Of a stretch of DNA of 59,137 nucleotides, positions 1 to 59,137 are shown in pieces. Both the position numbers and the translations under genes were made by a program. Source of the DNA: a virus. The notes under the pieces were generated by a model. The model had not been told where the DNA came from. It did not search any database and worked only from the letters and a program-made list of their open reading frames with translations. The stretch is taken from positions 1-59,137 of the IMG/VR virus record IMGVR_UViG_3300030102_005755; one strand, written 5' to 3'. The number at the start of each line of letters is the position of its first letter. The stretch's first letter is position 1.

Positions 1-2023
1 GGCGCACAATCAAAAGTCTTTCTGCCTGGTTGATGTCCTTCAACTGCCTGATGGCAATGGCATCCTCCAAGTCAAGTTCTTTTTGAGAAAGAGACACCTG
101 GATGTTTTGCTCCAAGAACTGTCTCTCTGCATCCTCCATCTCTTTCTGCACGCTTACGCCGAAGTTGTACATGGGCAAGTCAGAGAAAGTAGAAAGGACT
201 TTCATGTTCTCCTCACCAATAGCGTTCTGGTATGCCCTCATGATAACAGAGCCCTCAGGAATAATCTGAAGGCACTTGACAATATCCTCGCATACCTTCT
301 TGAACAATACCATAGATGCGTTAGTGATGTCATAGATGGCATTGTTTCCTGCAGCAATAGCCTGCTCACGCACGCCAACCAGAGCATCGCCCTTTGGAGA
401 ACTAGCATCCATAGCCTCATTGACACCCGTAGCGTCTCTGATAAGGCGCAGGTAGTGATTGTATATACCAATGAGCTCGTTGATGTTTCTGATGCTGTTC
501 CCAATCTCGCGGATAGGTGGGTTCTGGAACCCGCCCTCTGGATCTTTGCTTCTGTAGTAGAAGACACCAGTCTGTTCGTAGATGTCGTGAAGCTCCAAGG
601 GCTGAAGCTCACCGCCTTTTCCAAGCTGTACATTTTCCAACCCTTCGATGTCAATAACCAAACCGTCTGGCTTGGCCTTAGCGATAGCCTGCTGAATCTT
701 CAGGTGAGTAATCTGCAACATGTCTGCAAAGCCAACACAGCTGTCTACCATAGACTTCGGAATCATTCTCCGAATGTTGGTGGCCACAGCTGAGTAAGAA
801 AGCCTGCACTTAGAGATGTCATGGATATTTCTGGGCATGTTTGCCTTCAGTCCATAGTCGTACATGTACTTGGTGCCAAGGATGTAGCTACCCCCGTAGA
901 CAGTAGCTATGTTCATCTTTCTTGGCTCGCGCTCAAAGACGCTACCAGGTTTCTCTTTGTATTCAAAACCCTCGTAGAAGAAAAGCTTGTTGCCGTACCT
1001 GTTTTCTTTGTCCTCAAAGAACATGCAGTCCACAGACATGAACTCAAAGTCCAGGACGTCGATCATGTACTCGTCATACCCAAAGACATCTCGCTTCAAG
1101 TAATCGTCATAGTATCTTCTGTTGAGGATGCTTGAGTCATTCCCGTACATGCCAGCCACCCCCTGTGCAATCTTCTGGTAGTCCTCCTCAGTAAGCTGAT
1201 CGCCAGCCAATCTCTTCAGCTCCTGTATAGAGATCTTCTTGATGTGGCCAGCATACGTCAGGTCGTTGAGACCTGGGTCTTCTGTATAGCTGTGCAAGAA
1301 CATACACGGATCTACGTGCTCTGTCTTGATTCCGTAGTTGGGGTCGTTAGACCTCTTGACGACAGCCATACCGAGCGACACAAGATCATTAACGCATCGA
1401 CGATAAATGCTGTCGTTGAAGTTGTTCCAAGACAAAGTGAGGTTTGTGCCTATCTGTGCAGCAATCTCAGCGTCTGTCTTAAGATTTGTTTCGAGGAAAA
1501 TTTCCGCCTCCTCCAATGTATCTGGCAAGTCGTCTGGATCCTTGTCAAGAACCAACCCACCAGTCTCTTCTTTGAGTTGTTTTAGATCTGGCTTGATCTG
1601 AACCTGAGTTCTGATACGCTGCTTTTCTTTGTTCTTCTCAGAAGAAGAGATGGGGTCAATGGCCTCCAAGTTCGGGTAAGGGTTTCTAGAAAGAATCTTG
1701 TTGCCAACGATTCTAGAAAACTTAGGAAGGATTGGTACGGGGGTGTAGTCCAGGTTTACCAGACTGCCATCGCCGCTGTTTGGATCCATCGAAGTGAGAA
1801 TCCGCTTGTATATATTTGTATCCTGAGTTCCGTTAGCGTAGTCTTTGTTTCTCTCCCAGACTCTGTTTCTTCTCTTGAACAAAGAATCGCTATCAGACAT
1901 CTTCCCCCACTGGGCCTCTATCGCCTTAGCATACTTAAGCCCATAGGCTTTCCCTTGCTTGACAGCTTGAGGCGCTAGTGGATCTGGAAAGCTCTTGCTG
2001 TTCCTTTTGCTGTTGCTGTACAT
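1..2023 (-). CDS. portal protein (3' end outside window)
   Basis: Reading frame opens at ATG 2021-2023 and stays open for about 674 codons to the left edge, so the C-terminus is missing. The protein would form the dodecameric portal ring at the head vertex. The translation is that of Bacteroidetes podovirus/crAss-like portals: an early VWERNKDYANGTQD segment, then LVNLDYTPVPILPKFSRIVG, a long alpha/beta stem-wing region with DPCMFLHSYTEDPG, and a helical part rich in Gln and Glu near the cut. It directly follows the large terminase gene in transcription order (gap of 42 bp), the usual neighbour. A TATATTTG promoter box lies 20 nt before the start. Family call is from motif memory and context, not from a search. 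Confidence 0.85.
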   Translation of the reverse strand, partial: MYSNSKRNSKSFPDPLAPQAVKQGKAYGLKYAKAIEAQWGKMSDSDSLFKRRNRVWERNKDYANGTQDTNIYKRILTSMDPNSGDGSLVNLDYTPVPILPKFSRIVGNKILSRNPYPNLEAIDPISSSEKNKEKQRIRTQVQIKPDLKQLKEETGGLVLDKDPDDLPDTLEEAEIFLETNLKTDAEIAAQIGTNLTLSWNNFNDSIYRRCVNDLVSLGMAVVKRSNDPNYGIKTEHVDPCMFLHSYTEDPGLNDLTYAGHIKKISIQELKRLAGDQLTEEDYQKIAQGVAGMYGNDSSILNRRYYDDYLKRDVFGYDEYMIDVLDFEFMSVDCMFFEDKENRYGNKLFFYEGFEYKEKPGSVFEREPRKMNIATVYGGSYILGTKYMYDYGLKANMPRNIHDISKCRLSYSAVATNIRRMIPKSMVDSCVGFADMLQITHLKIQQAIAKAKPDGLVIDIEGLENVQLGKGGELQPLELHDIYEQTGVFYYRSKDPEGGFQNPPIREIGNSIRNINELIGIYNHYLRLIRDATGVNEAMDASSPKGDALVGVREQAIAAGNNAIYDITNASMVLFKKVCEDIVKCLQIIPEGSVIMRAYQNAIGEENMKVLSTFSDLPMYNFGVSVQKEMEDAERQFLEQNIQVSLSQKELDLEDAIAIRQLKDINQAERLLIVR

Positions 2024-2042
2024 TAGGGAATTTGCATTTTTG

Positions 2043-2050
2043 CAAATATA
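2043..2050 (-). promoter_or_regulatory. Bacteroidetes-type -7 promoter box for portal gene
   Basis: On the minus strand this reads TATATTTG, matching the Bacteroidetes sigma-ABfr -7 consensus TAnnTTTG. It lies in the 42 bp gap between terminase and portal, 20 nt before the portal ATG. No convincing -33 TTG is visible. Confidence 0.6.
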
Positions 2051-2065
2051 GAAACATTCTACTTG

Positions 2066-4183
2066 TCAGCCGATTGGCTTATATCGCCTGAAGAATTTCT
2101 TCTCGTCAAACTTTACTGGTTCTTTTTTGGGCTTCGACTTTTGAGCCCCAAGTAAGGCAAGACCCGAACTAATCGTAAGGTCAAACTTAGTACGATCGTT
2201 GATCTTGAAACCAATCCAATCTTCAAGAGTAGAGTTGAAATACATCTTCCCGTACTCCCCAGTTTCTCGGTGCATGCCAACGTGGTCATGTATGTATGCT
2301 TCAATGGCGTGTGCATGGGCTTGTATTACGTCTTGTGAGTTAGAAGGTATACCCTTGGTCTTGACATTTACCTTGGCATTTTTCGAAGATAGATGACCTG
2401 GCCTGTTCATCAAGTATCCATCGTAACCTCTTGATTCAAAGTATCTTGCAATGCCATACTTGTTGTTCTCAATCAAAAGAGGATAACCGTAAAAGAAAGC
2501 CGCCATCAAACAGTCTTCGTAGAATATCTTGGCAAGAGGGGGGCGAGACGCATACTCCAGCACAAACATGTTCGCAGGGTGCTGCATGTGAAACTTGTTG
2601 TACAGGTGCAGCGCCCCCTTAGACCCACGACCATCGACAGTAGCGTCAAGGTCATAAGAGTCAACCCCACCAACACCCAGCTCTGCATTAGGTGCAATAC
2701 GTTTACCTCGTTCTTCAAACTTAAGGTTCCTCAGTTCTTCTGGAGGCATCCATGCAATTCTGAACCTGCCCTGAGGGTCAGGCTTAAAAACTACAGAAGA
2801 GTCTTGGACCCCACCCTTCCAAACAAAGTTTCCCCGTACAACGGGGTTAGGGTATAGGTCATCATTGTATTGTATCTGCTCGTATATCTTGCCGATGTTG
2901 AACAGGCTTCCATCAATGCTATCCCTAAAAGCTTCATCCGTGGTAAAAGGAAACTGCCTGGTTACCTCGTTCAGCTCAGAGGGATCATCCTTCAATGTGG
3001 TCCTCTCGTTCTTGAGATAAGTCTTGGCGCCAAAGATGATGTCATCACCATCAAGGCCTTCTATTACTTTGTCTGGATCGTTGACAACGGGATGACCGTG
3101 CTTGTCAAAGAATCCTTCCAGGGATTCATAGGCTGGGATAAAGAGTCTATAGAGCCCTGATCGAGTTCTGCCGTTGGCATTTCTCTCTTCTGGGTTGGAG
3201 TCCCTCCACAAATCCTTGTACTCCTTACCCCCTTTGTCCATGGGGTTGACAGTACTGCCCACCAAGGCCTTCCCTACAATCTTTCTACCTACGATAAGGC
3301 AGGTCCTTTGTATCCTCCAGGCGTCTCTGATGTCTGTGGGCTTCTCCCACTTTCCTGCCTCATCCAGATACAGCAGGTGCAGCTTCTCTCCGTCGTATGC
3401 GTTGTTGGTGGTGTTCTTCCAGTTTACGACCGTATTAAGAGCCTCGCCCGTCTGCGCAGTCTTATTGTTCTTCGTGATTCTCTTACTCGGCTCGCGAAAA
3501 GCCAGCTCCATGCGTGGGTTCGTGGTACCATCTTGAATGGGTTTGAAGAAGAAGGGGTAGTGACGGAACATGTATACCACCTTCTTCATGAATATATTTT
3601 CCTGAGCGTCCTTACCAGTCTTTGACTGGATACCAAGGAGCTTGTCTTTGACCTGTGTCGCTTCGTCTAGAAGGACAGCGGAGCAGATGTTCGTATATCC
3701 ACTCCGCCTACACTTAGTGTACAGCTGGCCAATACAGCGCGGGTCCGCCTCACACGCAGCTAAATGTACGAAAATATTTTTTTGGAACTCCAGGAAGCTT
3801 GGATACCCTATATCCATCCTGGTCCACTGGAGCATCATATAGTGCCTACCCGTAATATACGTAGGTGTACCGTTGTTATAGAACCAAAAGCCCTCACGCC
3901 TGCGTCGAAACTCCTCCTCGATATACGGACGAAACTTTTCTCGAAACTCTCTGGGGGTCTCGGCCCACTCATCCATGCTCTTAATCCGAGACAGCTCCGC
4001 TGGCATAGGTTGCCTCTCCCACAACTGCATGTGGTTTGGCTTGTCATGTCCGAAAATTTTCTTCTTGGGAGGCTGAGCGGGAAGTGCAATGTGTAGACCA
4101 CCAACTGAAACAACTTCACCTTGCGTACCGTTGGGACAAATTGAGATAACAGCCTCATCATAGTTATCGTCCTTGACCAGCAT
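2066..4183 (-). CDS. terL: terminase large subunit
   Basis: ATP-driven DNA packaging motor with nuclease (705 aa, normal length for the crAss-like/T7-like range). The N-terminal ATPase has a deviant Walker A region around YTKCRRSGYTN and a clear Walker B, LHLLYLDEAGKW, near residue 273. The C-terminal RNase H-like nuclease shows GVDSYDLDATVDGRGSKGA near residue 508 (first acidic residues), then IENNKYGIARYFESRGYDG and a late Asp-containing segment. The start overlaps the preceding 43-aa ORF by 20 nt, suggesting translational coupling. The portal follows. Identity is strongly supported by motifs and position. Confidence 0.92.
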   Translation of the reverse strand: MLVKDDNYDEAVISICPNGTQGEVVSVGGLHIALPAQPPKKKIFGHDKPNHMQLWERQPMPAELSRIKSMDEWAETPREFREKFRPYIEEEFRRRREGFWFYNNGTPTYITGRHYMMLQWTRMDIGYPSFLEFQKNIFVHLAACEADPRCIGQLYTKCRRSGYTNICSAVLLDEATQVKDKLLGIQSKTGKDAQENIFMKKVVYMFRHYPFFFKPIQDGTTNPRMELAFREPSKRITKNNKTAQTGEALNTVVNWKNTTNNAYDGEKLHLLYLDEAGKWEKPTDIRDAWRIQRTCLIVGRKIVGKALVGSTVNPMDKGGKEYKDLWRDSNPEERNANGRTRSGLYRLFIPAYESLEGFFDKHGHPVVNDPDKVIEGLDGDDIIFGAKTYLKNERTTLKDDPSELNEVTRQFPFTTDEAFRDSIDGSLFNIGKIYEQIQYNDDLYPNPVVRGNFVWKGGVQDSSVVFKPDPQGRFRIAWMPPEELRNLKFEERGKRIAPNAELGVGGVDSYDLDATVDGRGSKGALHLYNKFHMQHPANMFVLEYASRPPLAKIFYEDCLMAAFFYGYPLLIENNKYGIARYFESRGYDGYLMNRPGHLSSKNAKVNVKTKGIPSNSQDVIQAHAHAIEAYIHDHVGMHRETGEYGKMYFNSTLEDWIGFKINDRTKFDLTISSGLALLGAQKSKPKKEPVKFDEKKFFRRYKPIG

Positions 4184-4295
4184 AACGCTTTCTGTAGTTC
4201 TTGGACGATTTGATCTTAGACGTCTTGGTCTTCGCGTGAACTCCTTTGCGACGAACCTGCTTCTTCTGGTATGTTGATACTTGTACTTTAGCCAT
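4164..4295 (-). CDS. small basic protein ahead of terminase (43 aa)
   Basis: ATG at 4293-4295, stop TAA at 4164-4166, overlapping the terminase start by 20 nt. The product starts MAKVQVSTYQKK and contains RRKGVHAKTKTSKIKSSKNY, then ends YAGQGR; about 40% of residues are Lys or Arg. It is preceded by an AAATTTAAT leader typical of Bacteroidetes genes. I recall similar tiny basic proteins just before terL in other Bacteroidetes phages, but no function is known to me. It could bind DNA or RNA near the packaging machinery; that is inference. Confidence 0.7.
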   Translation of the reverse strand: MAKVQVSTYQKKQVRRKGVHAKTKTSKIKSSKNYRKRYAGQGR

Positions 4296-4309
4296 TGTAT
4301 TAAATTTTG

Positions 4310-4383
4310 TACGCCCGATAGGATTCGAACCTATGACCCACAGCTTAGAAGGCTGTTGCTCTATCCAACTGAGCTACGAGCGC
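4310..4383 (-). tRNA. tRNA-Arg (anticodon UCT)
   Basis: A 74-nt cloverleaf: acceptor GCGCTCG pairs with CGGGCGT (two G-U pairs), D arm GCTC/GAGC, anticodon stem ACAGC/GCTGT with loop CTTCTAA, T arm ATAGG/CCTAT with loop TTCGAAT, discriminator A. No encoded CCA. It reads AGA codons, which are frequent in the minus-strand late genes here. Lies 4 nt from the next tRNA, in the late operon just ahead of terL. Confidence 0.93.
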
Positions 4384-4387
4384 ATGG

Positions 4388-4461
4388 TTGGGGCGACGGG
4401 ATTTGAACCCGTGACTTCCTGTGTATAAGACAGACGCTCTAACCAACTGAACTACGCCCCA
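4388..4461 (-). tRNA. tRNA-Ile (anticodon UAU)
   Basis: A 74-nt cloverleaf: acceptor TGGGGCG/CGCCCCA, D arm GTTC/GAGC, anticodon stem TCTGT/ACAGG with loop CTTATAC, T arm ACGGG/CCCGT with loop TTCAAAT. The anticodon UAU reads AUA directly. Most bacteria decode AUA with a CAU tRNA modified to lysidine, so this is a less common form. It may help translate AUA-containing late genes. Confidence 0.9.
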
Positions 4462-4507
4462 GTTTGATTACCCATTTTTCGTAGCGGGTCGTCTGGCGAT
4501 TACCAAC

Positions 4508-4651
4508 CTAGTCTTCGAACTCGTCGTTCCAGGATTCCTCCCAGAACTTGAAGTCTACTTTATTGTACTGCCATACTATTTGTTTCCAATCACTTTGAAT
4601 ATCTTTCCGCGAATCCTCCTGTGTAGTCTTTGACTTCTCCGATCGAGCCAT
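4508..4651 (-). CDS. hypothetical 47-aa protein overlapping the 98-aa gene
   Basis: ATG at 4649-4651 lies inside the end of the preceding 98-aa gene, in another frame (62 nt overlap), stop TAG at 4508-4510. Product MARSEKSKTTQEDSRKD... is followed by a Trp-rich stretch (IVWQYNKVDFKFWEESW) and an acidic end NDEFED. The non-overlapping part has normal amino-acid composition, which favours a real gene. Function unknown. Confidence 0.5.
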   Translation of the reverse strand: MARSEKSKTTQEDSRKDIQSDWKQIVWQYNKVDFKFWEESWNDEFED

Positions 4652-4886
4652 TGTTGTTTAGGTCTTTGATCATTTGTTCTAACCGCTGTCTCTCAACGAT
4701 TAGCTCCTTGCAATCCGTAGCTGTCTGCTTGATGGACTGAAGCTCTGCCTTACGGGCGCTACCGTTGATCTCAGGATCAACAGGCTTCTTGATTTCGTCT
4801 ATCATGTTATTGATGGCAACTTCCATCGACGACATCAAGCGCTTCGCAGCCTCAATAGTTGTGAACTTCTTCTGTGACAAAGCCAA
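4590..4886 (-). CDS. hypothetical 98-aa helical protein (possible small terminase)
   Basis: Starts MALSQKKFTTIEAAKRL and is predicted mostly helical and charged, with heptad-like spacing around KELIVERQRLEQMIKDL. Its place upstream of the tRNAs and large terminase in the same operon and its coiled-coil character would suit a small terminase subunit, but no DNA-binding motif can be seen, so that is only a possibility. It overlaps the preceding 90-aa gene by 35 nt. Confidence 0.65.
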   Translation of the reverse strand: MALSQKKFTTIEAAKRLMSSMEVAINNMIDEIKKPVDPEINGSARKAELQSIKQTATDCKELIVERQRLEQMIKDLNNNGSIGEVKDYTGGFAERYSK

Positions 4887-5124
4887 TGTATATGGGTGTC
4901 TTCTCCCCTACGTAATTTCCAATGACATTGTAGTCAATATGCTCAACAGCATCATTGTGTTCCATGCCCTCGGCAACCAAGATGTCAATCATCCTGCTCA
5001 TGTCATATACAGCTACAGTATTGGCACCACATGTAAATCCAACGAGAGCGTCATCAAACCCATCAGCTGTAAGGCACTCTTCTTCTGCGAGCACCTCCAT
5101 AAGTTGTTCCTTGTCAATATTCAT
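4852..5124 (-). CDS. conserved hypothetical 90-aa phage protein
   Basis: Acidic small protein beginning MNIDKEQLMEVLAEEE. The segment EHIDYNVIGNYVGEKTPIYI resembles a motif I remember from several marine phage hypothetical proteins that act on unknown targets. Overlaps the GroES-like gene start by 4 nt (ATGA type), so the two are probably translated together. No known function. Confidence 0.7.
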   Translation of the reverse strand: MNIDKEQLMEVLAEEECLTADGFDDALVGFTCGANTVAVYDMSRMIDILVAEGMEHNDAVEHIDYNVIGNYVGEKTPIYIGFVTEEVHNY

Positions 5125-5711
5125 AACTCTTTGTATAAAATGTCTTCAGCACGAACTCTGAAGTATTTGTTTCCATCAATGGTTATCTCGTAGTCTCGGT
5201 TCTTTTTAATACCCACCACATCGCCAACACCAATCCCAAGCTCTTCAAGCCAAGGAGCGTCAAAAGCCACGCGAGCTTTGCGAACCTTTGGCTGCTCCAA
5301 CTTGACGATCTCAATGACATCGCTTGTAGTACCAGGCTCTTCATCCTGTTCCACAGGCTCAAGCAGAGCCCAACCAGCAAGAGGATATATGTGGCCACTT
5401 TTTGCACTCTTGTATGCAATAGCCTGATTGTTAATGGTTTGACGCGGGTCGTACCTCACCAGGTAATGCTTTTCATGCCCAGTGAGAACCTGGCCCTCAT
5501 TCATAACTACCAGGTGGTGAAAGTAAAGCGTATCGCCTTTCTTGACACCAGTCTTGTGCTTTAGGGGTGAGGACACAACGGGGCCCTCAGTAACCCTGTG
5601 CTCAAACTCATTCCACTTAGAGTCAATGTACAGCTCTAATCCAGAATCTGTTTTGATGGTGTCCTTAGTCTGCTTGTCGAGTTCTACGACAAACAAGTCA
5701 AGAGTTTTCAT
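5121..5711 (-). CDS. tandem GroES-like co-chaperonin
   Basis: 196 aa with two successive GroES-like beta-barrel modules. The first (about residues 1-95) runs from DLFVVEL through GPVVSSPLKHKTGVKKGDTLYFHHLVV to KHYLVRYD. The second (about 108-196) runs from AGWALLEPVE through a flexible acidic loop to LGIGVGDVVGIKKNRDYEI and YFRVRAEDILYKEL. GroES caps GroEL and helps folding; phage versions (T4 gp31 type) let host GroEL fold capsid protein. The fused double form and its position in the packaging operon suggest a role in capsid or other virion protein folding. Fold call is from the conserved barrel pattern; function is inferred. Confidence 0.75.
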   Translation of the reverse strand: MKTLDLFVVELDKQTKDTIKTDSGLELYIDSKWNEFEHRVTEGPVVSSPLKHKTGVKKGDTLYFHHLVVMNEGQVLTGHEKHYLVRYDPRQTINNQAIAYKSAKSGHIYPLAGWALLEPVEQDEEPGTTSDVIEIVKLEQPKVRKARVAFDAPWLEELGIGVGDVVGIKKNRDYEITIDGNKYFRVRAEDILYKEL

Positions 5712-5714
5712 ACA

Positions 5715-5951
5715 TTAAAAATTACAGTCATATTCAATTATACAGGGCATTGAATCAACGCTTTTCCAAAGCACTTGAGATCCGTCCCTTTGCAAATATA
5801 CTAGGTATCGCTTGACATTGTATCTGAAGAGGTGCTCGTCATCCATGACGATTGTTGAAACCTCCCCTCCTCCTGCTCTCATGCCTACGTAATAGGCCAT
5901 GGCATCCTTCGGGTCTCTCCCGATGATGATCTTTCTAATAAGTCCGTCCAT
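5715..5951 (-). CDS. conserved hypothetical 78-aa protein
   Basis: Begins MDGLIRKIIIGRDPKDAMAY and ends in CIIEYDCNF, with a mixed alpha/beta pattern and a Gly-rich turn YYVGMRAGGGEV. Shares one base with the upstream 99-aa gene (stop/start overlap) and is 3 nt from the GroES-like gene, so it is part of the same operon. The N-terminal pattern resembles small phage proteins I have seen but whose job is unknown. Confidence 0.65.
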   Translation of the reverse strand: MDGLIRKIIIGRDPKDAMAYYVGMRAGGGEVSTIVMDDEHLFRYNVKRYLVYLQRDGSQVLWKSVDSMPCIIEYDCNF

Positions 5952-6250
5952 TAGTTTAGTGAAATACCAAGGCCGTCGAGCAAGTCATCAATATCTGGCT
6001 CATCCTGGTCCTTGTAGGTTCTTGATATAAACCTCACCATCTCCTCCATTTCTTCTTCGGAACTCAGGTTGTAGCTAAACAAAGCTTTCATCTGGCTGGT
6101 ATCTTCATCTATCGGCTCTAGCACGCCAGTCACAACAACAGACATGACTTTGTCTCTCATGTTGTATCTCTCAATAAGCAACTCCATTTCACCGTGGACA
6201 CGCTGCATCTCTAGCAAAAACTCGTAGTGTTCGTTATCTTCGTCCATCAT
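5951..6250 (-). CDS. hypothetical acidic 99-aa protein
   Basis: Starts MMDEDNEHYEFLLEMQRVHG and ends DDLLDGLGISLN; rich in Glu and Asp, probably mostly helical. It is the first gene of the minus-strand run after the inverted 6262-6687 gene; only 11 bp separate the two divergent starts, so their promoters must overlap the neighbouring genes. No family recognised. Confidence 0.6.
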   Translation of the reverse strand: MMDEDNEHYEFLLEMQRVHGEMELLIERYNMRDKVMSVVVTGVLEPIDEDTSQMKALFSYNLSSEEEMEEMVRFISRTYKDQDEPDIDDLLDGLGISLN

Positions 6251-6261
6251 GATTTCAGTTT

Positions 6262-6687
6262 ATGCCTAAGAGCGTTGTGTCAAAAAAGAAACTCTTCAGA
6301 GAGTTTTCGAGGCTTAATCAAAGGTACGTAAAAAAGAACTACCTCAAGGATCTGAGGAATGTCACGAAAGACTTCTGCAGGAGCAAGGATATCTTCGAAA
6401 GAGAGCTGATGTTTATGCTCTGGGCTTACGACCTAGAGTTCTGGACAATCAGATACGCAGCAAAGGAGTACGACTACTCCGAAAAAAAGCTTGCCCAAAG
6501 AATTGTGTATGAGTTAGTTAAGCAAGGTTACGTGTACAAACACTTTGACAAACTAACGCCATCAGACAAGATGGAGGATCACCTCTTTAGAGAGGAGACC
6601 AAATACAACTTCAGGGTTAGATATGGTATAACGCAAAAAGCCCGACTCTTAGTTCAGGCTTTCTACAGGGAGCTAGAAAAAACTTAA
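6262..6687 (+). CDS. winged-helix (MarR-like) DNA-binding protein, inverted in late operon
   Basis: 141 aa, the only plus-strand gene within the left minus-strand block. The middle, FERELMFMLWAYDLEFWTI followed by KLAQRIVYELVKQGYVYKHF, has the helix-helix-turn-recognition-helix-wing pattern of a winged HTH of MarR type, and a late GITQKARLLVQAFYREL segment is the usual dimer helix. I recall near-identical patterns in marine phage proteins annotated as MarR-like. A role as a late-gene regulator, or a terminase small-subunit-like DNA binder, is possible. Its end overlaps the convergent 79-aa gene by 4 nt. Confidence 0.7.
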   Translation: MPKSVVSKKKLFREFSRLNQRYVKKNYLKDLRNVTKDFCRSKDIFERELMFMLWAYDLEFWTIRYAAKEYDYSEKKLAQRIVYELVKQGYVYKHFDKLTPSDKMEDHLFREETKYNFRVRYGITQKARLLVQAFYRELEKT

Positions 6688-6923
6688 GACCAGGTGTACT
6701 GATCAGAACGTTGCAAGTCTGTTATTTCTTGCAGAGTCATAACGTCCCTCCCGTAAAGAGAGTAAGGCTTGTTGCCATGGTATGTGAGAAGTACCAGTGT
6801 TTCAGAATCACTGTAAGCTTTTCGAAGAGCCTCTATTGGGGAGTTGTTACACTCGCCAAGCATTCTTTCTGTAACCTCAGTGTATGGGACCAAGGCAAAC
6901 TTTAATTTGTCTATATCTATCAT
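6684..6923 (-). CDS. hypothetical 79-aa protein
   Basis: Starts MIDIDKLKFALVPYTEV after an AAATTTAATAT leader typical of this phage. Mixed alpha/beta composition, no motif recognised. Converges with and slightly overlaps the winged-helix gene. Confidence 0.6.
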   Translation of the reverse strand: MIDIDKLKFALVPYTEVTERMLGECNNSPIEALRKAYSDSETLVLLTYHGNKPYSLYGRDVMTLQEITDLQRSDQYTWS

Positions 6924-6954
6924 ATATTAAATTTATACAGGAGGTTGCAAAAGA

Positions 6955-7209
6955 TCAAGTGAGGTCTTCTAGAGTTGGAAGTTCCTGCCACCAGTCCCCA
7001 CTCTCGTCATTTACGATAGCAAGGATTTCGGCGTGGGTGTAGGTTGCGACATCAGAACAACCGTAAGGGACATTGTCCCCATCCCATCTTACAATTCTCT
7101 TGTCTACGTTTCTCACGGTTTTTCTCAGCGCGTCTTTAGATTTATCCACACTTTCATTTGCCATTCTAGTGGAGATGTCTTCTGCGTTTAGGATTGCGTA
7201 TTTTCTCAT
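6955..7209 (-). CDS. hypothetical 84-aa protein
   Basis: MRKYAILNAEDISTRMANES start; charged helical middle with KRIVRWDGDNVPYG and an acidic C-terminus. Overlaps the stop of the LamG protein gene by 4 nt (ATGA), so it is likely co-translated. Pattern resembles small tail-fibre-associated phage proteins, but there is no firm family. Confidence 0.6.
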   Translation of the reverse strand: MRKYAILNAEDISTRMANESVDKSKDALRKTVRNVDKRIVRWDGDNVPYGCSDVATYTHAEILAIVNDESGDWWQELPTLEDLT

Positions 7210-8780
7210 GATGTTGGAATGTCTCTTGTGAATGTTGCGCCGCTTACGGTGAGGTTGTTGCTGTTGGAGCTGCTGTCATTTCCGTTCTGTTCCATTCTCC
7301 AGTATCCGACAAGGTTGGATCTAGAGGACTCGTCCTTCGGAACTCCGCTGTTGTAAATGTTTGAGATGTCTGAGGAAGTAAGTGCGGCGTCATACATGGA
7401 GATATCGTCTAGAATCTGAGCCTGGTGAGTGTACCAGCCACCAAAAATTCTAGCTGCTCCAAGACCAGCAGTTCCTGCATCAAGCCCACTAAAGTCGTAG
7501 TCGTCACTAGCAGTGTTTTCTGTTGTTGTAACGGCGGCCCCATTGATGTAGAACTGACCGCTTCTGGTTTCTGCCACCCCATCTACCGTGCTGACGTAAG
7601 CAACGTGAATCCAATCGTCGTCAGTAACGCCAGAGACGCTAGACAAATTTGGACTTACATCATCGATGTAAATGGTGGTCCCATCTGCAACTTTAACCTG
7701 AATAGCCCCTCGTAGGTCGGCGTCAGTAGAACCTGTTCCAGCAAGCACCCCTAAACTAACCTGCTTGTATGGGGATGTGTTCAGCGCATTCGTAAGAAGA
7801 GTTGTTGACGTCGCCCCAGTAGTTACCCAGTCGGCTCGATGTGCCCAGTAAGAAAGGGTAAAGTCGCCAGCACCAATAAGGCTGGTGAGCGTAGTTCCCG
7901 AAGCCCAAGATGCGATGTCGTTGACTCCATCGAAAGACAGAGCGTATGACTCACCATCTGGTGCGTCCTCTACGATTGTAGCGCCGAGAAGCTTAAAGCT
8001 TTCGTTGTTTCCAGTGTGATCAGAGGTGTTCCCCTCAAACTTGTAATAAGCTTGAATGTTAGATCTAGAGGACTCGTCGAGCTGAACGTTGTCGTTGTAG
8101 ATGGCCTGGGCGATAGTATCATTTGATGCAGACCTAAACACCATGAAGTCATCAATCTTGTACTCTAGAAAGGTGAAGGTTGATAGAGATCCAATCTTTC
8201 CTGGACCAATCCTGTCTGCATTGCCAGCAAAGGCGACACCCGTAAAATCCTCCGCGTTGCCGCTGGTTGTAGATCCTAAGCTTACACCGTTTATCCAAGC
8301 CTCGACAGTTCTATCTGATGCGTTCTTGGTGCAAGAGATAAGAATGTGGTTCCACTGATTCTCCAAAATCTGATCGAACGCCGAGTTGGGGGATATGTAG
8401 TTTACGAAGTAACCGCCACTCGTATTAGAATCGTATAGAGTAAATAAAAGATCATTAGGGTTGGAACTCGCACTTGGACCGTTAATTGATCCAACCACAA
8501 TTTGCACAACCCTACTTCCAGCAAGTACATCGAGGTGATCTACCATCATAAAATTTTTACCACCAGATGGAACAACAGCCCCCTTCACCCAGTACGAGAT
8601 GCTGAAGTCTCCAGTACCGAACATCTCAACAAGCTCTGTATCCGAAGCAAAGTGAGCCCTGTCGTTTATACCGTCAAAGCTCAAAGACTTAGTCCTTGAA
8701 AAGGGAGCGATGTTCCTATTGAACTGGCTTGAAGCTTGAGCTATATCGCCACCAACTACAGATAATCCTAATCCAATCAT
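7206..8780 (-). CDS. two-domain LamG/concanavalin-like adhesin
   Basis: 524 aa with two repeats of the LamG_3 (concanavalin A-like) pattern. Repeat 1 (about 30-260) contains KSLSFDGINDRAHFAS, FSISYWVKG, WNHILISCTKN and IDDFMVFRSASND; repeat 2 (about 275-515) contains YALSFDGVNDIASWAS, FTLSYWAHRAD, WIHVAYVS and LDDISMYDAALT. Such domains bind sugars or surface glycoproteins and are common on phage fibres. Both repeats close with SRSNIQAYYKFEG / SRSNLVGYWRMEQ-like strands. A host-binding fibre or capsid appendage role is inferred. Start overlaps the peptidase stop by 4 nt. Confidence 0.8.
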   Translation of the reverse strand: MIGLGLSVVGGDIAQASSQFNRNIAPFSRTKSLSFDGINDRAHFASDTELVEMFGTGDFSISYWVKGAVVPSGGKNFMMVDHLDVLAGSRVVQIVVGSINGPSASSNPNDLLFTLYDSNTSGGYFVNYISPNSAFDQILENQWNHILISCTKNASDRTVEAWINGVSLGSTTSGNAEDFTGVAFAGNADRIGPGKIGSLSTFTFLEYKIDDFMVFRSASNDTIAQAIYNDNVQLDESSRSNIQAYYKFEGNTSDHTGNNESFKLLGATIVEDAPDGESYALSFDGVNDIASWASGTTLTSLIGAGDFTLSYWAHRADWVTTGATSTTLLTNALNTSPYKQVSLGVLAGTGSTDADLRGAIQVKVADGTTIYIDDVSPNLSSVSGVTDDDWIHVAYVSTVDGVAETRSGQFYINGAAVTTTENTASDDYDFSGLDAGTAGLGAARIFGGWYTHQAQILDDISMYDAALTSSDISNIYNSGVPKDESSRSNLVGYWRMEQNGNDSSSNSNNLTVSGATFTRDIPTS

Positions 8781-9277
8781 AGCGACTTGCCAAATATTAC
8801 TTCGTAGTAAACCTTGCCTCTATCGTCTCGTAGAGCCTTGAGACACCTGCCACGATTAACACCATCATAAACGAAAGACACGTGAACCCAATCAGGATTG
8901 TCTTCATCACCAAACTCCCAAATGAGCTGATCAAACGTAAGGTTGTTGAGTATATAGCGGAAGATGTCACCGTTCGACACACGTCCGAATACGTCTCCAT
9001 CAAGGTCGAGTGCTCTACCCTCCACATGCTGACTACGCTTTGAACCACCGATCGCTTGGTTGAGCTCAGGCGACCTATAGCCGCTCGACACGTATATAGG
9101 CCTTCCGAAATGCTCGCGCACAGGTTGAAAAATATGCTCTGCGACTTTCCTAAGATTTTCTGTAACCCACTCATCTGGCGTGTTATTTATCCCCAGCCGC
9201 TTGGCTGTGTTGCTTTTGGTCACCTCTGCGAGTGACAGATTTTTTGACAGCTTCATTGTTGAGTCGTCGTTTTTCAT
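8777..9277 (-). CDS. M15 family peptidase (endolysin)
   Basis: 166 aa D-Ala-D-Ala type zinc peptidase that would cut peptidoglycan crosslinks at lysis. Motifs: SGYRSPELNQAIGGSKRSQH, then QHVEGRALDLDGD (zinc His and Asp of the SxHxxGxAxD signature) and DWVHVSF carrying the third zinc ligand. It matches the short Peptidase_M15A enzymes common in Bacteroidetes phages and temperate elements. Family members often start at MKLSKN, so the internal Met at 9256 could be the true start. No signal peptide is visible, so a holin would be needed; a holin-like gene is at 28327-28770. Confidence 0.88.
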   Translation of the reverse strand: MKNDDSTMKLSKNLSLAEVTKSNTAKRLGINNTPDEWVTENLRKVAEHIFQPVREHFGRPIYVSSGYRSPELNQAIGGSKRSQHVEGRALDLDGDVFGRVSNGDIFRYILNNLTFDQLIWEFGDEDNPDWVHVSFVYDGVNRGRCLKALRDDRGKVYYEVIFGKSL

Positions 9278-9328
9278 TTTCTACCCCAGGGTCCTTTCGC
9301 TTCAGCTTAGGATTGAAGTAACGATCCC

Positions 9329-9544
9329 TCACTTTCCAGCAACCGCCCTCTTCATCTTGGCGAGCTGAGCGGGGTCCTTGGCAAGAGCATCCACGAGAGA
9401 GCCCCCATCTTTGAAGACCTTACCCCCGTACATGTACATGGGCATTTTGTGCTTGCCCCCGTGCTTCATCATTTTGTCCTTCATCATGCCACCGCCTGGC
9501 ATCTTCTTAACTACTTTGACTTTAGGTTTCTTTCCGTGATCCAT
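9329..9544 (-). CDS. small basic Met/Gly/Lys-rich protein
   Basis: 71 aa: MDHGKKPKVKVVKKMPGGG followed by a Met- and His-rich stretch and a MYGGKVFKDGGSL segment. Proteins with this GGxMYGGKV type of sequence are frequent in marine phages, usually next to virion genes, without known function. It may be a virion or DNA-binding protein (inference). Confidence 0.65.
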   Translation of the reverse strand: MDHGKKPKVKVVKKMPGGGMMKDKMMKHGGKHKMPMYMYGGKVFKDGGSLVDALAKDPAQLAKMKRAVAGK

Positions 9545-9555
9545 AATTATTGTTT

Positions 9556-9984
9556 TTAAGCTGCTACAAATATTTCTACATCGCAGGCTGCTGAATCAGC
9601 TTTTGCTTTGATCGAGTCTATGTTAGCCAGCGACATGGTGGCAACACCTGACGCAGAGTCTGCATCCATCACTGTCTCAAACAAAACAAAGGAATCGCCT
9701 GGTGAGATTTTGACAAAGTACTCGTCGTTGCCTGCGGTCACCCTCAAAGAAACAAAGTTTGTTCCGTCAAGGTTGGTGATCCTCAGGTAGTCAACAGTAG
9801 AATCAGCAAACTGACCAGCAGCTGCTGCAGTGTCAAACAAGAGCAAAGACTGCTCAGCAGTCCCTACACTTACAATACGATCGTTTACAAGAGTGACACC
9901 CGTGATGTCCGTGGTGTTCACAGAGCCCCTCTCCTTGCCGTTAAGGGTTACGCTTTCTGATATGCTAACTGTCAGTGTTGCCAT
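9556..9984 (-). CDS. beta-rich virion-type protein (142 aa)
   Basis: Begins MATLTVSISESVTLNGK; predominantly beta with YLRITNLDGTNFVSLRV, EYFVKISPGDSFVLFE. The pattern of a strand with N-L-D/G, a short hairpin and a GDxFxxF strand is shared with the three proteins at 52533-53703, suggesting one paralogous family of capsid decoration or tail-tube type proteins. One-base overlap with the 274-aa gene. Function inferred. Confidence 0.65.
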   Translation of the reverse strand: MATLTVSISESVTLNGKERGSVNTTDITGVTLVNDRIVSVGTAEQSLLLFDTAAAAGQFADSTVDYLRITNLDGTNFVSLRVTAGNDEYFVKISPGDSFVLFETVMDADSASGVATMSLANIDSIKAKADSAACDVEIFVAA

Positions 9985-10808
9985 TATTCAGGGAGTTTTG
10001 CTCCGTACATAGCCTTCAAAGCATGAAGGAGTCTAAGGTCTTTGTTTTTATCCTGACCACGCTTCAAGATCTTCATGCCTTTCGCCCCGCCAGGGATACC
10101 AGCGCCAGCTAAAAGCTGCATCAAGGTATTGACGTCAATGTTTTGAGATGTGTCTGTACCATATCCCGCAAGCTGACCCTGGGCAATTTGATCCATCTGT
10201 GAACCTCCAGAGATGTCTGGGTACTCAAGCTCGCTAGTCGATGGTGTAGCACCGATCTCTTGCATACCACCCATAAGGCCTCTCTCATCCATGTTCTGAG
10301 ATGGGGCATCTTCTCCAGCAATCATTTTACCCAAGAGCTTTGTCCCGCCCTTCAGGGCTTTCCTCTTAACTGCGTCTGTCTTCAGAGCTTTGATGCCTTG
10401 GCCTACAGCGCTGCCGAGCTTAGAGCTGCCAAGATTGCTGGCAAGATTGCTGGCAAGACCAGACAAACCACCTCCGCTTTGAACAGCACTAACCAAAGCA
10501 GGGGCTCCAAAAGCCGCACCAGCAGCCAATGCACCTGCACCAATGCCTTTCTTGATTCTATCTCGCTGGACTTTCTTCAAGTACTCCAAGCGATCAGCAC
10601 TGCGTGGCCCTTCTTCGTTTAGCTTCCCCTGTCTATCCAACTTCTTGAGGTAACGCTTCTCTTTTCTCAAAGCTGAACCCTTGGTTCTTAAGAAGCCTTG
10701 ATTGCCAAATGCTGTGTTGATCCCAGAACCTGCCCCCTCCATGTCGGAGAACTTGTCCTGAGAGTTGCTGAAGAACCCTCCCTTGCGGTATTCTTTGTTG
10801 ATCTTCAT
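9984..10808 (-). CDS. virion-type protein with hydrophobic segment (274 aa)
   Basis: First gene of the left late operon. Basic N-terminus with many Lys (MKINKEYRKGGFFS, KRYLKKLDRQGK), then a Gly/Ala hydrophobic segment around residues 92-115 (GIGAGALAAGAAFGAPALV), then Ser/Gly-rich linker and a basic end. Composition resembles ejected or membrane-penetrating virion proteins, but no homologue family is recognised. A TATATTTG promoter sits so close that the mRNA would be nearly leaderless. Confidence 0.6.
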   Translation of the reverse strand: MKINKEYRKGGFFSNSQDKFSDMEGAGSGINTAFGNQGFLRTKGSALRKEKRYLKKLDRQGKLNEEGPRSADRLEYLKKVQRDRIKKGIGAGALAAGAAFGAPALVSAVQSGGGLSGLASNLASNLGSSKLGSAVGQGIKALKTDAVKRKALKGGTKLLGKMIAGEDAPSQNMDERGLMGGMQEIGATPSTSELEYPDISGGSQMDQIAQGQLAGYGTDTSQNIDVNTLMQLLAGAGIPGGAKGMKILKRGQDKNKDLRLLHALKAMYGAKLPE

Positions 10809-10813
10809 GGCTA

Positions 10814-10844
10814 CAAATATAGCCAGTTATTTTTTAGTACTCAA
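10814..10844 (-). promoter_or_regulatory. Bacteroidetes-type promoter for the left late operon
   Basis: On the minus strand: TTG (10842-10844), 20 nt spacer, then TATATTTG (10814-10821), matching the -33 TTG / -7 TAnnTTTG arrangement. The ATG begins 5 nt after the box, so the transcript should start at or next to the start codon. Confidence 0.7.
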
Positions 10845-11201
10845 GCCCAGATCAAGGCTCTTTTTTTCAGGACACAACATCCCTCGCGCCATAAACAATA
10901 AAGGATTCCCTTTGTGCAAACAAAGAAAAATGCTTTGACTGCTTAAAAAGTTCTGAATCGCTTCAGTGCTGTAAAGGTATAAACAAAAATTTCAAAAGTC
11001 AACCGTCAACAGTTACTTGAATACAAGGACTCCAACAGATTGCAAACCAGCAGGTTAAGAATTTTTGGTGTGAATTTGTCTCTGAAGTCAATCTAGCAAG
11101 ATCACCGCAAAAATGAGGGGAGTTCAATGCACCGTGGGGATTATATGTAGTAGCGGACGCCAGCGTGTACGACCAGAATCGGTTTGGCAGACCCCACCCC
11201 C
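10845..11201. other. gene-free left half of divergent control region
   Basis: AT-rich stretch of about 360 bp between the divergent late and early modules. No ORF with supported coding character was seen. It holds A/T runs (including a T7 run near 10860 next to a weak AGCC/GGCT hairpin). It must carry the promoter for the early plus-strand transcripts or an origin, but no TAnnTTTG box could be placed confidently on the plus strand. Confidence 0.5.
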
Positions 11202-11590
11202 CAACTATCTTCGATAGTTGCGCTGTAACTTTCAGCTTTTTACCTACTGACTTTCAGTCAGTTAGGTATGGATGGCTCCCCCACTGCGTGAGACTGCAGG
11301 GTGTAACGTGCTGTCTGTCAGGGTGGGACAATCCCCAACCTCAATCTCTACTTCAGCACCAACACCCCTTAACGGGGTGACACTGAAACGGCAAACCGAA
11401 GCCCTTCACGTAGCCTAACCTACGGAGATAACTGGTTATCTCTCAGCGTGTTAGGAGACTTCAGCTCCACTACAACTACCAAGGGTAGTGGTAGTGAGAA
11501 GCCGTCAGGGTAGAGGGTTGAGAGAAGAGAGAGAGGAGTCTACGACTCTCTCTCCTCTCAACACTCCTAGGCTCCGAGAGTCGGTCTAGG
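11202..11590 (+). ncRNA. array of strong hairpins ahead of first early gene (structured RNA candidate)
   Basis: A run of inverted repeats with little sequence between them: 11202-11220 (CAACTATC, loop TTC, GATAGTTG); 11241-11268 (12 bp with one bulge, loop TTC); 11352-11387 (TTCAG/CTGAA enclosing CACCCC/GGGGTG); 11415-11454 (CTAAC/GTTAG enclosing GAGATAAC/GTTATCTC); 11468-11496 (CACTAC.ACTACC with one mismatch, loop AAG); 11517-11562 (long GA/TC-rich stem closing on GAGTC-TAC-GACTC); 11566-11590 (CCTAG + CCGA, loop GAG, TCGG + CTAGG). The last stem ends exactly where the common leader begins. It could be a structured 5' untranslated RNA, a free ncRNA, an origin element or a set of protein sites. 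Strand is assigned from the downstream gene. Confidence 0.6.
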
Positions 11591-11601
11591 TCAAACTTCA
11601 A
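11591..11601 (+). promoter_or_regulatory. common early leader motif, copy 1
   Basis: TCAAACTTCAA, 11 nt before ATG 11613, directly abutting the last hairpin of the upstream array. One of five copies that share fixed spacing to the start codon (copies 2-5 at 12329, 12635, 13482, 14657). Likely a translation-initiation or mRNA 5'-end element. Confidence 0.75.
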
Positions 11602-11612
11602 AATCATCTCCG

Positions 11613-12137
11613 ATGAACAACTTCAACTTCTCTGACTGCCGTAAGGCAGTGAACCAAGCCACCTTCCGTCCAACCGCAGAGCGCAAAGCCGCCGCAGCGA
11701 AGCTGCTTCAGGAGGCCTTGGACTTCGTCACTAACCTCGAAGAGGTTAAGGAGACCAAGCCGAAAGCCAAGAAGCGTCGTCGTAAGACGACGAAGCGGAC
11801 ACCTTCACAGAAGGTGGCAGATGCTCAAGACAGGGCGGCTCTCAAGACCAACGAAGTTGGGCCAATCAAGCCCAAGTCGGCGAAGCCGAAAGCGTCGGTC
11901 AAGGCGGCGGCCAAGGCGGCGCAGGCCGTGAGTGAGCACACTGGGGCAGCGGCTAAAGCCGCCAAGAAAGCCGAACTCAAGGCCGAAGCGGTTCAACCAA
12001 AGGTTGAGGACAACCGCCTGACTTCTCTGGAAGAGAAGATTGAGATGCTGACCAAGTTGGTGGCCTTGCAGATGCAGGGTGAGCCTACCCACACGATCGA
12101 TACTATCAGTATCGATGAACTCCCTTTCCAACTCTAA
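11613..12137 (+). CDS. Lys/Ala-rich histone-like early protein
   Basis: 174 aa, first gene of the early module. An N-terminal helical part (residues 1-45) is followed by a KPKAKKRRRKTTKRTPSQK cluster and repeated Ala/Lys segments like those of histone H1 or bacterial HU tails (about residues 50-130), then a coiled-coil-like helix TSLEEKIEMLTKLVALQ and an acidic end ISIDELPFQL. The DELPF ending resembles the SSB C-terminal tip that recruits replication proteins. Probably a DNA- or RNA-binding protein made very early. Start chosen because it is the first ATG after the leader motif; the C-terminal function is inferred. Confidence 0.75.
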   Translation: MNNFNFSDCRKAVNQATFRPTAERKAAAAKLLQEALDFVTNLEEVKETKPKAKKRRRKTTKRTPSQKVADAQDRAALKTNEVGPIKPKSAKPKASVKAAAKAAQAVSEHTGAAAKAAKKAELKAEAVQPKVEDNRLTSLEEKIEMLTKLVALQMQGEPTHTIDTISIDELPFQL

Positions 12138-12147
12138 TTCATCGAAG

Positions 12148-12240
12148 ATGACAATCCTTCTCCAACTCTTCATGCTCTGCGTGTACTCCACGCTCTCCGT
12201 GCTCTGCGTAGCCGCCTTGGTGAACTTGTTCACCGACTGA
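12148..12240 (+). CDS. 30-aa membrane micropeptide
   Basis: ATG 12148-12150 to TGA 12238-12240. Sequence MTILLQLFMLCVYSTLSVLC then VAALVNLFTD: a single predicted transmembrane helix over nearly the whole length. It closes the first cassette, 27 nt before a long hairpin. A second similar micropeptide closes the third cassette (13331-13414). Too short to be sure from coding statistics; the clean hydrophobic profile supports it. Confidence 0.45.
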   Translation: MTILLQLFMLCVYSTLSVLCVAALVNLFTD

Positions 12241-12266
12241 CCGACCGAACTCAACCCCTGTTAGTA

Positions 12267-12315
12267 TCTCTTAGTACACACTCTCTTCATTTATGAAGAG
12301 TGTGTACTTAGAGAG
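12267..12315 (+). other. long hairpin between early cassettes 1 and 2
   Basis: GTACACAC (12274-12281) pairs with GTGTGTAC (12300-12307) and TCTTCAT (12284-12290) with ATGAAGA (12293-12299), extended by TCTC/GAGA outside; a 2-nt bulge. No T-run follows, so it is not a standard terminator. It resembles an RNase III-type processing stem. The common leader begins 13 nt later. Confidence 0.65.
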
Positions 12316-12328
12316 ACAACACTCAATG

Positions 12329-12339
12329 TCAAACTTCAA
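12329..12339 (+). promoter_or_regulatory. common early leader motif, copy 2
   Basis: TCAAACTTCAA, 10 nt before ATG 12350. The flanks CTCAATG before it are shared with copy 4, and TTCAA after it with copy 5. The upstream in-frame ATG in CAATGTCAAAC would also give a protein, but the same ATG in copy 4 is out of frame, so the downstream ATG is preferred. Confidence 0.75.
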
Positions 12340-12349
12340 TTCAACCATC

Positions 12350-12490
12350 ATGCATCCTTCTATGCGCCGTCAGCTCATCGCTGACCTCCTGACCTCTTCG
12401 TTCGACTTCGACCTCCTCACATCTACGGATGAATGGGAGCAGCTCACCTGCGACGAGCAGATGACATTGGCTGACCTCATCAACTGCTAA
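12350..12490 (+). CDS. hypothetical 46-aa acidic early protein
   Basis: Start MHPSMRRQLIADLLTSSFDF placed after the leader; the rest is acidic (TDEWEQLTCDEQMTLADL). Helical, no known family. An alternative in-frame start at 12326 would add eight residues encoded by the leader itself. Sits alone with a 33-aa mini-ORF between a long hairpin and the hammerhead ribozyme. Confidence 0.6.
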   Translation: MHPSMRRQLIADLLTSSFDFDLLTSTDEWEQLTCDEQMTLADLINC

Positions 12491-12501
12491 ACCCAAAAAT
12501 C

Positions 12502-12603
12502 ATGTCAACGAAATTTCGCATAAAAGACGGGAACAGCTACGTCTGGCCCTGTTGGCTCCATGACTCTTACGTCAAGACGCTCAGGTACACTGACGAGTCC
12601 TGA
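12502..12603 (+). CDS. 33-aa mini-ORF ending inside the hammerhead ribozyme
   Basis: ATG 12502-12504, stop TGA 12601-12603. Product MSTKFRIKDGNSYVWPCWLH then DSYVKTLRYTDES. Its last six codons encode the 5' strand of ribozyme stem I, the CTGACGA core and half of stem II, and the stop codon lies in loop II. A ribosome finishing this ORF would unfold the ribozyme. Coding status is uncertain but spacing (11 nt after the previous stop) is normal for this region. Confidence 0.5.
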   Translation: MSTKFRIKDGNSYVWPCWLHDSYVKTLRYTDES

Positions 12604-12636
12604 ATGGACGAAACACCCCCTTGGGGTGTCTGTATC
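12584..12636 (+). ncRNA. type I hammerhead self-cleaving ribozyme
   Basis: All invariant core parts are present in order. Stem I 5' strand GGTACA (12584-12589); CTGACGA core (12590-12596); stem II GTCC/GGAC with loop TGAAT (12597-12609); GAA (12610-12612); A15.1-U16.1 closing stem III, A+CACCCC (12613-12619), loop CTT, GGGGTG+T (12623-12629); cleavage base C17 at 12630; stem I 3' strand TGTATC (12631-12636), which pairs fully with GGTACA (one G-U). Stem I is the open one, hence type I. Cleavage is predicted between 12630 and 12631, leaving a 5'-OH mRNA with 26 nt of leader before ATG 12657. Confidence 0.88.
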
Positions 12637-12645
12637 AAACTTCAA
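12635..12645 (+). promoter_or_regulatory. common early leader motif, copy 3 (behind ribozyme)
   Basis: TCAAACTTCAA, 11 nt before ATG 12657. It begins four nt after the predicted ribozyme cleavage site and its first two bases belong to stem I, so cleavage and release of stem I would free the motif. Confidence 0.75.
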
Positions 12646-12656
12646 TTTTCTTTACG

Positions 12657-13079
12657 ATGGCATCTTTGCAATCACTCTACATGGCCCTGCAAGCAGGCGA
12701 GGGCTTCAGCGTAAACGCTGACCAAAAGACCTTTGCTGGACGTGGCTACGCAGTCGGTGGAACCGAGGTTCCGTCTCTCGTCGTTGAAAACGACAGCCTG
12801 TCCTTCAATCAATTCTCTGCCGCTATGCAGAACATGGCATCGAAGATGCTTGACCCAGACACCCAAGTGCTCGGCGGTTGGGTGGATGCAGGGATGGCCT
12901 TCATCGAGGTTTCCGACGTGGTGCGTAGCAAGTACGTCGCATTGGAACTTGCCGAGTACCGAAACGAAAGGGCCATCTACGACTTCAACACGCAGTCAGA
13001 GGTTCGCAACCCTAGCTTCATCAGCGGCACAGCCACCACCAAGGTCAATGTCTCACGTAAGCAAACACAGGAAGCATGA
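12657..13079 (+). CDS. hypothetical 140-aa early protein
   Basis: Start MASLQSLYMALQAGEGFSVN chosen after the leader motif; the longer frame from 12621 would begin inside the ribozyme. Mixed alpha/beta, neutral to acidic, with FIEVSDVVRSKYVALELAEY and a basic tail TTKVNVSRKQTQEA. No family recognised. Overlaps the next gene by 4 nt (ATGA). Confidence 0.7.
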   Translation: MASLQSLYMALQAGEGFSVNADQKTFAGRGYAVGGTEVPSLVVENDSLSFNQFSAAMQNMASKMLDPDTQVLGGWVDAGMAFIEVSDVVRSKYVALELAEYRNERAIYDFNTQSEVRNPSFISGTATTKVNVSRKQTQEA

Positions 13080-13315
13080 ACATTTGGGAACGTTACCCAT
13101 CCAAGGGAACTCACTACGAGTGGAACCAAGCCAAGGCCAAGTTGCACACCTTCGAGTATTATGTCCACTACGGAAGCGACCGAGACGACTGGAAAGGCCC
13201 ACACAGGGTCAAGGCACTCACGAAAGAGGAGGCCATCCGAAGTGCCCAAAGGTACTTCGCAGACACGGGGTGGACCGTGTGGAACAAGACATTCAAAGTC
13301 GTTGATAATCAGTAA
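13076..13315 (+). CDS. hypothetical 79-aa early protein
   Basis: MNIWERYPSKGTHYEWNQAK then a beta-rich part with FEYYVHYGSDRDDWKGPHR and a helix KEEAIRSAQRYFADT. This strand-helix-strand layout is like small single-domain early phage proteins; function unknown. Coupled to the preceding gene by an ATGA overlap. Confidence 0.65.
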   Translation: MNIWERYPSKGTHYEWNQAKAKLHTFEYYVHYGSDRDDWKGPHRVKALTKEEAIRSAQRYFADTGWTVWNKTFKVVDNQ

Positions 13316-13330
13316 CTTAACACCATTCAC

Positions 13331-13414
13331 ATGAAGAAGAACTTCAACATCGTGTTCGTGACGTTCGTTGCGTACCTGGCTACCTTGGTAGCAATCTACA
13401 TCCTCAACCTCTAG
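13331..13414 (+). CDS. 27-aa membrane micropeptide
   Basis: MKKNFNIVFVTFVAYLATLV then AIYILNL: basic N-terminus and one transmembrane helix. TAG stop at 13412-13414 touches the base of the next long hairpin. Same position in its cassette as the 30-aa peptide at 12148-12240. Small membrane peptides are typical phage takeover or exclusion factors, but this role is inference. Confidence 0.5.
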   Translation: MKKNFNIVFVTFVAYLATLVAIYILNL

Positions 13415-13477
13415 AGAGTATCAGTATATATATCTCTCTGAACGTAGTGAAGAGAGTATATATATACGATACCTCTC
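13414..13477 (+). other. long AT-rich hairpin between early cassettes 3 and 4
   Basis: About 24 bp stem: GAGA..GTATC, GTATATATAT, TCTCT on the 5' side pair with AGAGA, ATATATATAC, GATAC, CTCTC on the 3' side; bulges of 1-2 nt; loop GAACGTAGTGA. No T-run follows. Leader copy 4 begins 4 nt after it. Likely RNA processing or mRNA 5'-end protecting structure. Confidence 0.7.
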
Positions 13478-13481
13478 AATG

Positions 13482-13492
13482 TCAAACTTCAA
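13482..13492 (+). promoter_or_regulatory. common early leader motif, copy 4
   Basis: TCAAACTTCAA, 11 nt before ATG 13504. Shares 18 identical bases with copy 2 (CTCAATG plus the motif). The ATG inside CAATGTC is out of frame with the gene here, which shows the motif is not simply coding. Confidence 0.75.
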
Positions 13493-13503
13493 ACTCCAAA
13501 CCG

Positions 13504-13767
13504 ATGGACAACATCAAAGACATGACGAACGACGAGTTCATCAACCACCTCATGACGGGGTACAGCAAGCACGGAGCACTCGTGCACTTGGTAGTCCTTG
13601 ACTGCCTTCAGCGTGGCCTCGACCACTACATATCACACAAGGATAAAATCCTTGAAGAGCACAACAATCCCCGTGAGGATGGGCGTATCTCACTCATCAA
13701 CATGAAGGCATGGGTTGAGTGCTGTGAAGAAACACAACAACGAATCAACGAAAAGTACAATGGATGA
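13504..13767 (+). CDS. hypothetical 87-aa early protein
   Basis: MDNIKDMTNDEFINHLMTGY start follows the leader. Helical, with HLVVLDCLQRGLDHYISH and a C-terminal EWVECCEE-like Cys pair (VECCEETQQRINEKYNG). No family known. Overlaps the next gene by 8 nt, so cassette 4 is a tightly packed operon. Confidence 0.65.
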   Translation: MDNIKDMTNDEFINHLMTGYSKHGALVHLVVLDCLQRGLDHYISHKDKILEEHNNPREDGRISLINMKAWVECCEETQQRINEKYNG

Positions 13768-13939
13768 CCAAATCAGAAACTACGACACCTGCCACAAGTG
13801 TGGTGGAGTCGGCATCTTCCTCAACTCGGACCACGACGTCTCGGAATGGTACTACGACTACGAATGTGAAGATTGCCAAGCAACGTGGGACGTCACCTTT
13901 GAACTCAAACCCCTTGACCGAAACAACCATGACGACTAA
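13760..13939 (+). CDS. small zinc-ribbon protein (59 aa)
   Basis: MDDQIRNYDTCHKCGGVGIF with CHKCGG (first Cys pair) and YECEDCQATWDVTFEL (second pair) forms a CxxC-CxxC zinc ribbon. Such tiny ribbons often bind nucleic acids or proteins. Start chosen inside the end of the previous gene; the longer frame from 13715 has no leader. Confidence 0.65.
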   Translation: MDDQIRNYDTCHKCGGVGIFLNSDHDVSEWYYDYECEDCQATWDVTFELKPLDRNNHDD

Positions 13940-14153
13940 CTTCCCCACCATCGGCTCTGCCGTGCTGTACCTCAACAGCCTCCACTACGGCGAGTTCCTC
14001 GATCGCCTGAACGTGGTCTCACGCCACGACCCTGAATGGATTCGAAACATCGCTGACATCATGATGGCGTTCGATTGGGAGAACGAGGATGAGAAGAAGC
14101 TGATGTTCAAGTGGTCTCTCAAAGAGAAATATGTAACGGCAGTAAACGCATGA
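13929..14153 (+). CDS. hypothetical 74-aa early protein
   Basis: MTTNFPTIGSAVLYLNSLHY start overlaps the zinc-ribbon gene by 11 nt; the longer frame from 13764 is a Thr/Ser-rich shadow of that gene. Helical with IRNIADIMMAFDWENEDEK. Function unknown. Its TGA overlaps the next ATG. Confidence 0.6.
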   Translation: MTTNFPTIGSAVLYLNSLHYGEFLDRLNVVSRHDPEWIRNIADIMMAFDWENEDEKKLMFKWSLKEKYVTAVNA

Positions 14154-14272
14154 GAGAACTAATCCGAACAACTCAAATCGACAAGGACTGCAAGGTGTGC
14201 AAGGGTGAGGGGTACGTCCCCGCCAAGCCACGCTACGAGATTTGTCCTAAATGCAAAAACAACAAGCAATGA
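14150..14272 (+). CDS. DnaJ-type mini zinc finger (40 aa)
   Basis: MRELIRTTQIDKDCKVCKGE then GYVPAKPRYEICPKCKNNKQ. CKVCKGEGY is the classic CxxCxGxG half of a DnaJ zinc finger, followed by CPKC. ATGA overlaps at both ends tie it to its neighbours. Confidence 0.6.
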   Translation: MRELIRTTQIDKDCKVCKGEGYVPAKPRYEICPKCKNNKQ

Positions 14273-14463
14273 ATATGTACGACAAAGCACTCAAAGCCCT
14301 CGAACGTGCGGGCTTCAGCCCCGACATGGTGGGGGCACCAGACGACCCCTGCATCTACGTCAATGTATGGACCGACGACATGGGAGAAGCACACGAGATG
14401 CGTCTGCACGACACCGAGATTGGTTGGTGGGCGAGCAAGTACGAGAAAGAATTGGTTAATTGA
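14269..14463 (+). CDS. hypothetical 64-aa early protein
   Basis: MNMYDKALKALERAGFSPDM then an acidic beta part (CIYVNVWTDDMGEAHEMRLH) and WWASKYEKELVN. The start codon overlaps the previous stop (ATGA). Last gene before the terminator at 14475; its stop lies within the reverse-complement copy of the leader motif. Confidence 0.6.
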   Translation: MNMYDKALKALERAGFSPDMVGAPDDPCIYVNVWTDDMGEAHEMRLHDTEIGWWASKYEKELVN

Positions 14464-14470
14464 AGTTTGA
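14460..14470 (+). repeat. reverse-complement copy of the leader motif
   Basis: TTGAAGTTTGA is the exact 11-nt reverse complement of TCAAACTTCAA. It overlaps the stop of the preceding gene and comes just before the terminator, so it lies at the 3' end of the cassette 4 mRNA. It could base-pair with the leader of any of the five cassettes. Confidence 0.55.
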
Positions 14471-14474
14471 CCAC

Positions 14475-14520
14475 GAGGGGGTGACTACCTGAAACGTCAG
14501 GCCCTCCCCCTCACTTTTTT
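14475..14520 (+). terminator. intrinsic terminator after early cassette 4
   Basis: GAGGGGG (14475-14481) pairs with CCCCCTC (14506-14512), enclosing a second stem CCTGA/TCAGG with loop AACG; six T follow at 14515-14520. Good rho-independent terminator geometry on the plus strand. Confidence 0.75.
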
Positions 14521-14521
14521 C

Positions 14522-14651
14522 AAGGGAGCGCAGTCGGTGCGTACATCCACGGAGATTGGTTCGGTGTCTCAGTACACTTGCAGACGTGCAAGTCGAACGA
14601 CATACGACAATTTCTACGGGTGGCAGTTGTGTTCGAATCCCAACCTCCCTT
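14522..14651 (+). ncRNA. tRNA-like fold, interrupted or with a large insert
   Basis: Acceptor-like AAGGGAG (14522-14528) pairs with CTCCCTT (14645-14651). A D-arm-like GCGC-AGTCGGT-GCGT and a T-loop-like GTTCGAATC occur in the right order. CATCC and GGGTG could be the anticodon stem, but about 68 nt separate them instead of 7, including a strong ACTTGCA/TGCAAGT hairpin. The T stem has one mismatch and positions 8-9 are missing or fused. It may be an intron-bearing or degenerate tRNA, or a tRNA mimic cut by RNase P/Z. Leader copy 5 begins 5 nt after it. Confidence 0.45.
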
Positions 14652-14656
14652 CTATC

Positions 14657-14667
14657 ACAAACTTCAA
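14657..14667 (+). promoter_or_regulatory. common early leader motif, copy 5
   Basis: ACAAACTTCAA (first base differs from the others), 10 nt before ATG 14678. Shares CAAACTTCAATTCAA with copy 2. Starts 5 nt after the tRNA-like acceptor end. Confidence 0.7.
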
Positions 14668-14677
14668 TTCAATACCT

Positions 14678-15346
14678 ATGAAATACTATGCAGTAATCCA
14701 CGGTGTCTGCGGCCTGTACGAAGGCTACTCCGACACCACTTGTGACTGGTTCCCTACCGAGGAAGCCGCACAGAAACACGTCAAGCAATGCCTCGACACC
14801 TACCGAGAGGACGAGATGTGTGTCAACATTGACCACAGCGGAGACATGATGCACACCTTCGTCACCATGGACCGCGACCCTGACAACTATGCCGCTTGCG
14901 TCCCATCAGACATGGACCACGACGACTACGTTGCAGAGCATGGCGACGACGTAAGTGTCGAAGTGTTCCGAATCGTAGAGGTTGACAAGCCCTACCGCAG
15001 TGACACAACCGAGTCAGTGTGGCTGACATGGGACCAACAGGATTGCAGTGTGGCATGGGACTACTACCCCCTGTGTATGTCACTTGTTGCTCGTGTCTCC
15101 TCCGATGTGTTGGACACCACCAACGATGACTACCCAACGCAATCACTGCATAACCTTGCACAACTCGGTGAGTTCATCTCCGCTGTGTACTACCGCAAGG
15201 AAGCCTTCATCGACATCGACGACTACACCATGCACGCTTTCCGCATCCCCAAGAAGTTGGAGATGAGGTGTAACGAGTGCGGATATGTTGACGACGCAGT
15301 GGCTTCGCACTATGAAGAATGCTCTAAACTCAAGACAGATGCGTGA
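14678..15346 (+). CDS. hypothetical acidic early protein with C-terminal zinc finger
   Basis: 222 aa from the ATG after the leader. Very acidic, Tyr- and Asp-rich (CVNIDHSGDMMHTFVTMDRD), beta-rich body, and a C-terminal CNECGYVDDAVASHYEEC, a C2HC-type zinc finger at about residues 198-215. No known family. The longer frame starting at 14537 runs through the tRNA-like element and is rejected. Confidence 0.7.
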   Translation: MKYYAVIHGVCGLYEGYSDTTCDWFPTEEAAQKHVKQCLDTYREDEMCVNIDHSGDMMHTFVTMDRDPDNYAACVPSDMDHDDYVAEHGDDVSVEVFRIVEVDKPYRSDTTESVWLTWDQQDCSVAWDYYPLCMSLVARVSSDVLDTTNDDYPTQSLHNLAQLGEFISAVYYRKEAFIDIDDYTMHAFRIPKKLEMRCNECGYVDDAVASHYEECSKLKTDA

Positions 15347-15416
15347 CCCCAAGACAGAGATTTGGGTTGACCCCGAAACAGGAATTTGGTATCAACAAGA
15401 AATTCAAGACAGATGA
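15339..15416 (+). CDS. hypothetical 25-aa ORF
   Basis: MRDPKTEIWVDPETGIWYQQ then EIQDR. ATG overlaps the end of the preceding gene by 8 nt and its TGA overlaps the next ATG, like genuine neighbours in this operon. The WVDPETGIWYQ pattern suggests a WW-like turn. Weak call because of its size. Confidence 0.35.
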   Translation: MRDPKTEIWVDPETGIWYQQEIQDR

Positions 15417-15634
15417 TAAATAAATCCACACTACAAGATGCCCTCGATTGCTTCGAGCGATATGAAATCCCCGCTGAACTCTACCACAACGATTTGACCT
15501 ATAGAGATACCATCCTCGTCCAAACCATCAACCCAGACGTGTACGTTGAAATCTCCAAGCAAGAAATCATTTGGAGGGCAGACCAACACCTCGAACTATT
15601 AAAGCAAGAGAATGACGAAGAAAAAACTGCTTGA
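15413..15634 (+). CDS. hypothetical 73-aa protein
   Basis: MINKSTLQDALDCFERYEIP start (the frame is open further upstream without a better start). Acidic, helix-strand mix, ending LLKQENDEEKTA. Overlaps the next gene by 23 nt. Confidence 0.6.
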   Translation: MINKSTLQDALDCFERYEIPAELYHNDLTYRDTILVQTINPDVYVEISKQEIIWRADQHLELLKQENDEEKTA

Positions 15635-15815
15635 CCTCCTGTCTGCATACCCTGACAATGCAGAGGTAGTAATCGAGGTGCATGACACCTCACTGAATGA
15701 AGACCTGTACGACTTCTACGTTGATGGGATATCATGGACTCGGTTCAACACCGACAACACATCAGAAGAAATGCACGAACTAAGGCTCAGCGCCATAAAT
15801 CACAATGAATCATGA
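15612..15815 (+). CDS. hypothetical 67-aa protein
   Basis: MTKKKLLDLLSAYPDNAEVV followed by IEVHDTSLNEDLYDFYVDGI. The LLDLLSAYPDNAEVVIE opening is a motif seen in many small phage proteins of unknown function (L-x-x-L-x-x-x-P-D-x-E-V-x-V). Coupled by overlaps to both neighbours. Confidence 0.65.
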   Translation: MTKKKLLDLLSAYPDNAEVVIEVHDTSLNEDLYDFYVDGISWTRFNTDNTSEEMHELRLSAINHNES

Positions 15816-16036
15816 CTATCGAATCACATACAGACCTCGACATCCGAGTGGCAGTCAGCGACTGCTTCAATGCCAACAGCCTTGACACCCACGTCAAGAG
15901 TGCATACCAACTGCTCGTCAAGTATCTACGCCAGACCCACGGGTTCACCCACGATCAGATTGACGAGGTAGTGGACCGCCTCGAAGAGCAGGTGGCAGAA
16001 CACATCATTGAAATTCACGAAGAACAGAACGCATGA
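15812..16036 (+). CDS. hypothetical 74-aa helical protein
   Basis: MTIESHTDLDIRVAVSDCFN start; helical acidic C-terminus DEVVDRLEEQVAEHIIEIHE. ATGA overlaps on both sides. Unknown function. Confidence 0.6.
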   Translation: MTIESHTDLDIRVAVSDCFNANSLDTHVKSAYQLLVKYLRQTHGFTHDQIDEVVDRLEEQVAEHIIEIHEEQNA

Positions 16037-16272
16037 CAGCACAAGACATCAAGAACTACATCGAGGTAGACCTCGGTCAATCCCTGCGACACGACCCCGA
16101 CATGCTACTCGAAGCGACACAAGAAACCGCCGCCACCTTCGACCTTGGTGAGTGGAAGGTGTTGAGGTTCATGTTGGCCAACGAACCTGTTATGCACAGC
16201 CACAGCTATGGGTTCCATACCCGCTACGGCAGAGCTATCCGAGAACACTTCTCATTTATCTACAACGGATGA
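16033..16272 (+). CDS. hypothetical 79-aa protein
   Basis: MTAQDIKNYIEVDLGQSLRH then FDLGEWKVLRFMLANEPVMH. Helical; His-rich HSHSYGFH segment near residue 55. Overlaps the next gene by 4 nt. Unknown. Confidence 0.6.
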   Translation: MTAQDIKNYIEVDLGQSLRHDPDMLLEATQETAATFDLGEWKVLRFMLANEPVMHSHSYGFHTRYGRAIREHFSFIYNG

Positions 16273-16460
16273 AATTCAAGAAATACACAAAGAACCTAGT
16301 GCATGACGGCAAGACGGTGTACAGCTACGGCACACCAGTGGCACGAGTGGAGGGTGACATCCTCCGTCAGCTCGGCTATTGGTCCGTGACCACACAGAAG
16401 CACATCAACTATGCCGCCGACCAACTCGGTCTCAAACTTCACAAACCAGTCAACCCATGA
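16269..16460 (+). CDS. hypothetical basic 63-aa protein (HTH-like)
   Basis: MKFKKYTKNLVHDGKTVYSY then GTPVARVEGDILRQLGYWSV and TTQKHINYAADQLGLKL. This is the pattern of very small phage proteins with the text KYTKNLVxDGxxVxSYxTxVA that sit in early operons; I recall several but no function. Start taken at the ATGA overlap, 16269. Confidence 0.65.
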   Translation: MKFKKYTKNLVHDGKTVYSYGTPVARVEGDILRQLGYWSVTTQKHINYAADQLGLKLHKPVNP

Positions 16461-17260
16461 CATCAGTACAAGAAAACAAGAACGAACTCGAAGCCGCCGT
16501 GCGGTACTGCGAGTCAGCCATCAGCCGTGCCAAGGCAACCATCGAGTCGATGGAGTTCCGTCAGCAGGCGGCAAGCAAGGCATGGCATGAGCAGACAGGA
16601 CGTGAGAAAAAACTAGATGACGAGAACATCCACTTGCAAAAGGTCATAATTGACCTTGAGACATTTGTGGAGGAGTTGCGAGACGACAAGGTCAGGCTGA
16701 ACAGAGAGGTGGAAGGCCTCAAGGTTGAGAACACGAAGCTCAATGACCGCCTGATGATTTCAATGAAAGAGGTTGGGCAACTTCAGAGTGAAGTCGATGA
16801 GTTTGAGACAGCGCACAACAACATGAAGGTCTACGCCGACAAGCTACTCGACGACAACATCGAGCGCGAGGACAAGTGGGACGAAGCGCAGTCAGAGATT
16901 GCCACGCTCAAGGATGAGATTGCAGAGTTGTCCAAGGCATACAAGGACTCCACCCGCGAGGAGATTACCATGAAGAAAGCATGGCGTGAGCAACGGGAAC
17001 TCGTAGCCCTGCGTGACGACCAGATTGCTATGCTTGAGCGACGCCTCGCCAAGCACACAGGTGAGAAGACCTACCCCTTCAAAGAGGGAGACCTTTACTA
17101 CGTCCTCAATCAGCTCGACGGCACATGGATTGAGTCGGTCTGGGATGACGAGTCAGAGCGCCTGCACGACAGCACCGACTTCCCCGATCACCCACACAAG
17201 GTGTACTTCACGGTCGATCAGAAGAACGTGCTCGAAAAATTCAAACCCGAAGATGACTGA
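16457..17260 (+). CDS. long coiled-coil early protein
   Basis: 267 aa. Residues 1-200 are nearly continuous heptad helix (KLDDENIHLQKVIIDLETFV, EVGQLQSEVDEFETAHNNMK, SEIATLKDEIAELSKAYKDS), ending in ALRDDQIAMLERRLAK; residues 205-267 form a small globular end (TYPFKEGDLYYVLNQLDGTW). Likely a scaffold or structural host-takeover protein. No family recognised. Confidence 0.65.
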   Translation: MTSVQENKNELEAAVRYCESAISRAKATIESMEFRQQAASKAWHEQTGREKKLDDENIHLQKVIIDLETFVEELRDDKVRLNREVEGLKVENTKLNDRLMISMKEVGQLQSEVDEFETAHNNMKVYADKLLDDNIEREDKWDEAQSEIATLKDEIAELSKAYKDSTREEITMKKAWREQRELVALRDDQIAMLERRLAKHTGEKTYPFKEGDLYYVLNQLDGTWIESVWDDESERLHDSTDFPDHPHKVYFTVDQKNVLEKFKPEDD

Positions 17261-17441
17261 CGAATACTTGGACCGCAAGTGGGCAGAGATAGAAGCTCGC
17301 ATGAAACGATTCGAAGAGACCGCTTCCTCTCACGACAAGATGATGCTTGACTGCATGGTCCGTGACTGGGAAGCCAAGATGAAACTAAAACTACAGCAAC
17401 ATGAAACGATACAGAGTTCGCTTCCACCTCGCTCGTGGTGA
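17253..17441 (+). CDS. hypothetical 62-aa helical protein
   Basis: MTDEYLDRKWAEIEARMKRF with a second helix CMVRDWEAKMKLKLQQHETI. Overlaps the previous gene by 8 nt and the next gene by 41 nt in another frame, so the C-terminal part is less certain. Confidence 0.5.
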   Translation: MTDEYLDRKWAEIEARMKRFEETASSHDKMMLDCMVRDWEAKMKLKLQQHETIQSSLPPRSW

Positions 17442-17781
17442 CAACTACATGAAGTGGCAAGTGTTTGATAAACAGAACAATACGAAGGATTACTTCGACC
17501 CTGAGTCTAAGTCACTGTTCATGAAGAACTGTGAACTAGGCAATCACCCCACCACCGCAAAAAAAATATACAACGGGGACAACAAGACGGTGTGTGCATG
17601 GATATCTTGCGACGACTATCAGGTCTGGGAGAACGAGAGATTCACACTAAATGCAAGCGCTATGACCCACTACAAGTACAATCCCAAAAAGAATCCACAT
17701 TGGTTTACCGAAACTCACGACAACAGAGACGGCCTGAAGCTCGACACTATGATCACAAAAAACAGAGCAGTATATGGATAA
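17401..17781 (+). CDS. hypothetical 126-aa basic protein
   Basis: MKRYRVRFHLARGDNYMKWQ: beta-rich, basic and aromatic (KYNPKKNPHWFTETHDNRDG). Repeats of WQVFDKQNN and VWENERFTL suggest a beta-sandwich. Similar small proteins occur next to replication genes in marine phages; no function known. Confidence 0.6.
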   Translation: MKRYRVRFHLARGDNYMKWQVFDKQNNTKDYFDPESKSLFMKNCELGNHPTTAKKIYNGDNKTVCAWISCDDYQVWENERFTLNASAMTHYKYNPKKNPHWFTETHDNRDGLKLDTMITKNRAVYG

Positions 17782-17938
17782 GTATATGCGATTCCTCAGC
17801 ATCATCAGCAAGGCTGAAAACAAAAGCAAGCGTCATCGACGCCGACTTATGGAGCGAGAACTAAAGAAATTGTATGGAGAACCAGAGCAAACTACAGAAG
17901 CAGAAGGAGATAATGCGCAACCTGGAGGCGTGGCTTGA
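17774..17938 (+). CDS. hypothetical 54-aa basic ORF
   Basis: MDKYMRFLSIISKAENKSKR then HRRRLMERELKKLYG and a polar end. Lys/Arg-rich helix, possibly nucleic-acid binding. Overlaps the previous gene by 8 nt and the next gene by 65 nt, so its tail may not be real. Confidence 0.4.
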   Translation: MDKYMRFLSIISKAENKSKRHRRRLMERELKKLYGEPEQTTEAEGDNAQPGGVA

Positions 17939-18278
17939 GGATGGAAGCAATCCACACCAGACAGCACTCGGCTTCATCAAGGCAGACATCAAAGAACGAG
18001 GCTTCGAGGGGTGGCTAAACATGGACGCAGAGATGGTGACCTTTTCTTTTTACGACACCACAGAAGAGATGTCGAATGAGATGATGAACGACCTGGCTAC
18101 CATGCTAAAGCAAGAGGACATGCTAGATGACCTGGGCGTTGAGCAGACCATGCGTATTGATCAGCATGAGCTGCTAGTCGGATTCAGGAAGGGCATGTTA
18201 GACATATTCAAATCACTAGTAATTTATTTCGATGCAAAACAACAAGCAGAACACCAGTACGAAGATTGTAGGGGTTGA
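17874..18278 (+). CDS. hypothetical 134-aa acidic helical protein
   Basis: MENQSKLQKQKEIMRNLEAW then acidic segments (FYDTTEEMSNEMMNDLATML) and FRKGMLDIFKSLVIYFDAKQ. No motif recognised. Overlaps the DnaA-like gene by 47 nt. Confidence 0.55.
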   Translation: MENQSKLQKQKEIMRNLEAWLEDGSNPHQTALGFIKADIKERGFEGWLNMDAEMVTFSFYDTTEEMSNEMMNDLATMLKQEDMLDDLGVEQTMRIDQHELLVGFRKGMLDIFKSLVIYFDAKQQAEHQYEDCRG

Positions 18279-18738
18279 AATCCCACAGATTCTAGACAAC
18301 ATCCGAGTTGCCTATGAGTACGAGATGGGTGAGTACATCACCCCAGAGAGCAGGAAGCGCCACAAGGTAGAACTTCGTGCCGCCCTAGTCAATGCCGCCA
18401 GACCCTATGCTACATGCAGACAGCTGGCTACCATGGTAAGTAAGAGCGACCACTCAAGCAGCATCCACAGCGCCAAGCTTCATGAGGTCTACTACAACAG
18501 CTCCCCTCAGTACCGATTCAATTACGGGAAAGCCTTGGAGGTTGTAGAAAAGTTTGCTCGTCGTCATCAGCTGTTACCCAGAAGCAATGGGCAATACGGA
18601 GGTGCCGTAACGATAGAGTCAGAGATCGACACGATCAATCTCACGATACTTTCGTTGCAGAAAAGACGAGATGCTTTGTTTGAAAAGTTGCCAGAAAGGC
18701 GCCGAAAGGCTATCTTAGCAAACGAGTTGCCGCACTAA
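18232..18738 (+). CDS. DnaA domain IV-like DNA-binding protein
   Basis: 168 aa. The middle has RAALVNAARPYATCRQLATM, SKSDHSSSIHSAKLHEVYY and SPQYRFNYGKALEVVEKFAR. DHSSSIHSAK aligns with the DnaA box-binding signature DHSTVIHA of domain IV, and the preceding helix-turn-helix fits. No AAA+ domain, so it is not a full DnaA. It may be the phage origin-binding protein or a competitor of host DnaA. C-terminal coiled helix TILSLQKRRDALFEKL. The fold assignment rests on the signature only. Confidence 0.55.
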   Translation: MQNNKQNTSTKIVGVEIPQILDNIRVAYEYEMGEYITPESRKRHKVELRAALVNAARPYATCRQLATMVSKSDHSSSIHSAKLHEVYYNSSPQYRFNYGKALEVVEKFARRHQLLPRSNGQYGGAVTIESEIDTINLTILSLQKRRDALFEKLPERRRKAILANELPH

Positions 18739-18745
18739 ACGCACA

Positions 18746-18934
18746 ATGAACCCACTAAGGAAGCTCACACATGAACTCAGAGTCATCTGGAACGAAGACA
18801 TCCTGTACAGGATTGAGAACTGGTACTTCTGGAAGTTCACATACCCCAAACATTACAAAGGCAAGAAGTGTCTCAGGTGCGGTCGCTCATTCAGTGGGTG
18901 CGATTGCATCGACGGACAAGCAATGCACAGTTAA
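18746..18934 (+). CDS. hypothetical 62-aa protein with Cys cluster
   Basis: MNPLRKLTHELRVIWNEDIL then RIENWYFWKFTYPKHYKGKK and CLRCGRSFSGCDC, a likely small zinc-binding end. Aromatic basic middle could touch membrane or nucleic acid. Unknown. Confidence 0.55.
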   Translation: MNPLRKLTHELRVIWNEDILYRIENWYFWKFTYPKHYKGKKCLRCGRSFSGCDCIDGQAMHS

Positions 18935-18952
18935 TTCAAATCAATTTAATTC

Positions 18953-19507
18953 ATGTCTAATTACAAGTTCAAGACCACGAACATCCGTGGCAAGCAGTAC
19001 GTTGAAGTCAACGAACGCATCAAGTTTCTCCGACAGGAGGATCATTACAAGGACTGGACTATTGCAACTGAGTTCCCCGTTCTTGACGGTGAAGTTGCAG
19101 TGTGCAAGGCCACAGTTGCAGACACCGATGGTCGAGTCATCGCCACTGGTCATGCACACGAGGAACGTTCAGGTAGCAACATCAACAAGACAAGCTTCGT
19201 GGAGAACTGCGAAACGTCAGCCGTTGGTCGCGCCCTTGCAATGCTTGGAATCGGAATCGACACTTCTATTGCGTCGTCTAATGAAGTCCAAGAAGCAATC
19301 GCAAAGCAACAGGCAATGGTGGACGACCCCAAAGTCCAGAAGCTCAGCAAAGCTCTTGATGCTCCAGTGGAGAACATCATGGACAAAGCGGTCGGGTACA
19401 TCAAGTCCCAGACTGACAAGCGCAAAGCCTTTGACTCCATCACCAAGAAGTACGGTGAACAGCTGACAGAGAAGCAACTAGCAGGACTCAAGAAGTTCGT
19501 GCGATGA
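18953..19507 (+). CDS. single-strand annealing protein (Sak3/Rad52-like)
   Basis: 184 aa. The segment from TDGRVIATGHAHEERSGSN to NKTSFVENCETSAVGRALAM and LGIGIDTSIASS is the conserved core of phage ssDNA-annealing proteins of the Rad52/Sak3 type (G-x-A-x-E then N-x-T-S-x-x-E-x-C-E-T-S-A-x-G-R-A-L). It would pair complementary single strands for recombination-dependent replication. Its neighbours are a PD-(D/E)XK exonuclease two genes on and an SSB-tailed protein, a usual set. C-terminal helix-rich part DKAVGYIKSQTDKRKAFDSI is typical of the family's variable end. An AAATCAATTTAATT leader precedes the ATG. Confidence 0.75.
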   Translation: MSNYKFKTTNIRGKQYVEVNERIKFLRQEDHYKDWTIATEFPVLDGEVAVCKATVADTDGRVIATGHAHEERSGSNINKTSFVENCETSAVGRALAMLGIGIDTSIASSNEVQEAIAKQQAMVDDPKVQKLSKALDAPVENIMDKAVGYIKSQTDKRKAFDSITKKYGEQLTEKQLAGLKKFVR

Positions 19508-19788
19508 AGCTAAGCGTCAACACCACTGGTGTTTTGATGCCGCTCGAAGGCAGAGGCAAAGAGAACAAGTTGATTCCTTGGTCTATGATCAAGAAGGAAT
19601 CTGTTGTCCCTGCTGTCAAGCGCTGCACAAACGACAAGCACGGCCTAGAAATTTACATGGTCCGCAAGATTGTCAATGGTGAGGAGCACAACTCGATTCA
19701 CCTCTCGGAGAGAGAGGCGTTGAAGGCTGTAGACCTTCACCTTATCAACAACGGGAAAGAACCCAAGTATATACTGAAGCGCAAATGA
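19504..19788 (+). CDS. hypothetical 94-aa protein of recombination operon
   Basis: MKLSVNTTGVLMPLEGRGKE; basic, mixed alpha/beta, with a short YMVRKIVNGEEHNSIHLSER section that could be a beta hairpin plus helix. ATGA overlaps with the annealing protein before and the exonuclease after, so it probably works with them. No family recognised. Confidence 0.6.
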   Translation: MKLSVNTTGVLMPLEGRGKENKLIPWSMIKKESVVPAVKRCTNDKHGLEIYMVRKIVNGEEHNSIHLSEREALKAVDLHLINNGKEPKYILKRK

Positions 19789-20555
19789 GCATGAGACAAC
19801 AGCTGCAAGAGAGCGTGGGCAAACCCCACCTCTCCTACTCCTCCCTTAAGTATGCACTCGGAGACATGCGTCTCTGGGAGATGTACATGAGGGGACAGCT
19901 CAAGAAGGAATCGGAAGCCTTGCGCTTCGGATCTCTGTATGACTTGCTCTTATTCGAACCAGAAAAATTTCAAGATGTCTACTACACTCTCGATGATACT
20001 AGCATCGTCGCTTCTATTGGCGGCGCTAATCCTAGGTCTACAAAACGATACAAGGAATGGAAAGCAGAAGCAGCGCAAGTTGCGGAGAACGCGGACAAAA
20101 TCCTGGCAAGCGAAGAGGATGTCAAGAAAGCGCATCAGATGATCCAACGCTTGGATGACTGCGGCCTGTACGACAAACGTTTTAAGGGCGGCAAGTTCCA
20201 AGTAGAGTTCAACGTTGACCTTGATGGTGTACCCCTCAAGGGATTCCTCGACTGCCTTCAGGATGGATTCATTGTGGACTCCAAGTCATCACGCTCGATC
20301 GACAAGTTCAGATACGACGTGAACAGCTGGAGCTACGACATCCAGGCGTACATCTACACCAAGGTCTTCAACATCAAAGACTTCTACTGGGTGGTACAAG
20401 AGAAGGCTTACCCCTTCTATCCAGCCGACGTGAAGTGTACAGATGAGACGTTGTTCCGAGGAGAGATGAAGTTCCACCAAGCCATTGAAAACATCCAAGC
20501 CTATCTCAATGGAGACAAGCAAACAGACCAACACTACGCTGAATTTGTGGTGTAA
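19785..20555 (+). CDS. PD-(D/E)XK exonuclease (RecE/Cas4-like)
   Basis: 256 aa nuclease. HLSYSSLKYALGDMRLWEMY and EALRFGSLYDLLLFEPEKF (the conserved LxxGxxxHxxxL-like region with D in place of H) lead to the catalytic strands GVPLKGFLDCLQDGFIVDSK, with D, DxK, and QAYIYTKVF. The pattern is that of phage RecE/PDDEXK_1-type exonucleases that resect DNA for the annealing protein encoded nearby. Role in double-strand break repair and concatemer-based replication is inferred. Confidence 0.75.
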   Translation: MSMRQQLQESVGKPHLSYSSLKYALGDMRLWEMYMRGQLKKESEALRFGSLYDLLLFEPEKFQDVYYTLDDTSIVASIGGANPRSTKRYKEWKAEAAQVAENADKILASEEDVKKAHQMIQRLDDCGLYDKRFKGGKFQVEFNVDLDGVPLKGFLDCLQDGFIVDSKSSRSIDKFRYDVNSWSYDIQAYIYTKVFNIKDFYWVVQEKAYPFYPADVKCTDETLFRGEMKFHQAIENIQAYLNGDKQTDQHYAEFVV

Positions 20556-20618
20556 GATTTTAATTTATGCGACAGCATTTTACATTTTTGATAACCTTTT
20601 TTACAATTTTATTTTATC
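20556..20618 (+). promoter_or_regulatory. AT-rich intergenic leader before SSB-tailed gene
   Basis: 63 bp with runs of T/A (ATTTTACATTTTTGATAACC, TTTTTTACAATTTTATTTTA) in a block of otherwise balanced composition. A TTG followed by a TA-rich box could be a host promoter, but the TAnnTTTG consensus is not exact. Likely a second start of early transcription. Confidence 0.4.
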
Positions 20619-20918
20619 ATGAGCGATAAGCAATATGACTCAGTACTCGTAGGGTACGCAGAAGATCCTCGCCACAACGACGAGGGAGAATTGATGTCTT
20701 GGGCGGTCCGTTTCAAGGACACCGAACTCAAGGACATGATTGAGAAGTACGCCACACGGCGTAACGCAGAAGGACAGGGCGGCAACGTCTACGTTACCAT
20801 GTTCATGTCCAAGAATGGCAAGGCTTGCTGCCGTGTCTTCGATCCTAACAGCCAGGCTGCCAAGGAACGTCGTGCAGCCAAGGCAGCACAGCAAGAGACA
20901 AGTGACCTCCCGTTCTAA
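20619..20918 (+). CDS. small OB-fold-like protein with SSB-type acidic tip
   Basis: 99 aa, MSDKQYDSVLVGYAEDPRHN then MSWAVRFKDTELKDMIEKYA, a YVTMFMSKNGKACCRVFDPN strand pair, and an Ala/Arg linker ending ETSDLPF. The C-terminal DLPF matches the bacterial SSB tip that recruits replication proteins. The body is shorter than a canonical SSB (about 110 residues of OB fold), so the OB assignment is tentative. It follows the exonuclease and may bind ssDNA. Confidence 0.5.
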   Translation: MSDKQYDSVLVGYAEDPRHNDEGELMSWAVRFKDTELKDMIEKYATRRNAEGQGGNVYVTMFMSKNGKACCRVFDPNSQAAKERRAAKAAQQETSDLPF

Positions 20919-20940
20919 CGGAGGAGCACCTATCTACTAC

Positions 20941-21186
20941 ATGACCGCTCGTGTCGCCTTCAAAAAAAAGAAGGTTGTACACGAGCGTGTTGTGTGGATA
21001 GTATCCGTCTTTGAAGATCCTAACGACATACGCAACTGCGATCGCAAGACCATGGACAGGCTTGAGACAGAGCTGTACAAGGGTAGCAAAGCAGACAAAC
21101 ACATTATTGTTAGAGAGATTCTAGACAAGAAGCTTATCTCTTACTCTAACCTGTCGATAGATGAACACAAAAAACAATGCAAGTAA
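20941..21186 (+). CDS. hypothetical 81-aa basic protein
   Basis: MTARVAFKKKKVVHERVVWI with a beta-helix pattern and many Lys. The start is preceded by GGAGGAG at about 12-17 nt, one of few Shine-Dalgarno-like sites here. Overlaps the primase-helicase start by 10 nt. Confidence 0.6.
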   Translation: MTARVAFKKKKVVHERVVWIVSVFEDPNDIRNCDRKTMDRLETELYKGSKADKHIIVREILDKKLISYSNLSIDEHKKQCK

Positions 21187-22973
21187 CCATATTCAAGAAT
21201 GTCTTCGACAAGAAGAGCCCACACCACATCCCACTACAAACAGCACTGAAGCGTATTCAAGAGGGCAAGTCAAGCGCTCTAGTATCCGAGGTCAGAGATG
21301 GTGACAAGACAAAAAAGCAGAAGCTCCCTGTTGTATGTTTCAGCGGGGAGTTTTCGTCTAGGTCTGACGATGCTTTGTTTGAGCACTCTGGTTTTATTGT
21401 GCTCGACTTTGATCACGTTGACGTTGAGGCAACCAAGCGGGCTCTTGCGACGGATGACTTCATCCACTCGTGCTGGACGTCTCCTAGTGGAAATGGAGTC
21501 AAGGCTCTCGTCAAGATTACAAACCCTGAGAGACACCGCGACCACTTCAGGGCGCTCATCAAATACTTCGAGAGAACACACGGGCTTGAGCTAGACGAGT
21601 CAGGCATCAACGAATCTCGTGCATGCTTTGAGTCTTACGACCCAGACATCATCATCAAGGATGAGTCAAAGAAGTTCGGCCACTTCACAACGGAGATGGC
21701 TGAGGCGCAGGTCCCAACCAATGAAGCCTACGACCACACAGACTACATGAAGCTCAACCTTGCCGCCCGCATGATTCGGCAGGCCAAGGATGGGGAGAAG
21801 TGGATCACACTCAACCGAGCAGCTATTCTGTGCGGAGGATATGTAGCTGCTGGTCGCATGGAAGAAGAGGAAGTTATCCGAATCCTTTTTCGTGAGATCT
21901 GCAAGCGCGATGTAGACAACGAGGATCACGCACGACAAACCATCGTGGCTGGTATCGAGAAGGGCAAGCAGATGCCCATCAGAGACATCATCGACGAAGA
22001 GAAGTCAGCCAAAAGGGAGATGCTGCTGAACGATGGCGACATGTCATTCATCTCCTCTGACGATGAGGACTTCAGATGGATTGACGACTACGCCATGAAC
22101 AAGATCCAGATTGGATTGGACACAGGTGACCCCAGGCTTGACGAGTACTTCAGGTACAAGAAAGAGTTTGTCATTGTCAACGGTCACTCCAACGTGGGCA
22201 AGACCACGACAATGCTGTACATGATTACGAACTCAGCGATCCGTCATGGATGGAAGTGGGTGATATACTCTTCGGAGAACCGTACCGCATCCGTCAAGAT
22301 GAACCTCATGCAGTTTGCCATGGACAGAAAGGTGGGGGACATGTCATACGCACAGCGAAAGAGGGCTTACAAGTGGGTGCAAGAACACTTCACCATCATC
22401 AACAACAATCAGATATACACCTACAGTGACATCATCCTGTTCATGGAGAAGGTCATGCGTCAGCAACATGTAGATGCAATCTTTGTTGACCCGTACAACA
22501 GCCTGCGTCTAGACATGAAGAACACCAGCATCGGTGTCCACGACTACCACTACGAGGCCGCGTCAGAGTTCTTGACGTTCAGCAAGTCTAACGACATCGC
22601 AGTGTGGTTGAACATGCACGCCGTAACAGAAGCTCAACGACGCAAAGGTGACGACGGCCTACCTGTTGCCCCCTATGCAGAGGACACAGAGGGTGGTGGC
22701 AAGTTCGTCAACAGAGCCGACTGCTTCATGACAATCCACAGGAAGGTGCAGGCCCCAGACACAGCGATCAAGCGGATGAGCGAGATACATGTGCGCAAGG
22801 TTCGAGAGGTAGAGACGGGTGGTCAGCCCACTCCGCTAGACGATCCGTACTGCCTCACCATGAATATTTCCAACACTGGATTCACCAACATGTTGGGGCA
22901 AAGGTCTATGTTCCAGCCAATTAAACTCAGTGAGGGAGAGCAGATGCCACTCAATCAAGAATTTCTGAGTTGA
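21177..22973 (+). CDS. VirE_N-type primase fused to DnaB-like helicase
   Basis: 598 aa. Residues 1-165: VirE_N/BT4734-type primase-polymerase-like module, with FIVLDFDHVD (two metal-binding Asp) and SPSGNGVKALVKI. Residues about 185-270 form a helical linker. Residues about 320-580: RecA/DnaB-type ATPase, Walker A VNGHSNVGKTTTMLYM, Walker B DAIFVDPYNSLRLDM, sensor-like VWLNMHAV. This layout makes an RNA/DNA primer and unwinds DNA at the phage fork. No separate DNA polymerase was found in the window, so it may work with the host polymerase or with one outside. It is common in Bacteroidetes mobile elements and phages. Confidence 0.8.
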   Translation: MQVTIFKNVFDKKSPHHIPLQTALKRIQEGKSSALVSEVRDGDKTKKQKLPVVCFSGEFSSRSDDALFEHSGFIVLDFDHVDVEATKRALATDDFIHSCWTSPSGNGVKALVKITNPERHRDHFRALIKYFERTHGLELDESGINESRACFESYDPDIIIKDESKKFGHFTTEMAEAQVPTNEAYDHTDYMKLNLAARMIRQAKDGEKWITLNRAAILCGGYVAAGRMEEEEVIRILFREICKRDVDNEDHARQTIVAGIEKGKQMPIRDIIDEEKSAKREMLLNDGDMSFISSDDEDFRWIDDYAMNKIQIGLDTGDPRLDEYFRYKKEFVIVNGHSNVGKTTTMLYMITNSAIRHGWKWVIYSSENRTASVKMNLMQFAMDRKVGDMSYAQRKRAYKWVQEHFTIINNNQIYTYSDIILFMEKVMRQQHVDAIFVDPYNSLRLDMKNTSIGVHDYHYEAASEFLTFSKSNDIAVWLNMHAVTEAQRRKGDDGLPVAPYAEDTEGGGKFVNRADCFMTIHRKVQAPDTAIKRMSEIHVRKVREVETGGQPTPLDDPYCLTMNISNTGFTNMLGQRSMFQPIKLSEGEQMPLNQEFLS

Positions 22974-23004
22974 TTTTCCAAAAATCCTTTGGTACCTTCA
23001 GTAA

Positions 23005-23463
23005 ATGAAGAAACGTACAAGGACTCCTAAGAGAAAAACATCCAAAAAAAAATGCTTGGGAAGGTACGCGAGCTCGATTGAAAAGTATTGTGCTGACCAG
23101 TTGAAAGAATACGGGCTGGCTTTTGACTATGAGGAACACACCTTCGAGCTGACCGAAAGGTTTAAGTTCCCCAACAAGTACTTTAAGATGACTGCAAAGG
23201 GTAAGGAGATGGCGGACCGAACAGGGTCCGTCGTTCTCCCTATCACATACAAGCCAGACTTTGTGGGGAGAGACCACAACTGGATCATAGAAACAAAGGG
23301 ATACCTCCCATCTCACCATGACTTTCCAATGCGTTGGAAGCTTTTTCTAAAGCATTTAGTTGGAAAGCAATCAGATACGATTGTATTTTTAGCCAAGAAC
23401 AGCGCTCAAGTTGATGCTGCTGTTCAGCACATCTTACAATCAATAGAGAATGGAGATATCTAA
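23005..23463 (+). CDS. PD-(D/E)XK endonuclease (Endo I/resolvase-like)
   Basis: 152 aa. Basic N-terminus (KKRTRTPKRKTSKKK); catalytic pattern YASSIEKYCADQL (Glu), ITYKPDFVGRDHNWIIETKG (P-D...E-T-K), then KLFLKHLVGKQSDTIVFLA. It matches phage T7 endonuclease I/DUF1064-type nucleases that resolve branched DNA before packaging. Follows the primase-helicase by 31 bp and overlaps the next small gene by 14 nt. Confidence 0.7.
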   Translation: MKKRTRTPKRKTSKKKCLGRYASSIEKYCADQLKEYGLAFDYEEHTFELTERFKFPNKYFKMTAKGKEMADRTGSVVLPITYKPDFVGRDHNWIIETKGYLPSHHDFPMRWKLFLKHLVGKQSDTIVFLAKNSAQVDAAVQHILQSIENGDI

Positions 23464-23665
23464 GCTGAGCTGGTACTACCATCAAGCTTGCGAGGAAATT
23501 CATCAGATCGTGGACGATCTGTATGAGGCCTTACACGAAGAGACTGGGGTGCCTAAAGAAGAATTGTTTCTTGTAGAGGAGGCAATGGAAGGCGTCAAGA
23601 TGGCCATCTATCAAGAGTTAGATCTCATAAAAGCCTCTGTTCATGAGCACGAATCTGAGCAGTAA
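23450..23665 (+). CDS. hypothetical 71-aa acidic protein
   Basis: MEISKLSWYYHQACEEIHQI; helical, Glu-rich. Overlaps the two flanking nuclease genes, so it may modulate or pair with them. No known family. Confidence 0.55.
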   Translation: MEISKLSWYYHQACEEIHQIVDDLYEALHEETGVPKEELFLVEEAMEGVKMAIYQELDLIKASVHEHESEQ

Positions 23666-24152
23666 TAGGCGAGCTTATAGCTCAGCCACTGGCAGGGTAG
23701 CCGAGGTTAGGTTTGTGAGGGCAGCTAGAAACAAAGGCCTTCTCGTGACCAAGTCCAAGCACACTGAAGACATTCACGAACACATCGACTACTGGTTAGC
23801 TATGTCTGGAGAAGGTCAGAGATGGGGCGTGGATGTAAAGGGAAACAACCTGCCAGATGAGATCTGGGTGGAGTTCAAGAATGTAAACGGGAAGAAGGGG
23901 TGGCTGTATGGTGGCGCAAACATCATCGCATTTGACATGCCAGAAGAAGGCGGGTTCTCGATCGTTGATCGACAGGAGCTCGCCTTTTTTTGTGAAAAAC
24001 ATGTACGCAATGAGTTCGTCGATCACAAGAGAGATGCCTACCTAAAAAAGTACACACGAAAAGATAGAGAGGATGTCATCTCTATACTTAAGTTGCACGA
24101 TATCAAGAACTTAATGTCTTACAGAGTCTGGGAATACGACCAGAGATATTGA
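23643..24152 (+). CDS. PD-(D/E)XK-type nuclease-like protein
   Basis: 169 aa with SATGRVAEVRFVRAARNKGL (Glu helix), EDIHEHIDYWLAMSGEGQRW (Asp), GVDVKGNNLPD (D-x-K) and EIWVEFKNVNGKKGWLYGGA. The order E..D..DVKG is the restriction-endonuclease-like core. Homologues I recall in phages are structure-specific or restriction-like nucleases. Could degrade host DNA or resolve junctions; which one cannot be told from the sequence. Confidence 0.65.
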   Translation: MSTNLSSNRRAYSSATGRVAEVRFVRAARNKGLLVTKSKHTEDIHEHIDYWLAMSGEGQRWGVDVKGNNLPDEIWVEFKNVNGKKGWLYGGANIIAFDMPEEGGFSIVDRQELAFFCEKHVRNEFVDHKRDAYLKKYTRKDREDVISILKLHDIKNLMSYRVWEYDQRY

Positions 24153-24168
24153 GTATCTTTATCGGTCC

Positions 24169-24375
24169 ATGAAAACAAATAGGCACAAGAAGATCAAGAT
24201 GAAAATCGACAAGCTCCTCCAGCAGAACGCCAGCTATCAGGCGCAGCACACATGCGTAAACAATACTCCTGAGGAGAAGAAGAGAATCAATGATTATTGT
24301 GACGAGAACTTCATTGAGCCTATCAGACAGATTGACTGTCGCACTTACGACCTGCTGAAGAAACAGAGCGATTAA
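24169..24375 (+). CDS. hypothetical 68-aa basic protein, end of early module
   Basis: MKTNRHKKIKMKIDKLLQQN, helical and basic with two Cys. Its stop codon overlaps that of the convergent minus-strand gene, inside a 7-bp inverted repeat. Confidence 0.55.
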   Translation: MKTNRHKKIKMKIDKLLQQNASYQAQHTCVNNTPEEKKRINDYCDENFIEPIRQIDCRTYDLLKKQSD

Positions 24376-24384
24376 AAATCGCTC
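24366..24384. terminator. convergent-end inverted repeat
   Basis: GAGCGAT, loop TAAAA, ATCGCTC: a symmetric 7-bp stem that contains both converging stop codons. Its place between the early and late modules suits a bidirectional terminator, but no T-run follows on either side, so termination strength is uncertain. Confidence 0.45.
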
Positions 24385-24737
24385 ATCAAGACTTCATCAA
24401 TCGCTTCTTGAACATCATCTTGGCTGGCTTCCAGGGTCATCATGATGTTGGCTTGAAACCTTTTTACTTCCTCCCCCTCGTTGAATACTACAACGGTGGG
24501 GACAACAACAATCTTGTGCTCGGTTTGCATCGATGGATTGGAGGCGATGTCCACACGAGATGTCTCGCAGTCGTTCAGGCTTTCGATCCAGGGCACGCTG
24601 TTGCCTGAGTTAAACGAAGCGTTGAACTCGACGACGCATACCCCTGATCCGCATATTCCTTTATCCTCCGCAACGCCCACAGAAGTGGCCGCCAAGAAGA
24701 ATGCAGAGAGCGCAAACAGGGTTAGTGTTGCTTTCAT
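24372..24737 (-). CDS. exported thioredoxin-fold protein without CxxC
   Basis: 121 aa with a signal peptide (MKATLTLFALSAFFLAATSV) and mature start near VAEDKG. VVEFNASFNSGNSVPWIESL mimics the thioredoxin beta1-alpha1 region where W-C-x-x-C is normally found, but the active-site Cys pair is missing. Then VPTVVVFNEGEEVKRFQANI is the cis-Pro and beta strand of a thioredoxin fold. Cys pair CGSGVC near the mature N-terminus could form a disulfide. Periplasmic folding or anchoring role is inferred; redox activity is doubtful. Confidence 0.6.
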   Translation of the reverse strand: MKATLTLFALSAFFLAATSVGVAEDKGICGSGVCVVEFNASFNSGNSVPWIESLNDCETSRVDIASNPSMQTEHKIVVVPTVVVFNEGEEVKRFQANIMMTLEASQDDVQEAIDEVLMSDF

Positions 24738-24740
24738 TGA

Positions 24741-25025
24741 TCATCTTAGTTGGTCTATCTTTTCTTCAATTCGTTTGATATCCTCCTTCATCTCGGTGAT
24801 ATCCTCTTGTGTGCTCATGATTGTCTGACGAACCAGCTGGTCCTTCATATCAAACTCCATGCGCGTAATGTCTGGGTCGGGTGGTATGGGCAACTCCTTT
24901 GCCTCTGCTATGTCTGCTTGCAGGGCGAACCACATGGCTACGATTGTGCCAATCCCCGCCGCTAACATACCTATTGTCTTTAGGTCTAGCGTAATCTTAG
25001 TATCCTCCCCAATCTGCTGAGCCAT
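24741..25025 (-). CDS. TM plus coiled-coil protein (spanin/holin-type)
   Basis: 94 aa: KTIGMLAAGIGTIVAMWFAL membrane helix near residues 17-36, then a coiled coil MKEDIKRIEEKIDQLR. Topology resembles phage inner-membrane spanins (i-spanin) and pinholin-like proteins. Located in the lysis-side late operon, with signal-peptide proteins around it. Confidence 0.6.
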   Translation of the reverse strand: MAQQIGEDTKITLDLKTIGMLAAGIGTIVAMWFALQADIAEAKELPIPPDPDITRMEFDMKDQLVRQTIMSTQEDITEMKEDIKRIEEKIDQLR

Positions 25026-25026
25026 A

Positions 25027-26061
25027 TCAGATAATTACATAGTTGATTCCAACAGAGAAGTCGTGCCAAGATCTATCCCAGTACTTGTGGAATTTGCCCT
25101 CTGCAAATACACCAAAGCTCTTGTTGAATCTCTTGCCAAAGATAAGACCGCCAGAGTAATCAAGCCACTGGCCACTGTTAACAAACCTATGATAGGAATA
25201 CTCACCGTCTGTATCTAGGTGATAGGGGATCAGGTTACCCCAGCTGTGTACCCAAAAGTTCTTGGTGAAGTGGTAGTAATCAAAGCCAAGAACCAATGAA
25301 TGAACCCATTGGTTTGGAAGTTCATTTCTCTTGTCAGCTACATAGTCCTCAAGAAAGTTAGGGACAGCGACCTCCTCCCACACCTCATAGCTATTTGCCA
25401 CGACCGTACCGTCTGGAGAAAAAAACTCTCCAGTGTTTACGTCAATGCTGTACCCCTCCTGCAGAGCGAGTGAAGTAAAGTGAAGTTGATTGTTGTCTAG
25501 CAACCACTCGCTCAATGGGTCGTATCCGTATGGCTCTGACAGTCTCTGCATAAGTCCAGCGTTGAGAGAAAGCTTACCGAGTTTGGCTCTGCCTCTTTGA
25601 GATGACTCGAAGTATCTCACGTCTGCGAACCCATCCTGCAGGAACTCTACCTTAGCGATCCACTTGTCGGCCACATATCTCAGAAAGTAATCCTGGTCCA
25701 GGTAGTTGACGCCTTGCTGTCTCCTGTAATCTCCCTCGAACAAGAACTCAAACCCACTCACCTTACCAATGGTGGCAGCGTCTCCGTAAGACTTCTCTGT
25801 CCCGTTGTAGAATGTGTTGGCTCTGTTCTCGTACCCAAAGCGTGCAATCTTTCTTACACCTGCCGTAAGTGAGTAATCGAATGGAGTCTCCACCACATCC
25901 GTCTGCAATCCATTGGCCACAGAGAACACCTCTCTATCTGACAAGGAGTTACCTCCACTGAAAGCGGTGTAGAACGTGGCAAACTTGAGTGCCTTCTTAA
26001 TTCCTTGACCCGAAGCACTGAGACTAAGCAGCAGGGTGAGTATGGTTGCGATGTACTTCAT
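25027..26061 (-). CDS. predicted outer-membrane protein (beta-barrel-like)
   Basis: 344 aa with a signal peptide (MKYIATILTLLLSLSASG, cleavage after about Ala/Gly 16-19). The rest alternates aromatic beta strands (VHSLVLGFDYYHFTKNFWVH, WLDYSGGLIFGKRFNKSFGV, FHKYWDRSWHDFSVGINYVI) and ends in a strand-like GINYVII, as in outer-membrane barrels. No phage structural family matches. Overlaps the T9SS cargo gene by 4 nt. It may act on the host envelope: receptor masking, superinfection exclusion or lysis; which one is unknown. Confidence 0.6.
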   Translation of the reverse strand: MKYIATILTLLLSLSASGQGIKKALKFATFYTAFSGGNSLSDREVFSVANGLQTDVVETPFDYSLTAGVRKIARFGYENRANTFYNGTEKSYGDAATIGKVSGFEFLFEGDYRRQQGVNYLDQDYFLRYVADKWIAKVEFLQDGFADVRYFESSQRGRAKLGKLSLNAGLMQRLSEPYGYDPLSEWLLDNNQLHFTSLALQEGYSIDVNTGEFFSPDGTVVANSYEVWEEVAVPNFLEDYVADKRNELPNQWVHSLVLGFDYYHFTKNFWVHSWGNLIPYHLDTDGEYSYHRFVNSGQWLDYSGGLIFGKRFNKSFGVFAEGKFHKYWDRSWHDFSVGINYVII

Positions 26062-28205
26062 TGCTTCACAATTCTTTCTACGACAATCCTCCCCTTGTAA
26101 TTTACAACAACCTCATAGACGCCATTGGGAAGCGATCTAAGGTCTATCTGACCAGAGGCGTTGATAGACACCACAATATGACCAGAGGCGCTGTAAACGT
26201 CCGCAAATGCGCCAGCGGGTGCTTGGAAGTTGATGATGTCTCTGGTTGGATTGGGCCATAACTGAATGTGATGTAGCCCATAGTCCTCCACGCTAGTCAC
26301 ACCCTGACTGCAGTACTCATACATCTCAATACAAACCGCATCCCATCCCACCTCGCAACAGTAGGGGTCAACTTCAATAACCCATGAGTAGCAAAAGTCG
26401 TTGGCCCAGTATGGTTCACCAGGACCAGTGATGCAGCCCGCATCGTAGAGGCAGTCCTCGTTAGCTGGGACGTTGGCGTACACGTTGTAGTTGGCAGCGT
26501 CAGGATCCATACAACCAGGCATGGGTAGTTCGCAGCTACCGTTGTTGGTGTTGGCCATCGGGTCGTAATTGATGGCCTCGGGAATCGTGCAGCCATAGAT
26601 GAACGGGATGCAGCTGTTGTTCTCGGTGTTGGCCAGCTCGTTGTAGTTGAACATGGTTGGATCTGTGCAACCGAACACAACCTCTTCGCACTCTGCTGGA
26701 TCGGTAGCTGCTTCGTTGTAGTTGTAGGCCGTTGGGTCCTGACATCCAGCCACTTCCAGCTCGTCGCACACCCCGTCACCGTCGGCATCGTTGATGCACT
26801 CGTTGTCGCACCCGTAGTACTCGATCGGGAAGGTGCAGTCTCCATCTACGTTTGCCTCTGGGTTGTAGTCACAGGCAAAGCTGAGCGTGCATCCCACGAT
26901 ACCCTCCACGCAGAAGTCTCCACACACGGGCACACCCTCGTACTTGAATGGGAACTTCTTGATGGCATCTGACCATGGGTTGGTCCCACCCTCCATGAAC
27001 ACGCCGTTCGGTCCGTCGAAGTAGAACCCGCACTGTGAGGCTGTCGTCTCTGCGTTGCCCTGCGTAAAAAACATGACCTTGACCCCCTCTCCAGAGTACA
27101 AAGGAATCTGAATCTCTTTCTCGAACTCATCGCTAGGGTACATGGTGAACGGTCCCCAGATCTCGTCGCCCTGCTGCACTCCAATCCAGCTGCCGAACCA
27201 TCCATCACCAGCTCCATCTGTAAGTGTCAGAGTAAAATCACAGTTGTCTTCTGTTTCCAGAGTGTTGGCGTCCTCGTTAAAGTTGATCGCACCTGGATCG
27301 GTACAACCCAGGATCACTTCTGTCTGGCAGCTGCCGTCGTCGATCACGGCACTGGGGTCGTACTCTGTAAACCATGGGTCCGTACACCCCTGAGGAATCG
27401 GCGGGAAACATGGGTCGATCATGATAGTATCACTTGACACTACTTCGTATTGAGTGGTATCACCCACGTAGTACAGTGTCTCTCCACAGAGATTGGAAAC
27501 AAGCAGGTTGCCATCAACACCTCCATAACAGCTGCCACACATGCCGTCACCAAATGCGTCGTACACATTTACCCTAAACTCTGAGCCAACAGGCAGGCAC
27601 ACAGCCTCCACAATAGGAGCTCCTACAATAGAATAGCCTGACCCCTCGGCAACCACTTCGCCATCTGGGATTGTGATTAAATCCCAGCTGATCTCAGCTG
27701 CATAAGTGTCAGGCGTAACTGTGACAAGGATGTTGTTGAATCCTTCTTCGCATTGCACTGGCGGGAAGTCGCAAGGTGCAGGAGCGTTGGCCCACGGGTG
27801 GTAGTTGATAGCACCCGCCTGCATACAACCAAAGATGGGGGGCGGACAGGCAAGCACCTCGAAGGGAATGGTCTGCTCTGACGTGCTGAAGTCATACACC
27901 GTGGTGTCTAACTCACAGGTGTTGATAGAGAACCAGCCCTCCCCAAAGCCACAGCAAATGCCGTCACCAAAGGAGTCGTAGATGGTGAAGGTGTAATCAC
28001 CTATGGGCAAGGGAAGAAAGGCTTCTACATAGGGGAACTCACCCTGAAGGGGAGCAGAGCCTGCTACAACTGCGTTGCTGGAGTCTCTAACCAGCCATGT
28101 GGTCTCCTCTCCATACCCGTCACCCTGAATGGTAATAGACACCCACCCCTGTTGCGCCACAGCAAACAGAGGCATAAGAAAGATGAGGCCTATCAGCCGC
28201 TGCAT
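26058..28205 (-). CDS. T9SS-secreted Cys-rich repeat protein (phage-encoded cargo)
   Basis: 715 aa. Signal peptide MQRLIGLIFLMPLFAVAQ. Two or three FGDG segments (IYDSFGDGICCGFGEGWFS, VYDAFGDGMCGSCYG) then eight repeats of the GCxDPxAxNYxxxAxxxxxxC type (for example GCTDPTMFNYNELANTENNS, GCTIPEAINYDPMANTNNGS), common in marine Flavobacteriia. The C-terminus (about residues 640-715) has LWPNPTRDIINFQAP and DLRSLPNGVYEVVVNYKGRI then VVERIVKQ, the type A T9SS sorting domain (Por_Secre_tail). The protein should be moved across both membranes by the host type IX system and anchored to the surface or released. Role in the phage is unknown. Confidence 0.8.
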   Translation of the reverse strand: MQRLIGLIFLMPLFAVAQQGWVSITIQGDGYGEETTWLVRDSSNAVVAGSAPLQGEFPYVEAFLPLPIGDYTFTIYDSFGDGICCGFGEGWFSINTCELDTTVYDFSTSEQTIPFEVLACPPPIFGCMQAGAINYHPWANAPAPCDFPPVQCEEGFNNILVTVTPDTYAAEISWDLITIPDGEVVAEGSGYSIVGAPIVEAVCLPVGSEFRVNVYDAFGDGMCGSCYGGVDGNLLVSNLCGETLYYVGDTTQYEVVSSDTIMIDPCFPPIPQGCTDPWFTEYDPSAVIDDGSCQTEVILGCTDPGAINFNEDANTLETEDNCDFTLTLTDGAGDGWFGSWIGVQQGDEIWGPFTMYPSDEFEKEIQIPLYSGEGVKVMFFTQGNAETTASQCGFYFDGPNGVFMEGGTNPWSDAIKKFPFKYEGVPVCGDFCVEGIVGCTLSFACDYNPEANVDGDCTFPIEYYGCDNECINDADGDGVCDELEVAGCQDPTAYNYNEAATDPAECEEVVFGCTDPTMFNYNELANTENNSCIPFIYGCTIPEAINYDPMANTNNGSCELPMPGCMDPDAANYNVYANVPANEDCLYDAGCITGPGEPYWANDFCYSWVIEVDPYCCEVGWDAVCIEMYEYCSQGVTSVEDYGLHHIQLWPNPTRDIINFQAPAGAFADVYSASGHIVVSINASGQIDLRSLPNGVYEVVVNYKGRIVVERIVKQ

Positions 28206-28324
28206 GACTCGCAGTCTTCTGGGCTGTCGATGTTGCAGGTAATCTCACCGTCCTCAATCTTCTTCTCCTGCTTCTTCAACTTGTCTTGATCCAAGAAACC
28301 GACGTCTTCAAACTCTTCCTCCAT
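28193..28324 (-). CDS. small Cys-containing protein (43 aa)
   Basis: ATG 28322-28324, stop TGA 28193-28195 overlapping the start of the T9SS cargo gene by 13 nt. MEEEFEDVGFLDQDKLKKQE then KIEDGEITCNIDSPEDCESC ending SG. The three Cys could form a metal site or disulfides. Located between the holin-like and cargo genes. Confidence 0.55.
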   Translation of the reverse strand: MEEEFEDVGFLDQDKLKKQEKKIEDGEITCNIDSPEDCESCSG

Positions 28325-28326
28325 GA

Positions 28327-28770
28327 TTACTTTTTTGCCTTTTCTATTGTACGACCAGCGAAGTATGCACCAAATGCTGTTAGCATTAGTATCTGCAGCA
28401 AATCTACGTAAGAATCCTTGACGTTAAATGGCCAGTTGTCCATGCTGTCGGCCACCATGGTCACCATAAACATGCTCATCAAAGCGATGAGAGTGACAGG
28501 CCTGATCAGCTTTGCCAGCTTGACGTCACTGCCCATGTCAGCCTTCCATCTTTCAGTTACGTTGTTCTGATATTGGATCTCCGCATCGACAGCTGCAACA
28601 CCCTCGTCGGTATTGACATCAGGGTCTTTTTCTATCAGGTTCTTTACAATGCCAAGACCCCCGCTATCTGGAAGCAGGTCTCCGACAACATCAAGCACGT
28701 TGGGTGCTTTAGACTTGAGCCACTTTCCGAGGCCCGTATCCTTAATCTTCTTTTCCTCTGATTGTTTCAT
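28327..28770 (-). CDS. holin-like membrane protein
   Basis: 147 aa. N-terminal charged half (KKIKDTGLGKWLKSKAPNVL, then a long acidic helix) and two C-terminal transmembrane helices: TLIALMSMFMVTMVADSMDN and DLLQILMLTAFGAYFAGRTI, ending in basic EKAKK. This is the pattern of Bacteroidetes phage proteins that annotators call holin (Phage_holin_3-like). It could open the inner membrane for the M15 endolysin at 8777-9277, though the two genes are far apart. Overlaps the giant protein gene by 29 nt. Confidence 0.65.
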   Translation of the reverse strand: MKQSEEKKIKDTGLGKWLKSKAPNVLDVVGDLLPDSGGLGIVKNLIEKDPDVNTDEGVAAVDAEIQYQNNVTERWKADMGSDVKLAKLIRPVTLIALMSMFMVTMVADSMDNWPFNVKDSYVDLLQILMLTAFGAYFAGRTIEKAKK

Positions 28771-31700
28771 ATTGCTTGTTGAATCTCATTACTATTCTTC
28801 TCTCTTTGTCCCTTAGTTCTTGGATGCGCTTCATGCGCTCAGTATAATCCTTGATCTTAAGGGCCTGTCTTTTTGCAGCTCTTATCGCCTTGAGTTGTTT
28901 GTCGAAAGACTTGAGAGAATTGTTGAGTCCGAGGACTCCGATATACCTCTCTCCCTTGTCTCTTCTTGGGTTGTTCTTTAGCTCCTTGGTGAGCTGCATA
29001 ATCTCTTGACGGCGGCGGCTGTAATCCTCCATGTCCATGTACTTTGATGGTTCTCCGTACAGGATTCTCATGAATGGGATGTCGTTGGCTTCAATTCTGA
29101 TATCGTTGTCCTCAGCCTTGGCCTTGAGCTTCATGGCAGTAGAGCCTGTTCTTTCAACAAACTTACCAGCACCGCCAATGAAGTACTCGAACATGTACCA
29201 CATCTTGTCTGGGTTGAAGTCAAGGTCCCCCTTCACATCGACAGAACCTCCAGTAGCTTCGTTCATCCATCTGAAGAACTGCTGCACACCCTCAGGTGAG
29301 CGGAAAGAGAGGGAAGACTCTGGCCTCTGAAGTCCGTATGGCAGGTTCTCTGTGTACACTGGACCTCCGAAGTAAGTTTCGTTGGTCATGACGTCAACCA
29401 GCGGCTTGAATACCGTAGGCACAACAGACTTACCTGCCTTTGTAAACAAGTCCTTGGATTGCCCAAACGAAATAGGAGAGAAGGAGTTTATGAAGGCCGA
29501 CGACAGCTGCATCATAGCCGTGTCTATCTCCTTGTGTCCAGCCCCAACCTCCACGGCTGTGGTTCCGAGGTTTGCAAACATGCTGAATCCATACGGCAAA
29601 GGAATCTTGAAGTAATCCTTTCCATTGGGGCGCATGAAAATAAGGTTTCTCTCCTTGATGTAGTCTGGAATCTTGTTGTAGTACAACTCACCATCCTCAT
29701 CCTCGTCAGACATAGCCATAGCAATCATTGCAGACAAGCCACTGAATACAGTGAGGGCTGCCGCCATCTTCTGAGCGTTGTTGAACCTATCCTTGAATGC
29801 TCTCTTTGTTCCGTCTGGATACGTCGGTGACTTCATGGTGAGCAATGACTTGCCTAGTCTTGCTGTACCCTGAACAGAAGCGTTAAAGAACAGGTATACA
29901 GAGTTCAGCAGTTGACCATACTCACCAGACTTGTTGAAGTTCACGGTGATATTCTTGGCCATCTGTGCTGCCTTCTCTCTGGTCACACCTCTCTCTCTGG
30001 CTGCGATGTAAGAAGAAAGTCTGATGCTGTTCTCAAATGCGTCGTTGTATCCCTCGACAACTTGAGCAAACTCCTCTGCCTTTCCAAACAGATTCTGCAT
30101 CTTGCTCTTTTCTGAAGACTTGCTTTGAAGATCAGCAGCAATGCGGTCGAGAGGCTTTGCATAGCTCCAGCCTGTTTTACCACCGTCGTCTCTGAACTCG
30201 TTGTAGTATCTCTCTACTTCAGGATTCTCGGCAAAGAATTTCTTTAGAGCCTCTGGGCTCTCTGATCTGAGAAGAACCTTCAATGTCTTGGGGACATTCT
30301 TAATCATCTCAGTTACAATGCCTTGCCCCTCTATGACTCCGCCAGGTATGTCAGCTTCTGCAGCTGCGTTGAACATGGCTGCTTGAATATCACGAGAGAA
30401 GTTTGAGATCATAAACTCTGGGTTCAGAGTGGTAAATGATCTTCTCAGCCAGTTCGCTGGCGCTCTCATCATGCGGACAAACACGCTAGTCTGAGGCAGG
30501 TTCATGTTCCTCAAGGTCTCTGCGTAGCTCGCATCCTTGAACCTGATAAACTTCTGCTCTCCGTTTACTCTGACCGATACAATGTGCGGGTCCTTGGAGT
30601 TCACGTTCTTGGCGTCAAGAATCCTCCATACATCTTCGTTCGGGTTAGACTCTACAAGATTGTAGAGCGACTGCAAAGCCTCGTTAGTTCTAGCCTTGAT
30701 GTGTATAGAAGAGTTCTGTGCAATAACCTGAGCCAGGATATTTGTTGCTTCGCTCTGTCTACCCTCTGCCCTTTTGGTTGTAGGTCCAAACACAGACATG
30801 CCTGCACCACCTGTGGGGTACGAGGAAGTAAACGATGTCTCTTCGTCAATAGCGATACCTGAGAGCGGCACGTAGTTTTCAAACTGTGCTTCGAAAGCAT
30901 CAATAGCCTCTTGAGTCTCAAGTCCAAACTTGACCATGGTATCTCTCGTGTCTTGCTGGATCTCGCGCACGAGATCAACAATTTCTTTGAGAGAGTCAGA
31001 CCTGCCCTCAAGTGACTTCAAGATCAAATCAGCCCTGGCATCTGACATACCAGAACCCTCTTTGTTTTGACCGTTTGTGCGCTCTTTTATGAGCTCGTTT
31101 CTCTCTTTTGCGTGCAGAGCATAGAGATAGTCTGATACATCTTGTACACTGAGGCCTCTGTCTTTGATGAGGTCTGTGATGGCATCAACCTTCACGTCCA
31201 ACTTTCTCAGGTCCTCTGCCGCCTTACCATACATCAGCTCTTCTGCCATCTGAAAGTCTTGATCGGCAGCTCTTTTGCCTCTTGCAGCCTCTACGTCAGC
31301 TTGAAGCTGGAAGATGTCTACGTATTTGTCCTGCAGTCTTTTGAGCCATGTGTTTCTCCATCTCTGGAAGCCGTTCATGTCTCTCATTTGCCAAGACCCA
31401 TTGGTAGTTTCACCCTTGACGAAGCCTTGTCTTCTTCTTACAGATGCTTTGATGTTTACATCTTGAGCTTCTGCGTTGAACTCAACCCTGCTGTACCTGT
31501 TGAGCATCTCTGCCTTATCATAAGGCGTTTTCGCCTTGGCTACCTCTGCAGCTTTCTTTGAGCTGCTTGCTTCAGATGTTTGGAAAAGCTCTGGGTCGAT
31601 CTTGTCAAGAGTAAACTGCTCTCTGAAAACTTTCAGCTTTGCATCAGGACCTGGTCTTTTTACAACCACTGCCCCTCCAAAGCCATACCCCTCTAGCTGA

Positions 31701-34700
31701 ACAACTCTCATGTTTGCCAACTTGACCTGACCATACTGATCAAATATATCTGGGTCAATCTCGTAGTTAAAGGTCTTATACCCTATGAGGGTTGCTGGCT
31801 TTTGCTGTGAAAGAACTGGGTCGTTAAAGTACTCAGCTATTTGTTCGTCCATTGAGAGGGATTCATCAGGAATAGTTCTCCCTAATTCAAACTTCTCATG
31901 AGAGAAAAACTCTGCCAAAAGTTTTTTTGAAAAAAGATTTTTTCTTCCTTCAAACTGATCCGCCAATCGGTCGTTGTAGTTTATGGCGACGTCTATAATT
32001 TCTTCAAACTGTTTTTGAGTTGTGACTGGAAGGTCAAACTCAGCATCAAATAAAGCTGCAGTTTCTGAAGAAAGACCTCCAAACCCATCAGCTTGAGCCA
32101 TCCGCACCATAGTCCTTATGGCTTTCTTTCCTGTGCCGCTAAACATCCCGTATAAAGAAGGCCCTCCAATGTTATTGGTCTTGTCTCTAGACCTAGCCAA
32201 AAGGCCGTTCAAGTACGACTTGGCTACATCTGGGTTGCCTCGTGTAGCCTCTGGTTTAAGCATAGAAAATCCAGCCCCAAACTTGCCGCTCATGTTAAGC
32301 TTACGCGCCGCCTTGGGACTACCCTCTCGCTCTTGCCTTCTGTATATTCTTTCTGCCTCCTTCCTGTATCTTTCCATCCTTTGCCTAGCATACTCAAAGC
32401 TTACGTGAGTAGATATAACTACTTCGTCAGCCTCAAGCTCAGGCAAATCAGCTGCGTCCAGCTCTTGAACAGCCCTGATTCCAGATGTGATTCCTTTCTC
32501 TTGATCGGGCATTGACTGATCGTAGCCGCTGATTGGCATAAAGACACCCGTCAAGTCTTCGTACTTACCTTCCAAGAAGTCAGACAGTTCTTTGTCAGAC
32601 AGTATGTGGTCAGGATCACCAAGCTGGTCTCTTCTTCTGGTAGAGAACCTCATGTTTGCGACGACATCACCAGTCTCCGCCTCATCAAATGGAGCAAGGC
32701 CTGTGGCATTCACAATGTCGCCATCCATGATTCTGTTAAGACCCTCAATACCAGCGCGTCCTGGCTGCTTGATTCTTTCTCTAACCTCGTTCTTGGTAAG
32801 CCCCATTTCGAGGGCTTCTTGCATGTTCTTTTGTTCAATGACAGCAGATATATACTGATCATTGATCGTCATCTCTTGTATCGGCTTGGATGCTGGGGCA
32901 AACTGTCCAGCGTTCACAAACTGCTTCCAAGGTATTGTGGCAAACAACGCCCTGTTGCTATCACGCAACTTAGCGAGCTTTCTCGTTACCTCTTTCTGAG
33001 ACTCAATATCCTGAATCTTTCTCTGATTGTATATATCCTTTGGGCTAGGTGGCAAGGCCATAGGAACCTTCTTGCCGTCTTTGTCTACACGAGGACGAGG
33101 AGGTTTGATGGCGTACTTCTTACCGTCCTTGATGAAGTACATCTCACCAATCCTGTCTGCAGTTTGGTTGCCAGTGGTCTTGTTGTACCAGTTTCTAAAG
33201 TGGAAGTAGTCGTTGACCCTAATAGATCTGGGAGAACTGTACGTCGTGTACCTGCTGCTAGTGACCACGGCATCTCCAGCCTGCAAATATGGTCTTGCAG
33301 TGTAGAAAATTTCGGTGTCCTTGAGGTAGTTGAACTCCTGCTTACGGCGCACGGACATGCGGCCCTGGAATAAATCTAAGCTTGCTGCATCCGCGAGTAC
33401 ATCTTCATCAGGAGCAGAGATACCTTCGGCCCCCTCAAGCAAGGCATCTGCTTGATCTTTAAGGGCTTGTCTCTTTTGATCTTCGCTCAAGGTCTTGTCT
33501 GCTGCGATGTCTTCAGCGGATTTCTTTTCCGCCTCAGGCGCAACTTCTTCTGCAACAGGTGCTTCTTCGGCAACAGCTTCCTCAGATGCAGCCTCTTCAG
33601 CGACAGGAGCATCTGTAGAAACTTCTGTAGCCCTACCTTCTGATGACTGCCTAAACTTTTCTGCAAGGGCAAACAAACCTTCCTTGCCCGTAATGATATT
33701 CTTCTTGAGACCAGCAGCCTTCAGTACCTTGTTGATCGCCTTGACAATCTTGTCAGCGACAGATGCAAATGCAGCTGGGTTAGCGGCATAGTTTACAAGA
33801 ACGCTAATGATAGCCTCCTCTTCCTGAACCGCTTCGCTTTGATTTCCGTAATCCTCGTTACTCTGGGCTAGTATTTTAGCCACAAGCTTAGCCCCCTTGC
33901 TTTTGCCCTTAGCAATTTTCTGCATTTCTGCAAACAGAGCCTGTCTGGATGCAGCATCCTTTCCAATTATAGGGGCTAAAACCAGGTGGCCAAACTCTTC
34001 CATGACATCCATGATGTCGGCCTCTGGACTAAGGTGTATCTCGTTGGTCAATGGGTTCAAATAAGCCACGGTCTGACCTTGCACTCCAATAACCTCAAGG
34101 TATTTATTTTGATTCTTAACCTCTTCATTGCTGTTGATGAATGACTCCATCGTTCTGTGCGCCTTAAGCTTCGCGCCAGCAGTTTTAAGGGCACTACCAA
34201 ATGCCTTGGTGAGGTTGTTGATCGTTCTAGCATTGCTGATAGATACTTGACCAGCTCCCTCTCCAACCTTCTTAGTGTCCCTCAGATCAAGGGTTTCACC
34301 AGCAGCCAAATCAACAGTAACTGCGTCTTCTTCAGCTTGTTGTGCAGCCTCTGCTTGCTGGGCTTCTGGAGCTTCAGCTTGTTGTTCTGCCTCGACAGGT
34401 GGCTTGACCTCTTCGCCTGGCCTCTGGACCATGTCGTCCATGGTGTTCTCGTCAAACATGAGTAGCTGACCCTCCTCTTGCACCAGTTCTGCAGGAGCGG
34501 GTTGGGTGGCTTCAGGAACTCTTTTGTGAGAATCAATCTCTGTCTGCTCTACGTTTCTTTCTTTTGCAGGACGGCTCTTGTTTCCAGAGTCAGGCACAAT
34601 AACTTCAGAAGGCACGCTTGCTTTGAACGCCCTGTCCTCAGCAATCTTTTCTATCTGAGCCTTTCTAGTGAAGAGATCAGTAAGCCTTTCCTTGAGCTCT

Positions 34701-36748
34701 GCTTTCTCTTCTTTTGTCACCCTGCCACCTTCTATAAACTCACCCTTTCTAAGGGTTGAGCTGATAGATGCAATTTCTTGGTGGATACCCATGACTTCAT
34801 CAACCTCTTCTTGGTTGAAGGTGTCGTACATCTGAGCATCCTTCTTCTTGATGATGTCAAACTTCTGCAGAGAGCGCATGTAAGTGTCTCTCAACACTTG
34901 CTTTTTCTGAGGATCTTTTTCTGCCTCGTACTTTTTTCTAAGCTCCCCTACAATTTTAGCCTGAGCTCTGCTGTCTTTGAGGTTAGAGCTGTGACTGAGT
35001 CTAGACGATGCAACAGAAAGAGCACCTGGTCCAGACGCACCCAAAGCACCCACCACAAAGGCGTCTGCAATAGAATGAAAGTTGATAGTCTTCGGGTCCT
35101 TGCCATCAACAACATCAGAAGCATTGCTTATTAGTTGCTCCGCAAAGGCCACCATACCCTCTTCAAGGCCTTCAGCACCCAGGTCCTTCAAGAATCCTGT
35201 AGATAGCTTTTTCTTGAGTGCTTCTTGGACTTGCTTCTGGATGGTCTGTTTCATACCACCAGACACAGACCTAGCAAACGCGGCTTCAGCACCCCTTCCC
35301 AACCCCAAAGTCACGGCGTTCATCATGCCCTCAGCCATACCAGAAAGGCTTCCAAAGAACAAGGCCTTACTTATGGGCACCTCAGGGTGTGATTCCCTGT
35401 ACGATTCGTACCCTTGAGGAATGTAAGAAAATAAAGTTGCAGGCACACTTTGAGACATGGCAGAAAGCATGTTTGCTCTCGTTGATAGCTGCCCCGCCTT
35501 GGCAAGTGAGTCAGACATCTTGCCTGTAGCGCCAACAGTTCTTCCAAGAGCACCCATAGCAAAGAAGTCAGCGGCGTAAACCGCTGTCATGCCCAGCGTC
35601 TCAGGCAAGTCGTAGGTAACAAACTTGTTGAGTGCAGTCATGTCCCCAGTAAGAGCCTTGCCCAAAGTGTCCATCACACCCAGGCCTTGGTAGTTTTCAG
35701 GGATTTCAAGCTCTGCCATACCAGCAGCTCTTGCTCGCTGGTACTTACCGTTCATTTGTTTCTTTCTGCCCCTCCAGTACTTGGACATCCTGCTGTCTTC
35801 CCCTCCGATTAAGTCGGCGACCATGATGCCCCTGTCAAAAGCAAGGTTTCCAAAGGTGTTGAAGGCGTTGTCGTACATAGACTCAAGCACGCCGTCAATG
35901 GGGTCGTACTCTTCTGCTCTTAGCTCCTCAAGCGTTTGATCAACAAACGCACCCTCTTGCCTTAACTGCTTGTATTCCTCTAGATCAGCCCTGTTCTCAA
36001 CACCAACAAATCCAAAGTCTCTTTTGATTCTTGCATCATCTTCTTTCATGCGTTGGAACATGTTCCTTTGCATGAATCCCTCGTCCACATCGCTTTCCTG
36101 GTTTACTCTAAAGTCAGAGCCAACCATCTCGTATATTCCGTTCTGAGCTTTAATCGCCTTGCCATGCTCAAGATTTGCTTGAGCGGCAATCTCTCTTGCT
36201 TCAGCAAGCTTTTTATTCTTTTCCTCTAAGTCCTCTATGTATTCGGCCTCAAGCTTGAGCTGCCCAGCCTGATCGGCCAATACCATGTAGTTGGCCTCGT
36301 GCTCATCAGAACGCATGGTTAGTACGTTCCTAAAGTCTGCAGTGGCTACTGGCTGACCAAAAGCCTGGTCTTCAAACTCAGTCCCACCAGACTCGAATCC
36401 TTCTCCCGAAGAACCTGAACTCGAATCTTTTTTTTTTAAGTCCTCCATCGAGGCTGAGGTGGCTCTGTTAAGCGCCTCTAGTCTCTCTTGGTTTGCCAAC
36501 ATCTCCTCCTGCCTGCGATTATAGTCGTCCATAATCAGGCCGTAATTACTCTCTGGGTCAAAGCCCTGAGCGTTCAAGAGGTTCAGTTTCTCTTTGTCTG
36601 AAAGTCCAAGCTGAGTGAAGTTGTCAAAAAACTGTTGCTGACTTGGGCGATCTGGATTGATTGCCTCTTGAGTGGCATCATTAGACGGGCTGGCTGGAGA
36701 AGTCGGAGTTGCAGTAGCCTCTGGGAATCCTTGATTTTCCTCAATCAT
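28742..36748 (-). CDS. 2,668-residue virion protein (polyvalent/ejection-type)
   Basis: Largest gene. Residues 1-75: Pro/Gln/Asn-rich start; 110-320: charged helix. Hydrophobic stretches: about 390 (MTAVYAADFFAMGALGRTVG), 620 (VVGALGASGPGALSVA), 2340 (LTVFSGLSAMIAMAMS). About residue 919: VMEEFGHLVLAPIIGKDAAS, typical of large polyvalent-protein segments. About 1060: Glu/Ala linker. 2115 and on: LNPEFMISNFSRDIQAAMFN, then PLVDVMTNETYFGGPVYTEN, resembling LPD38-type modules. Such giants are carried in the capsid and ejected, often with enzyme modules. I found no convincing RNA polymerase or lysozyme motif. A promoter box starts 5 nt before the ATG. Confidence 0.7.
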   Translation of the reverse strand: MIEENQGFPEATATPTSPASPSNDATQEAINPDRPSQQQFFDNFTQLGLSDKEKLNLLNAQGFDPESNYGLIMDDYNRRQEEMLANQERLEALNRATSASMEDLKKKDSSSGSSGEGFESGGTEFEDQAFGQPVATADFRNVLTMRSDEHEANYMVLADQAGQLKLEAEYIEDLEEKNKKLAEAREIAAQANLEHGKAIKAQNGIYEMVGSDFRVNQESDVDEGFMQRNMFQRMKEDDARIKRDFGFVGVENRADLEEYKQLRQEGAFVDQTLEELRAEEYDPIDGVLESMYDNAFNTFGNLAFDRGIMVADLIGGEDSRMSKYWRGRKKQMNGKYQRARAAGMAELEIPENYQGLGVMDTLGKALTGDMTALNKFVTYDLPETLGMTAVYAADFFAMGALGRTVGATGKMSDSLAKAGQLSTRANMLSAMSQSVPATLFSYIPQGYESYRESHPEVPISKALFFGSLSGMAEGMMNAVTLGLGRGAEAAFARSVSGGMKQTIQKQVQEALKKKLSTGFLKDLGAEGLEEGMVAFAEQLISNASDVVDGKDPKTINFHSIADAFVVGALGASGPGALSVASSRLSHSSNLKDSRAQAKIVGELRKKYEAEKDPQKKQVLRDTYMRSLQKFDIIKKKDAQMYDTFNQEEVDEVMGIHQEIASISSTLRKGEFIEGGRVTKEEKAELKERLTDLFTRKAQIEKIAEDRAFKASVPSEVIVPDSGNKSRPAKERNVEQTEIDSHKRVPEATQPAPAELVQEEGQLLMFDENTMDDMVQRPGEEVKPPVEAEQQAEAPEAQQAEAAQQAEEDAVTVDLAAGETLDLRDTKKVGEGAGQVSISNARTINNLTKAFGSALKTAGAKLKAHRTMESFINSNEEVKNQNKYLEVIGVQGQTVAYLNPLTNEIHLSPEADIMDVMEEFGHLVLAPIIGKDAASRQALFAEMQKIAKGKSKGAKLVAKILAQSNEDYGNQSEAVQEEEAIISVLVNYAANPAAFASVADKIVKAINKVLKAAGLKKNIITGKEGLFALAEKFRQSSEGRATEVSTDAPVAEEAASEEAVAEEAPVAEEVAPEAEKKSAEDIAADKTLSEDQKRQALKDQADALLEGAEGISAPDEDVLADAASLDLFQGRMSVRRKQEFNYLKDTEIFYTARPYLQAGDAVVTSSRYTTYSSPRSIRVNDYFHFRNWYNKTTGNQTADRIGEMYFIKDGKKYAIKPPRPRVDKDGKKVPMALPPSPKDIYNQRKIQDIESQKEVTRKLAKLRDSNRALFATIPWKQFVNAGQFAPASKPIQEMTINDQYISAVIEQKNMQEALEMGLTKNEVRERIKQPGRAGIEGLNRIMDGDIVNATGLAPFDEAETGDVVANMRFSTRRRDQLGDPDHILSDKELSDFLEGKYEDLTGVFMPISGYDQSMPDQEKGITSGIRAVQELDAADLPELEADEVVISTHVSFEYARQRMERYRKEAERIYRRQEREGSPKAARKLNMSGKFGAGFSMLKPEATRGNPDVAKSYLNGLLARSRDKTNNIGGPSLYGMFSGTGKKAIRTMVRMAQADGFGGLSSETAALFDAEFDLPVTTQKQFEEIIDVAINYNDRLADQFEGRKNLFSKKLLAEFFSHEKFELGRTIPDESLSMDEQIAEYFNDPVLSQQKPATLIGYKTFNYEIDPDIFDQYGQVKLANMRVVQLEGYGFGGAVVVKRPGPDAKLKVFREQFTLDKIDPELFQTSEASSSKKAAEVAKAKTPYDKAEMLNRYSRVEFNAEAQDVNIKASVRRRQGFVKGETTNGSWQMRDMNGFQRWRNTWLKRLQDKYVDIFQLQADVEAARGKRAADQDFQMAEELMYGKAAEDLRKLDVKVDAITDLIKDRGLSVQDVSDYLYALHAKERNELIKERTNGQNKEGSGMSDARADLILKSLEGRSDSLKEIVDLVREIQQDTRDTMVKFGLETQEAIDAFEAQFENYVPLSGIAIDEETSFTSSYPTGGAGMSVFGPTTKRAEGRQSEATNILAQVIAQNSSIHIKARTNEALQSLYNLVESNPNEDVWRILDAKNVNSKDPHIVSVRVNGEQKFIRFKDASYAETLRNMNLPQTSVFVRMMRAPANWLRRSFTTLNPEFMISNFSRDIQAAMFNAAAEADIPGGVIEGQGIVTEMIKNVPKTLKVLLRSESPEALKKFFAENPEVERYYNEFRDDGGKTGWSYAKPLDRIAADLQSKSSEKSKMQNLFGKAEEFAQVVEGYNDAFENSIRLSSYIAARERGVTREKAAQMAKNITVNFNKSGEYGQLLNSVYLFFNASVQGTARLGKSLLTMKSPTYPDGTKRAFKDRFNNAQKMAAALTVFSGLSAMIAMAMSDEDEDGELYYNKIPDYIKERNLIFMRPNGKDYFKIPLPYGFSMFANLGTTAVEVGAGHKEIDTAMMQLSSAFINSFSPISFGQSKDLFTKAGKSVVPTVFKPLVDVMTNETYFGGPVYTENLPYGLQRPESSLSFRSPEGVQQFFRWMNEATGGSVDVKGDLDFNPDKMWYMFEYFIGGAGKFVERTGSTAMKLKAKAEDNDIRIEANDIPFMRILYGEPSKYMDMEDYSRRRQEIMQLTKELKNNPRRDKGERYIGVLGLNNSLKSFDKQLKAIRAAKRQALKIKDYTERMKRIQELRDKERRIVMRFNKQYETIRGKED

Positions 36749-36752
36749 ATCA

Positions 36753-36760
36753 CAAATATA
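36753..36760 (-). promoter_or_regulatory. TATATTTG box before the giant virion gene
   Basis: Minus-strand TATATTTG ends 4 nt before the ATG at 36748, so the transcript would be leaderless. Sits in the 14-bp gap to the upstream 677-aa gene. Confidence 0.6.
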
Positions 36761-36762
36761 CT

Positions 36763-38796
36763 TTAACCTCTAAGAGGAGCCATTCCCTTTTGGGACTTGC
36801 CATTCTCGTCTTGATAAATAACAACCCTTCCTATGGGGTTGTCGCCACCTTCAGAAGTAAACCACTTCCCGTCTCTAATCTCAGCGTTCATAAACGGAGG
36901 ATCGTATACGTTTCTGCCGCCTACTTGGGCAACAACGTTTTCTTCCTTGAATGAATCCCCTCTAATTATCTCAGCTCTTTCGTCAGCTCTTCTAGCATTA
37001 GCCAAGTCAAGTCTGATTTGATCTCTTCTTTCCTGCTCACGTTGCTCGTTTGCTAATGCACGTTCATTCGCCTGATCTTGAAGCTCTTGTTCTTCAGCAT
37101 CCTGCCTCGCCTTAAGCTCTCCAAGGCTGTTTAGGTAGAGGCCTCTTTCTTTTCTTGCTTTGGTTATTTCAGCTTGCATCAAAGCAGCAGCCTCAGGATC
37201 TCTCATAAGCCTATTGAAAATAGCCTCCCCTTCTGGACTAGTTCCAGGGCCAATAGGTATTCTCTTTTGAGTCTCTTCTTTTACGAGACTCTGCTCATAA
37301 AGAGCTTTGTCATTGGCCGACAGTTGGTCATAGTCCTCTTGAGATATAGCCTCTCCGCCACCAAATGGCTTGTATACGTTTCTTTCGGTCTTGACGGTAA
37401 CGCTTGCCATTTGCTGACCATCATCTCTCCTGCCAGTTGAGGAGTTCGTTCCATCCTTGTTTATACCATACAGAGGATCAACTCCAAAGCCTTGGATCAG
37501 GTATTTACCGCCCTCCGATATTCCAAGATCTGACCCTTCTATTTTAATGGGATCAGAGCTGCCTTCTTTATCTACCAAGGCAATCATTTGATAGCCAGGT
37601 GCTTGCTCGTTAGGACCCAAGCCAGACGCCAAAGCATCTTGAGCTCTTTGTTCAGTATTAACAGCAAGGCTTCCTACTGCATACCTAGACGATTCTTGCT
37701 TATTCCCAGAAGCTATTCTATTTCTTCTTTCAATCTCTGCGCTGTCCATTGCAAAACGAGCGTACTCTACAAACTTTGGTCTTTCAGAGTTAAGCAAATC
37801 CCAGCCGCTTCCGTCTGCCACGATGTTTCCCTGGTCGTCTTTTTCTCTAGCTCCGCCTGGTTGACCCCAAACATCTCTCCAAGCCTGCTCAAGTTCTGGG
37901 TTACCCTCTACTCTGCTAAATGCGTTTGGACCTAGCTCAAAAGCTTTGGCCTCCTGGGGGCTGTCAAAGTAAGAGCTGTTGCCAGACTCGTCCAAGTAGT
38001 CCTCGTTGATCTGCATTCTCAAAACAGTTCCACTTCGGTTTCCGTTTTCAGCCAGAGTGTCAAACTCCATCTCTGCATTCTTCTCTCTAAACACCCCTCC
38101 TCCACGAGCTTTTATACGAGCCTGTATGCTTTCTCCCTGAGCACTAGTCTGAAGGTCTCCAACGTCAGCCTTGCGCTGAGCTGGTCGGTACGCAGAGGTG
38201 TCGTTGATAAATGCAGCCTCATCAATCGGCACAAGGTTTCCTTCTGGTCCTTCGACCATAATCTTACCGTCTACGTACTGAAAGTTTTTTTGAAATGCAG
38301 CATCAGCACGAGCTACAGTACCCGCATCAACCTCTTCATACTCCATGCCTGGAGGCAAGGCTGTATTGAAGGCAGCCATCTCTTTGCCAGTAGATGTGCT
38401 CATGGTGTTGAGCTGCGCAGCATCTTCTTTCCTATTGTTTTCTCTGGCCTGAAGAGTGTTGAACTGCTGCCTAAAGTCACCTATAAGTCTTTGTGCTTCA
38501 ACGGGATCGTTGGCCTCTCTTATCTTTTGCCTGAGCTCATCAGCAGCTGCTTGAATAGCTGGGGCTGCATCAACGCCAGCAAGACTAGCATCAAATCCAG
38601 CTACAGTCTTAAGGTCTTCACGCTGTTGATTTTGGGCTCTTTCGTATATCCTTCTAGCTTCGTTTCTCTTTGCCTGCAAAGAAGCATCAGCAGCACGTAT
38701 AGCCATTGCTACGCCCCCGCTTGATTGCTGAGCCTGCTGAGCTTGTACACCCAAAGACTTTGCGGTGTTCTGACTGCTTCCTACTGGAGTATACAT
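36763..38796 (-). CDS. ejection-type internal virion protein (677 aa)
   Basis: MYTPVGSSQNTAKSLGVQAQ start, then a long Gln/Ala/Arg coiled region (IYERAQNQQREDLKTVAG, ADELRQKIREANDPVEAQRL), a beta-containing middle, a second coiled region (ALMQAEITKARKERGLYLNS to DLANARRADERAEIIRGDSF), and a C-terminal NIVAQVGGRNVYDPPF-like end. Such Ala/Gln-rich helical proteins next to the giant one form the ejectosome in T7-like and crAss-like phages. Overlaps the 325-aa gene by one base. Confidence 0.65.
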   Translation of the reverse strand: MYTPVGSSQNTAKSLGVQAQQAQQSSGGVAMAIRAADASLQAKRNEARRIYERAQNQQREDLKTVAGFDASLAGVDAAPAIQAAADELRQKIREANDPVEAQRLIGDFRQQFNTLQARENNRKEDAAQLNTMSTSTGKEMAAFNTALPPGMEYEEVDAGTVARADAAFQKNFQYVDGKIMVEGPEGNLVPIDEAAFINDTSAYRPAQRKADVGDLQTSAQGESIQARIKARGGGVFREKNAEMEFDTLAENGNRSGTVLRMQINEDYLDESGNSSYFDSPQEAKAFELGPNAFSRVEGNPELEQAWRDVWGQPGGAREKDDQGNIVADGSGWDLLNSERPKFVEYARFAMDSAEIERRNRIASGNKQESSRYAVGSLAVNTEQRAQDALASGLGPNEQAPGYQMIALVDKEGSSDPIKIEGSDLGISEGGKYLIQGFGVDPLYGINKDGTNSSTGRRDDGQQMASVTVKTERNVYKPFGGGEAISQEDYDQLSANDKALYEQSLVKEETQKRIPIGPGTSPEGEAIFNRLMRDPEAAALMQAEITKARKERGLYLNSLGELKARQDAEEQELQDQANERALANEQREQERRDQIRLDLANARRADERAEIIRGDSFKEENVVAQVGGRNVYDPPFMNAEIRDGKWFTSEGGDNPIGRVVIYQDENGKSQKGMAPLRG

Positions 38797-39773
38797 TAGT
38801 CTTGGAATTGTGGCTTAGACAACAAGTCCCTCATAAACTTCAAGAGCTTGTCTCCATCTCCCTTAGCTATGATCTCCTCCATCTTGTTTGTCTGGTCTGG
38901 GTTAAACACAACTTCACCGCCAGTAAGCTCAGCCTCTTTCTCTCCGTTCTCCTCATCAATCACGGCCTTTTTGTTGGTCTTGTGATCAAACTCTCCTTTG
39001 GTTTTGAATCCTTCCTCGCCCATGTACCCGCCGTCCTCAAGCTTTCCCCCGTACTTTGTTTCTTTCACGCCTGGATTCCCATAGTCAAAGTCCTTTAACA
39101 GTGTGCCAAGTCCAATAGTTGTTTGGTCCCCAGCGGCTTGAGCTCTAGGGTCTGCAGCCTCCTGCGCAGTTTGAAGCTCAAGCAATGCTCTATTAGCTTC
39201 ATCAGCAGACATACCAGCTCTGTCCATAAGTTGCTTCTCAAGGGCTGTTTTGAACTGTTTATTTTGCTCTGCAAGGTTAGCCCCAATCGCTCCAGCATCA
39301 GCTTTCAGCTCAAGGGCCTTAAGTCTTGCAGCATCTTGAGAAGCTCCAGTCTTATCAAGCACGTCAGCCAGCGCAGAGGTGGCCCTTGGGTCACCACTCT
39401 TTACCGCACTCACTATATCTGCTCTTGTCTCTTGATCTCTTACATCACCTCTTCTCAGAATTTCTTCAGCAGCTTCTTGCTTGGCCTGGATAAGGTCTCT
39501 ACTAGCCTGAGTCATGTCAGGCATGTCTCTAAGCATCTTTAATTGCTGCTCAAAGCTTTTCTTACCCTCTTCTAGCTGAGTACCAAAAGCTTCTTGCTTG
39601 GCCTTTATGCCAGCCTCAAGCTCTTTTTTTGCTCTTTTTGCTTCCCTTCGTCCAGCAAGACTTGCGAGTATAGCCTTGCCAGCATCTTTTGATCCCTGGC
39701 TAAGTTTGAAGTTGCCATCCTTATCAGTGCTTCCAAAAAGGTCTTTAAGTTGTGAGAAATCTATTTCTGACAT
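38796..39773 (-). CDS. coiled-coil virion protein (325 aa)
   Basis: MSEIDFSQLKDLFGSTDKDG start; helix-rich (AKRAKKELEAGIKAKQEAFG, AADPRAQAAGDQT) with a basic central region and an acidic end GEEGFKTKGEF... The composition (Ala, Lys, Gln, Glu) and place between nozzle and ejection genes suggest an internal core or ejection protein. Promoter box 5 nt before start. Confidence 0.6.
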   Translation of the reverse strand: MSEIDFSQLKDLFGSTDKDGNFKLSQGSKDAGKAILASLAGRREAKRAKKELEAGIKAKQEAFGTQLEEGKKSFEQQLKMLRDMPDMTQASRDLIQAKQEAAEEILRRGDVRDQETRADIVSAVKSGDPRATSALADVLDKTGASQDAARLKALELKADAGAIGANLAEQNKQFKTALEKQLMDRAGMSADEANRALLELQTAQEAADPRAQAAGDQTTIGLGTLLKDFDYGNPGVKETKYGGKLEDGGYMGEEGFKTKGEFDHKTNKKAVIDEENGEKEAELTGGEVVFNPDQTNKMEEIIAKGDGDKLLKFMRDLLSKPQFQD

Positions 39774-39778
39774 GATTG

Positions 39779-39786
39779 CAAAAGTA
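39779..39786 (-). promoter_or_regulatory. TACTTTTG promoter box
   Basis: TAnnTTTG match on the minus strand, 5 nt before ATG 39773; leaderless geometry as at 36753 and 47348. Confidence 0.5.
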
Positions 39787-39793
39787 GTAAATG

Positions 39794-40594
39794 TTAGCTA
39801 TTGTGGTCTAGCGGAGTCGCTTCAAAGTCAACGTTTAACGAGTGAACCTCGAAGTCTTCAACACCGAATGTCACAGAAACGTCAGCAAACTGACCCTTAG
39901 GTTGATCAAAGTTTATATCTAAATACAATATAACAACTTCGTCCCCGACTTCTATTCTGCTCGAAGTACTAACAAAGTAACCGCCGTCAAAATATCCGTC
40001 TGGAAAAACTGATGCCCAGCCTGCGTTTGGGTTTTCCTTTGCCGCTTGCAGGTCCTCTGTTTTAACAATCACAGCCCTGCCCCCGCTGTGCTGAGAGGTG
40101 GGCCCACTGATCTTAATGTAAAAAGAACCTCTAGTTCTGGTTATTGACTCGACAATACCGAGTGCTCTCACATTAGCCACGCCAAGCTCAACAACTCCCT
40201 CAACGCCTCCGTACAAAATACCACCCTTACTCTTCAGCTGATTGACTCTGGCGTTTTTCTTTATTGAGTTGCCAGTACCGTTGTTGACGATAAAGGTGTT
40301 CACACCTTGAATTGCAAGGATGTCAGGGGTCTCAATAGAGAACGCCTTGTAGATCTTGTTGGCAGAAGGGTTGTTGTTGAACGCAAAAGAAATGCCAGAG
40401 CTCACAGGCTGGCTGCCATAGAAAGAGTTATTGGACGAAGAGTTTTTGTCATGAAGCCACAACACCTGGGTTGAAGTCGTGGACTTCGGGCTGCTGATCA
40501 TCTGATCTTTTACCCACCCAAAGCAAGAGGATGTGTAGCTGTATCTACTCACCCAAACGTTTCCAGAATTGCTGAATGCTATGGTCTTCTCCAT
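39794..40594 (-). CDS. nozzle-associated tail protein, C-terminal module
   Basis: 266 aa: MEKTIAFSNSGNVWVSRYSY opening, then Asn/Ser-rich SSSNNSFYGSQPVSSG, ISFAFNNNPSANKIYKAFSI. This series matches the C-terminal part of tail nozzle proteins in crAss-like phages (KTIAFS..W.S.YSY, ..NTFYG.., ..F.NNPS..K.FK..). Here it is a separate gene 1 bp after the 1,711-aa nozzle, as if the protein were split. Then a beta-rich extension (GDEVVILYLDINFDQPKG). Role: tip of the tail tube (inferred). Confidence 0.65.
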   Translation of the reverse strand: MEKTIAFSNSGNVWVSRYSYTSSCFGWVKDQMISSPKSTTSTQVLWLHDKNSSSNNSFYGSQPVSSGISFAFNNNPSANKIYKAFSIETPDILAIQGVNTFIVNNGTGNSIKKNARVNQLKSKGGILYGGVEGVVELGVANVRALGIVESITRTRGSFYIKISGPTSQHSGGRAVIVKTEDLQAAKENPNAGWASVFPDGYFDGGYFVSTSSRIEVGDEVVILYLDINFDQPKGQFADVSVTFGVEDFEVHSLNVDFEATPLDHNS

Positions 40595-40595
40595 G

Positions 40596-43500
40596 TCAGT
40601 ATGTGATGATGTCTAAAATATCTCCTGGGTCGTCTGGCAACACAAGGCCTCCAACCCCGCCAAGGTCAGGATCAAACCCTCCAGGAAATGCGTCACCTCC
40701 AGTATTACCACCTCCGCCGCTTGAATCGTCTTCACCTGCGTCTTCATCAGTGACGTCGTCTTCACTTGTATCTTCCTCAGTAGTGTCGTCTCCAGTATCG
40801 GTAGTGTCTCCTCCAGTCTCTCCTGAGGTATCATCGTCTACTGTGGTAGTATCATCTTCCTCCGAAGTATCATCCTCTTCCACCACCTCTTCTATTATGA
40901 TGGGCTGATTGTACACGCTTAGAATGTAAGTGTCCTCATAGGGATCGTAACCTCCGACAACTTTAATCTCACCCATTCCTTCCAGCTCGTCAGCCTCAGC
41001 TTTCTCAAACAAATCCTTAAAGAAGGTCTTCATGCCAACCTCTGATATAACCTGTATACCAGAAGAAGGGTTGAACTTATAGACTTGTCTTGCGCCCTTA
41101 CTTGCAAAGTAGACCGTATTCCCTATGTCGCACACAGACTCTGGATTGTCGTCACATCCGTAGTTGCCAGCATAGTACCTTTCTGTGCCTAGTACAGATT
41201 TAGCAGCGACAAGCGACTCACCCCCACCACCGTCAGTAATAATATTCCTGTTGACAGGAACTGAGCTACATCTGCTGGATTGAATAACGAATATTGAATC
41301 GTCGTTGTTGATCAAATAGTTGATGTCTCCAAACTCAGAGGGCAAATCCTTGAATTGCCCCTTGACAGGGTTGAAGGATGTGATCGTGTTGATCTTGGAT
41401 ATGGGGTTGTTCTTGTCAGAGAACGTTATAGAAGCCTCCTTTCTAGACTCCTGAATATTCGGAGCTACTAGCTTTATCTTGCCTTGCCCCCACACATCAG
41501 AGTTGGAGACCTTTGTGCTAAATACTTGTGACTCAATGTTGTATGGGAAAAAGTTAGACGTTGCTTCATCTTCTGAAATCAGAGAAACAAAGTTGCCGCC
41601 CTCTACTTTCTGGAAGTTCATGGCCTCTGTCTTGAACCATACATCCCCACCTTTCAATATTTTTTCCTGCTCAAATTCTGTGATTGGATACACTGGGCCA
41701 ATCTCATAGTACACAAGGCTTTCTTCATCAGCCGACTTTCTTGGAGAGTAGACTTCAAACACACACCTCTTATTCCATGCGTGAGTTGTAGAGTCTGGGT
41801 TGTTTTCCCCAAGCTTAATTACATCGGCAGTAAAGTCTGTAGCCTGTGGGTTGTTTTCCAAAACTAAGAAAGGTCCAACCTTGGACGGATGAGGCAGTTC
41901 TCCATCTTGCTCTACGTCGTACAAAGGGTTGTCTGTGCCGTCGTTTAAGAACCGTTGGTCTACAACGTTGAACTCATATTCAGACCCAGCAAACACCCTG
42001 TTATTTTGAGTGTTGAAGTGAGAAATGATTCTAAGCCTGTCGCCTTCTCTGTATGTATATACGTCTTGGGCTCCTTCAACGCTCCTTGCTCCTTTCGCTT
42101 TCGAGAAAGATATGGGGTGACCCTGGAGGTGATTGAGAGAAACAAAGATGTTGCCAGAATCCGTGTCGGCATTTCCTGGGGTCACGAACGCTCCACCAGA
42201 AGAGTACTGCACAAAGCGAGACATCGTCGTGTTCCCGCTGTACACAAACCTGAATGACGTAGCTCCATCGGGAACCTCCCCAGCAAGTGTTATTGATACA
42301 GACTCTACTGGACCTGTATTTTGAGGGCTGTCCCTCTCTCCAAACCAAGGCACATACATAGACCCTATAGGGTTTACTTCAGAGCACCTACCCCTTTCGT
42401 CGTAAAACACAACACCAAAGGCGTGGTTAGCTCCAGCCTTAAACGACTGAGAACCACCTGATCCAGGCTCTATAAGGAACAGTATATTGTTTACCCCGTC
42501 AGGATTGCTTATCTGCGTTTCAAACAGATTCGGATCAGAAAAAAAGGCAAAGTCCTCGCTAAAGTGTTCTTTTCTTAAGAAGGCCTGTATAAACGACTGG
42601 CCAATAGCAGGGTTTGTGGTGTTAAAAGAACCTGTGCCCAAGTGTATAAAGGGTAGCGAAGTCTGTCTTAAGATTGGACTACCAATGCTATAGTCGTTGT
42701 TGTCAGTCAAGAAGTCATCTCCGCTGTGTTGAACGGCTGGAAACTTTGCATCAGATTCAGGATCCGATCCAAGAACAATGTTGTTGTCGATGCCTGGGCC
42801 ATACAATCCAGGGAAAACAAGATCGCCTGCGTCTTGATCAGATCTAGATATACCAAAGAGGCCGACAGAGCCTACAGATCCTATGCCAACACCGTAGTCA
42901 TCAAGGTTAGGACCAAGGAGGCCGTGCAAGGCGTATGTATCATATACAGAGTTCTCATCAATACCACCTCCTCCTGGCCCGCCAGCGCCGTCCATAAGCG
43001 TATATAATGACTTTCCTTCTGGAGATTCCCCCTTGAAAAAGACAACGCTTTCACCTCTATTTGTGACAGCATCAACATACTCAGAAGTGTAGTGAAGCCC
43101 ACCGAGAACTGTTTTCCAGGGAGCAAAGAAAGGAGACCCATCTACTTTCCTGAACATGTTCTCCTCTGTAATGGATATAATCTGTCCAGTCCCTGGCATA
43201 GAAACTTGAATGCCAAAAGTTGTTCCTATTGAATCCTGAGGTGCTGCATCATTGTCTACATTGTGACCCAACGCAGCTGCAAATCCAGGGTTCACCTGAA
43301 GCCCACCCTGTGGGAGTCCGTTATCAGGGCTGATAAATGGAAATAAGCTGTACTCCCTGAAGTCTACCCCTGGAAGCAAAGGACTGGTGTCCCCCTCTTC
43401 AAGATTATATGGGGCAAAGAACCACCAACGGGCACCCTGAACAGGTCTGCGCATACAGCTGAGTATGGCGTTCTCCTCGTCAGGCAAAGAAACTTCTTTG

Positions 43501-45731
43501 ACGTAGATGCCGAACCTAGCTCTAGGTTTTCCGTTATCCTCAACTATTTGTGCTGGGCCATTCTGTGAATCTGGATGCTGACCTTGAGCTGCAGTCACCT
43601 CTTCGTTATACCCCTTGTCTCTAAACAGACCGAACTTTACAGTCGCTTTGTTTACAATAAAGAATCCTTTTACGATAGATGGGTCTTGAGAGGCTTCATC
43701 TGTTCTGTTGATAAAGTCTTCCGCATCTTCAGAAGAGTCTGCATCCTCACCAGAGATACCCCCGCCAACCTGTATTGTGGGGAAGCTCATTCTCTTCCCA
43801 GCAGTTGTAATCAGATTTGCAATTCCTGAAGTCTCTTTCGCACTTGATCCGTTGTTGAGACCAAGGTTTATATCGTAAGAAAGCTCTGCCTCTGTTGGGA
43901 ACACAATGTCTTCAGCAAAGGTGCTAAGCGAAGGGTCTTCACCGCCTTCAAGAATCATGGAGAACACCTCTGCAACCTGAGCTTTTGACAGCGGCGCCTT
44001 GGCTGTAAAGGAACACCGTATGGTAAATGCTCTCCCTTGAAGTATCAAAGGGTTTGCTGCACTTGTGCCAAAGTCAACCTGCTCAACATCGCCAATGCCT
44101 GAAGTCTCACTAAGCATGTCAAAGTATCTCCAACGAAACTTTATGACATCTTCGTCTATGTTGACTCCGTTAGAGCATACAGCTGGAACGGCAGTATTGT
44201 CACCAAATTGAGATCTGATAAAGCTGGCTCCGCTTTTTTCAGCGCTTTGCCACCAGTACCCCTTGGGATGACCTGTGAGATCTGACTCATCATCAACTAG
44301 CGCTGGTGATTCAGCATAATCAGGTATAGTTCCTATGCCAGACGCACTGTACCCATCGTTGTCAAAGTCTTCACCCATCTGGGGTGACTGATGATAAGAG
44401 TTTGTCGCGTCGTAGACGTGAAAGTTCTGCTTTGGATTTACAGTGAAGCTAAAAGAGACAAAGGACCCAGCATCTACTGGGCCATCCAAACCGCTGCAAT
44501 CAAGCGTGAATCCAATGTTTTTGTTCTGGGCTCCAGAACCAGAGTACTCAGACTCAGAGGGTGCCACGCTGGGGATCACCTCTATCTCAAACGACTTAAA
44601 GTCTTCGGGCCTCTCTGAAACTATTGGACTGATAGTTGATGACAAATCCACGTTGTCAAATCCATCTACGTAGTTTCCGTAAACAAGCCTGTTGTCTATA
44701 ATAGTTTGAGCCTCAGCTCTTTTTGGCAGGTTGTCAAAAGGCTTTGACTGAGTGTCCTTGTCTATTGCAGAGTTCACAGAATCGTTCAAGAACCTGTACT
44801 CTATCTCCTCACCCTCGTAAGGCAACTCCTTGATGAGAAAGAAAGAACCCTTGTTTCCTCGTCTGGCCAAAAGCTTTACCCTCTCTACCTCACTAGACAT
44901 GTCGTCATTTGGAATGACAAGGTCTATTGCATTGTAGGAGTTGAGCAAAGAGATGTCGCTTTGACCAGAGTACTGCAGGTAACCAGGGGGGACAAAGATC
45001 TTAGAGTAAGATGATATAGCTGACTCAAAGCCATCCTTGTATACGTTCTGATATGCGAATTGGAATCCTTCTATCTCAAGGAACTCGTTCTGATCAAACC
45101 CTGTTTCGTTTTCAAACCCCCCAGCTTCAGAGTCGATAGAGGGCACAATACGATTCACTGGTGTCTTAGGGCACGCCAGTATAAAATCCTCTATCTCATC
45201 GTCGTTGTAGTCACCTACAATAGCTCTAAGGACGTTGAGTTTCTTTGGTTCAGAGTTGTTGTCTGTAAAGAATATATACGGGACGTCAATGTAATCCTTC
45301 TCCGCGACTACGCTTTTTCTTTGAATGTATGTGATGTCAGCCTTTACAAACCCATTGTAGTCAAACTTCAAGATGGGATGGCTAAACACCTTAAGTATGG
45401 CGTTGCCTCCTGCGCTGTTGGGGAGATACCCTGTCGGGTCATAAGCATATACACCGCCGTCTCCGTTGGCTTCGTAGACAAAGAAGTAGGCTATGTCGTA
45501 CTTGTTGCACAGGACCTTTCCAACAACAACCTTCTCTGAATCTCCAAACTCCGTGAACCCCTGATCGAGAGGAACGTTTGACTTCACTGGCTTTATCACG
45601 CCACCGTTTCCACCCTCTCCTTCTGTATTTTCTGATACGTTGATATTAAGGGCGTCCGACATAGAGTCAGCGCCCAGGATTCTAGAGTCAACAGATTTGT
45701 TGAGCTTTCGGGGAAACCTCTTCTCGATCAT
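40596..45731 (-). CDS. tail nozzle (T7 gp12-like) protein, 1,711 aa
   Basis: N-terminus MIEKRFPRKLNKSVDSRILG then SMSDALNINVSENTEGEGGN is the opening of podovirus nozzle proteins. Beta-propeller-like repeats follow; near the C-terminus IGNTVYFASKGARQVYKFNP, GIQVISEVGMKTFFKDLF and VVGGYDPYEDTYILSVYN are the nozzle end motifs. It then carries an unusual Asp/Glu/Thr/Ser low-complexity tail (about residues 1610-1690) and ends DPGDILDIITY. Forms the tail channel with the proteins encoded just upstream. Insertions account for its large size compared with about 800 residues in T7. Confidence 0.75.
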   Translation of the reverse strand: MIEKRFPRKLNKSVDSRILGADSMSDALNINVSENTEGEGGNGGVIKPVKSNVPLDQGFTEFGDSEKVVVGKVLCNKYDIAYFFVYEANGDGGVYAYDPTGYLPNSAGGNAILKVFSHPILKFDYNGFVKADITYIQRKSVVAEKDYIDVPYIFFTDNNSEPKKLNVLRAIVGDYNDDEIEDFILACPKTPVNRIVPSIDSEAGGFENETGFDQNEFLEIEGFQFAYQNVYKDGFESAISSYSKIFVPPGYLQYSGQSDISLLNSYNAIDLVIPNDDMSSEVERVKLLARRGNKGSFFLIKELPYEGEEIEYRFLNDSVNSAIDKDTQSKPFDNLPKRAEAQTIIDNRLVYGNYVDGFDNVDLSSTISPIVSERPEDFKSFEIEVIPSVAPSESEYSGSGAQNKNIGFTLDCSGLDGPVDAGSFVSFSFTVNPKQNFHVYDATNSYHQSPQMGEDFDNDGYSASGIGTIPDYAESPALVDDESDLTGHPKGYWWQSAEKSGASFIRSQFGDNTAVPAVCSNGVNIDEDVIKFRWRYFDMLSETSGIGDVEQVDFGTSAANPLILQGRAFTIRCSFTAKAPLSKAQVAEVFSMILEGGEDPSLSTFAEDIVFPTEAELSYDINLGLNNGSSAKETSGIANLITTAGKRMSFPTIQVGGGISGEDADSSEDAEDFINRTDEASQDPSIVKGFFIVNKATVKFGLFRDKGYNEEVTAAQGQHPDSQNGPAQIVEDNGKPRARFGIYVKEVSLPDEENAILSCMRRPVQGARWWFFAPYNLEEGDTSPLLPGVDFREYSLFPFISPDNGLPQGGLQVNPGFAAALGHNVDNDAAPQDSIGTTFGIQVSMPGTGQIISITEENMFRKVDGSPFFAPWKTVLGGLHYTSEYVDAVTNRGESVVFFKGESPEGKSLYTLMDGAGGPGGGGIDENSVYDTYALHGLLGPNLDDYGVGIGSVGSVGLFGISRSDQDAGDLVFPGLYGPGIDNNIVLGSDPESDAKFPAVQHSGDDFLTDNNDYSIGSPILRQTSLPFIHLGTGSFNTTNPAIGQSFIQAFLRKEHFSEDFAFFSDPNLFETQISNPDGVNNILFLIEPGSGGSQSFKAGANHAFGVVFYDERGRCSEVNPIGSMYVPWFGERDSPQNTGPVESVSITLAGEVPDGATSFRFVYSGNTTMSRFVQYSSGGAFVTPGNADTDSGNIFVSLNHLQGHPISFSKAKGARSVEGAQDVYTYREGDRLRIISHFNTQNNRVFAGSEYEFNVVDQRFLNDGTDNPLYDVEQDGELPHPSKVGPFLVLENNPQATDFTADVIKLGENNPDSTTHAWNKRCVFEVYSPRKSADEESLVYYEIGPVYPITEFEQEKILKGGDVWFKTEAMNFQKVEGGNFVSLISEDEATSNFFPYNIESQVFSTKVSNSDVWGQGKIKLVAPNIQESRKEASITFSDKNNPISKINTITSFNPVKGQFKDLPSEFGDINYLINNDDSIFVIQSSRCSSVPVNRNIITDGGGGESLVAAKSVLGTERYYAGNYGCDDNPESVCDIGNTVYFASKGARQVYKFNPSSGIQVISEVGMKTFFKDLFEKAEADELEGMGEIKVVGGYDPYEDTYILSVYNQPIIIEEVVEEDDTSEEDDTTTVDDDTSGETGGDTTDTGDDTTEEDTSEDDVTDEDAGEDDSSGGGGNTGGDAFPGGFDPDLGGVGGLVLPDDPGDILDIITY

Positions 45732-46585
45732 TAGTACTTAGGAACAAGTTTGAAGTTCTTTCTTGTGATTCTCATAGCCTCCTCCTTAGAGAAGTTGCTG
45801 AGTCTTCTGTTGGCCTTTCTTCTCTCGTTGTAGTATTCAGCCCTGGCTCTTGCCTTTTCATTGGCAGGCACAGTGGACTTTCTCTCGCAGAGCTTGTAAT
45901 AGATGTAGGCCCTCAAAGACTCCTCCGCGTATACGTGTATAACGGGGTTAGTGGATCGTGCTTCATCGGCGACGTATTCCATGACCAAGCTGTCGAAAGA
46001 CTCGTTTGTATCGACTTCAATTCTGTTCTGGTCAAGGTTGAGTCTATATTCTCCTGGCATGTGTCCACCTCCCACTCCGTAGAGTCTACCAATGGAACCG
46101 TTGAATAGATAATTTTCAAACACATAGTAGTCTACATCTTCTGCGCTATCCAAGTTCTCAGACGTTGAGCCCTTGTCGTCCTGCCTGTTGTTTATTAGGT
46201 TGGCCTCTATGTTCAAAGGTCCTTCCTCGCTGTCTGACGTAGACAGAGGGGTGGTCACCTTTCTTGAGTAGTTGATGTTTTTGTTTTCACCAAACACCCT
46301 AAGTATTCCGTGGGTGTCAACGATACCAAGCTTCAGTATCCCAACGAAATCGTCAGGCAAGGCTATGGTATTGTTGGTCGTGTCAAGGTCAAGCTTGATG
46401 CTTTTGATCCTGCTAACAACATCGAACCCAAGCTCTCGTATACCTCTCAGGGCATGATTCCTCAAGGCAGCGTCTGATGCGTTGGCCGTAAAGTCGTCAG
46501 CATCATTCGTTATCTTAAAGTCATTGATCACCTGGCTTAGAGGTACGTAGTTCATACCTGAAGCCGAAACGTCTTGATAAGCCAT
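45731..46585 (-). CDS. tail tube/ring protein (284 aa)
   Basis: MAYQDVSASGMNYVPLSQVI then FKITNDADDFTANASDAALR and LRGIRELGFDVVSRIKSIKL: typical of the small connector/ring proteins that sit between portal and nozzle in crAss-like phages. A beta-part GILKLGIVDTHGILRVFGEN follows, and a helical basic end (EKARARAEYYNERRKANRRL). Adjacent to nozzle (overlap of 1 nt). Confidence 0.65.
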   Translation of the reverse strand: MAYQDVSASGMNYVPLSQVINDFKITNDADDFTANASDAALRNHALRGIRELGFDVVSRIKSIKLDLDTTNNTIALPDDFVGILKLGIVDTHGILRVFGENKNINYSRKVTTPLSTSDSEEGPLNIEANLINNRQDDKGSTSENLDSAEDVDYYVFENYLFNGSIGRLYGVGGGHMPGEYRLNLDQNRIEVDTNESFDSLVMEYVADEARSTNPVIHVYAEESLRAYIYYKLCERKSTVPANEKARARAEYYNERRKANRRLSNFSKEEAMRITRKNFKLVPKY

Positions 46586-47343
46586 TAGCTCGCTTGGGTT
46601 TGTCCAAACTGAACAAGAGCTGTGTCTCTGAGTCTAATGCCTATCATCTTGCACAGCTCAGAAATCAACACACCCTTGAACTTTTCGGGAAGGTCAAAAT
46701 CTCTAGAGTCTCTTATGCTCGGCGTGTAGAACCCATCTGGCTGCAAAGACGTGACAGAAATCCTTGGTGACGATGTCTCGTCAAGATCTCCTCGAAGTAT
46801 GCTACCGTCATTGGCGACATATCTTGACGACGGCTGTCTGTAGTAGCTCATGATGACGCTTCCTACATCCGTGGGGAAGACCTCTATATTTCTAGACACG
46901 AGCGCTACAGGGAAGGATTCAGTAGGAGCAGACAGGTTGCTAGACAGAATGTGAGACATCTGGTCTGGCCTATACACAAGCTCAATGGGAGTCCTTTCAT
47001 CGCCCTCTACCCTCATGGAGATGAGCTTGTAGAAGTTGAAAGGCTTTGAGAACAAGTTGGCATCACCAGTAATACTTGGCTCATTTGCTGTAAGCAGAAT
47101 AGAGTCCTGGATGTACTCTGACAAATCGTCTTCAACGCCCCTGTATATAGACTCTCCTGCCCCTGGGTCTCTCTGAGACAACCTCAATGCTTTGGAAGTA
47201 ACTAAGCCCTGGAAAAGCCCCTCAAAAACATTCTGTTGAGCCACCTCAGCAAAGGAGTTAAAGACTGATGGCGCAACAAAACCCTTCTGATCCTTGTTGG
47301 CCAGATCCCTAACTGCGTTAAATACTTCTATTACGCTGATCAT
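46585..47343 (-). CDS. head-tail connector (ring) protein
   Basis: 252 aa from ATG 47341-47343 (MISVIEVFNAVRDLANKDQK). The longer TTG frame is rejected because it overlaps the promoter box. FNSFAEVAQQNVFEGLFQGL, YRQPSSRYVANDGSILRGDL and FKGVLISELCKMIGIRLRDT match connector proteins ahead of the 284-aa ring protein in Bacteroidetes podoviruses. Overlaps the next gene by one nt. Confidence 0.65.
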   Translation of the reverse strand: MISVIEVFNAVRDLANKDQKGFVAPSVFNSFAEVAQQNVFEGLFQGLVTSKALRLSQRDPGAGESIYRGVEDDLSEYIQDSILLTANEPSITGDANLFSKPFNFYKLISMRVEGDERTPIELVYRPDQMSHILSSNLSAPTESFPVALVSRNIEVFPTDVGSVIMSYYRQPSSRYVANDGSILRGDLDETSSPRISVTSLQPDGFYTPSIRDSRDFDLPEKFKGVLISELCKMIGIRLRDTALVQFGQTQAS

Positions 47344-47347
47344 ACAG

Positions 47348-47355
47348 CAAATATA
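47348..47355 (-). promoter_or_regulatory. TATATTTG box before connector gene
   Basis: Minus-strand TATATTTG, 4 nt before ATG 47343 and directly after an intrinsic terminator, so a new transcript starts here with almost no leader. Confidence 0.7.
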
Positions 47356-47385
47356 CAAAAAGAAAAAGGCCCCTTTCGGGGCCTT
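47356..47385 (-). terminator. intrinsic terminator
   Basis: Minus strand: AAGGCCCC, loop GAAA, GGGGCC followed by TTTTTCTTTTT. Perfect 6-bp GC stem (47368-47373/47378-47383) with a T-tract. Ends the operon that includes the 279-aa gene. Confidence 0.85.
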
Positions 47386-47388
47386 CCT

Positions 47389-48228
47389 TTATGCTAGACG
47401 CTCAAGCCGATCTTCTATATCGGCAAGGACGGTAGATCCTTTCTCCGTGAGGCAGAACCTCGTCAAAACGTCCGTTGGGTCTTGCCCGACTGGTACTGAA
47501 ACGATCTGCGTGTTTGAATCAAACCACTTACAGGCGCTTCTATCAAGTTTAATTATCTGATAATCAGCCGCTTGTTTAATTACAGCGCGGGTCCTGACTG
47601 TCGGAGAATCAAAGGATTCGATAAATTCTTTTGGCTTACTCTTTGCGATTCGCAAAAGGTTGTGTCTAATCTCTGCTGTAGGAGCGTTGATGTTCACCTT
47701 GAAGTACAAAGCAACAGAGAGGAGATCTGTAATCTCCTTGTCTCTAACCAAGGCCACGGCATCTGTAACAAGAAACTCTTGAGCAAGCTCTTTCTCTGCG
47801 CTTACCTTCTTGTTTACCTCTCTGAACTTATTGCCTCCATTGGCTTGATTGCCTGGATGCAGCTCCAAAAACTTGCGGAGGTTAGGTTGGTTGTTGTCAA
47901 CAAAGAGTCTTCCGTTCCTAAAGATAACAGACTTCTTTACAGCCTTGTCGCCCTGCTCGTCACTCCAAATAGAGTTTTCGTTGGGGCAGTATCTGAGTTC
48001 TCGAACGCTGTCTGTAGCCTTGTCGTACACGGTTTCGCCCTGCTGAGGCAACATGTACACAATGCCTCCCCCGTCAATAACCTCAAACTCCTTTCTTTGA
48101 TTGGGGTTTTCGTTGCGAAGGATGGGTGGCTTTTTTGCAACAGTTCTTTTTGCCACTGGCGCCTCCAGCACCGCTGTTTCCTGGTTCTTTTTAGGACGAC
48201 CAGGTGCCCTTCTAGCTTGTTGTGCCAT
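47389..48228 (-). CDS. virion-operon protein with AT-hook-like N-terminus (279 aa)
   Basis: MAQQARRAPGRPKKNQETAV begins with RAPGRPKK, an AT-hook-like DNA-binding motif. Body is helical/mixed (KEITDLLSVALYFKVNINAP, PKEFIESFDSPTVRTRAVIK, WFDSNTQIVSVPVGQDPTDV). No known family. AAATTTAATTT leader before the start. Possibly binds packaged DNA or assists head maturation (inference). Confidence 0.55.
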   Translation of the reverse strand: MAQQARRAPGRPKKNQETAVLEAPVAKRTVAKKPPILRNENPNQRKEFEVIDGGGIVYMLPQQGETVYDKATDSVRELRYCPNENSIWSDEQGDKAVKKSVIFRNGRLFVDNNQPNLRKFLELHPGNQANGGNKFREVNKKVSAEKELAQEFLVTDAVALVRDKEITDLLSVALYFKVNINAPTAEIRHNLLRIAKSKPKEFIESFDSPTVRTRAVIKQAADYQIIKLDRSACKWFDSNTQIVSVPVGQDPTDVLTRFCLTEKGSTVLADIEDRLERLA

Positions 48229-48231
48229 AAA

Positions 48232-49533
48232 TTAAATTTTATATAGGTTAAATAAATCAGTTGCTAAGGTACTACATGCCGCAGAACCAATGTCTTTTTC
48301 AATCACACCGAAGCGTGCTACGTTCCCATTGAATGATCCCGTGGTCAGATTGCCAACTGTGCCAAGTCTTTCAATGACAAGATCACCATCCGTTCTATGG
48401 TTTGTTGCGTCTGTTACGCTACCAGTAACTGCAGGTGCAAATGCAATTAGATCACCGTTTCGGTTGTAGACAAACAACCCGTTCTTCACGTCTCTCCTGA
48501 TAACAAATACTTGTAGGTGCTCAGGATACGCTGGGCCAGACCCAAACGTGGGAAAATCCCAAGCTCGGGTTCCGTCAGAAGAGGAGCCAGTTTTTGCAAT
48601 GGCTGGAAGTCCTTTTCTGTCTTTGTGCCTGAAGGCGACTGTGCTTTTAAGATTAGTCCCATGAGACACCACATCTCCGTTTGCGTTCGTGTTGTACTTA
48701 CCAATAAACGGTCCGAATGTGCCTGTATCTGCACTTCCGTAGATAGGCGTTGTGTTTGCTGTGTTGTGGAAGCTAAAGACAACGTATGCAGTATAAGCAC
48801 CCTCTGCTGTGTATGTAGGAATTACAAAGTGGTCGGCCTCAGTAAATTGAGCATAGTCCTTGGACATGGCAACTTTGGGCGCACCCCCTCCAGTAAACTT
48901 CTTTGGGGCGCCAACATTTGCGGCAATGTTGTAAGAAGACCCGCCTGTCCCTGCGTTAGCCCAAGATGATATCTCGGTATTATTAGACACACCTGAGATC
49001 CCTTCGTGATTGAAGTCAAGGGCTGGCTTGTTGGCCTCAATGCCAAAATCAATACCTCCGATTGATGTAGATGCTACATCAACACCAGCTGTCCCAGAGG
49101 TTCCAATAAATGTCTGTGTGCTAATCTCGCCAGTCACCCTTTTGACAGGGTTGATGCGAACCTTTGCGTTAAAGCCTGAGTCAAAAAAAACGTTTGAGAA
49201 CGTGGACTCTGACTCTACTGCGTCAAACTTCATGACGCCTTTTCCTCCGTCACGAGAAATAAATGAAAGAATGGATTCGATCAGCTCTGTCTCCTTACCC
49301 TCTTCGCAAGAGATTGTAACTGATGTCTTTTCAAAAGACTCTCCGTCTGTGAGATTGCTCTCCTCGTACTTCGAAGCTCCGTTCAAGTACATGATGACGT
49401 TCCCCACCCCAGCTGTAACAAATGCCAAGCTGTCGGCTGGTAATCCTATGACACTGAGCCCTTGCCCTGTGTCTGATGAGTCTACGCTACCTGCGTTGAC
49501 CTCTTCCTTTCTAAATAAAAAGAATTTCTTCAT
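48232..49533 (-). CDS. LamG-like virion surface protein (433 aa)
   Basis: Start MKKFFLFRKEEVNAGSVDSS at 49531-49533; the longer frame runs into the terminator upstream. N-terminal beta part (residues 1-130) and a C-terminal concanavalin-like domain (about 150-433) with KPALDFNHEGISG, DHFVIPTYTAEGAYTAYVVF, LQVFVIRRDVKNGLFVYNRN and VARFGVIEKDIGSAACSTLA. Probably a capsid-displayed or tail sugar-binding protein. Confidence 0.65.
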   Translation of the reverse strand: MKKFFLFRKEEVNAGSVDSSDTGQGLSVIGLPADSLAFVTAGVGNVIMYLNGASKYEESNLTDGESFEKTSVTISCEEGKETELIESILSFISRDGGKGVMKFDAVESESTFSNVFFDSGFNAKVRINPVKRVTGEISTQTFIGTSGTAGVDVASTSIGGIDFGIEANKPALDFNHEGISGVSNNTEISSWANAGTGGSSYNIAANVGAPKKFTGGGAPKVAMSKDYAQFTEADHFVIPTYTAEGAYTAYVVFSFHNTANTTPIYGSADTGTFGPFIGKYNTNANGDVVSHGTNLKSTVAFRHKDRKGLPAIAKTGSSSDGTRAWDFPTFGSGPAYPEHLQVFVIRRDVKNGLFVYNRNGDLIAFAPAVTGSVTDATNHRTDGDLVIERLGTVGNLTTGSFNGNVARFGVIEKDIGSAACSTLATDLFNLYKI

Positions 49534-49539
49534 TCGAGA

Positions 49540-49575
49540 AATAAAAGGGGGGAAGAGCCATTCCCTACCCCCCAA
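49540..49575 (-). terminator. intrinsic terminator
   Basis: Minus strand GGGGGG (49568-49573) pairs with CCCCCC (49547-49552) across a 15-nt loop, followed by TTTTATTT. Ends the capsid transcript after the 117-aa gene. Confidence 0.75.
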
Positions 49576-49581
49576 TTACAA

Positions 49582-49935
49582 TTAGGCCACTGTTGAATTA
49601 CCAGTTGTCCCGAGTGGGAGGAAGCCAATGTCTTCGTTTACGTAAAGAAACGAACCGTAGTCATCCTGCTCAATGGTAACTTCATTCATGTTAGAGCCTG
49701 GGAATGGATTTGGCTCAAGGGTAACCTTGAGGGATCCAGATCCAGCATCGTTAGCAACAACGATGACAGTTCCCGCGTCAACATTAACACCAGACGGTGC
49801 TTTCAATGTAAACGCACCAGTCATTTTGATTCTGCTAGTCAAGCCATTCCAAAACTCTCCAGCCCCGATGTCTTGCTTAGCATCATCCTTTGCGATCAAG
49901 AATGCGTTCTTTTCTGAAAATTTTCCTCCAGCCAT
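49582..49935 (-). CDS. probable capsid-associated protein (117 aa)
   Basis: MAGGKFSEKNAFLIAKDDAK start chosen over the frame from 49989, which would run through the hairpin. Beta-rich: TSRIKMTGAFTLKAP, GTVIVVANDAGSGSLKVTLE, VTIEQDDYGSFLYVN. Directly follows the major capsid gene; likely a decoration or minor head protein (inferred). Confidence 0.6.
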   Translation of the reverse strand: MAGGKFSEKNAFLIAKDDAKQDIGAGEFWNGLTSRIKMTGAFTLKAPSGVNVDAGTVIVVANDAGSGSLKVTLEPNPFPGSNMNEVTIEQDDYGSFLYVNEDIGFLPLGTTGNSTVA

Positions 49936-49962
49936 GATTAAAGGTATTATGAAGATCAGAGC

Positions 49963-49980
49963 GAGAGCCCGAAGGCTCTC
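49963..49980 (-). other. GC hairpin after the major capsid gene
   Basis: Minus strand GAGAGCC, loop TTCG, GGCTCTC: very stable UUCG tetraloop stem, but no T-run follows, so it is more likely an mRNA stabiliser or partial attenuator that lets capsid mRNA outnumber downstream messages. Confidence 0.6.
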
Positions 49981-49999
49981 ACCCGTCACCTCAGGTTTA

Positions 50000-51424
50000 T
50001 TATCCCTCGATCAAGACGTGCTGGTTCGCAGCGCGGGTGATCAAGTTGATCTCAGAGCGGTAGTGGAAAGTCATAACGTCCTTACCAGCGTCGCCGTTGG
50101 TGTGACCCATGATTCCGCCACCAGTTACCCAGTGCTCCATTTCACGGCTGTAGCCATTAGAAGCCTTGTAGTTCATCTCCAACGCAGGAGCCTTAGCACC
50201 TGAGCGTGGGTCAACAACTTGGGTCATTGGGCACATAGCACCCTGGATCTTGGTTGACGCACCAGCCAAAGTTGGATCGTTCAACAATTTCCAATCGTGC
50301 TTGTGGAAGGTGTAACCACCGCGAGTGAATGACTTAAAGCCCAGCTGCACAGCCAAGTCAGCGTCGTTGTTGAACGCGCCAAACTGACCAGCCAAACCAG
50401 CAGTCACTTGAGTAGCGATACCTGCAGCCAACATGTCGTCGATAGCGAGGTCTTGCTTTCTGTTCAAGTACATAGCGTACTCGGCAGGAGCGCCTTGCTT
50501 ATCCAACTCGATGATGATGTCGTCAAAGTTAGAGAGGGTCAAAGGAGCTGCGTTAGCACCAGTAACAACCAAACCTCTGTCCTTGAGAGCTGCGAAGTAA
50601 CCCTCAGAGCCAGCGATACCCTGCTTGGAGCTGGCGTCTCCGTCGTGCAATTCGCTGTAGAGCATCATCATCTCTCTGCGATCCTCAAAGCGCTTGCGAG
50701 CCTCCTGCTCACCGTACATGAACCATCTGTAGTCACCGTTGCCGATGTTGATGTAGCCCACGTTGGTGGCCTGAGAACCATTCACTTGGTAGCGATCCTT
50801 AATGATCATGAATGGGTTCTTCTTACGAACCACGTCTGGCTGCATGAAGTGCTCAGGCTGATCGGTTCCTTGTCCGTAAATATTGCCGAGAACGACAAAC
50901 TCTTGAGTTCCAGAGAAACCATCATCAGCGTTACTAAGAGCGTCCCCGTCCAAACGAGCCAAAGTAATAGCGTTGGAATCATCCGTTCTGTCATCGTCCA
51001 CCACAATGTAGCGAACACCAGTGTTGGTATTCATGATTACATCACGAGTCTGGCAGAACTTAGATGTGGCAGGGTCAACGACATCTCCGTCAGATCCTTC
51101 AGCAGTGATAGCGAACGCAGCAGTATCACCCGTACCTGGAGAAGCAGTTGCTTGAAGGGTAAGGGTTCTGTGACGACGACCCTCCTCGTAGTATTCGATT
51201 TGGTCGGCAGCACCTGCGTTGTTGACAGCGCCAGTGAGCTTCAAGAAGCCAGTAATACCTTGGTCGCCATAAGACTTGACCAACAGTTCACGAACTTCAG
51301 GTTTGTTGACTTGAGACCCAGCGGTCAACAAGTCATTCAGAGAAGAATACTTCTCTGGGGAAAGTCTAAAATTGGGGTTTGCACCTGTAGCGGTTGCTGG
51401 TCCCAATGAGCTAGAAGTAGCCAT
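50000..51424 (-). CDS. major capsid protein
   Basis: 474 aa HK97-fold-type capsid protein. N-terminus MATSSSLGPATATGANPNFR; FRLSPEKYSSLNDLLTAGSQ; core KRFEDRREMMMLYSELHDGD; C-terminal MEHWVTGGGIMGHTNGDAGK, HYRSEINLITRAANQHVLIE matches the conserved end of crAss-like/Bacteroidetes podovirus capsids. It follows the scaffold gene, as usual, and precedes a stable hairpin. Confidence 0.85.
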   Translation of the reverse strand: MATSSSLGPATATGANPNFRLSPEKYSSLNDLLTAGSQVNKPEVRELLVKSYGDQGITGFLKLTGAVNNAGAADQIEYYEEGRRHRTLTLQATASPGTGDTAAFAITAEGSDGDVVDPATSKFCQTRDVIMNTNTGVRYIVVDDDRTDDSNAITLARLDGDALSNADDGFSGTQEFVVLGNIYGQGTDQPEHFMQPDVVRKKNPFMIIKDRYQVNGSQATNVGYINIGNGDYRWFMYGEQEARKRFEDRREMMMLYSELHDGDASSKQGIAGSEGYFAALKDRGLVVTGANAAPLTLSNFDDIIIELDKQGAPAEYAMYLNRKQDLAIDDMLAAGIATQVTAGLAGQFGAFNNDADLAVQLGFKSFTRGGYTFHKHDWKLLNDPTLAGASTKIQGAMCPMTQVVDPRSGAKAPALEMNYKASNGYSREMEHWVTGGGIMGHTNGDAGKDVMTFHYRSEINLITRAANQHVLIEG

Positions 51425-51430
51425 AGTTTC

Positions 51431-52507
51431 TTAGATTTTGAAAGTCATGCGACCTCCGTCTCCCATGATTTGTTTTAGTTGGGAAATGACAGGGTCAGCA
51501 TCTTGATTAGTCTGTCCGACCTGCGGTGTCTGGGCCTGGACATTGGCTGCCTTATCTACTATGCCGCGCTGACCATCGCTCATGCCTTGTCTGTAAGCAG
51601 ACGAAACAATGGTGTCGATGTTGTCAATCACGGCTCTGTGAGAAGAGAGCATGTCGTAATCCCAGCTACCATCCTCTCGGACGTAAGGATCAAAGTACTC
51701 GTCGAGTCGAGAGTTCTTGTCAACGAGCTGAGCCTTGTATTCATCATTCAGACCAAACGTAAAGGTCTTGTCATTGCCCAGGTCAAATTCTAGACCTGTC
51801 ATTGCGTCAACCTCCTTGGTCATGTTGTTGATCCAAGTCTCATCAAACATGTCCTCGCTTGCATTGCTAACTTCTGGCGCAGCATACTTAGACCGCATCG
51901 TCTCGATACTAGCCTTAGCTTTTTGCGCATCAATCTTCATTTGAAGCTTAGACAGCTGCACCTCTTCCTCCGAGTGGAGGTCGGGGTCCAACTTGTATTT
52001 GCTGCCAACGAGAGTGTTGATCTCTTGTGATGTCAGATTGGGGTACTCAGTAGCCAGATTCACACGGATAGCGGTAGCATCATCCATCTCGGATGGGTCT
52101 AACCGCTGGTATGAAAACCAGTCTTCTGGAGATCGCCCTGTCTCTGCTACAAATTTAGAGATGGCTTCAACTCTCTCGTCAAGAGCTGTGGTTTGAGGTT
52201 GAGACAAAGAATCGAAGTCTGAGATTTCTCTACCCAGCCTCTCGCTTAGGTAATTGAGAACTGCAGTCTCGACGTCTTCGCCATCAAACTCTTGTGTTTC
52301 TTGTTGTGTTTGCTCAGCCTGAACCTGTGGTTCTGCTGGAGCAGCGTCTGGGTCAACATACGGGGTGTCCTGAACAGGTTCTTCAACTTGCTCTTGCACC
52401 TCCTCTTGGACTGGAGCTTCAGCTTGAGCCTGAGCTTCACGGTCCATACTTGCTTGCAACTCCTCAGGTGAGGACGCAATCTCAAAGTTTGTGATGTTTT
52501 CTTCCAT
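51431..52507 (-). CDS. capsid scaffolding protein
   Basis: 358 aa, acidic. N-terminal Gln/Glu/Pro-rich coil (about residues 10-85), then LNYLSERLGREISDFDSLSQ, KFVAETGRSPEDWFSYQRLD, EINTLVGSKYKLDPDL, a coiled QLSKLQMKIDAQKAKASIET and a disordered C-terminus. This order is standard for podovirus scaffolds, which guide capsid assembly and exit. Immediately upstream of the major capsid gene. AATTTAATTTAAG leader. Confidence 0.8.
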   Translation of the reverse strand: MEENITNFEIASSPEELQASMDREAQAQAEAPVQEEVQEQVEEPVQDTPYVDPDAAPAEPQVQAEQTQQETQEFDGEDVETAVLNYLSERLGREISDFDSLSQPQTTALDERVEAISKFVAETGRSPEDWFSYQRLDPSEMDDATAIRVNLATEYPNLTSQEINTLVGSKYKLDPDLHSEEEVQLSKLQMKIDAQKAKASIETMRSKYAAPEVSNASEDMFDETWINNMTKEVDAMTGLEFDLGNDKTFTFGLNDEYKAQLVDKNSRLDEYFDPYVREDGSWDYDMLSSHRAVIDNIDTIVSSAYRQGMSDGQRGIVDKAANVQAQTPQVGQTNQDADPVISQLKQIMGDGGRMTFKI

Positions 52508-52532
52508 CTTAAATTAAATTATTGATTATCAA

Positions 52533-52907
52533 TTACTTGTAGTACGCGAGCACCGAAGCCTGACCAGAGGCAGGAGTGCTAACAACGGTGAAGTCACCGT
52601 AAACCGTTTGACCAACTGCCAAAGCAATAGTAGTCTTTTCGGTAGGGATTTTTTCGTAGAAGCCAGTTGCATCGCCGTTTGCCGCAGCTTCGTCAACGTA
52701 AGCCTGACCAGTAGAGGGGTCGATATACTTGACTACGTCTGAGGCGGAGGCCGCATCAATGTTTACATACTCAAATCTTCCACCACCCTGAACTTCAATG
52801 TTGCCAGCTACATAGCAAGTAATAGCATAGAAGCTTTCTGTTGCGGTGGCTGAAGCTTCGTTTATGTCGTAGAACCCCTTGGGAAATGATTGTGTTGGGT
52901 GTGCCAT
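52533..52907 (-). CDS. beta-rich virion protein (124 aa), paralogue family
   Basis: MAHPTQSFPKGFYDINEASA; ESFYAITCYVAGNIEVQGGG, AVGQTVYGDFTVVSTPASGQ. Beta-sandwich pattern with a GGGxFEYV strand; related by pattern to the two next genes and to 9556-9984. Candidate decoration or fibre protein. Confidence 0.6.
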   Translation of the reverse strand: MAHPTQSFPKGFYDINEASATATESFYAITCYVAGNIEVQGGGRFEYVNIDAASASDVVKYIDPSTGQAYVDEAAANGDATGFYEKIPTEKTTIALAVGQTVYGDFTVVSTPASGQASVLAYYK

Positions 52908-52909
52908 AA

Positions 52910-53308
52910 TTATCCAAGTTTAGCTTGTGTATCGTCCACACCGAAAGAGCCGTACTCAATCATCTGACCTGACTTGGTGCCGTACACCTTAAGGTCGATA
53001 GCTGGGTTGGCTGGTATAAACGCAAACTCACCACCGCCAACTTTAGCGACAGTGGTGGCGCCTGTGTAGATATAAACGTAGTTCTCCTTTTCAGGATCAA
53101 GATTGCACAAGTAGACGTAGGCTACATCCGTTTTGTCGTTGGCCTTGGCAATAGTGACATCCCCAGAACTTCCCAAGCTTACGCTTGTAACCTTAGACCT
53201 TATCGAGTGGCCTGAGTCGGCAACACCAGTAAAGGACTTTACAAGGTTGATAGCATAAGAGAGAGCATTCTGACTACTAAAAGAGAAAGATGCTTTGATG
53301 CTAGACAT
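52910..53308 (-). CDS. beta-rich virion protein (132 aa), paralogue family
   Basis: MSSIKASFSFSSQNALSYAI; VAYVYLCNLDPEKENYVYIY, VAKVGGGEFAFIPANPAIDL. The strand-NLD-strand-GGEFxFxP core matches its neighbour at 53308-53703 (RVVSSNATEFVTVAFGN, LYGGDFLFAPFNG) and 9556-9984. Head decoration role is plausible because of the position behind the scaffold. Confidence 0.65.
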   Translation of the reverse strand: MSSIKASFSFSSQNALSYAINLVKSFTGVADSGHSIRSKVTSVSLGSSGDVTIAKANDKTDVAYVYLCNLDPEKENYVYIYTGATTVAKVGGGEFAFIPANPAIDLKVYGTKSGQMIEYGSFGVDDTQAKLG

Positions 53309-53703
53309 TACGTTTCGAAGATCAGGAAGTACTCAACTGTCAGTTCAGTAGAAACACTGGGTGTGATCTTGATGTCGTCAGTACCATTGAAGGGAGCAAA
53401 CAAGAAGTCGCCTCCGTACAATCTGCCAACAGACACGTTGCCAAATGCGACAGTAACAAATTCAGTAGCATTTGAAGAAACGACTCTAATGTAAACTTTG
53501 TGTGCCTTGTCATCACTGTAATCTGCAGCAGCAAACAAAGTATACTGAGAAGTAGCGGTGGTAGTCTTTCTGCCGACGCCCGTTGTTTGATCGAGCCCAG
53601 TAGAAACACCAGCCTTTCTCAGAGTTGAGGACTGGTTAAGTGACAAAACATCACCAGTGAGGTCTGAGCTCTGAAGCTGGAGTGTTGCGGTGGTTGTAGC
53701 CAT
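53308..53703 (-). CDS. beta-rich virion protein (131 aa), paralogue family
   Basis: MATTTATLQLQSSDLTGDVL; VYIRVVSSNATEFVTVAFGN, RLYGGDFLFAPFNGTDDIKI, STELTVEYFLIFET. Last strand LTVEYFLIFE resembles VEYGSF and VEIFV ends of the paralogues. TATATTTG promoter 17 nt upstream. Confidence 0.65.
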   Translation of the reverse strand: MATTTATLQLQSSDLTGDVLSLNQSSTLRKAGVSTGLDQTTGVGRKTTTATSQYTLFAAADYSDDKAHKVYIRVVSSNATEFVTVAFGNVSVGRLYGGDFLFAPFNGTDDIKITPSVSTELTVEYFLIFET

Positions 53704-53720
53704 AGTAATAGTTGTTTCCG

Positions 53721-53728
53721 CAAATATA
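53721..53728 (-). promoter_or_regulatory. TATATTTG box
   Basis: Minus-strand TAnnTTTG match in the gap between the 69-aa basic gene and the 131-aa gene, 17 nt before ATG 53703. Would drive the capsid operon. Confidence 0.6.
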
Positions 53729-53732
53729 GGTA

Positions 53733-53942
53733 TTATTTGTTTTTCTTCTTCTTGCCCTTGCCAGCCCTGATCTTAGCTGCTTCTCTTTTACCAAACGCTG
53801 ACTTAACCCTTGCCATAGCCCATGCGTGCTGAGAAACCTTTGGCCTGTTGCCAGAGCTCATGTAAGCAGCGAGTCCTCTGCGATATACTTCTTTTTGTGC
53901 GGCAGACAAACCAGCCATACCACCCTTTTTCATAACCTTCAT
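53733..53942 (-). CDS. small basic protein 4 (69 aa)
   Basis: MKVMKKGGMAGLSAAQKEVY then RGLAAYMSSGNRPKVSQHAW and a Lys-rich end. Charged helical protein; cluster with the three other tiny basic proteins (53939, 54201, 54386). Starts 4 nt into the end of its neighbour (ATGA). Confidence 0.6.
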   Translation of the reverse strand: MKVMKKGGMAGLSAAQKEVYRRGLAAYMSSGNRPKVSQHAWAMARVKSAFGKREAAKIRAGKGKKKKNK

Positions 53943-54208
53943 ATCTTGTCTCTTTGTGCCATGAGCTTCTTGAGTCTAGCGGCTACGGCAGGTGGGAATC
54001 CTTTCTTTGTTCTTTTTGCTTTAGTGCCTCTGTGTTTTTTATAGATATCAGATATCTGCTGCATAAGACGTTTTCTTTTGCCTACATCAGCGCTGCCGCG
54101 AGTGTACTTGGGATTAAACTTCATGCCTTTCTTGGCAGATTTAGGCTTCTTCCCTGCTTTTTTCATGGCGATAGCAATCGCCGCCTGCTGTGCTGGTGTC
54201 TTAGCCAT
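53939..54208 (-). CDS. small basic protein 3 (89 aa)
   Basis: MAKTPAQQAAIAIAMKKAGK start, then KKGMKFNPKYTRGSADVGKR and KKHRGTKAKRTKKGFPPAVA. Very rich in Lys, Arg and Ala. Sequences of the form MAKTPAxQAAIAIAMKKAGKKPK recur in marine phages as hypothetical proteins. Nucleic-acid binding is likely from charge. Confidence 0.65.
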   Translation of the reverse strand: MAKTPAQQAAIAIAMKKAGKKPKSAKKGMKFNPKYTRGSADVGKRKRLMQQISDIYKKHRGTKAKRTKKGFPPAVAARLKKLMAQRDKI

Positions 54209-54392
54209 GGCTCACAGTTTTGAACTTGGCCTTAGGTACCGCACCAGCGTGAGGTTTATAGTCACCCTTCATAAGAAAGTATCTGCCCCTCTCCTCCATC
54301 CAGTGGTAACCAGATGGTGGCGGAACAGATACAGTCTTTTGGGAGATCTTAAGCTTGCCCCCCTTGTTGTACTTTACAGTCTTCATTACCAC
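54201..54392 (-). CDS. small basic protein 2 (63 aa)
   Basis: MVMKTVKYNKGGKLKISQKT; basic beta-type segment VSVPPPSGYHWMEERGRYFL, then MKGDYKPHAGAVPKAKFKTV. GYHWMEExGRYxLMKG is a motif I recall from cyano- and marine phage small proteins. Overlaps both neighbours by 7-8 nt. Confidence 0.65.
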   Translation of the reverse strand: MVMKTVKYNKGGKLKISQKTVSVPPPSGYHWMEERGRYFLMKGDYKPHAGAVPKAKFKTVSHG

Positions 54393-54688
54393 TTTACTCT
54401 GTTAGCCCAATAAGCTGCGCTCATTTTGCCCTTGGCAATGTTACGTCTGTGACGCGCCTTGAAAGAGGCACGCTTCTTCTTCATCTTAGGTCCCTCACCA
54501 GCCTTTGGTTTACCAGCAGTTTTTGCTCCCTGCTGTCCAAAGCGTATGGTCTTCACCTTGTCCCCTTGCTTGGCGACAACGATGTGAGACTTCTTCGGGT
54601 GATTAGGAGTCCTTTTGGGTTTGTTAAACCCGCTGACTCCAGCTCTCTTAAGACGAGGATCTCTCTTTGACTTTACTACCCTGGGCAT
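54386..54688 (-). CDS. small basic protein 1 (DUF5872-like, 100 aa)
   Basis: MPRVVKSKRDPRLKRAGVSG, KKSHIVVAKQGDKVKTIRFG, FKARHRRNIAKGKMSAAYWA then NRVKW. The KxxHxVVAKEGDKVKTIRFGQQG ... FxxRHxxNIxKGxMSAAYWAxxVKW pattern is a conserved phage family (I recall it as DUF5872). Likely a DNA-binding virion protein. A TATCTTTG box lies 4 nt before the start. Confidence 0.7.
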   Translation of the reverse strand: MPRVVKSKRDPRLKRAGVSGFNKPKRTPNHPKKSHIVVAKQGDKVKTIRFGQQGAKTAGKPKAGEGPKMKKKRASFKARHRRNIAKGKMSAAYWANRVKW

Positions 54689-54692
54689 AAAG

Positions 54693-54700
54693 CAAAGATA
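54693..54700 (-). promoter_or_regulatory. TATCTTTG box before the basic-protein cluster
   Basis: TAnnTTTG on the minus strand, 4 nt before ATG 54688; leaderless geometry. Confidence 0.5.
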
Positions 54701-54718
54701 TGCAATAGAGAATTTACC

Positions 54719-55870
54719 TTACTGACTCTTCTCTTCTGAGTAAATAACAAACTGGGCGATCACGTCATCAACTCTATAAGTGTCGCCCATTACCTGAGTT
54801 CCAACGTGGAAGAAAGGAAGAATCATATCCCCCTTCAACACCTTCACATCCTCGGATCGTTGAACAGTCGTACCTGGAATAGTGTATGTAGTTGACACAG
54901 GGTGCGGAGTAGATGTACCAGGAAGTGCAGAAGCAACCTCTAAATCTTCATCCCAGTTGCCTACACCCCCAGGCGTGTATTTCTTAAGAACAAGCCTAAG
55001 TCGCCCCGAAGTTGAGACCGTGGCAGCATGTCTAACGCAGCTAAAAGAACCCCCAGCCACATACCCATCAAAGGGCATGATTATGCCAGTAGAGTTGGTG
55101 TAATTGCTCCCATCAATTACCTGTACACCATTTGAAACTCTTAGCTCGTGCTCATTAAAGGCTCCATTGGTTGTAAGTGAAAGAAGCTCGCCGTTGTAGC
55201 CACACTGGTAAACCATTTGAGTTCTCCGCGTGAGCTCCTCAAGGGTCTTGTCTCGGACCTTGAGAGCTCCAAGGTGCATCTCATTGGTGGTAAGTTCACC
55301 TGCGGGGTTAGGCTGAAGTATTTGCGTAACGCCGAGGTTCGGTTGCTGTTGGCCTTTGTCTCGAACCCTGAAAATAAGATCACTTTCACAAAGGGTATCA
55401 TCTGAATCTATGATCTTAGCTGTGACATCAGCATAAGGGATTCCCTGACCAGATTCGTTATCCCCCTGAAAGTTTATCCTGGCAAGCTCGTCGCTGTCAA
55501 CTCCACCTGGTGTATCAGGGTCCCTTACCAAATTTAGTATAGGGCCAGCTGTTGCTTCGTCGTTGTGACTCTCTATCCTAAATTCAGAAACGTCTTCGCA
55601 AGAGATTGTTTTGATGCTTGCTTGGCAAAAAAGCTGAGTTTCTGTTGTAAAAAAACCAGATAAAACGCAGGAGTTTTGGTTCCCCAAATAAACAAGCGCC
55701 TGGGTGGCCTGAAGAAGGTAATTATCATCAGCGCCTTGTATGTTAAAATACTTGGCCGCACCGCCTATCTTAAGATTCCTGCTTTCAAGTGAAGGTATTG
55801 TCAAGTCGGTGTTACCTATGTTCGGGACTTCGTCCTCAAAGACAATCTTCTTCCATGCTAATGTTGACAT
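54719..55870 (-). CDS. tail-fibre/appendage-like protein (383 aa)
   Basis: MSTLAWKKIVFEDEVPNIGN opening is shared with the 422-aa gene (MATVAWKRVFTSADTIPLAN), suggesting related fibre heads. Body is a beta-rich fibre type (IGGAAKYFNIQGADDNYLLQ, VSNGVQVIDGSNYTNSTG). Ends with VIAQFVIYSEEKSQ. Adsorption role inferred. Confidence 0.6.
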   Translation of the reverse strand: MSTLAWKKIVFEDEVPNIGNTDLTIPSLESRNLKIGGAAKYFNIQGADDNYLLQATQALVYLGNQNSCVLSGFFTTETQLFCQASIKTISCEDVSEFRIESHNDEATAGPILNLVRDPDTPGGVDSDELARINFQGDNESGQGIPYADVTAKIIDSDDTLCESDLIFRVRDKGQQQPNLGVTQILQPNPAGELTTNEMHLGALKVRDKTLEELTRRTQMVYQCGYNGELLSLTTNGAFNEHELRVSNGVQVIDGSNYTNSTGIIMPFDGYVAGGSFSCVRHAATVSTSGRLRLVLKKYTPGGVGNWDEDLEVASALPGTSTPHPVSTTYTIPGTTVQRSEDVKVLKGDMILPFFHVGTQVMGDTYRVDDVIAQFVIYSEEKSQ

Positions 55871-55880
55871 GGTTTAAGAA

Positions 55881-56039
55881 TTACGCTTGTTGCTTCTTTT
55901 CTTCCAGCTTAAACAAACGCTCAAACTCTTTGCTAAGCTTGTCCATAATTTCTGATACCGCTTTTGCGTCAGACACCTTAACAGTACATCCTTCCAAAGC
56001 ATTCTTCACGAACGCCACTTCATTGATATCAAGTTTCAT
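55881..56039 (-). CDS. hypothetical 52-aa helical protein
   Basis: ATG 56037-56039, stop TAA 55881-55883. MKLDINEVAFVKNALEGCTV then KVSDAKAVSEIMDKLSKEFE and a Lys-rich helix ending KKQQA. Two helices; 18 nt from the 59-aa gene. The similar size and place of the next ORF suggests a pair. Unknown function. Confidence 0.55.
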   Translation of the reverse strand: MKLDINEVAFVKNALEGCTVKVSDAKAVSEIMDKLSKEFERLFKLEEKKQQA

Positions 56040-56057
56040 TGAATTGAGATTAAGAAT

Positions 56058-56237
56058 TTATTTTGAATTTAATTGGTTGCTGAGCTTATTTACGATGCTC
56101 GACAACAAATGTACGTCTTTACCTCTAAAACTAGACTCACTAAGGGCCCACAAAAGGTGCTCAAGCTCTTCTTTTGTGAGCGTGTCGGTGGATGGTGGGG
56201 GGGTTGCTTGAGATTTACCCCCCCTCAAAAGACTCAT
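56058..56237 (-). CDS. hypothetical 59-aa protein
   Basis: ATG 56235-56237 shares a base with the stop of the 422-aa gene. MSLLRGGKSQATPPPSTDTL then TKEELEHLLWALSESSFRGK and DVHLLSSIVNKLSNQLNSK. Pro-rich start, helical end. Unknown; small helper of tail fibre assembly is a guess. Confidence 0.55.
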   Translation of the reverse strand: MSLLRGGKSQATPPPSTDTLTKEELEHLLWALSESSFRGKDVHLLSSIVNKLSNQLNSK

Positions 56238-57505
56238 TATCCGCCAACTTGAATGAAGAGACCACCACTAGTATCGTCGGTGCTAAACAGCATAGCGCCA
56301 ATTCCGATATCCACGGCGCCTTGCTGTCCAGTATCCGCCAGAGAGGATTCTGTTGCTGCAAAGGCTCTTATCGCCATAACACCTACACCGTAAGCAGTAG
56401 CGGCGGAGGTGGCGGTGTTGTCTGTCGCCTGAGCAATTCTCCAGCCCAGAACAGAGGAGCTGTCGTCGTGGCCCTTGTAGACAAAACGAGCCAAGTTAGC
56501 ATCATTGGCGGTGCCGTTGTCTACGGCAATACCGACACCGTTGGGGCCAGCGCTAGTGGCGGCACCATCATTGGCAGACCCACCAGCGACCTTGATCAAG
56601 ACGTCATCAAACTCTGAGTTAACAACCTCTATAGAGGTCTGAGTCACATCACCAATCACATCGAGATCACCAGTAATCGTCAACTTAGATCCATTCCACT
56701 GCAACTTGTTATCAGCAATAGGGGTTCTGAACTGTCCATTGGTGGTACCATTAGGAGCAAGGAGAAGCGAAGAAGCTCCACCTGCAGCTGAAACAGAAAT
56801 CTTCTGCAAATTAGAGCCTGATGCAATACCAGCAAGGTCACCAATAAAGCCGCTTGATGAAGAAACACCTGCCGAACCTCCGTCGGATGCACCCGTTCCT
56901 GTTTTGTGCGCGAAGGATGCGTTAGCATCGTAAGTAAAGTGTGTCGTGCCCCCTGTGACATCGCCAAACAGCTGCTGCGAGTTTCCAGTATCGTTTCCAA
57001 AAATAACAGGGAGGGCATCGGTCTGAGCATCAGTCTCTCCAGTACCACCTGCCTTGATGACGACATTTGTGGCCGAGGGGGCGTCACCGAACTCCAGCTT
57101 ACCATTTACGCTTGTATTTACCTTAAGGACCTGACCCTGGTCTCCGATGGGAAGAATTCCAGGCTCGCCAGTGTCGAGGCCTCTGATGATACCACCAGCA
57201 CCCAAGTCCTGCAGCTTGGCCATCGTGACCGCGTTATCATCGATGACGGATGTGACGACGGGTTGGCCAATAAAGGAGGTGGTGCCTGAGGCGTTTATGG
57301 TGATAACACCATCAACATCGTGAGCGGAAGCGGCGGCTTGGCCCTGGCCAATCAAAAGCTGACCTGAGGTTCCTGCTATTGAGTTGATTGAATCCCCGTC
57401 GTTGACGACGAAACCTTTCTGAGTTGAAGTGCTATTCGTACCACCATTCGCCAGAGGTATCGTATCCGCGCTGGTAAATACTCTTTTCCATGCTACTGTA
57501 GCCAT
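56237..57505 (-). CDS. tail-fibre-like structural protein (422 aa)
   Basis: MATVAWKRVFTSADTIPLAN, then Gly/Ser/Thr/Ala-rich fibre-type sequence (GTSGQLLIGQGQAAASAHDV, SVIDDNAVTMAKLQDLGAGG), a FGDVTGGTTHFTYDANASF segment and a C-terminal SSSVLGWRIAQATDNTATSA and TDDTSGGLFIQVGG end. Head-fibre or tail-fibre trunk typical of marine phages. Same N-terminal start as the 383-aa gene. Confidence 0.65.
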   Translation of the reverse strand: MATVAWKRVFTSADTIPLANGGTNSTSTQKGFVVNDGDSINSIAGTSGQLLIGQGQAAASAHDVDGVITINASGTTSFIGQPVVTSVIDDNAVTMAKLQDLGAGGIIRGLDTGEPGILPIGDQGQVLKVNTSVNGKLEFGDAPSATNVVIKAGGTGETDAQTDALPVIFGNDTGNSQQLFGDVTGGTTHFTYDANASFAHKTGTGASDGGSAGVSSSSGFIGDLAGIASGSNLQKISVSAAGGASSLLLAPNGTTNGQFRTPIADNKLQWNGSKLTITGDLDVIGDVTQTSIEVVNSEFDDVLIKVAGGSANDGAATSAGPNGVGIAVDNGTANDANLARFVYKGHDDSSSVLGWRIAQATDNTATSAATAYGVGVMAIRAFAATESSLADTGQQGAVDIGIGAMLFSTDDTSGGLFIQVGG

Positions 57506-57514
57506 AGTGTTGTT

Positions 57515-58240
57515 TTATTCGTTTATACCTAAAAATAAAGACTTTTGTGTTTCGTCATAATACACCCCGCCAGAAACAGCGGTAGGTGTTGTTGGGTTGT
57601 CTGCAAATATAGCAACTTTCTCGTTGTTAATTGAGAAGGCTAGATTTTGTGAATCGTCGGTAGAAGTAAAGAACTGTATCGAGGTAGGAACATGAGAAGC
57701 CCCCGCCTCTCCAGACTGAGTAAATAAGATCTTACCTCCCGTAGCCAGGGAGTTTCCACTACCCACTCCCTTGAACTCTATCACCCCAAGCTCTTCGGCA
57801 TCAGGAGTAGCAGAGGGGCTGCTGTTGCTAAACAACAAAGTAGGAGTAGTAGATGTAAGGGTGGTAGAAGAAAAGATAGGATCACCCGTCCAGTCAGAGA
57901 GGTAGTCATCATCCGAAGTCTTGGCCAAGACATTGTTTGTCAGGCCTCCAGTAGGTATGCCGTTGGTGGCGGCAAAACCTGTCCAGTTCCCATCTGCACT
58001 CCACTCTTCATCGCTTGTGGTGTCTTTCGTATACACAAACGGTGTAGAACCAACCACAGCCAAGTAGCCCTTGGTTCGATACCTGGTCGTTATAGCTGCC
58101 CTGCTTGCTACGTTTTCAAAAACACCGATACCCTTGACGGGACTCTTGCCCGTCTGGTTAAACTGAGTCTGAGTGTCAGTAAGGTCAAGTACAGGGAAGT
58201 TTTGATTTGAGTGTCTTACTTGTCCAGAAAACTCAGGCAT
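57515..58240 (-). CDS. tail-fibre-like structural protein (241 aa)
   Basis: MPEFSGQVRHSNQNFPVLDL; Asn/Ser/Thr-rich beta content; AVVGSTPFVYTKDTTSDEEW, SADGNWTGFAATNGIPTGGL, ending SVSGGVYYDETQKSLFLGIN-type (AVSGGVYYDETQKSLFLGIN). The FEN..SRAAITTRYRTKGYLAVV region recurs in fibre-like genes in this class of phage. Stops 1 bp after the next gene start. Confidence 0.6.
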   Translation of the reverse strand: MPEFSGQVRHSNQNFPVLDLTDTQTQFNQTGKSPVKGIGVFENVASRAAITTRYRTKGYLAVVGSTPFVYTKDTTSDEEWSADGNWTGFAATNGIPTGGLTNNVLAKTSDDDYLSDWTGDPIFSSTTLTSTTPTLLFSNSSPSATPDAEELGVIEFKGVGSGNSLATGGKILFTQSGEAGASHVPTSIQFFTSTDDSQNLAFSINNEKVAIFADNPTTPTAVSGGVYYDETQKSLFLGINE

Positions 58241-58241
58241 G

Positions 58242-59137
58242 TCAGTTCAGCGTTATTGTTAGCGTATTTCCATCGTTGAATGCACCAGGGTCATTCGTCT
58301 TGTAAATATAATAAGCAACAGATATACCAGTTGTCACGGTAACAGTGAAGGTGGAGCTTCCAACAAGTGAGAAATCAGCTGTAACATCTGTCGAATTGTT
58401 CTGTACGACAGACTTCAGAGTACCAAAGGGCTCAGGTATTAAGATGAACGTAAAGTTCGATTCCCCCTCATTGGCAGAGGAGCAAGACAGATCAAAAGAA
58501 GATGCGCCAGGGTCGCTTATCAAAGAAGACCCCACTATGCTTGCATAGATTGTAGTGGCTTCTGAGTTAGTTGAAGGCACAAGGCTAGAAGCAGCAACCC
58601 CAACTTTGTATCTGAAGTTTATGGATGCAGTGCCACTCGATACGGTGGATGTAATCCCGTTAGGGTTTCCGTTTTCTGTGGCTGACACACCATAGGTGAT
58701 TGTAGCAGGGGTATTACTTTGATGAGAAGTAGATTGAGGGAATAGCACAGGCGATGTGTTAGACTCACTTAATCCACTTACAAACGGAGCAGAGTTTTGA
58801 TTCAACACCACTGAGTTAGAAACCACACTAGAAGGAGTATCTATCGCATACTGGTAGTTGTTCATGACTATGCTTGAGCCTACCTCATAGTTTTTTGACT
58901 GACCCCCCTGGTGTTGTATTCCATTGCCGCCTACCTGATAAACGACAGAGAAAGAATTAAACTTAGGCAGCTTGTACGGATCTAGAATATTCTTAAGTAT
59001 CGTAGTAATACTTGTCCCCGTTTCAAAGACCCCGCCGACAAGGCTAGAGAAGCCGCCGTCGGTATTGGTGACAGTGATGGCCTCATCAATCAAATCATCC
59101 CCACCAGGTCCCCCAGTATTTTGGTCTTGGAATTGGA
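58242..59137 (-). CDS. virion surface protein, 5' end outside window
   Basis: Open frame reaches the right edge in phase; the TTG at 59093 is unlikely to be the true start. Visible part has LIDEAITVTNTDGGFSSLVG, TTILKNILDPYKLPKFNSFS, then a Ser/Thr/Asn-rich beta region and SDPGASSFDLSCSSANEGES. This is the repeated module (LIDxAxTVxxTxGG....LxNxLxPYxxPxFxSF) seen in large tail or capsid surface proteins of marine phages. The full protein is longer. Confidence 0.7.
   Translation of the reverse strand, partial: QFQDQNTGGPGGDDLIDEAITVTNTDGGFSSLVGGVFETGTSITTILKNILDPYKLPKFNSFSVVYQVGGNGIQHQGGQSKNYEVGSSIVMNNYQYAIDTPSSVVSNSVVLNQNSAPFVSGLSESNTSPVLFPQSTSHQSNTPATITYGVSATENGNPNGITSTVSSGTASINFRYKVGVAASSLVPSTNSEATTIYASIVGSSLISDPGASSFDLSCSSANEGESNFTFILIPEPFGTLKSVVQNNSTDVTADFSLVGSSTFTVTVTTGISVAYYIYKTNDPGAFNDGNTLTITLN

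Follow-up and report, generated by a model that had tools for sequence, protein, structure and literature searches.

A shared leader on early phage mRNAs and a co-varying anti-leader hairpin point to a possible RNA regulon

Why would five early genes of one phage, each preceded by a different RNA structure, carry the same short word at the same distance from their start codons? The question arises from the window, the whole 59,137-nt stretch of viral DNA that was analysed, in which WCAAACTTCAA occurs seven times against 0.15 expected, a number that was not obtained in any shuffle. A preliminary description of this DNA had placed five copies behind differing RNA structures and at a fixed 10-11 nt before an ATG. 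All five are present where they had been placed, the spacing (counted from the motif end to the ATG) was borne out by measurement, and hairpins, a predicted hammerhead or a tRNA-like fold were located upstream of every one (Table 1). Two more copies had been overlooked, namely an inverted one on the minus strand at 14460-14470 and one at 45361. The latter lies within a late gene on the opposite strand and is taken as a chance occurrence. A Pfam search of the leader-driven genes gave no match above the cut-off.

Table 1 Leaders, upstream structures and anti-leader elements in the window (spacers run from motif end to ATG).
Feature	Position	Strand	Details
Long GA/CT-rich hairpin, then small hairpin CCTAGGCTCCGAGAGTCGGTCTAGG	11509..11590	+	Ends directly before leader 1
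Leader copy 1, TCAAACTTCAA	11591..11601	+	Spacer 11 nt to ATG 11613; 174-aa ORF
Long hairpin before leader 2	12264..12317	+	21-nt arms; candidate RNase III site
Leader copy 2	12329..12339	+	Spacer 10 nt to ATG 12350; 46-aa ORF
Type I hammerhead ribozyme	12584..12636	+	Predicted cut after C12630
Leader copy 3	12635..12645	+	Spacer 11 nt to ATG 12657; 140-aa ORF
Long hairpin before leader 4	13414..13477	+	Candidate RNase III site
Leader copy 4	13482..13492	+	Spacer 11 nt to ATG 13504; 87-aa ORF
Anti-leader hairpin	14453..14473	+	Stem UGGUUAA/UUGACCA, loop UUGAAGU
GC-rich hairpin, inner CTGAAACGTCAG hairpin, then CACTTTTTT	14475..14520	+	Terminator-like in this genome
tRNA-like element	14522..14651	+	Acceptor AAGGGAG/CTCCCTT, D-like arm, T arm with TTCGAAT, long third arm
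Leader copy 5, ACAAACTTCAA	14657..14667	+	Spacer 10 nt to ATG 14678; 222-aa ORF

The structures end close to the leaders that they precede. Leader 1 abuts the small hairpin (CCTAG..CTAGG) and lies ~20-30 nt past the long hairpin near 11509-11570, while gaps of 11 and 4 nt separate the long hairpins from leaders 2 and 4, respectively. The predicted hammerhead cut lies 4 nt before leader 3, and the acceptor stem of the tRNA-like element 5 nt before leader 5. Long hairpins between early cistrons, here candidate cleavage sites, are also found in T7-type RNase III punctuation. With its acceptor stem, T arm and D-like arm, the tRNA-like element has the form of a putative RNase P/Z substrate; it was not called as a tRNA by ARAGORN or Rfam, and its third arm ranges among relatives from nothing to ~80 nt. 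Rfam scans of this element, the GC hairpin and the other RNAs, by gathering score and E-value, returned only two ordinary tRNAs above threshold.

The hammerhead shows the type I features, i.e. the core CUGANGA ... GAAA (CTGACGA..GAAAC..GTC in the window), H17 before the cut and an open stem I, which takes in the first two bases of leader 3. It scores 23.2 bits against the gathering score of 34 for Hammerhead_1, but as the family model is loose for short stems, this weakens the database call and not the covariation. Thirty hammerheads precede leaders in relatives, and 24 distinct sequences show compensatory changes in 8 of 16 pairs, across all three stems, with 97.9% of cells paired. By comparison, this is a genuine hammerhead whose self-cleavage is predicted.

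Comparison with about 30 related IMG/VR phages shows how general the arrangement is. An element that could make a 5' end lies just upstream of 84% of their leaders, against 20.5% of control ORF starts. Hammerheads account for 22% of leaders (0% of controls), hairpins of at least 12 bp for 48% (19.5%), tRNA-like 3' ends for 5% (0.2%) and the Bacteroidota-type promoter TAnnTTTG for 14% (1%). On the plus strand of the window between 10700 and 15000 this pattern, which represents Bacteroidota-type and not phage-specific promoters, is absent. The preliminary description had proposed coordinated mRNA 5' ends produced by mixed cutters. A shared leader behind interchangeable devices agrees with this proposal, but cleavage is just one of several ways to make the 5' end, because a promoter takes that role in some relatives. 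These promoter motifs, found in the relatives only, suggest a Bacteroidota host. Bacteroidota mRNAs have no Shine-Dalgarno sequences, and initiation on them hinges on secondary structure close to the start (PMC6847099).

The inverted copy is housed in a hairpin that overlaps the stop codon of ORF 14251-14463 and exposes the leader complement UUGAAGU in its loop, the presentation characteristic of C4-like antisense RNA. In the window it is followed by the GC hairpin and then the tRNA-like element. The tRNA-like element is often downstream of the anti-leader in relatives as well, and the T run behind the GC-rich hairpin is kept in some of them but not all (L142 has no GC-rich hairpin). Across the relatives leader and anti-leader hairpin recur and change together, in five versions (CAAACTTCAA, CAAACATCAA, CAAACTTCAC, CACTCAA and TCAAAACAA). 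For CAAACTTCAC the version was predicted from the hairpin first, and leaders of the same version were found afterwards. The version-by-genome table is essentially diagonal, with 142 observed against a mean of 0.33 for permuted words, and tree and distance indicate at least three coordinated version switches. Each genome has a single inverted copy, in a hairpin at a fixed place, behind at least eight unrelated upstream ORFs. The hairpin stem is kept in all versions tested, and duplexes within a version are the most stable or nearly so. Again as expected of a C4-like RNA, the pairing partner lies near the start codon of phage mRNA and is maintained by co-variation between phages. Judged from the sequences, this co-evolution strongly supports pairing between leader and anti-leader.

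The motif is kept in most relatives, as the preliminary description would require. Four of those examined (G003, G021, G023 and G030) lack it, and these also have no anti-leader hairpin. G030 carries a shared leader of its own, TTCTTAAAC, which is preceded by a palindromic element; no inverted copy accompanies it, which shows that a leader can be shared in the absence of an anti-leader. Among 143 leader-like sites, seven have short spacers or are located elsewhere than directly ahead of a gene, and these may be chance occurrences. Only part of the matches listed in an IMG/VR scan with ATGTCAAACTTCAA was followed up, and the structural pattern scans gave many chance matches in coding sequence, which were removed by context. 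A k-mer search also listed weak words in distant relatives, with neither hairpin nor spacing pattern. Blast against cultured phages gave no match, and therefore no annotated or transcriptome-mapped relative, and a search of genome contigs with the 222-aa protein gave no relative.

The favoured explanation, held with somewhat more than even confidence, is that the leaders mark 5' ends made by interchangeable devices and that a 3'-UTR hairpin RNA binds every one of them in trans by base pairing, with repression as the most likely outcome. Several early mRNAs would start at, or be cut just before, the shared unstructured leader 10-12 nt before the start codon. Their 5' ends would be supplied by hammerhead self-cleavage, a long hairpin (probably through RNase III), a tRNA-like element (probably through RNase P/Z) or, in relatives, a promoter. 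The anti-leader hairpin, part of the 3' UTR of a gene in this region, would display the leader complement in its loop, be released together with the following GC hairpin and then pair in trans with all leaders. As the resulting duplex, at about -11 to -23, would fall inside the ribosome footprint, repression of early translation is its most likely effect, and this position is the one observation that points to repression instead of activation. Perhaps the duplex would also expose the mRNA to RNase III, and accumulation of the hairpin could provide a built-in feedback or early shut-off. The sequences show the motif and its spacing, the hairpin, the conservation of both, the covariation of the hammerhead and the joint change of leader and anti-leader; that the mRNAs are processed, that the small RNA exists on its own and which sign its action has are what we infer from this arrangement.

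Alternatively, the same pairing could have the opposite sign, with the anti-leader RNA activating or protecting the leader-bearing mRNAs, either by shielding their 5' ends from 5'-end-dependent decay or by delivering a structured RNA to ribosomes for which Shine-Dalgarno pairing plays no part. The co-variation serves this explanation equally, the leaders sit at predicted 5' ends, and the tRNA-like element is often found 3' of the anti-leader. Base pairing from -11 to -23 would, however, be expected to hinder 30S binding, and the tRNA-like element, with an acceptor stem of its own, resembles a cut site, which makes activation rather unlikely, if a serious alternative. That the word instead serves a phage protein as its binding site, in DNA or in single-stranded RNA, with the inverted copy as an extra site, appears improbable. 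A co-evolving protein would also shift all sites at once, and the palindromic element before the shared leader of G030 is what a DNA operator would look like, yet just one inverted copy exists, which invariably runs antisense to the leaders and sits in a hairpin whose stem is kept. This presentation and fixed orientation argue against a plain protein-binding site, as do the leaders behind hammerhead cut sites, where the 5' end exists in RNA alone.

Pairing in cis only, between the 3'-UTR anti-leader and the leader of its own mRNA (a 5'-3' closing) or the neighbouring leader around the tRNA-like element, seems more improbable still. Leader 4 and the anti-leader do flank one operon (13482 to 14473), and a 12-bp pairing between 14458 and 14669 is possible in the window. 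Against this, just one or two of the five leaders are suitably placed, yet all leaders of a genome share its version. In relatives, moreover, other hairpins, RNAs or a promoter stand between the inverted copy and the next leader, and G001 has its anti-leader about 2.3 kb downstream of the 222-aa gene. A role confined to cis is unlikely given this separation and the change of all leaders together with the inverted copy. The least credible option, to which very little probability is given, is the original one of RNase III-like punctuation only, in which mixed cutters expose the leader as a translation-enhancing 5' UTR and the inverted copy is incidental. The enrichment of end-makers before leaders upholds that part of the preliminary description, which had missed the anti-leader hairpin. 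Against punctuation only stand the conservation of the inverted copy and its co-variation in all versions, and an enhancer directed at the host would have no need of a phage complement. A single conserved hairpin co-varying with the leaders argues for a regulon based on RNA-RNA pairing rather than for punctuation alone.

A broader generalization is offered tentatively, with slightly less than even confidence: a viral regulon with an exchangeable 8-10-nt code, in which a sense leader on many mRNAs is read in trans by one anti-leader hairpin, ends are made by four kinds of device, and switching separates the regulons of related phages. If so, version switching would create separate regulons with little cross-talk, possibly amounting to immunity or incompatibility between co-infecting phages, and may supply a testable idea on competition between related phages. 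As far as could be found, this would be the first phage-encoded hairpin RNA predicted to control a set of phage mRNAs via a shared leader. It would also give phage hammerheads a concrete job, to free a regulated 5' leader set at a constant spacing from the start codon. Because the versions co-vary, pairing can be tested directly by altering one 10-nt word in two places. The versions may also serve as a source of orthogonal leader/anti-leader pairs for Bacteroidota-like hosts, in which tools built on Shine-Dalgarno sequences fail.

Each part of this arrangement has a counterpart among known systems. The early mRNA of T7 carries structured RNase III sites between early genes, and structured sites that would set mRNA ends lie between early genes here as well; unlike in T7, the end-makers are of several kinds and are joined by a shared leader with an anti-leader RNA. 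Bacterial small RNAs derived from 3' UTRs carry a conserved seed in a loop and pair with several targets just upstream of the start codon. The anti-leader resembles them in its 3'-UTR origin, loop seed, several predicted targets and terminator-like hairpin behind the seed, but it is encoded by a virus, and its targets share an identical 8-10-nt word that switches in concert with the seed.

Hammerheads between prophage or phage genes have been suggested to divide long transcripts into shorter mRNAs (Perreault et al. 2011, PMC3088659), and haloviruses HF1/HF2 have one hammerhead 13 nt before a start codon (PMC3088659). Those described here, which score below the Rfam gathering threshold, likewise flank phage genes, but what their predicted cut would free is a shared leader, and the same position can be taken by hairpins, tRNA-like elements or promoters instead. 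Phages P1 and P7 encode the C4 antisense RNA, whose loops carry complementary segments that pair around the ribosome binding site of a phage mRNA, and this pairing differs between the sister phages so that they do not cross-regulate (heteroimmunity; PMC12197685). The anti-leader shares with C4 the complementary segment in a loop, the partner near a phage start codon and pairing that differs between related phages. Unlike C4, which has a single target mRNA (ant), one hairpin here matches four to eight separately tagged mRNAs, each tag being a nearly identical 10-nt leader whose distance to the ATG is fixed.

The window, a virus record of 59,137 bases, encodes a terminase, a primase/helicase and an exonuclease, and none of its regions tried matched a cultured phage. 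The leader word WCAAACTTCAA occurs seven times in it against 0.15 expected. Five copies are the leaders of the preliminary description and were confirmed where it had placed them, 10 or 11 nt before ATG and, as it had also claimed, each shortly after a predicted RNA structure. A copy at 45361, on the other strand inside a late gene, is taken as chance. The seventh, absent from that description, is inverted and lies in a hairpin (the anti-leader) that overlaps the stop codon of the ORF at 14251-14463. Next on its 3' side come a GC hairpin, which has a U run, and a tRNA-like element. About 30 genomes have such an inverted copy, placed relative to the GC hairpin, the tRNA-like element or both as it is in the window. 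The ORFs preceding it are of at least eight unrelated kinds across relatives; since their stop codon falls within the hairpin, most end in LVN, LVD or LVS. As these ORFs are unrelated, the inverted copy behaves as an RNA element rather than a part of one protein. Elsewhere in the window, about 780 nt (10809-11590) separating the leftward and rightward gene blocks hold many strong hairpins and no convincing gene, and could be structured RNA or an early promoter region. Adjacent ordinary tRNA genes, Arg (tct) and Ile (tat), lie at 4309-4461 (minus).

Related IMG/VR loci were found via the 222-aa protein encoded behind leader 5 (23 loci), via its alignment (41) and with the 18-nt tRNA-like core as query (33 stretches). 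Consistent with the shared leader proposed initially, a motif search showed that it recurs before several genes per genome, with a spacer of 10-12 nt at 105 of 143 distinct sites. Leader and anti-leader co-vary among these relatives. Both read CAAACATCAA in G001 and G002, and in G001 the hairpin stem is retained although one base changed. A structure-based hairpin scan found GAGTGAAGTTTGACC in three genomes, from which the leader CAAACTTCAC was predicted; their leaders, inspected afterwards, read GTCAAACTTCACA or near it. Within 18.6 kb of another relative, G026, CACTCAAA has four copies: three precede an ATG, and the fourth, inverted, lies in the hairpin TTGGTTTGAGTGACCA. An additional leader there, TCACTCAA, comes after a tRNA-like 3' end. 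An unbiased k-mer search led to G033, where 23.7 kb contain five copies of the A-rich word TCAAAACAA. Four of them precede an ATG; the fifth is inverted and stands just upstream of a GC hairpin, but is not itself in a strong hairpin. Tabulated by genome and version, the words fall essentially on the diagonal, off-version words being isolated exceptions. In the helicase tree both CAAACATCAA genomes group together and the CAAACTTCAC genome lies beside a CAAACTTCAA genome, which implies at least three coordinated switches, the distant CACTCAA version included.

Computed duplexes between the window leaders and their own anti-leader range from -13.5 to -22.4 kcal/mol, and own-version duplexes are the most stable or at most about 2.5 kcal/mol from it. 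The CAAACTTCAC hairpin also pairs well with CAAACTTCAA leaders, so that energy alone fails to separate these two versions. Pairing of leader and anti-leader is itself very likely. Such a duplex would span positions of about -11 to -23 on the mRNA; in the presumed host group, Bacteroidota, ribosomes do not depend on Shine-Dalgarno pairing (PMC6847099). The anti-leader would then repress early translation in trans, with feedback because it is produced from the same region. This full statement, with its predicted sign, is favoured less firmly, the main alternative being that the anti-leader activates, or protects ends, instead of repressing. Four relatives (G003, G021, G023 and G030) contain neither the anti-leader hairpin nor these leaders in the stretches read; helicase and exonuclease of G003 and G021 are 74-79% identical to those of the window, and the 222-aa protein of G030 is 64% identical. 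G030 has its own shared leader, five times directly after the palindrome TTCTACCCGGGTAGAA and with no inverted copy; palindrome and leader may represent a DNA operator or some other RNA device.

Across relatives, an end-making device (hammerhead, hairpin of at least 12 bp, tRNA-like 3' end or TAnnTTTG promoter) precedes 84% of leaders versus 20.5% of control ORF starts. TAnnTTTG, a promoter motif of Bacteroidota (PMC7366714), does not occur on the plus strand of the window between 10700 and 15000. The hammerhead before leader 3 overlaps the start of that leader with its stem I, and its predicted cut would put UGUAUCAAACUUCAA at the 5' end. In the hammerhead alignment 97.9% of cells are paired versus 23-55% in slid controls, and both sides have changed in half of the pairs (8/16). 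Acceptor, D-like and T arms are conserved in the tRNA-like element, while its third arm varies from nothing to about 80 nt, which hints at a signal for processing rather than an adaptor. Long-hairpin loops, in the window (13438-13455) and in relatives, often read CTGA....TGAAG (e.g. CTGAACGTAGTGAAG), a pattern that may form tandem G-A pairs and would fit recognition of the loop itself. In several relatives a recurring structured stretch, CATTACCT..GTCAGGTGTGGTGGGG ... AATGACTGACGGCTCGGAAAGACGAGC, separates anti-leader from leader; it has no Rfam match. A second recurring one, TTAGTCGGCGGACGTTAAACGCAT ... GACGTTCAGGCTCCACC, is stacked in that same intergenic region along with at least two more tRNA-like elements (TAGGCAGAG..CTCTGCCTA and ATGGCAG..CTCTGCTA).

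Positions of leaders, anti-leader and recurring elements in the window and in stretches of related genomes (L numbers)
Feature	Coordinates	Strand	Remarks
Leaders 1-5	window 11591, 12329, 12635, 13482, 14657		WCAAACTTCAA
Anti-leader hairpin	window 14452-14473	+	reads TTGGTTAATTGAAGTTTGACCA; 7-bp stem, 7-nt loop UUGAAGU
First recurring stretch	L141:1740-1870, L142:5760-5895, L133:5400-5540		approximate
Second recurring stretch	L131:4780-4980, L136:3440-3680, L141:1950-2150		approximate
G030 shared leader	L272 sites 14962, 16683, 17242, 18068, 19027	minus	TTCTTAAACyCTTAAACC

Hammerheads between phage genes, proposed to cut long transcripts, are already known (PMC3088659). For one anti-leader RNA matched to a leader common to many phage mRNAs, no description was found in the open-licence literature, which is no proof of novelty. 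C4 of P1 and P7 is a known example of phage antisense RNA with loops that pair close to a ribosome binding site, and there too the pairing loops differ between the sister phages (PMC12197685).
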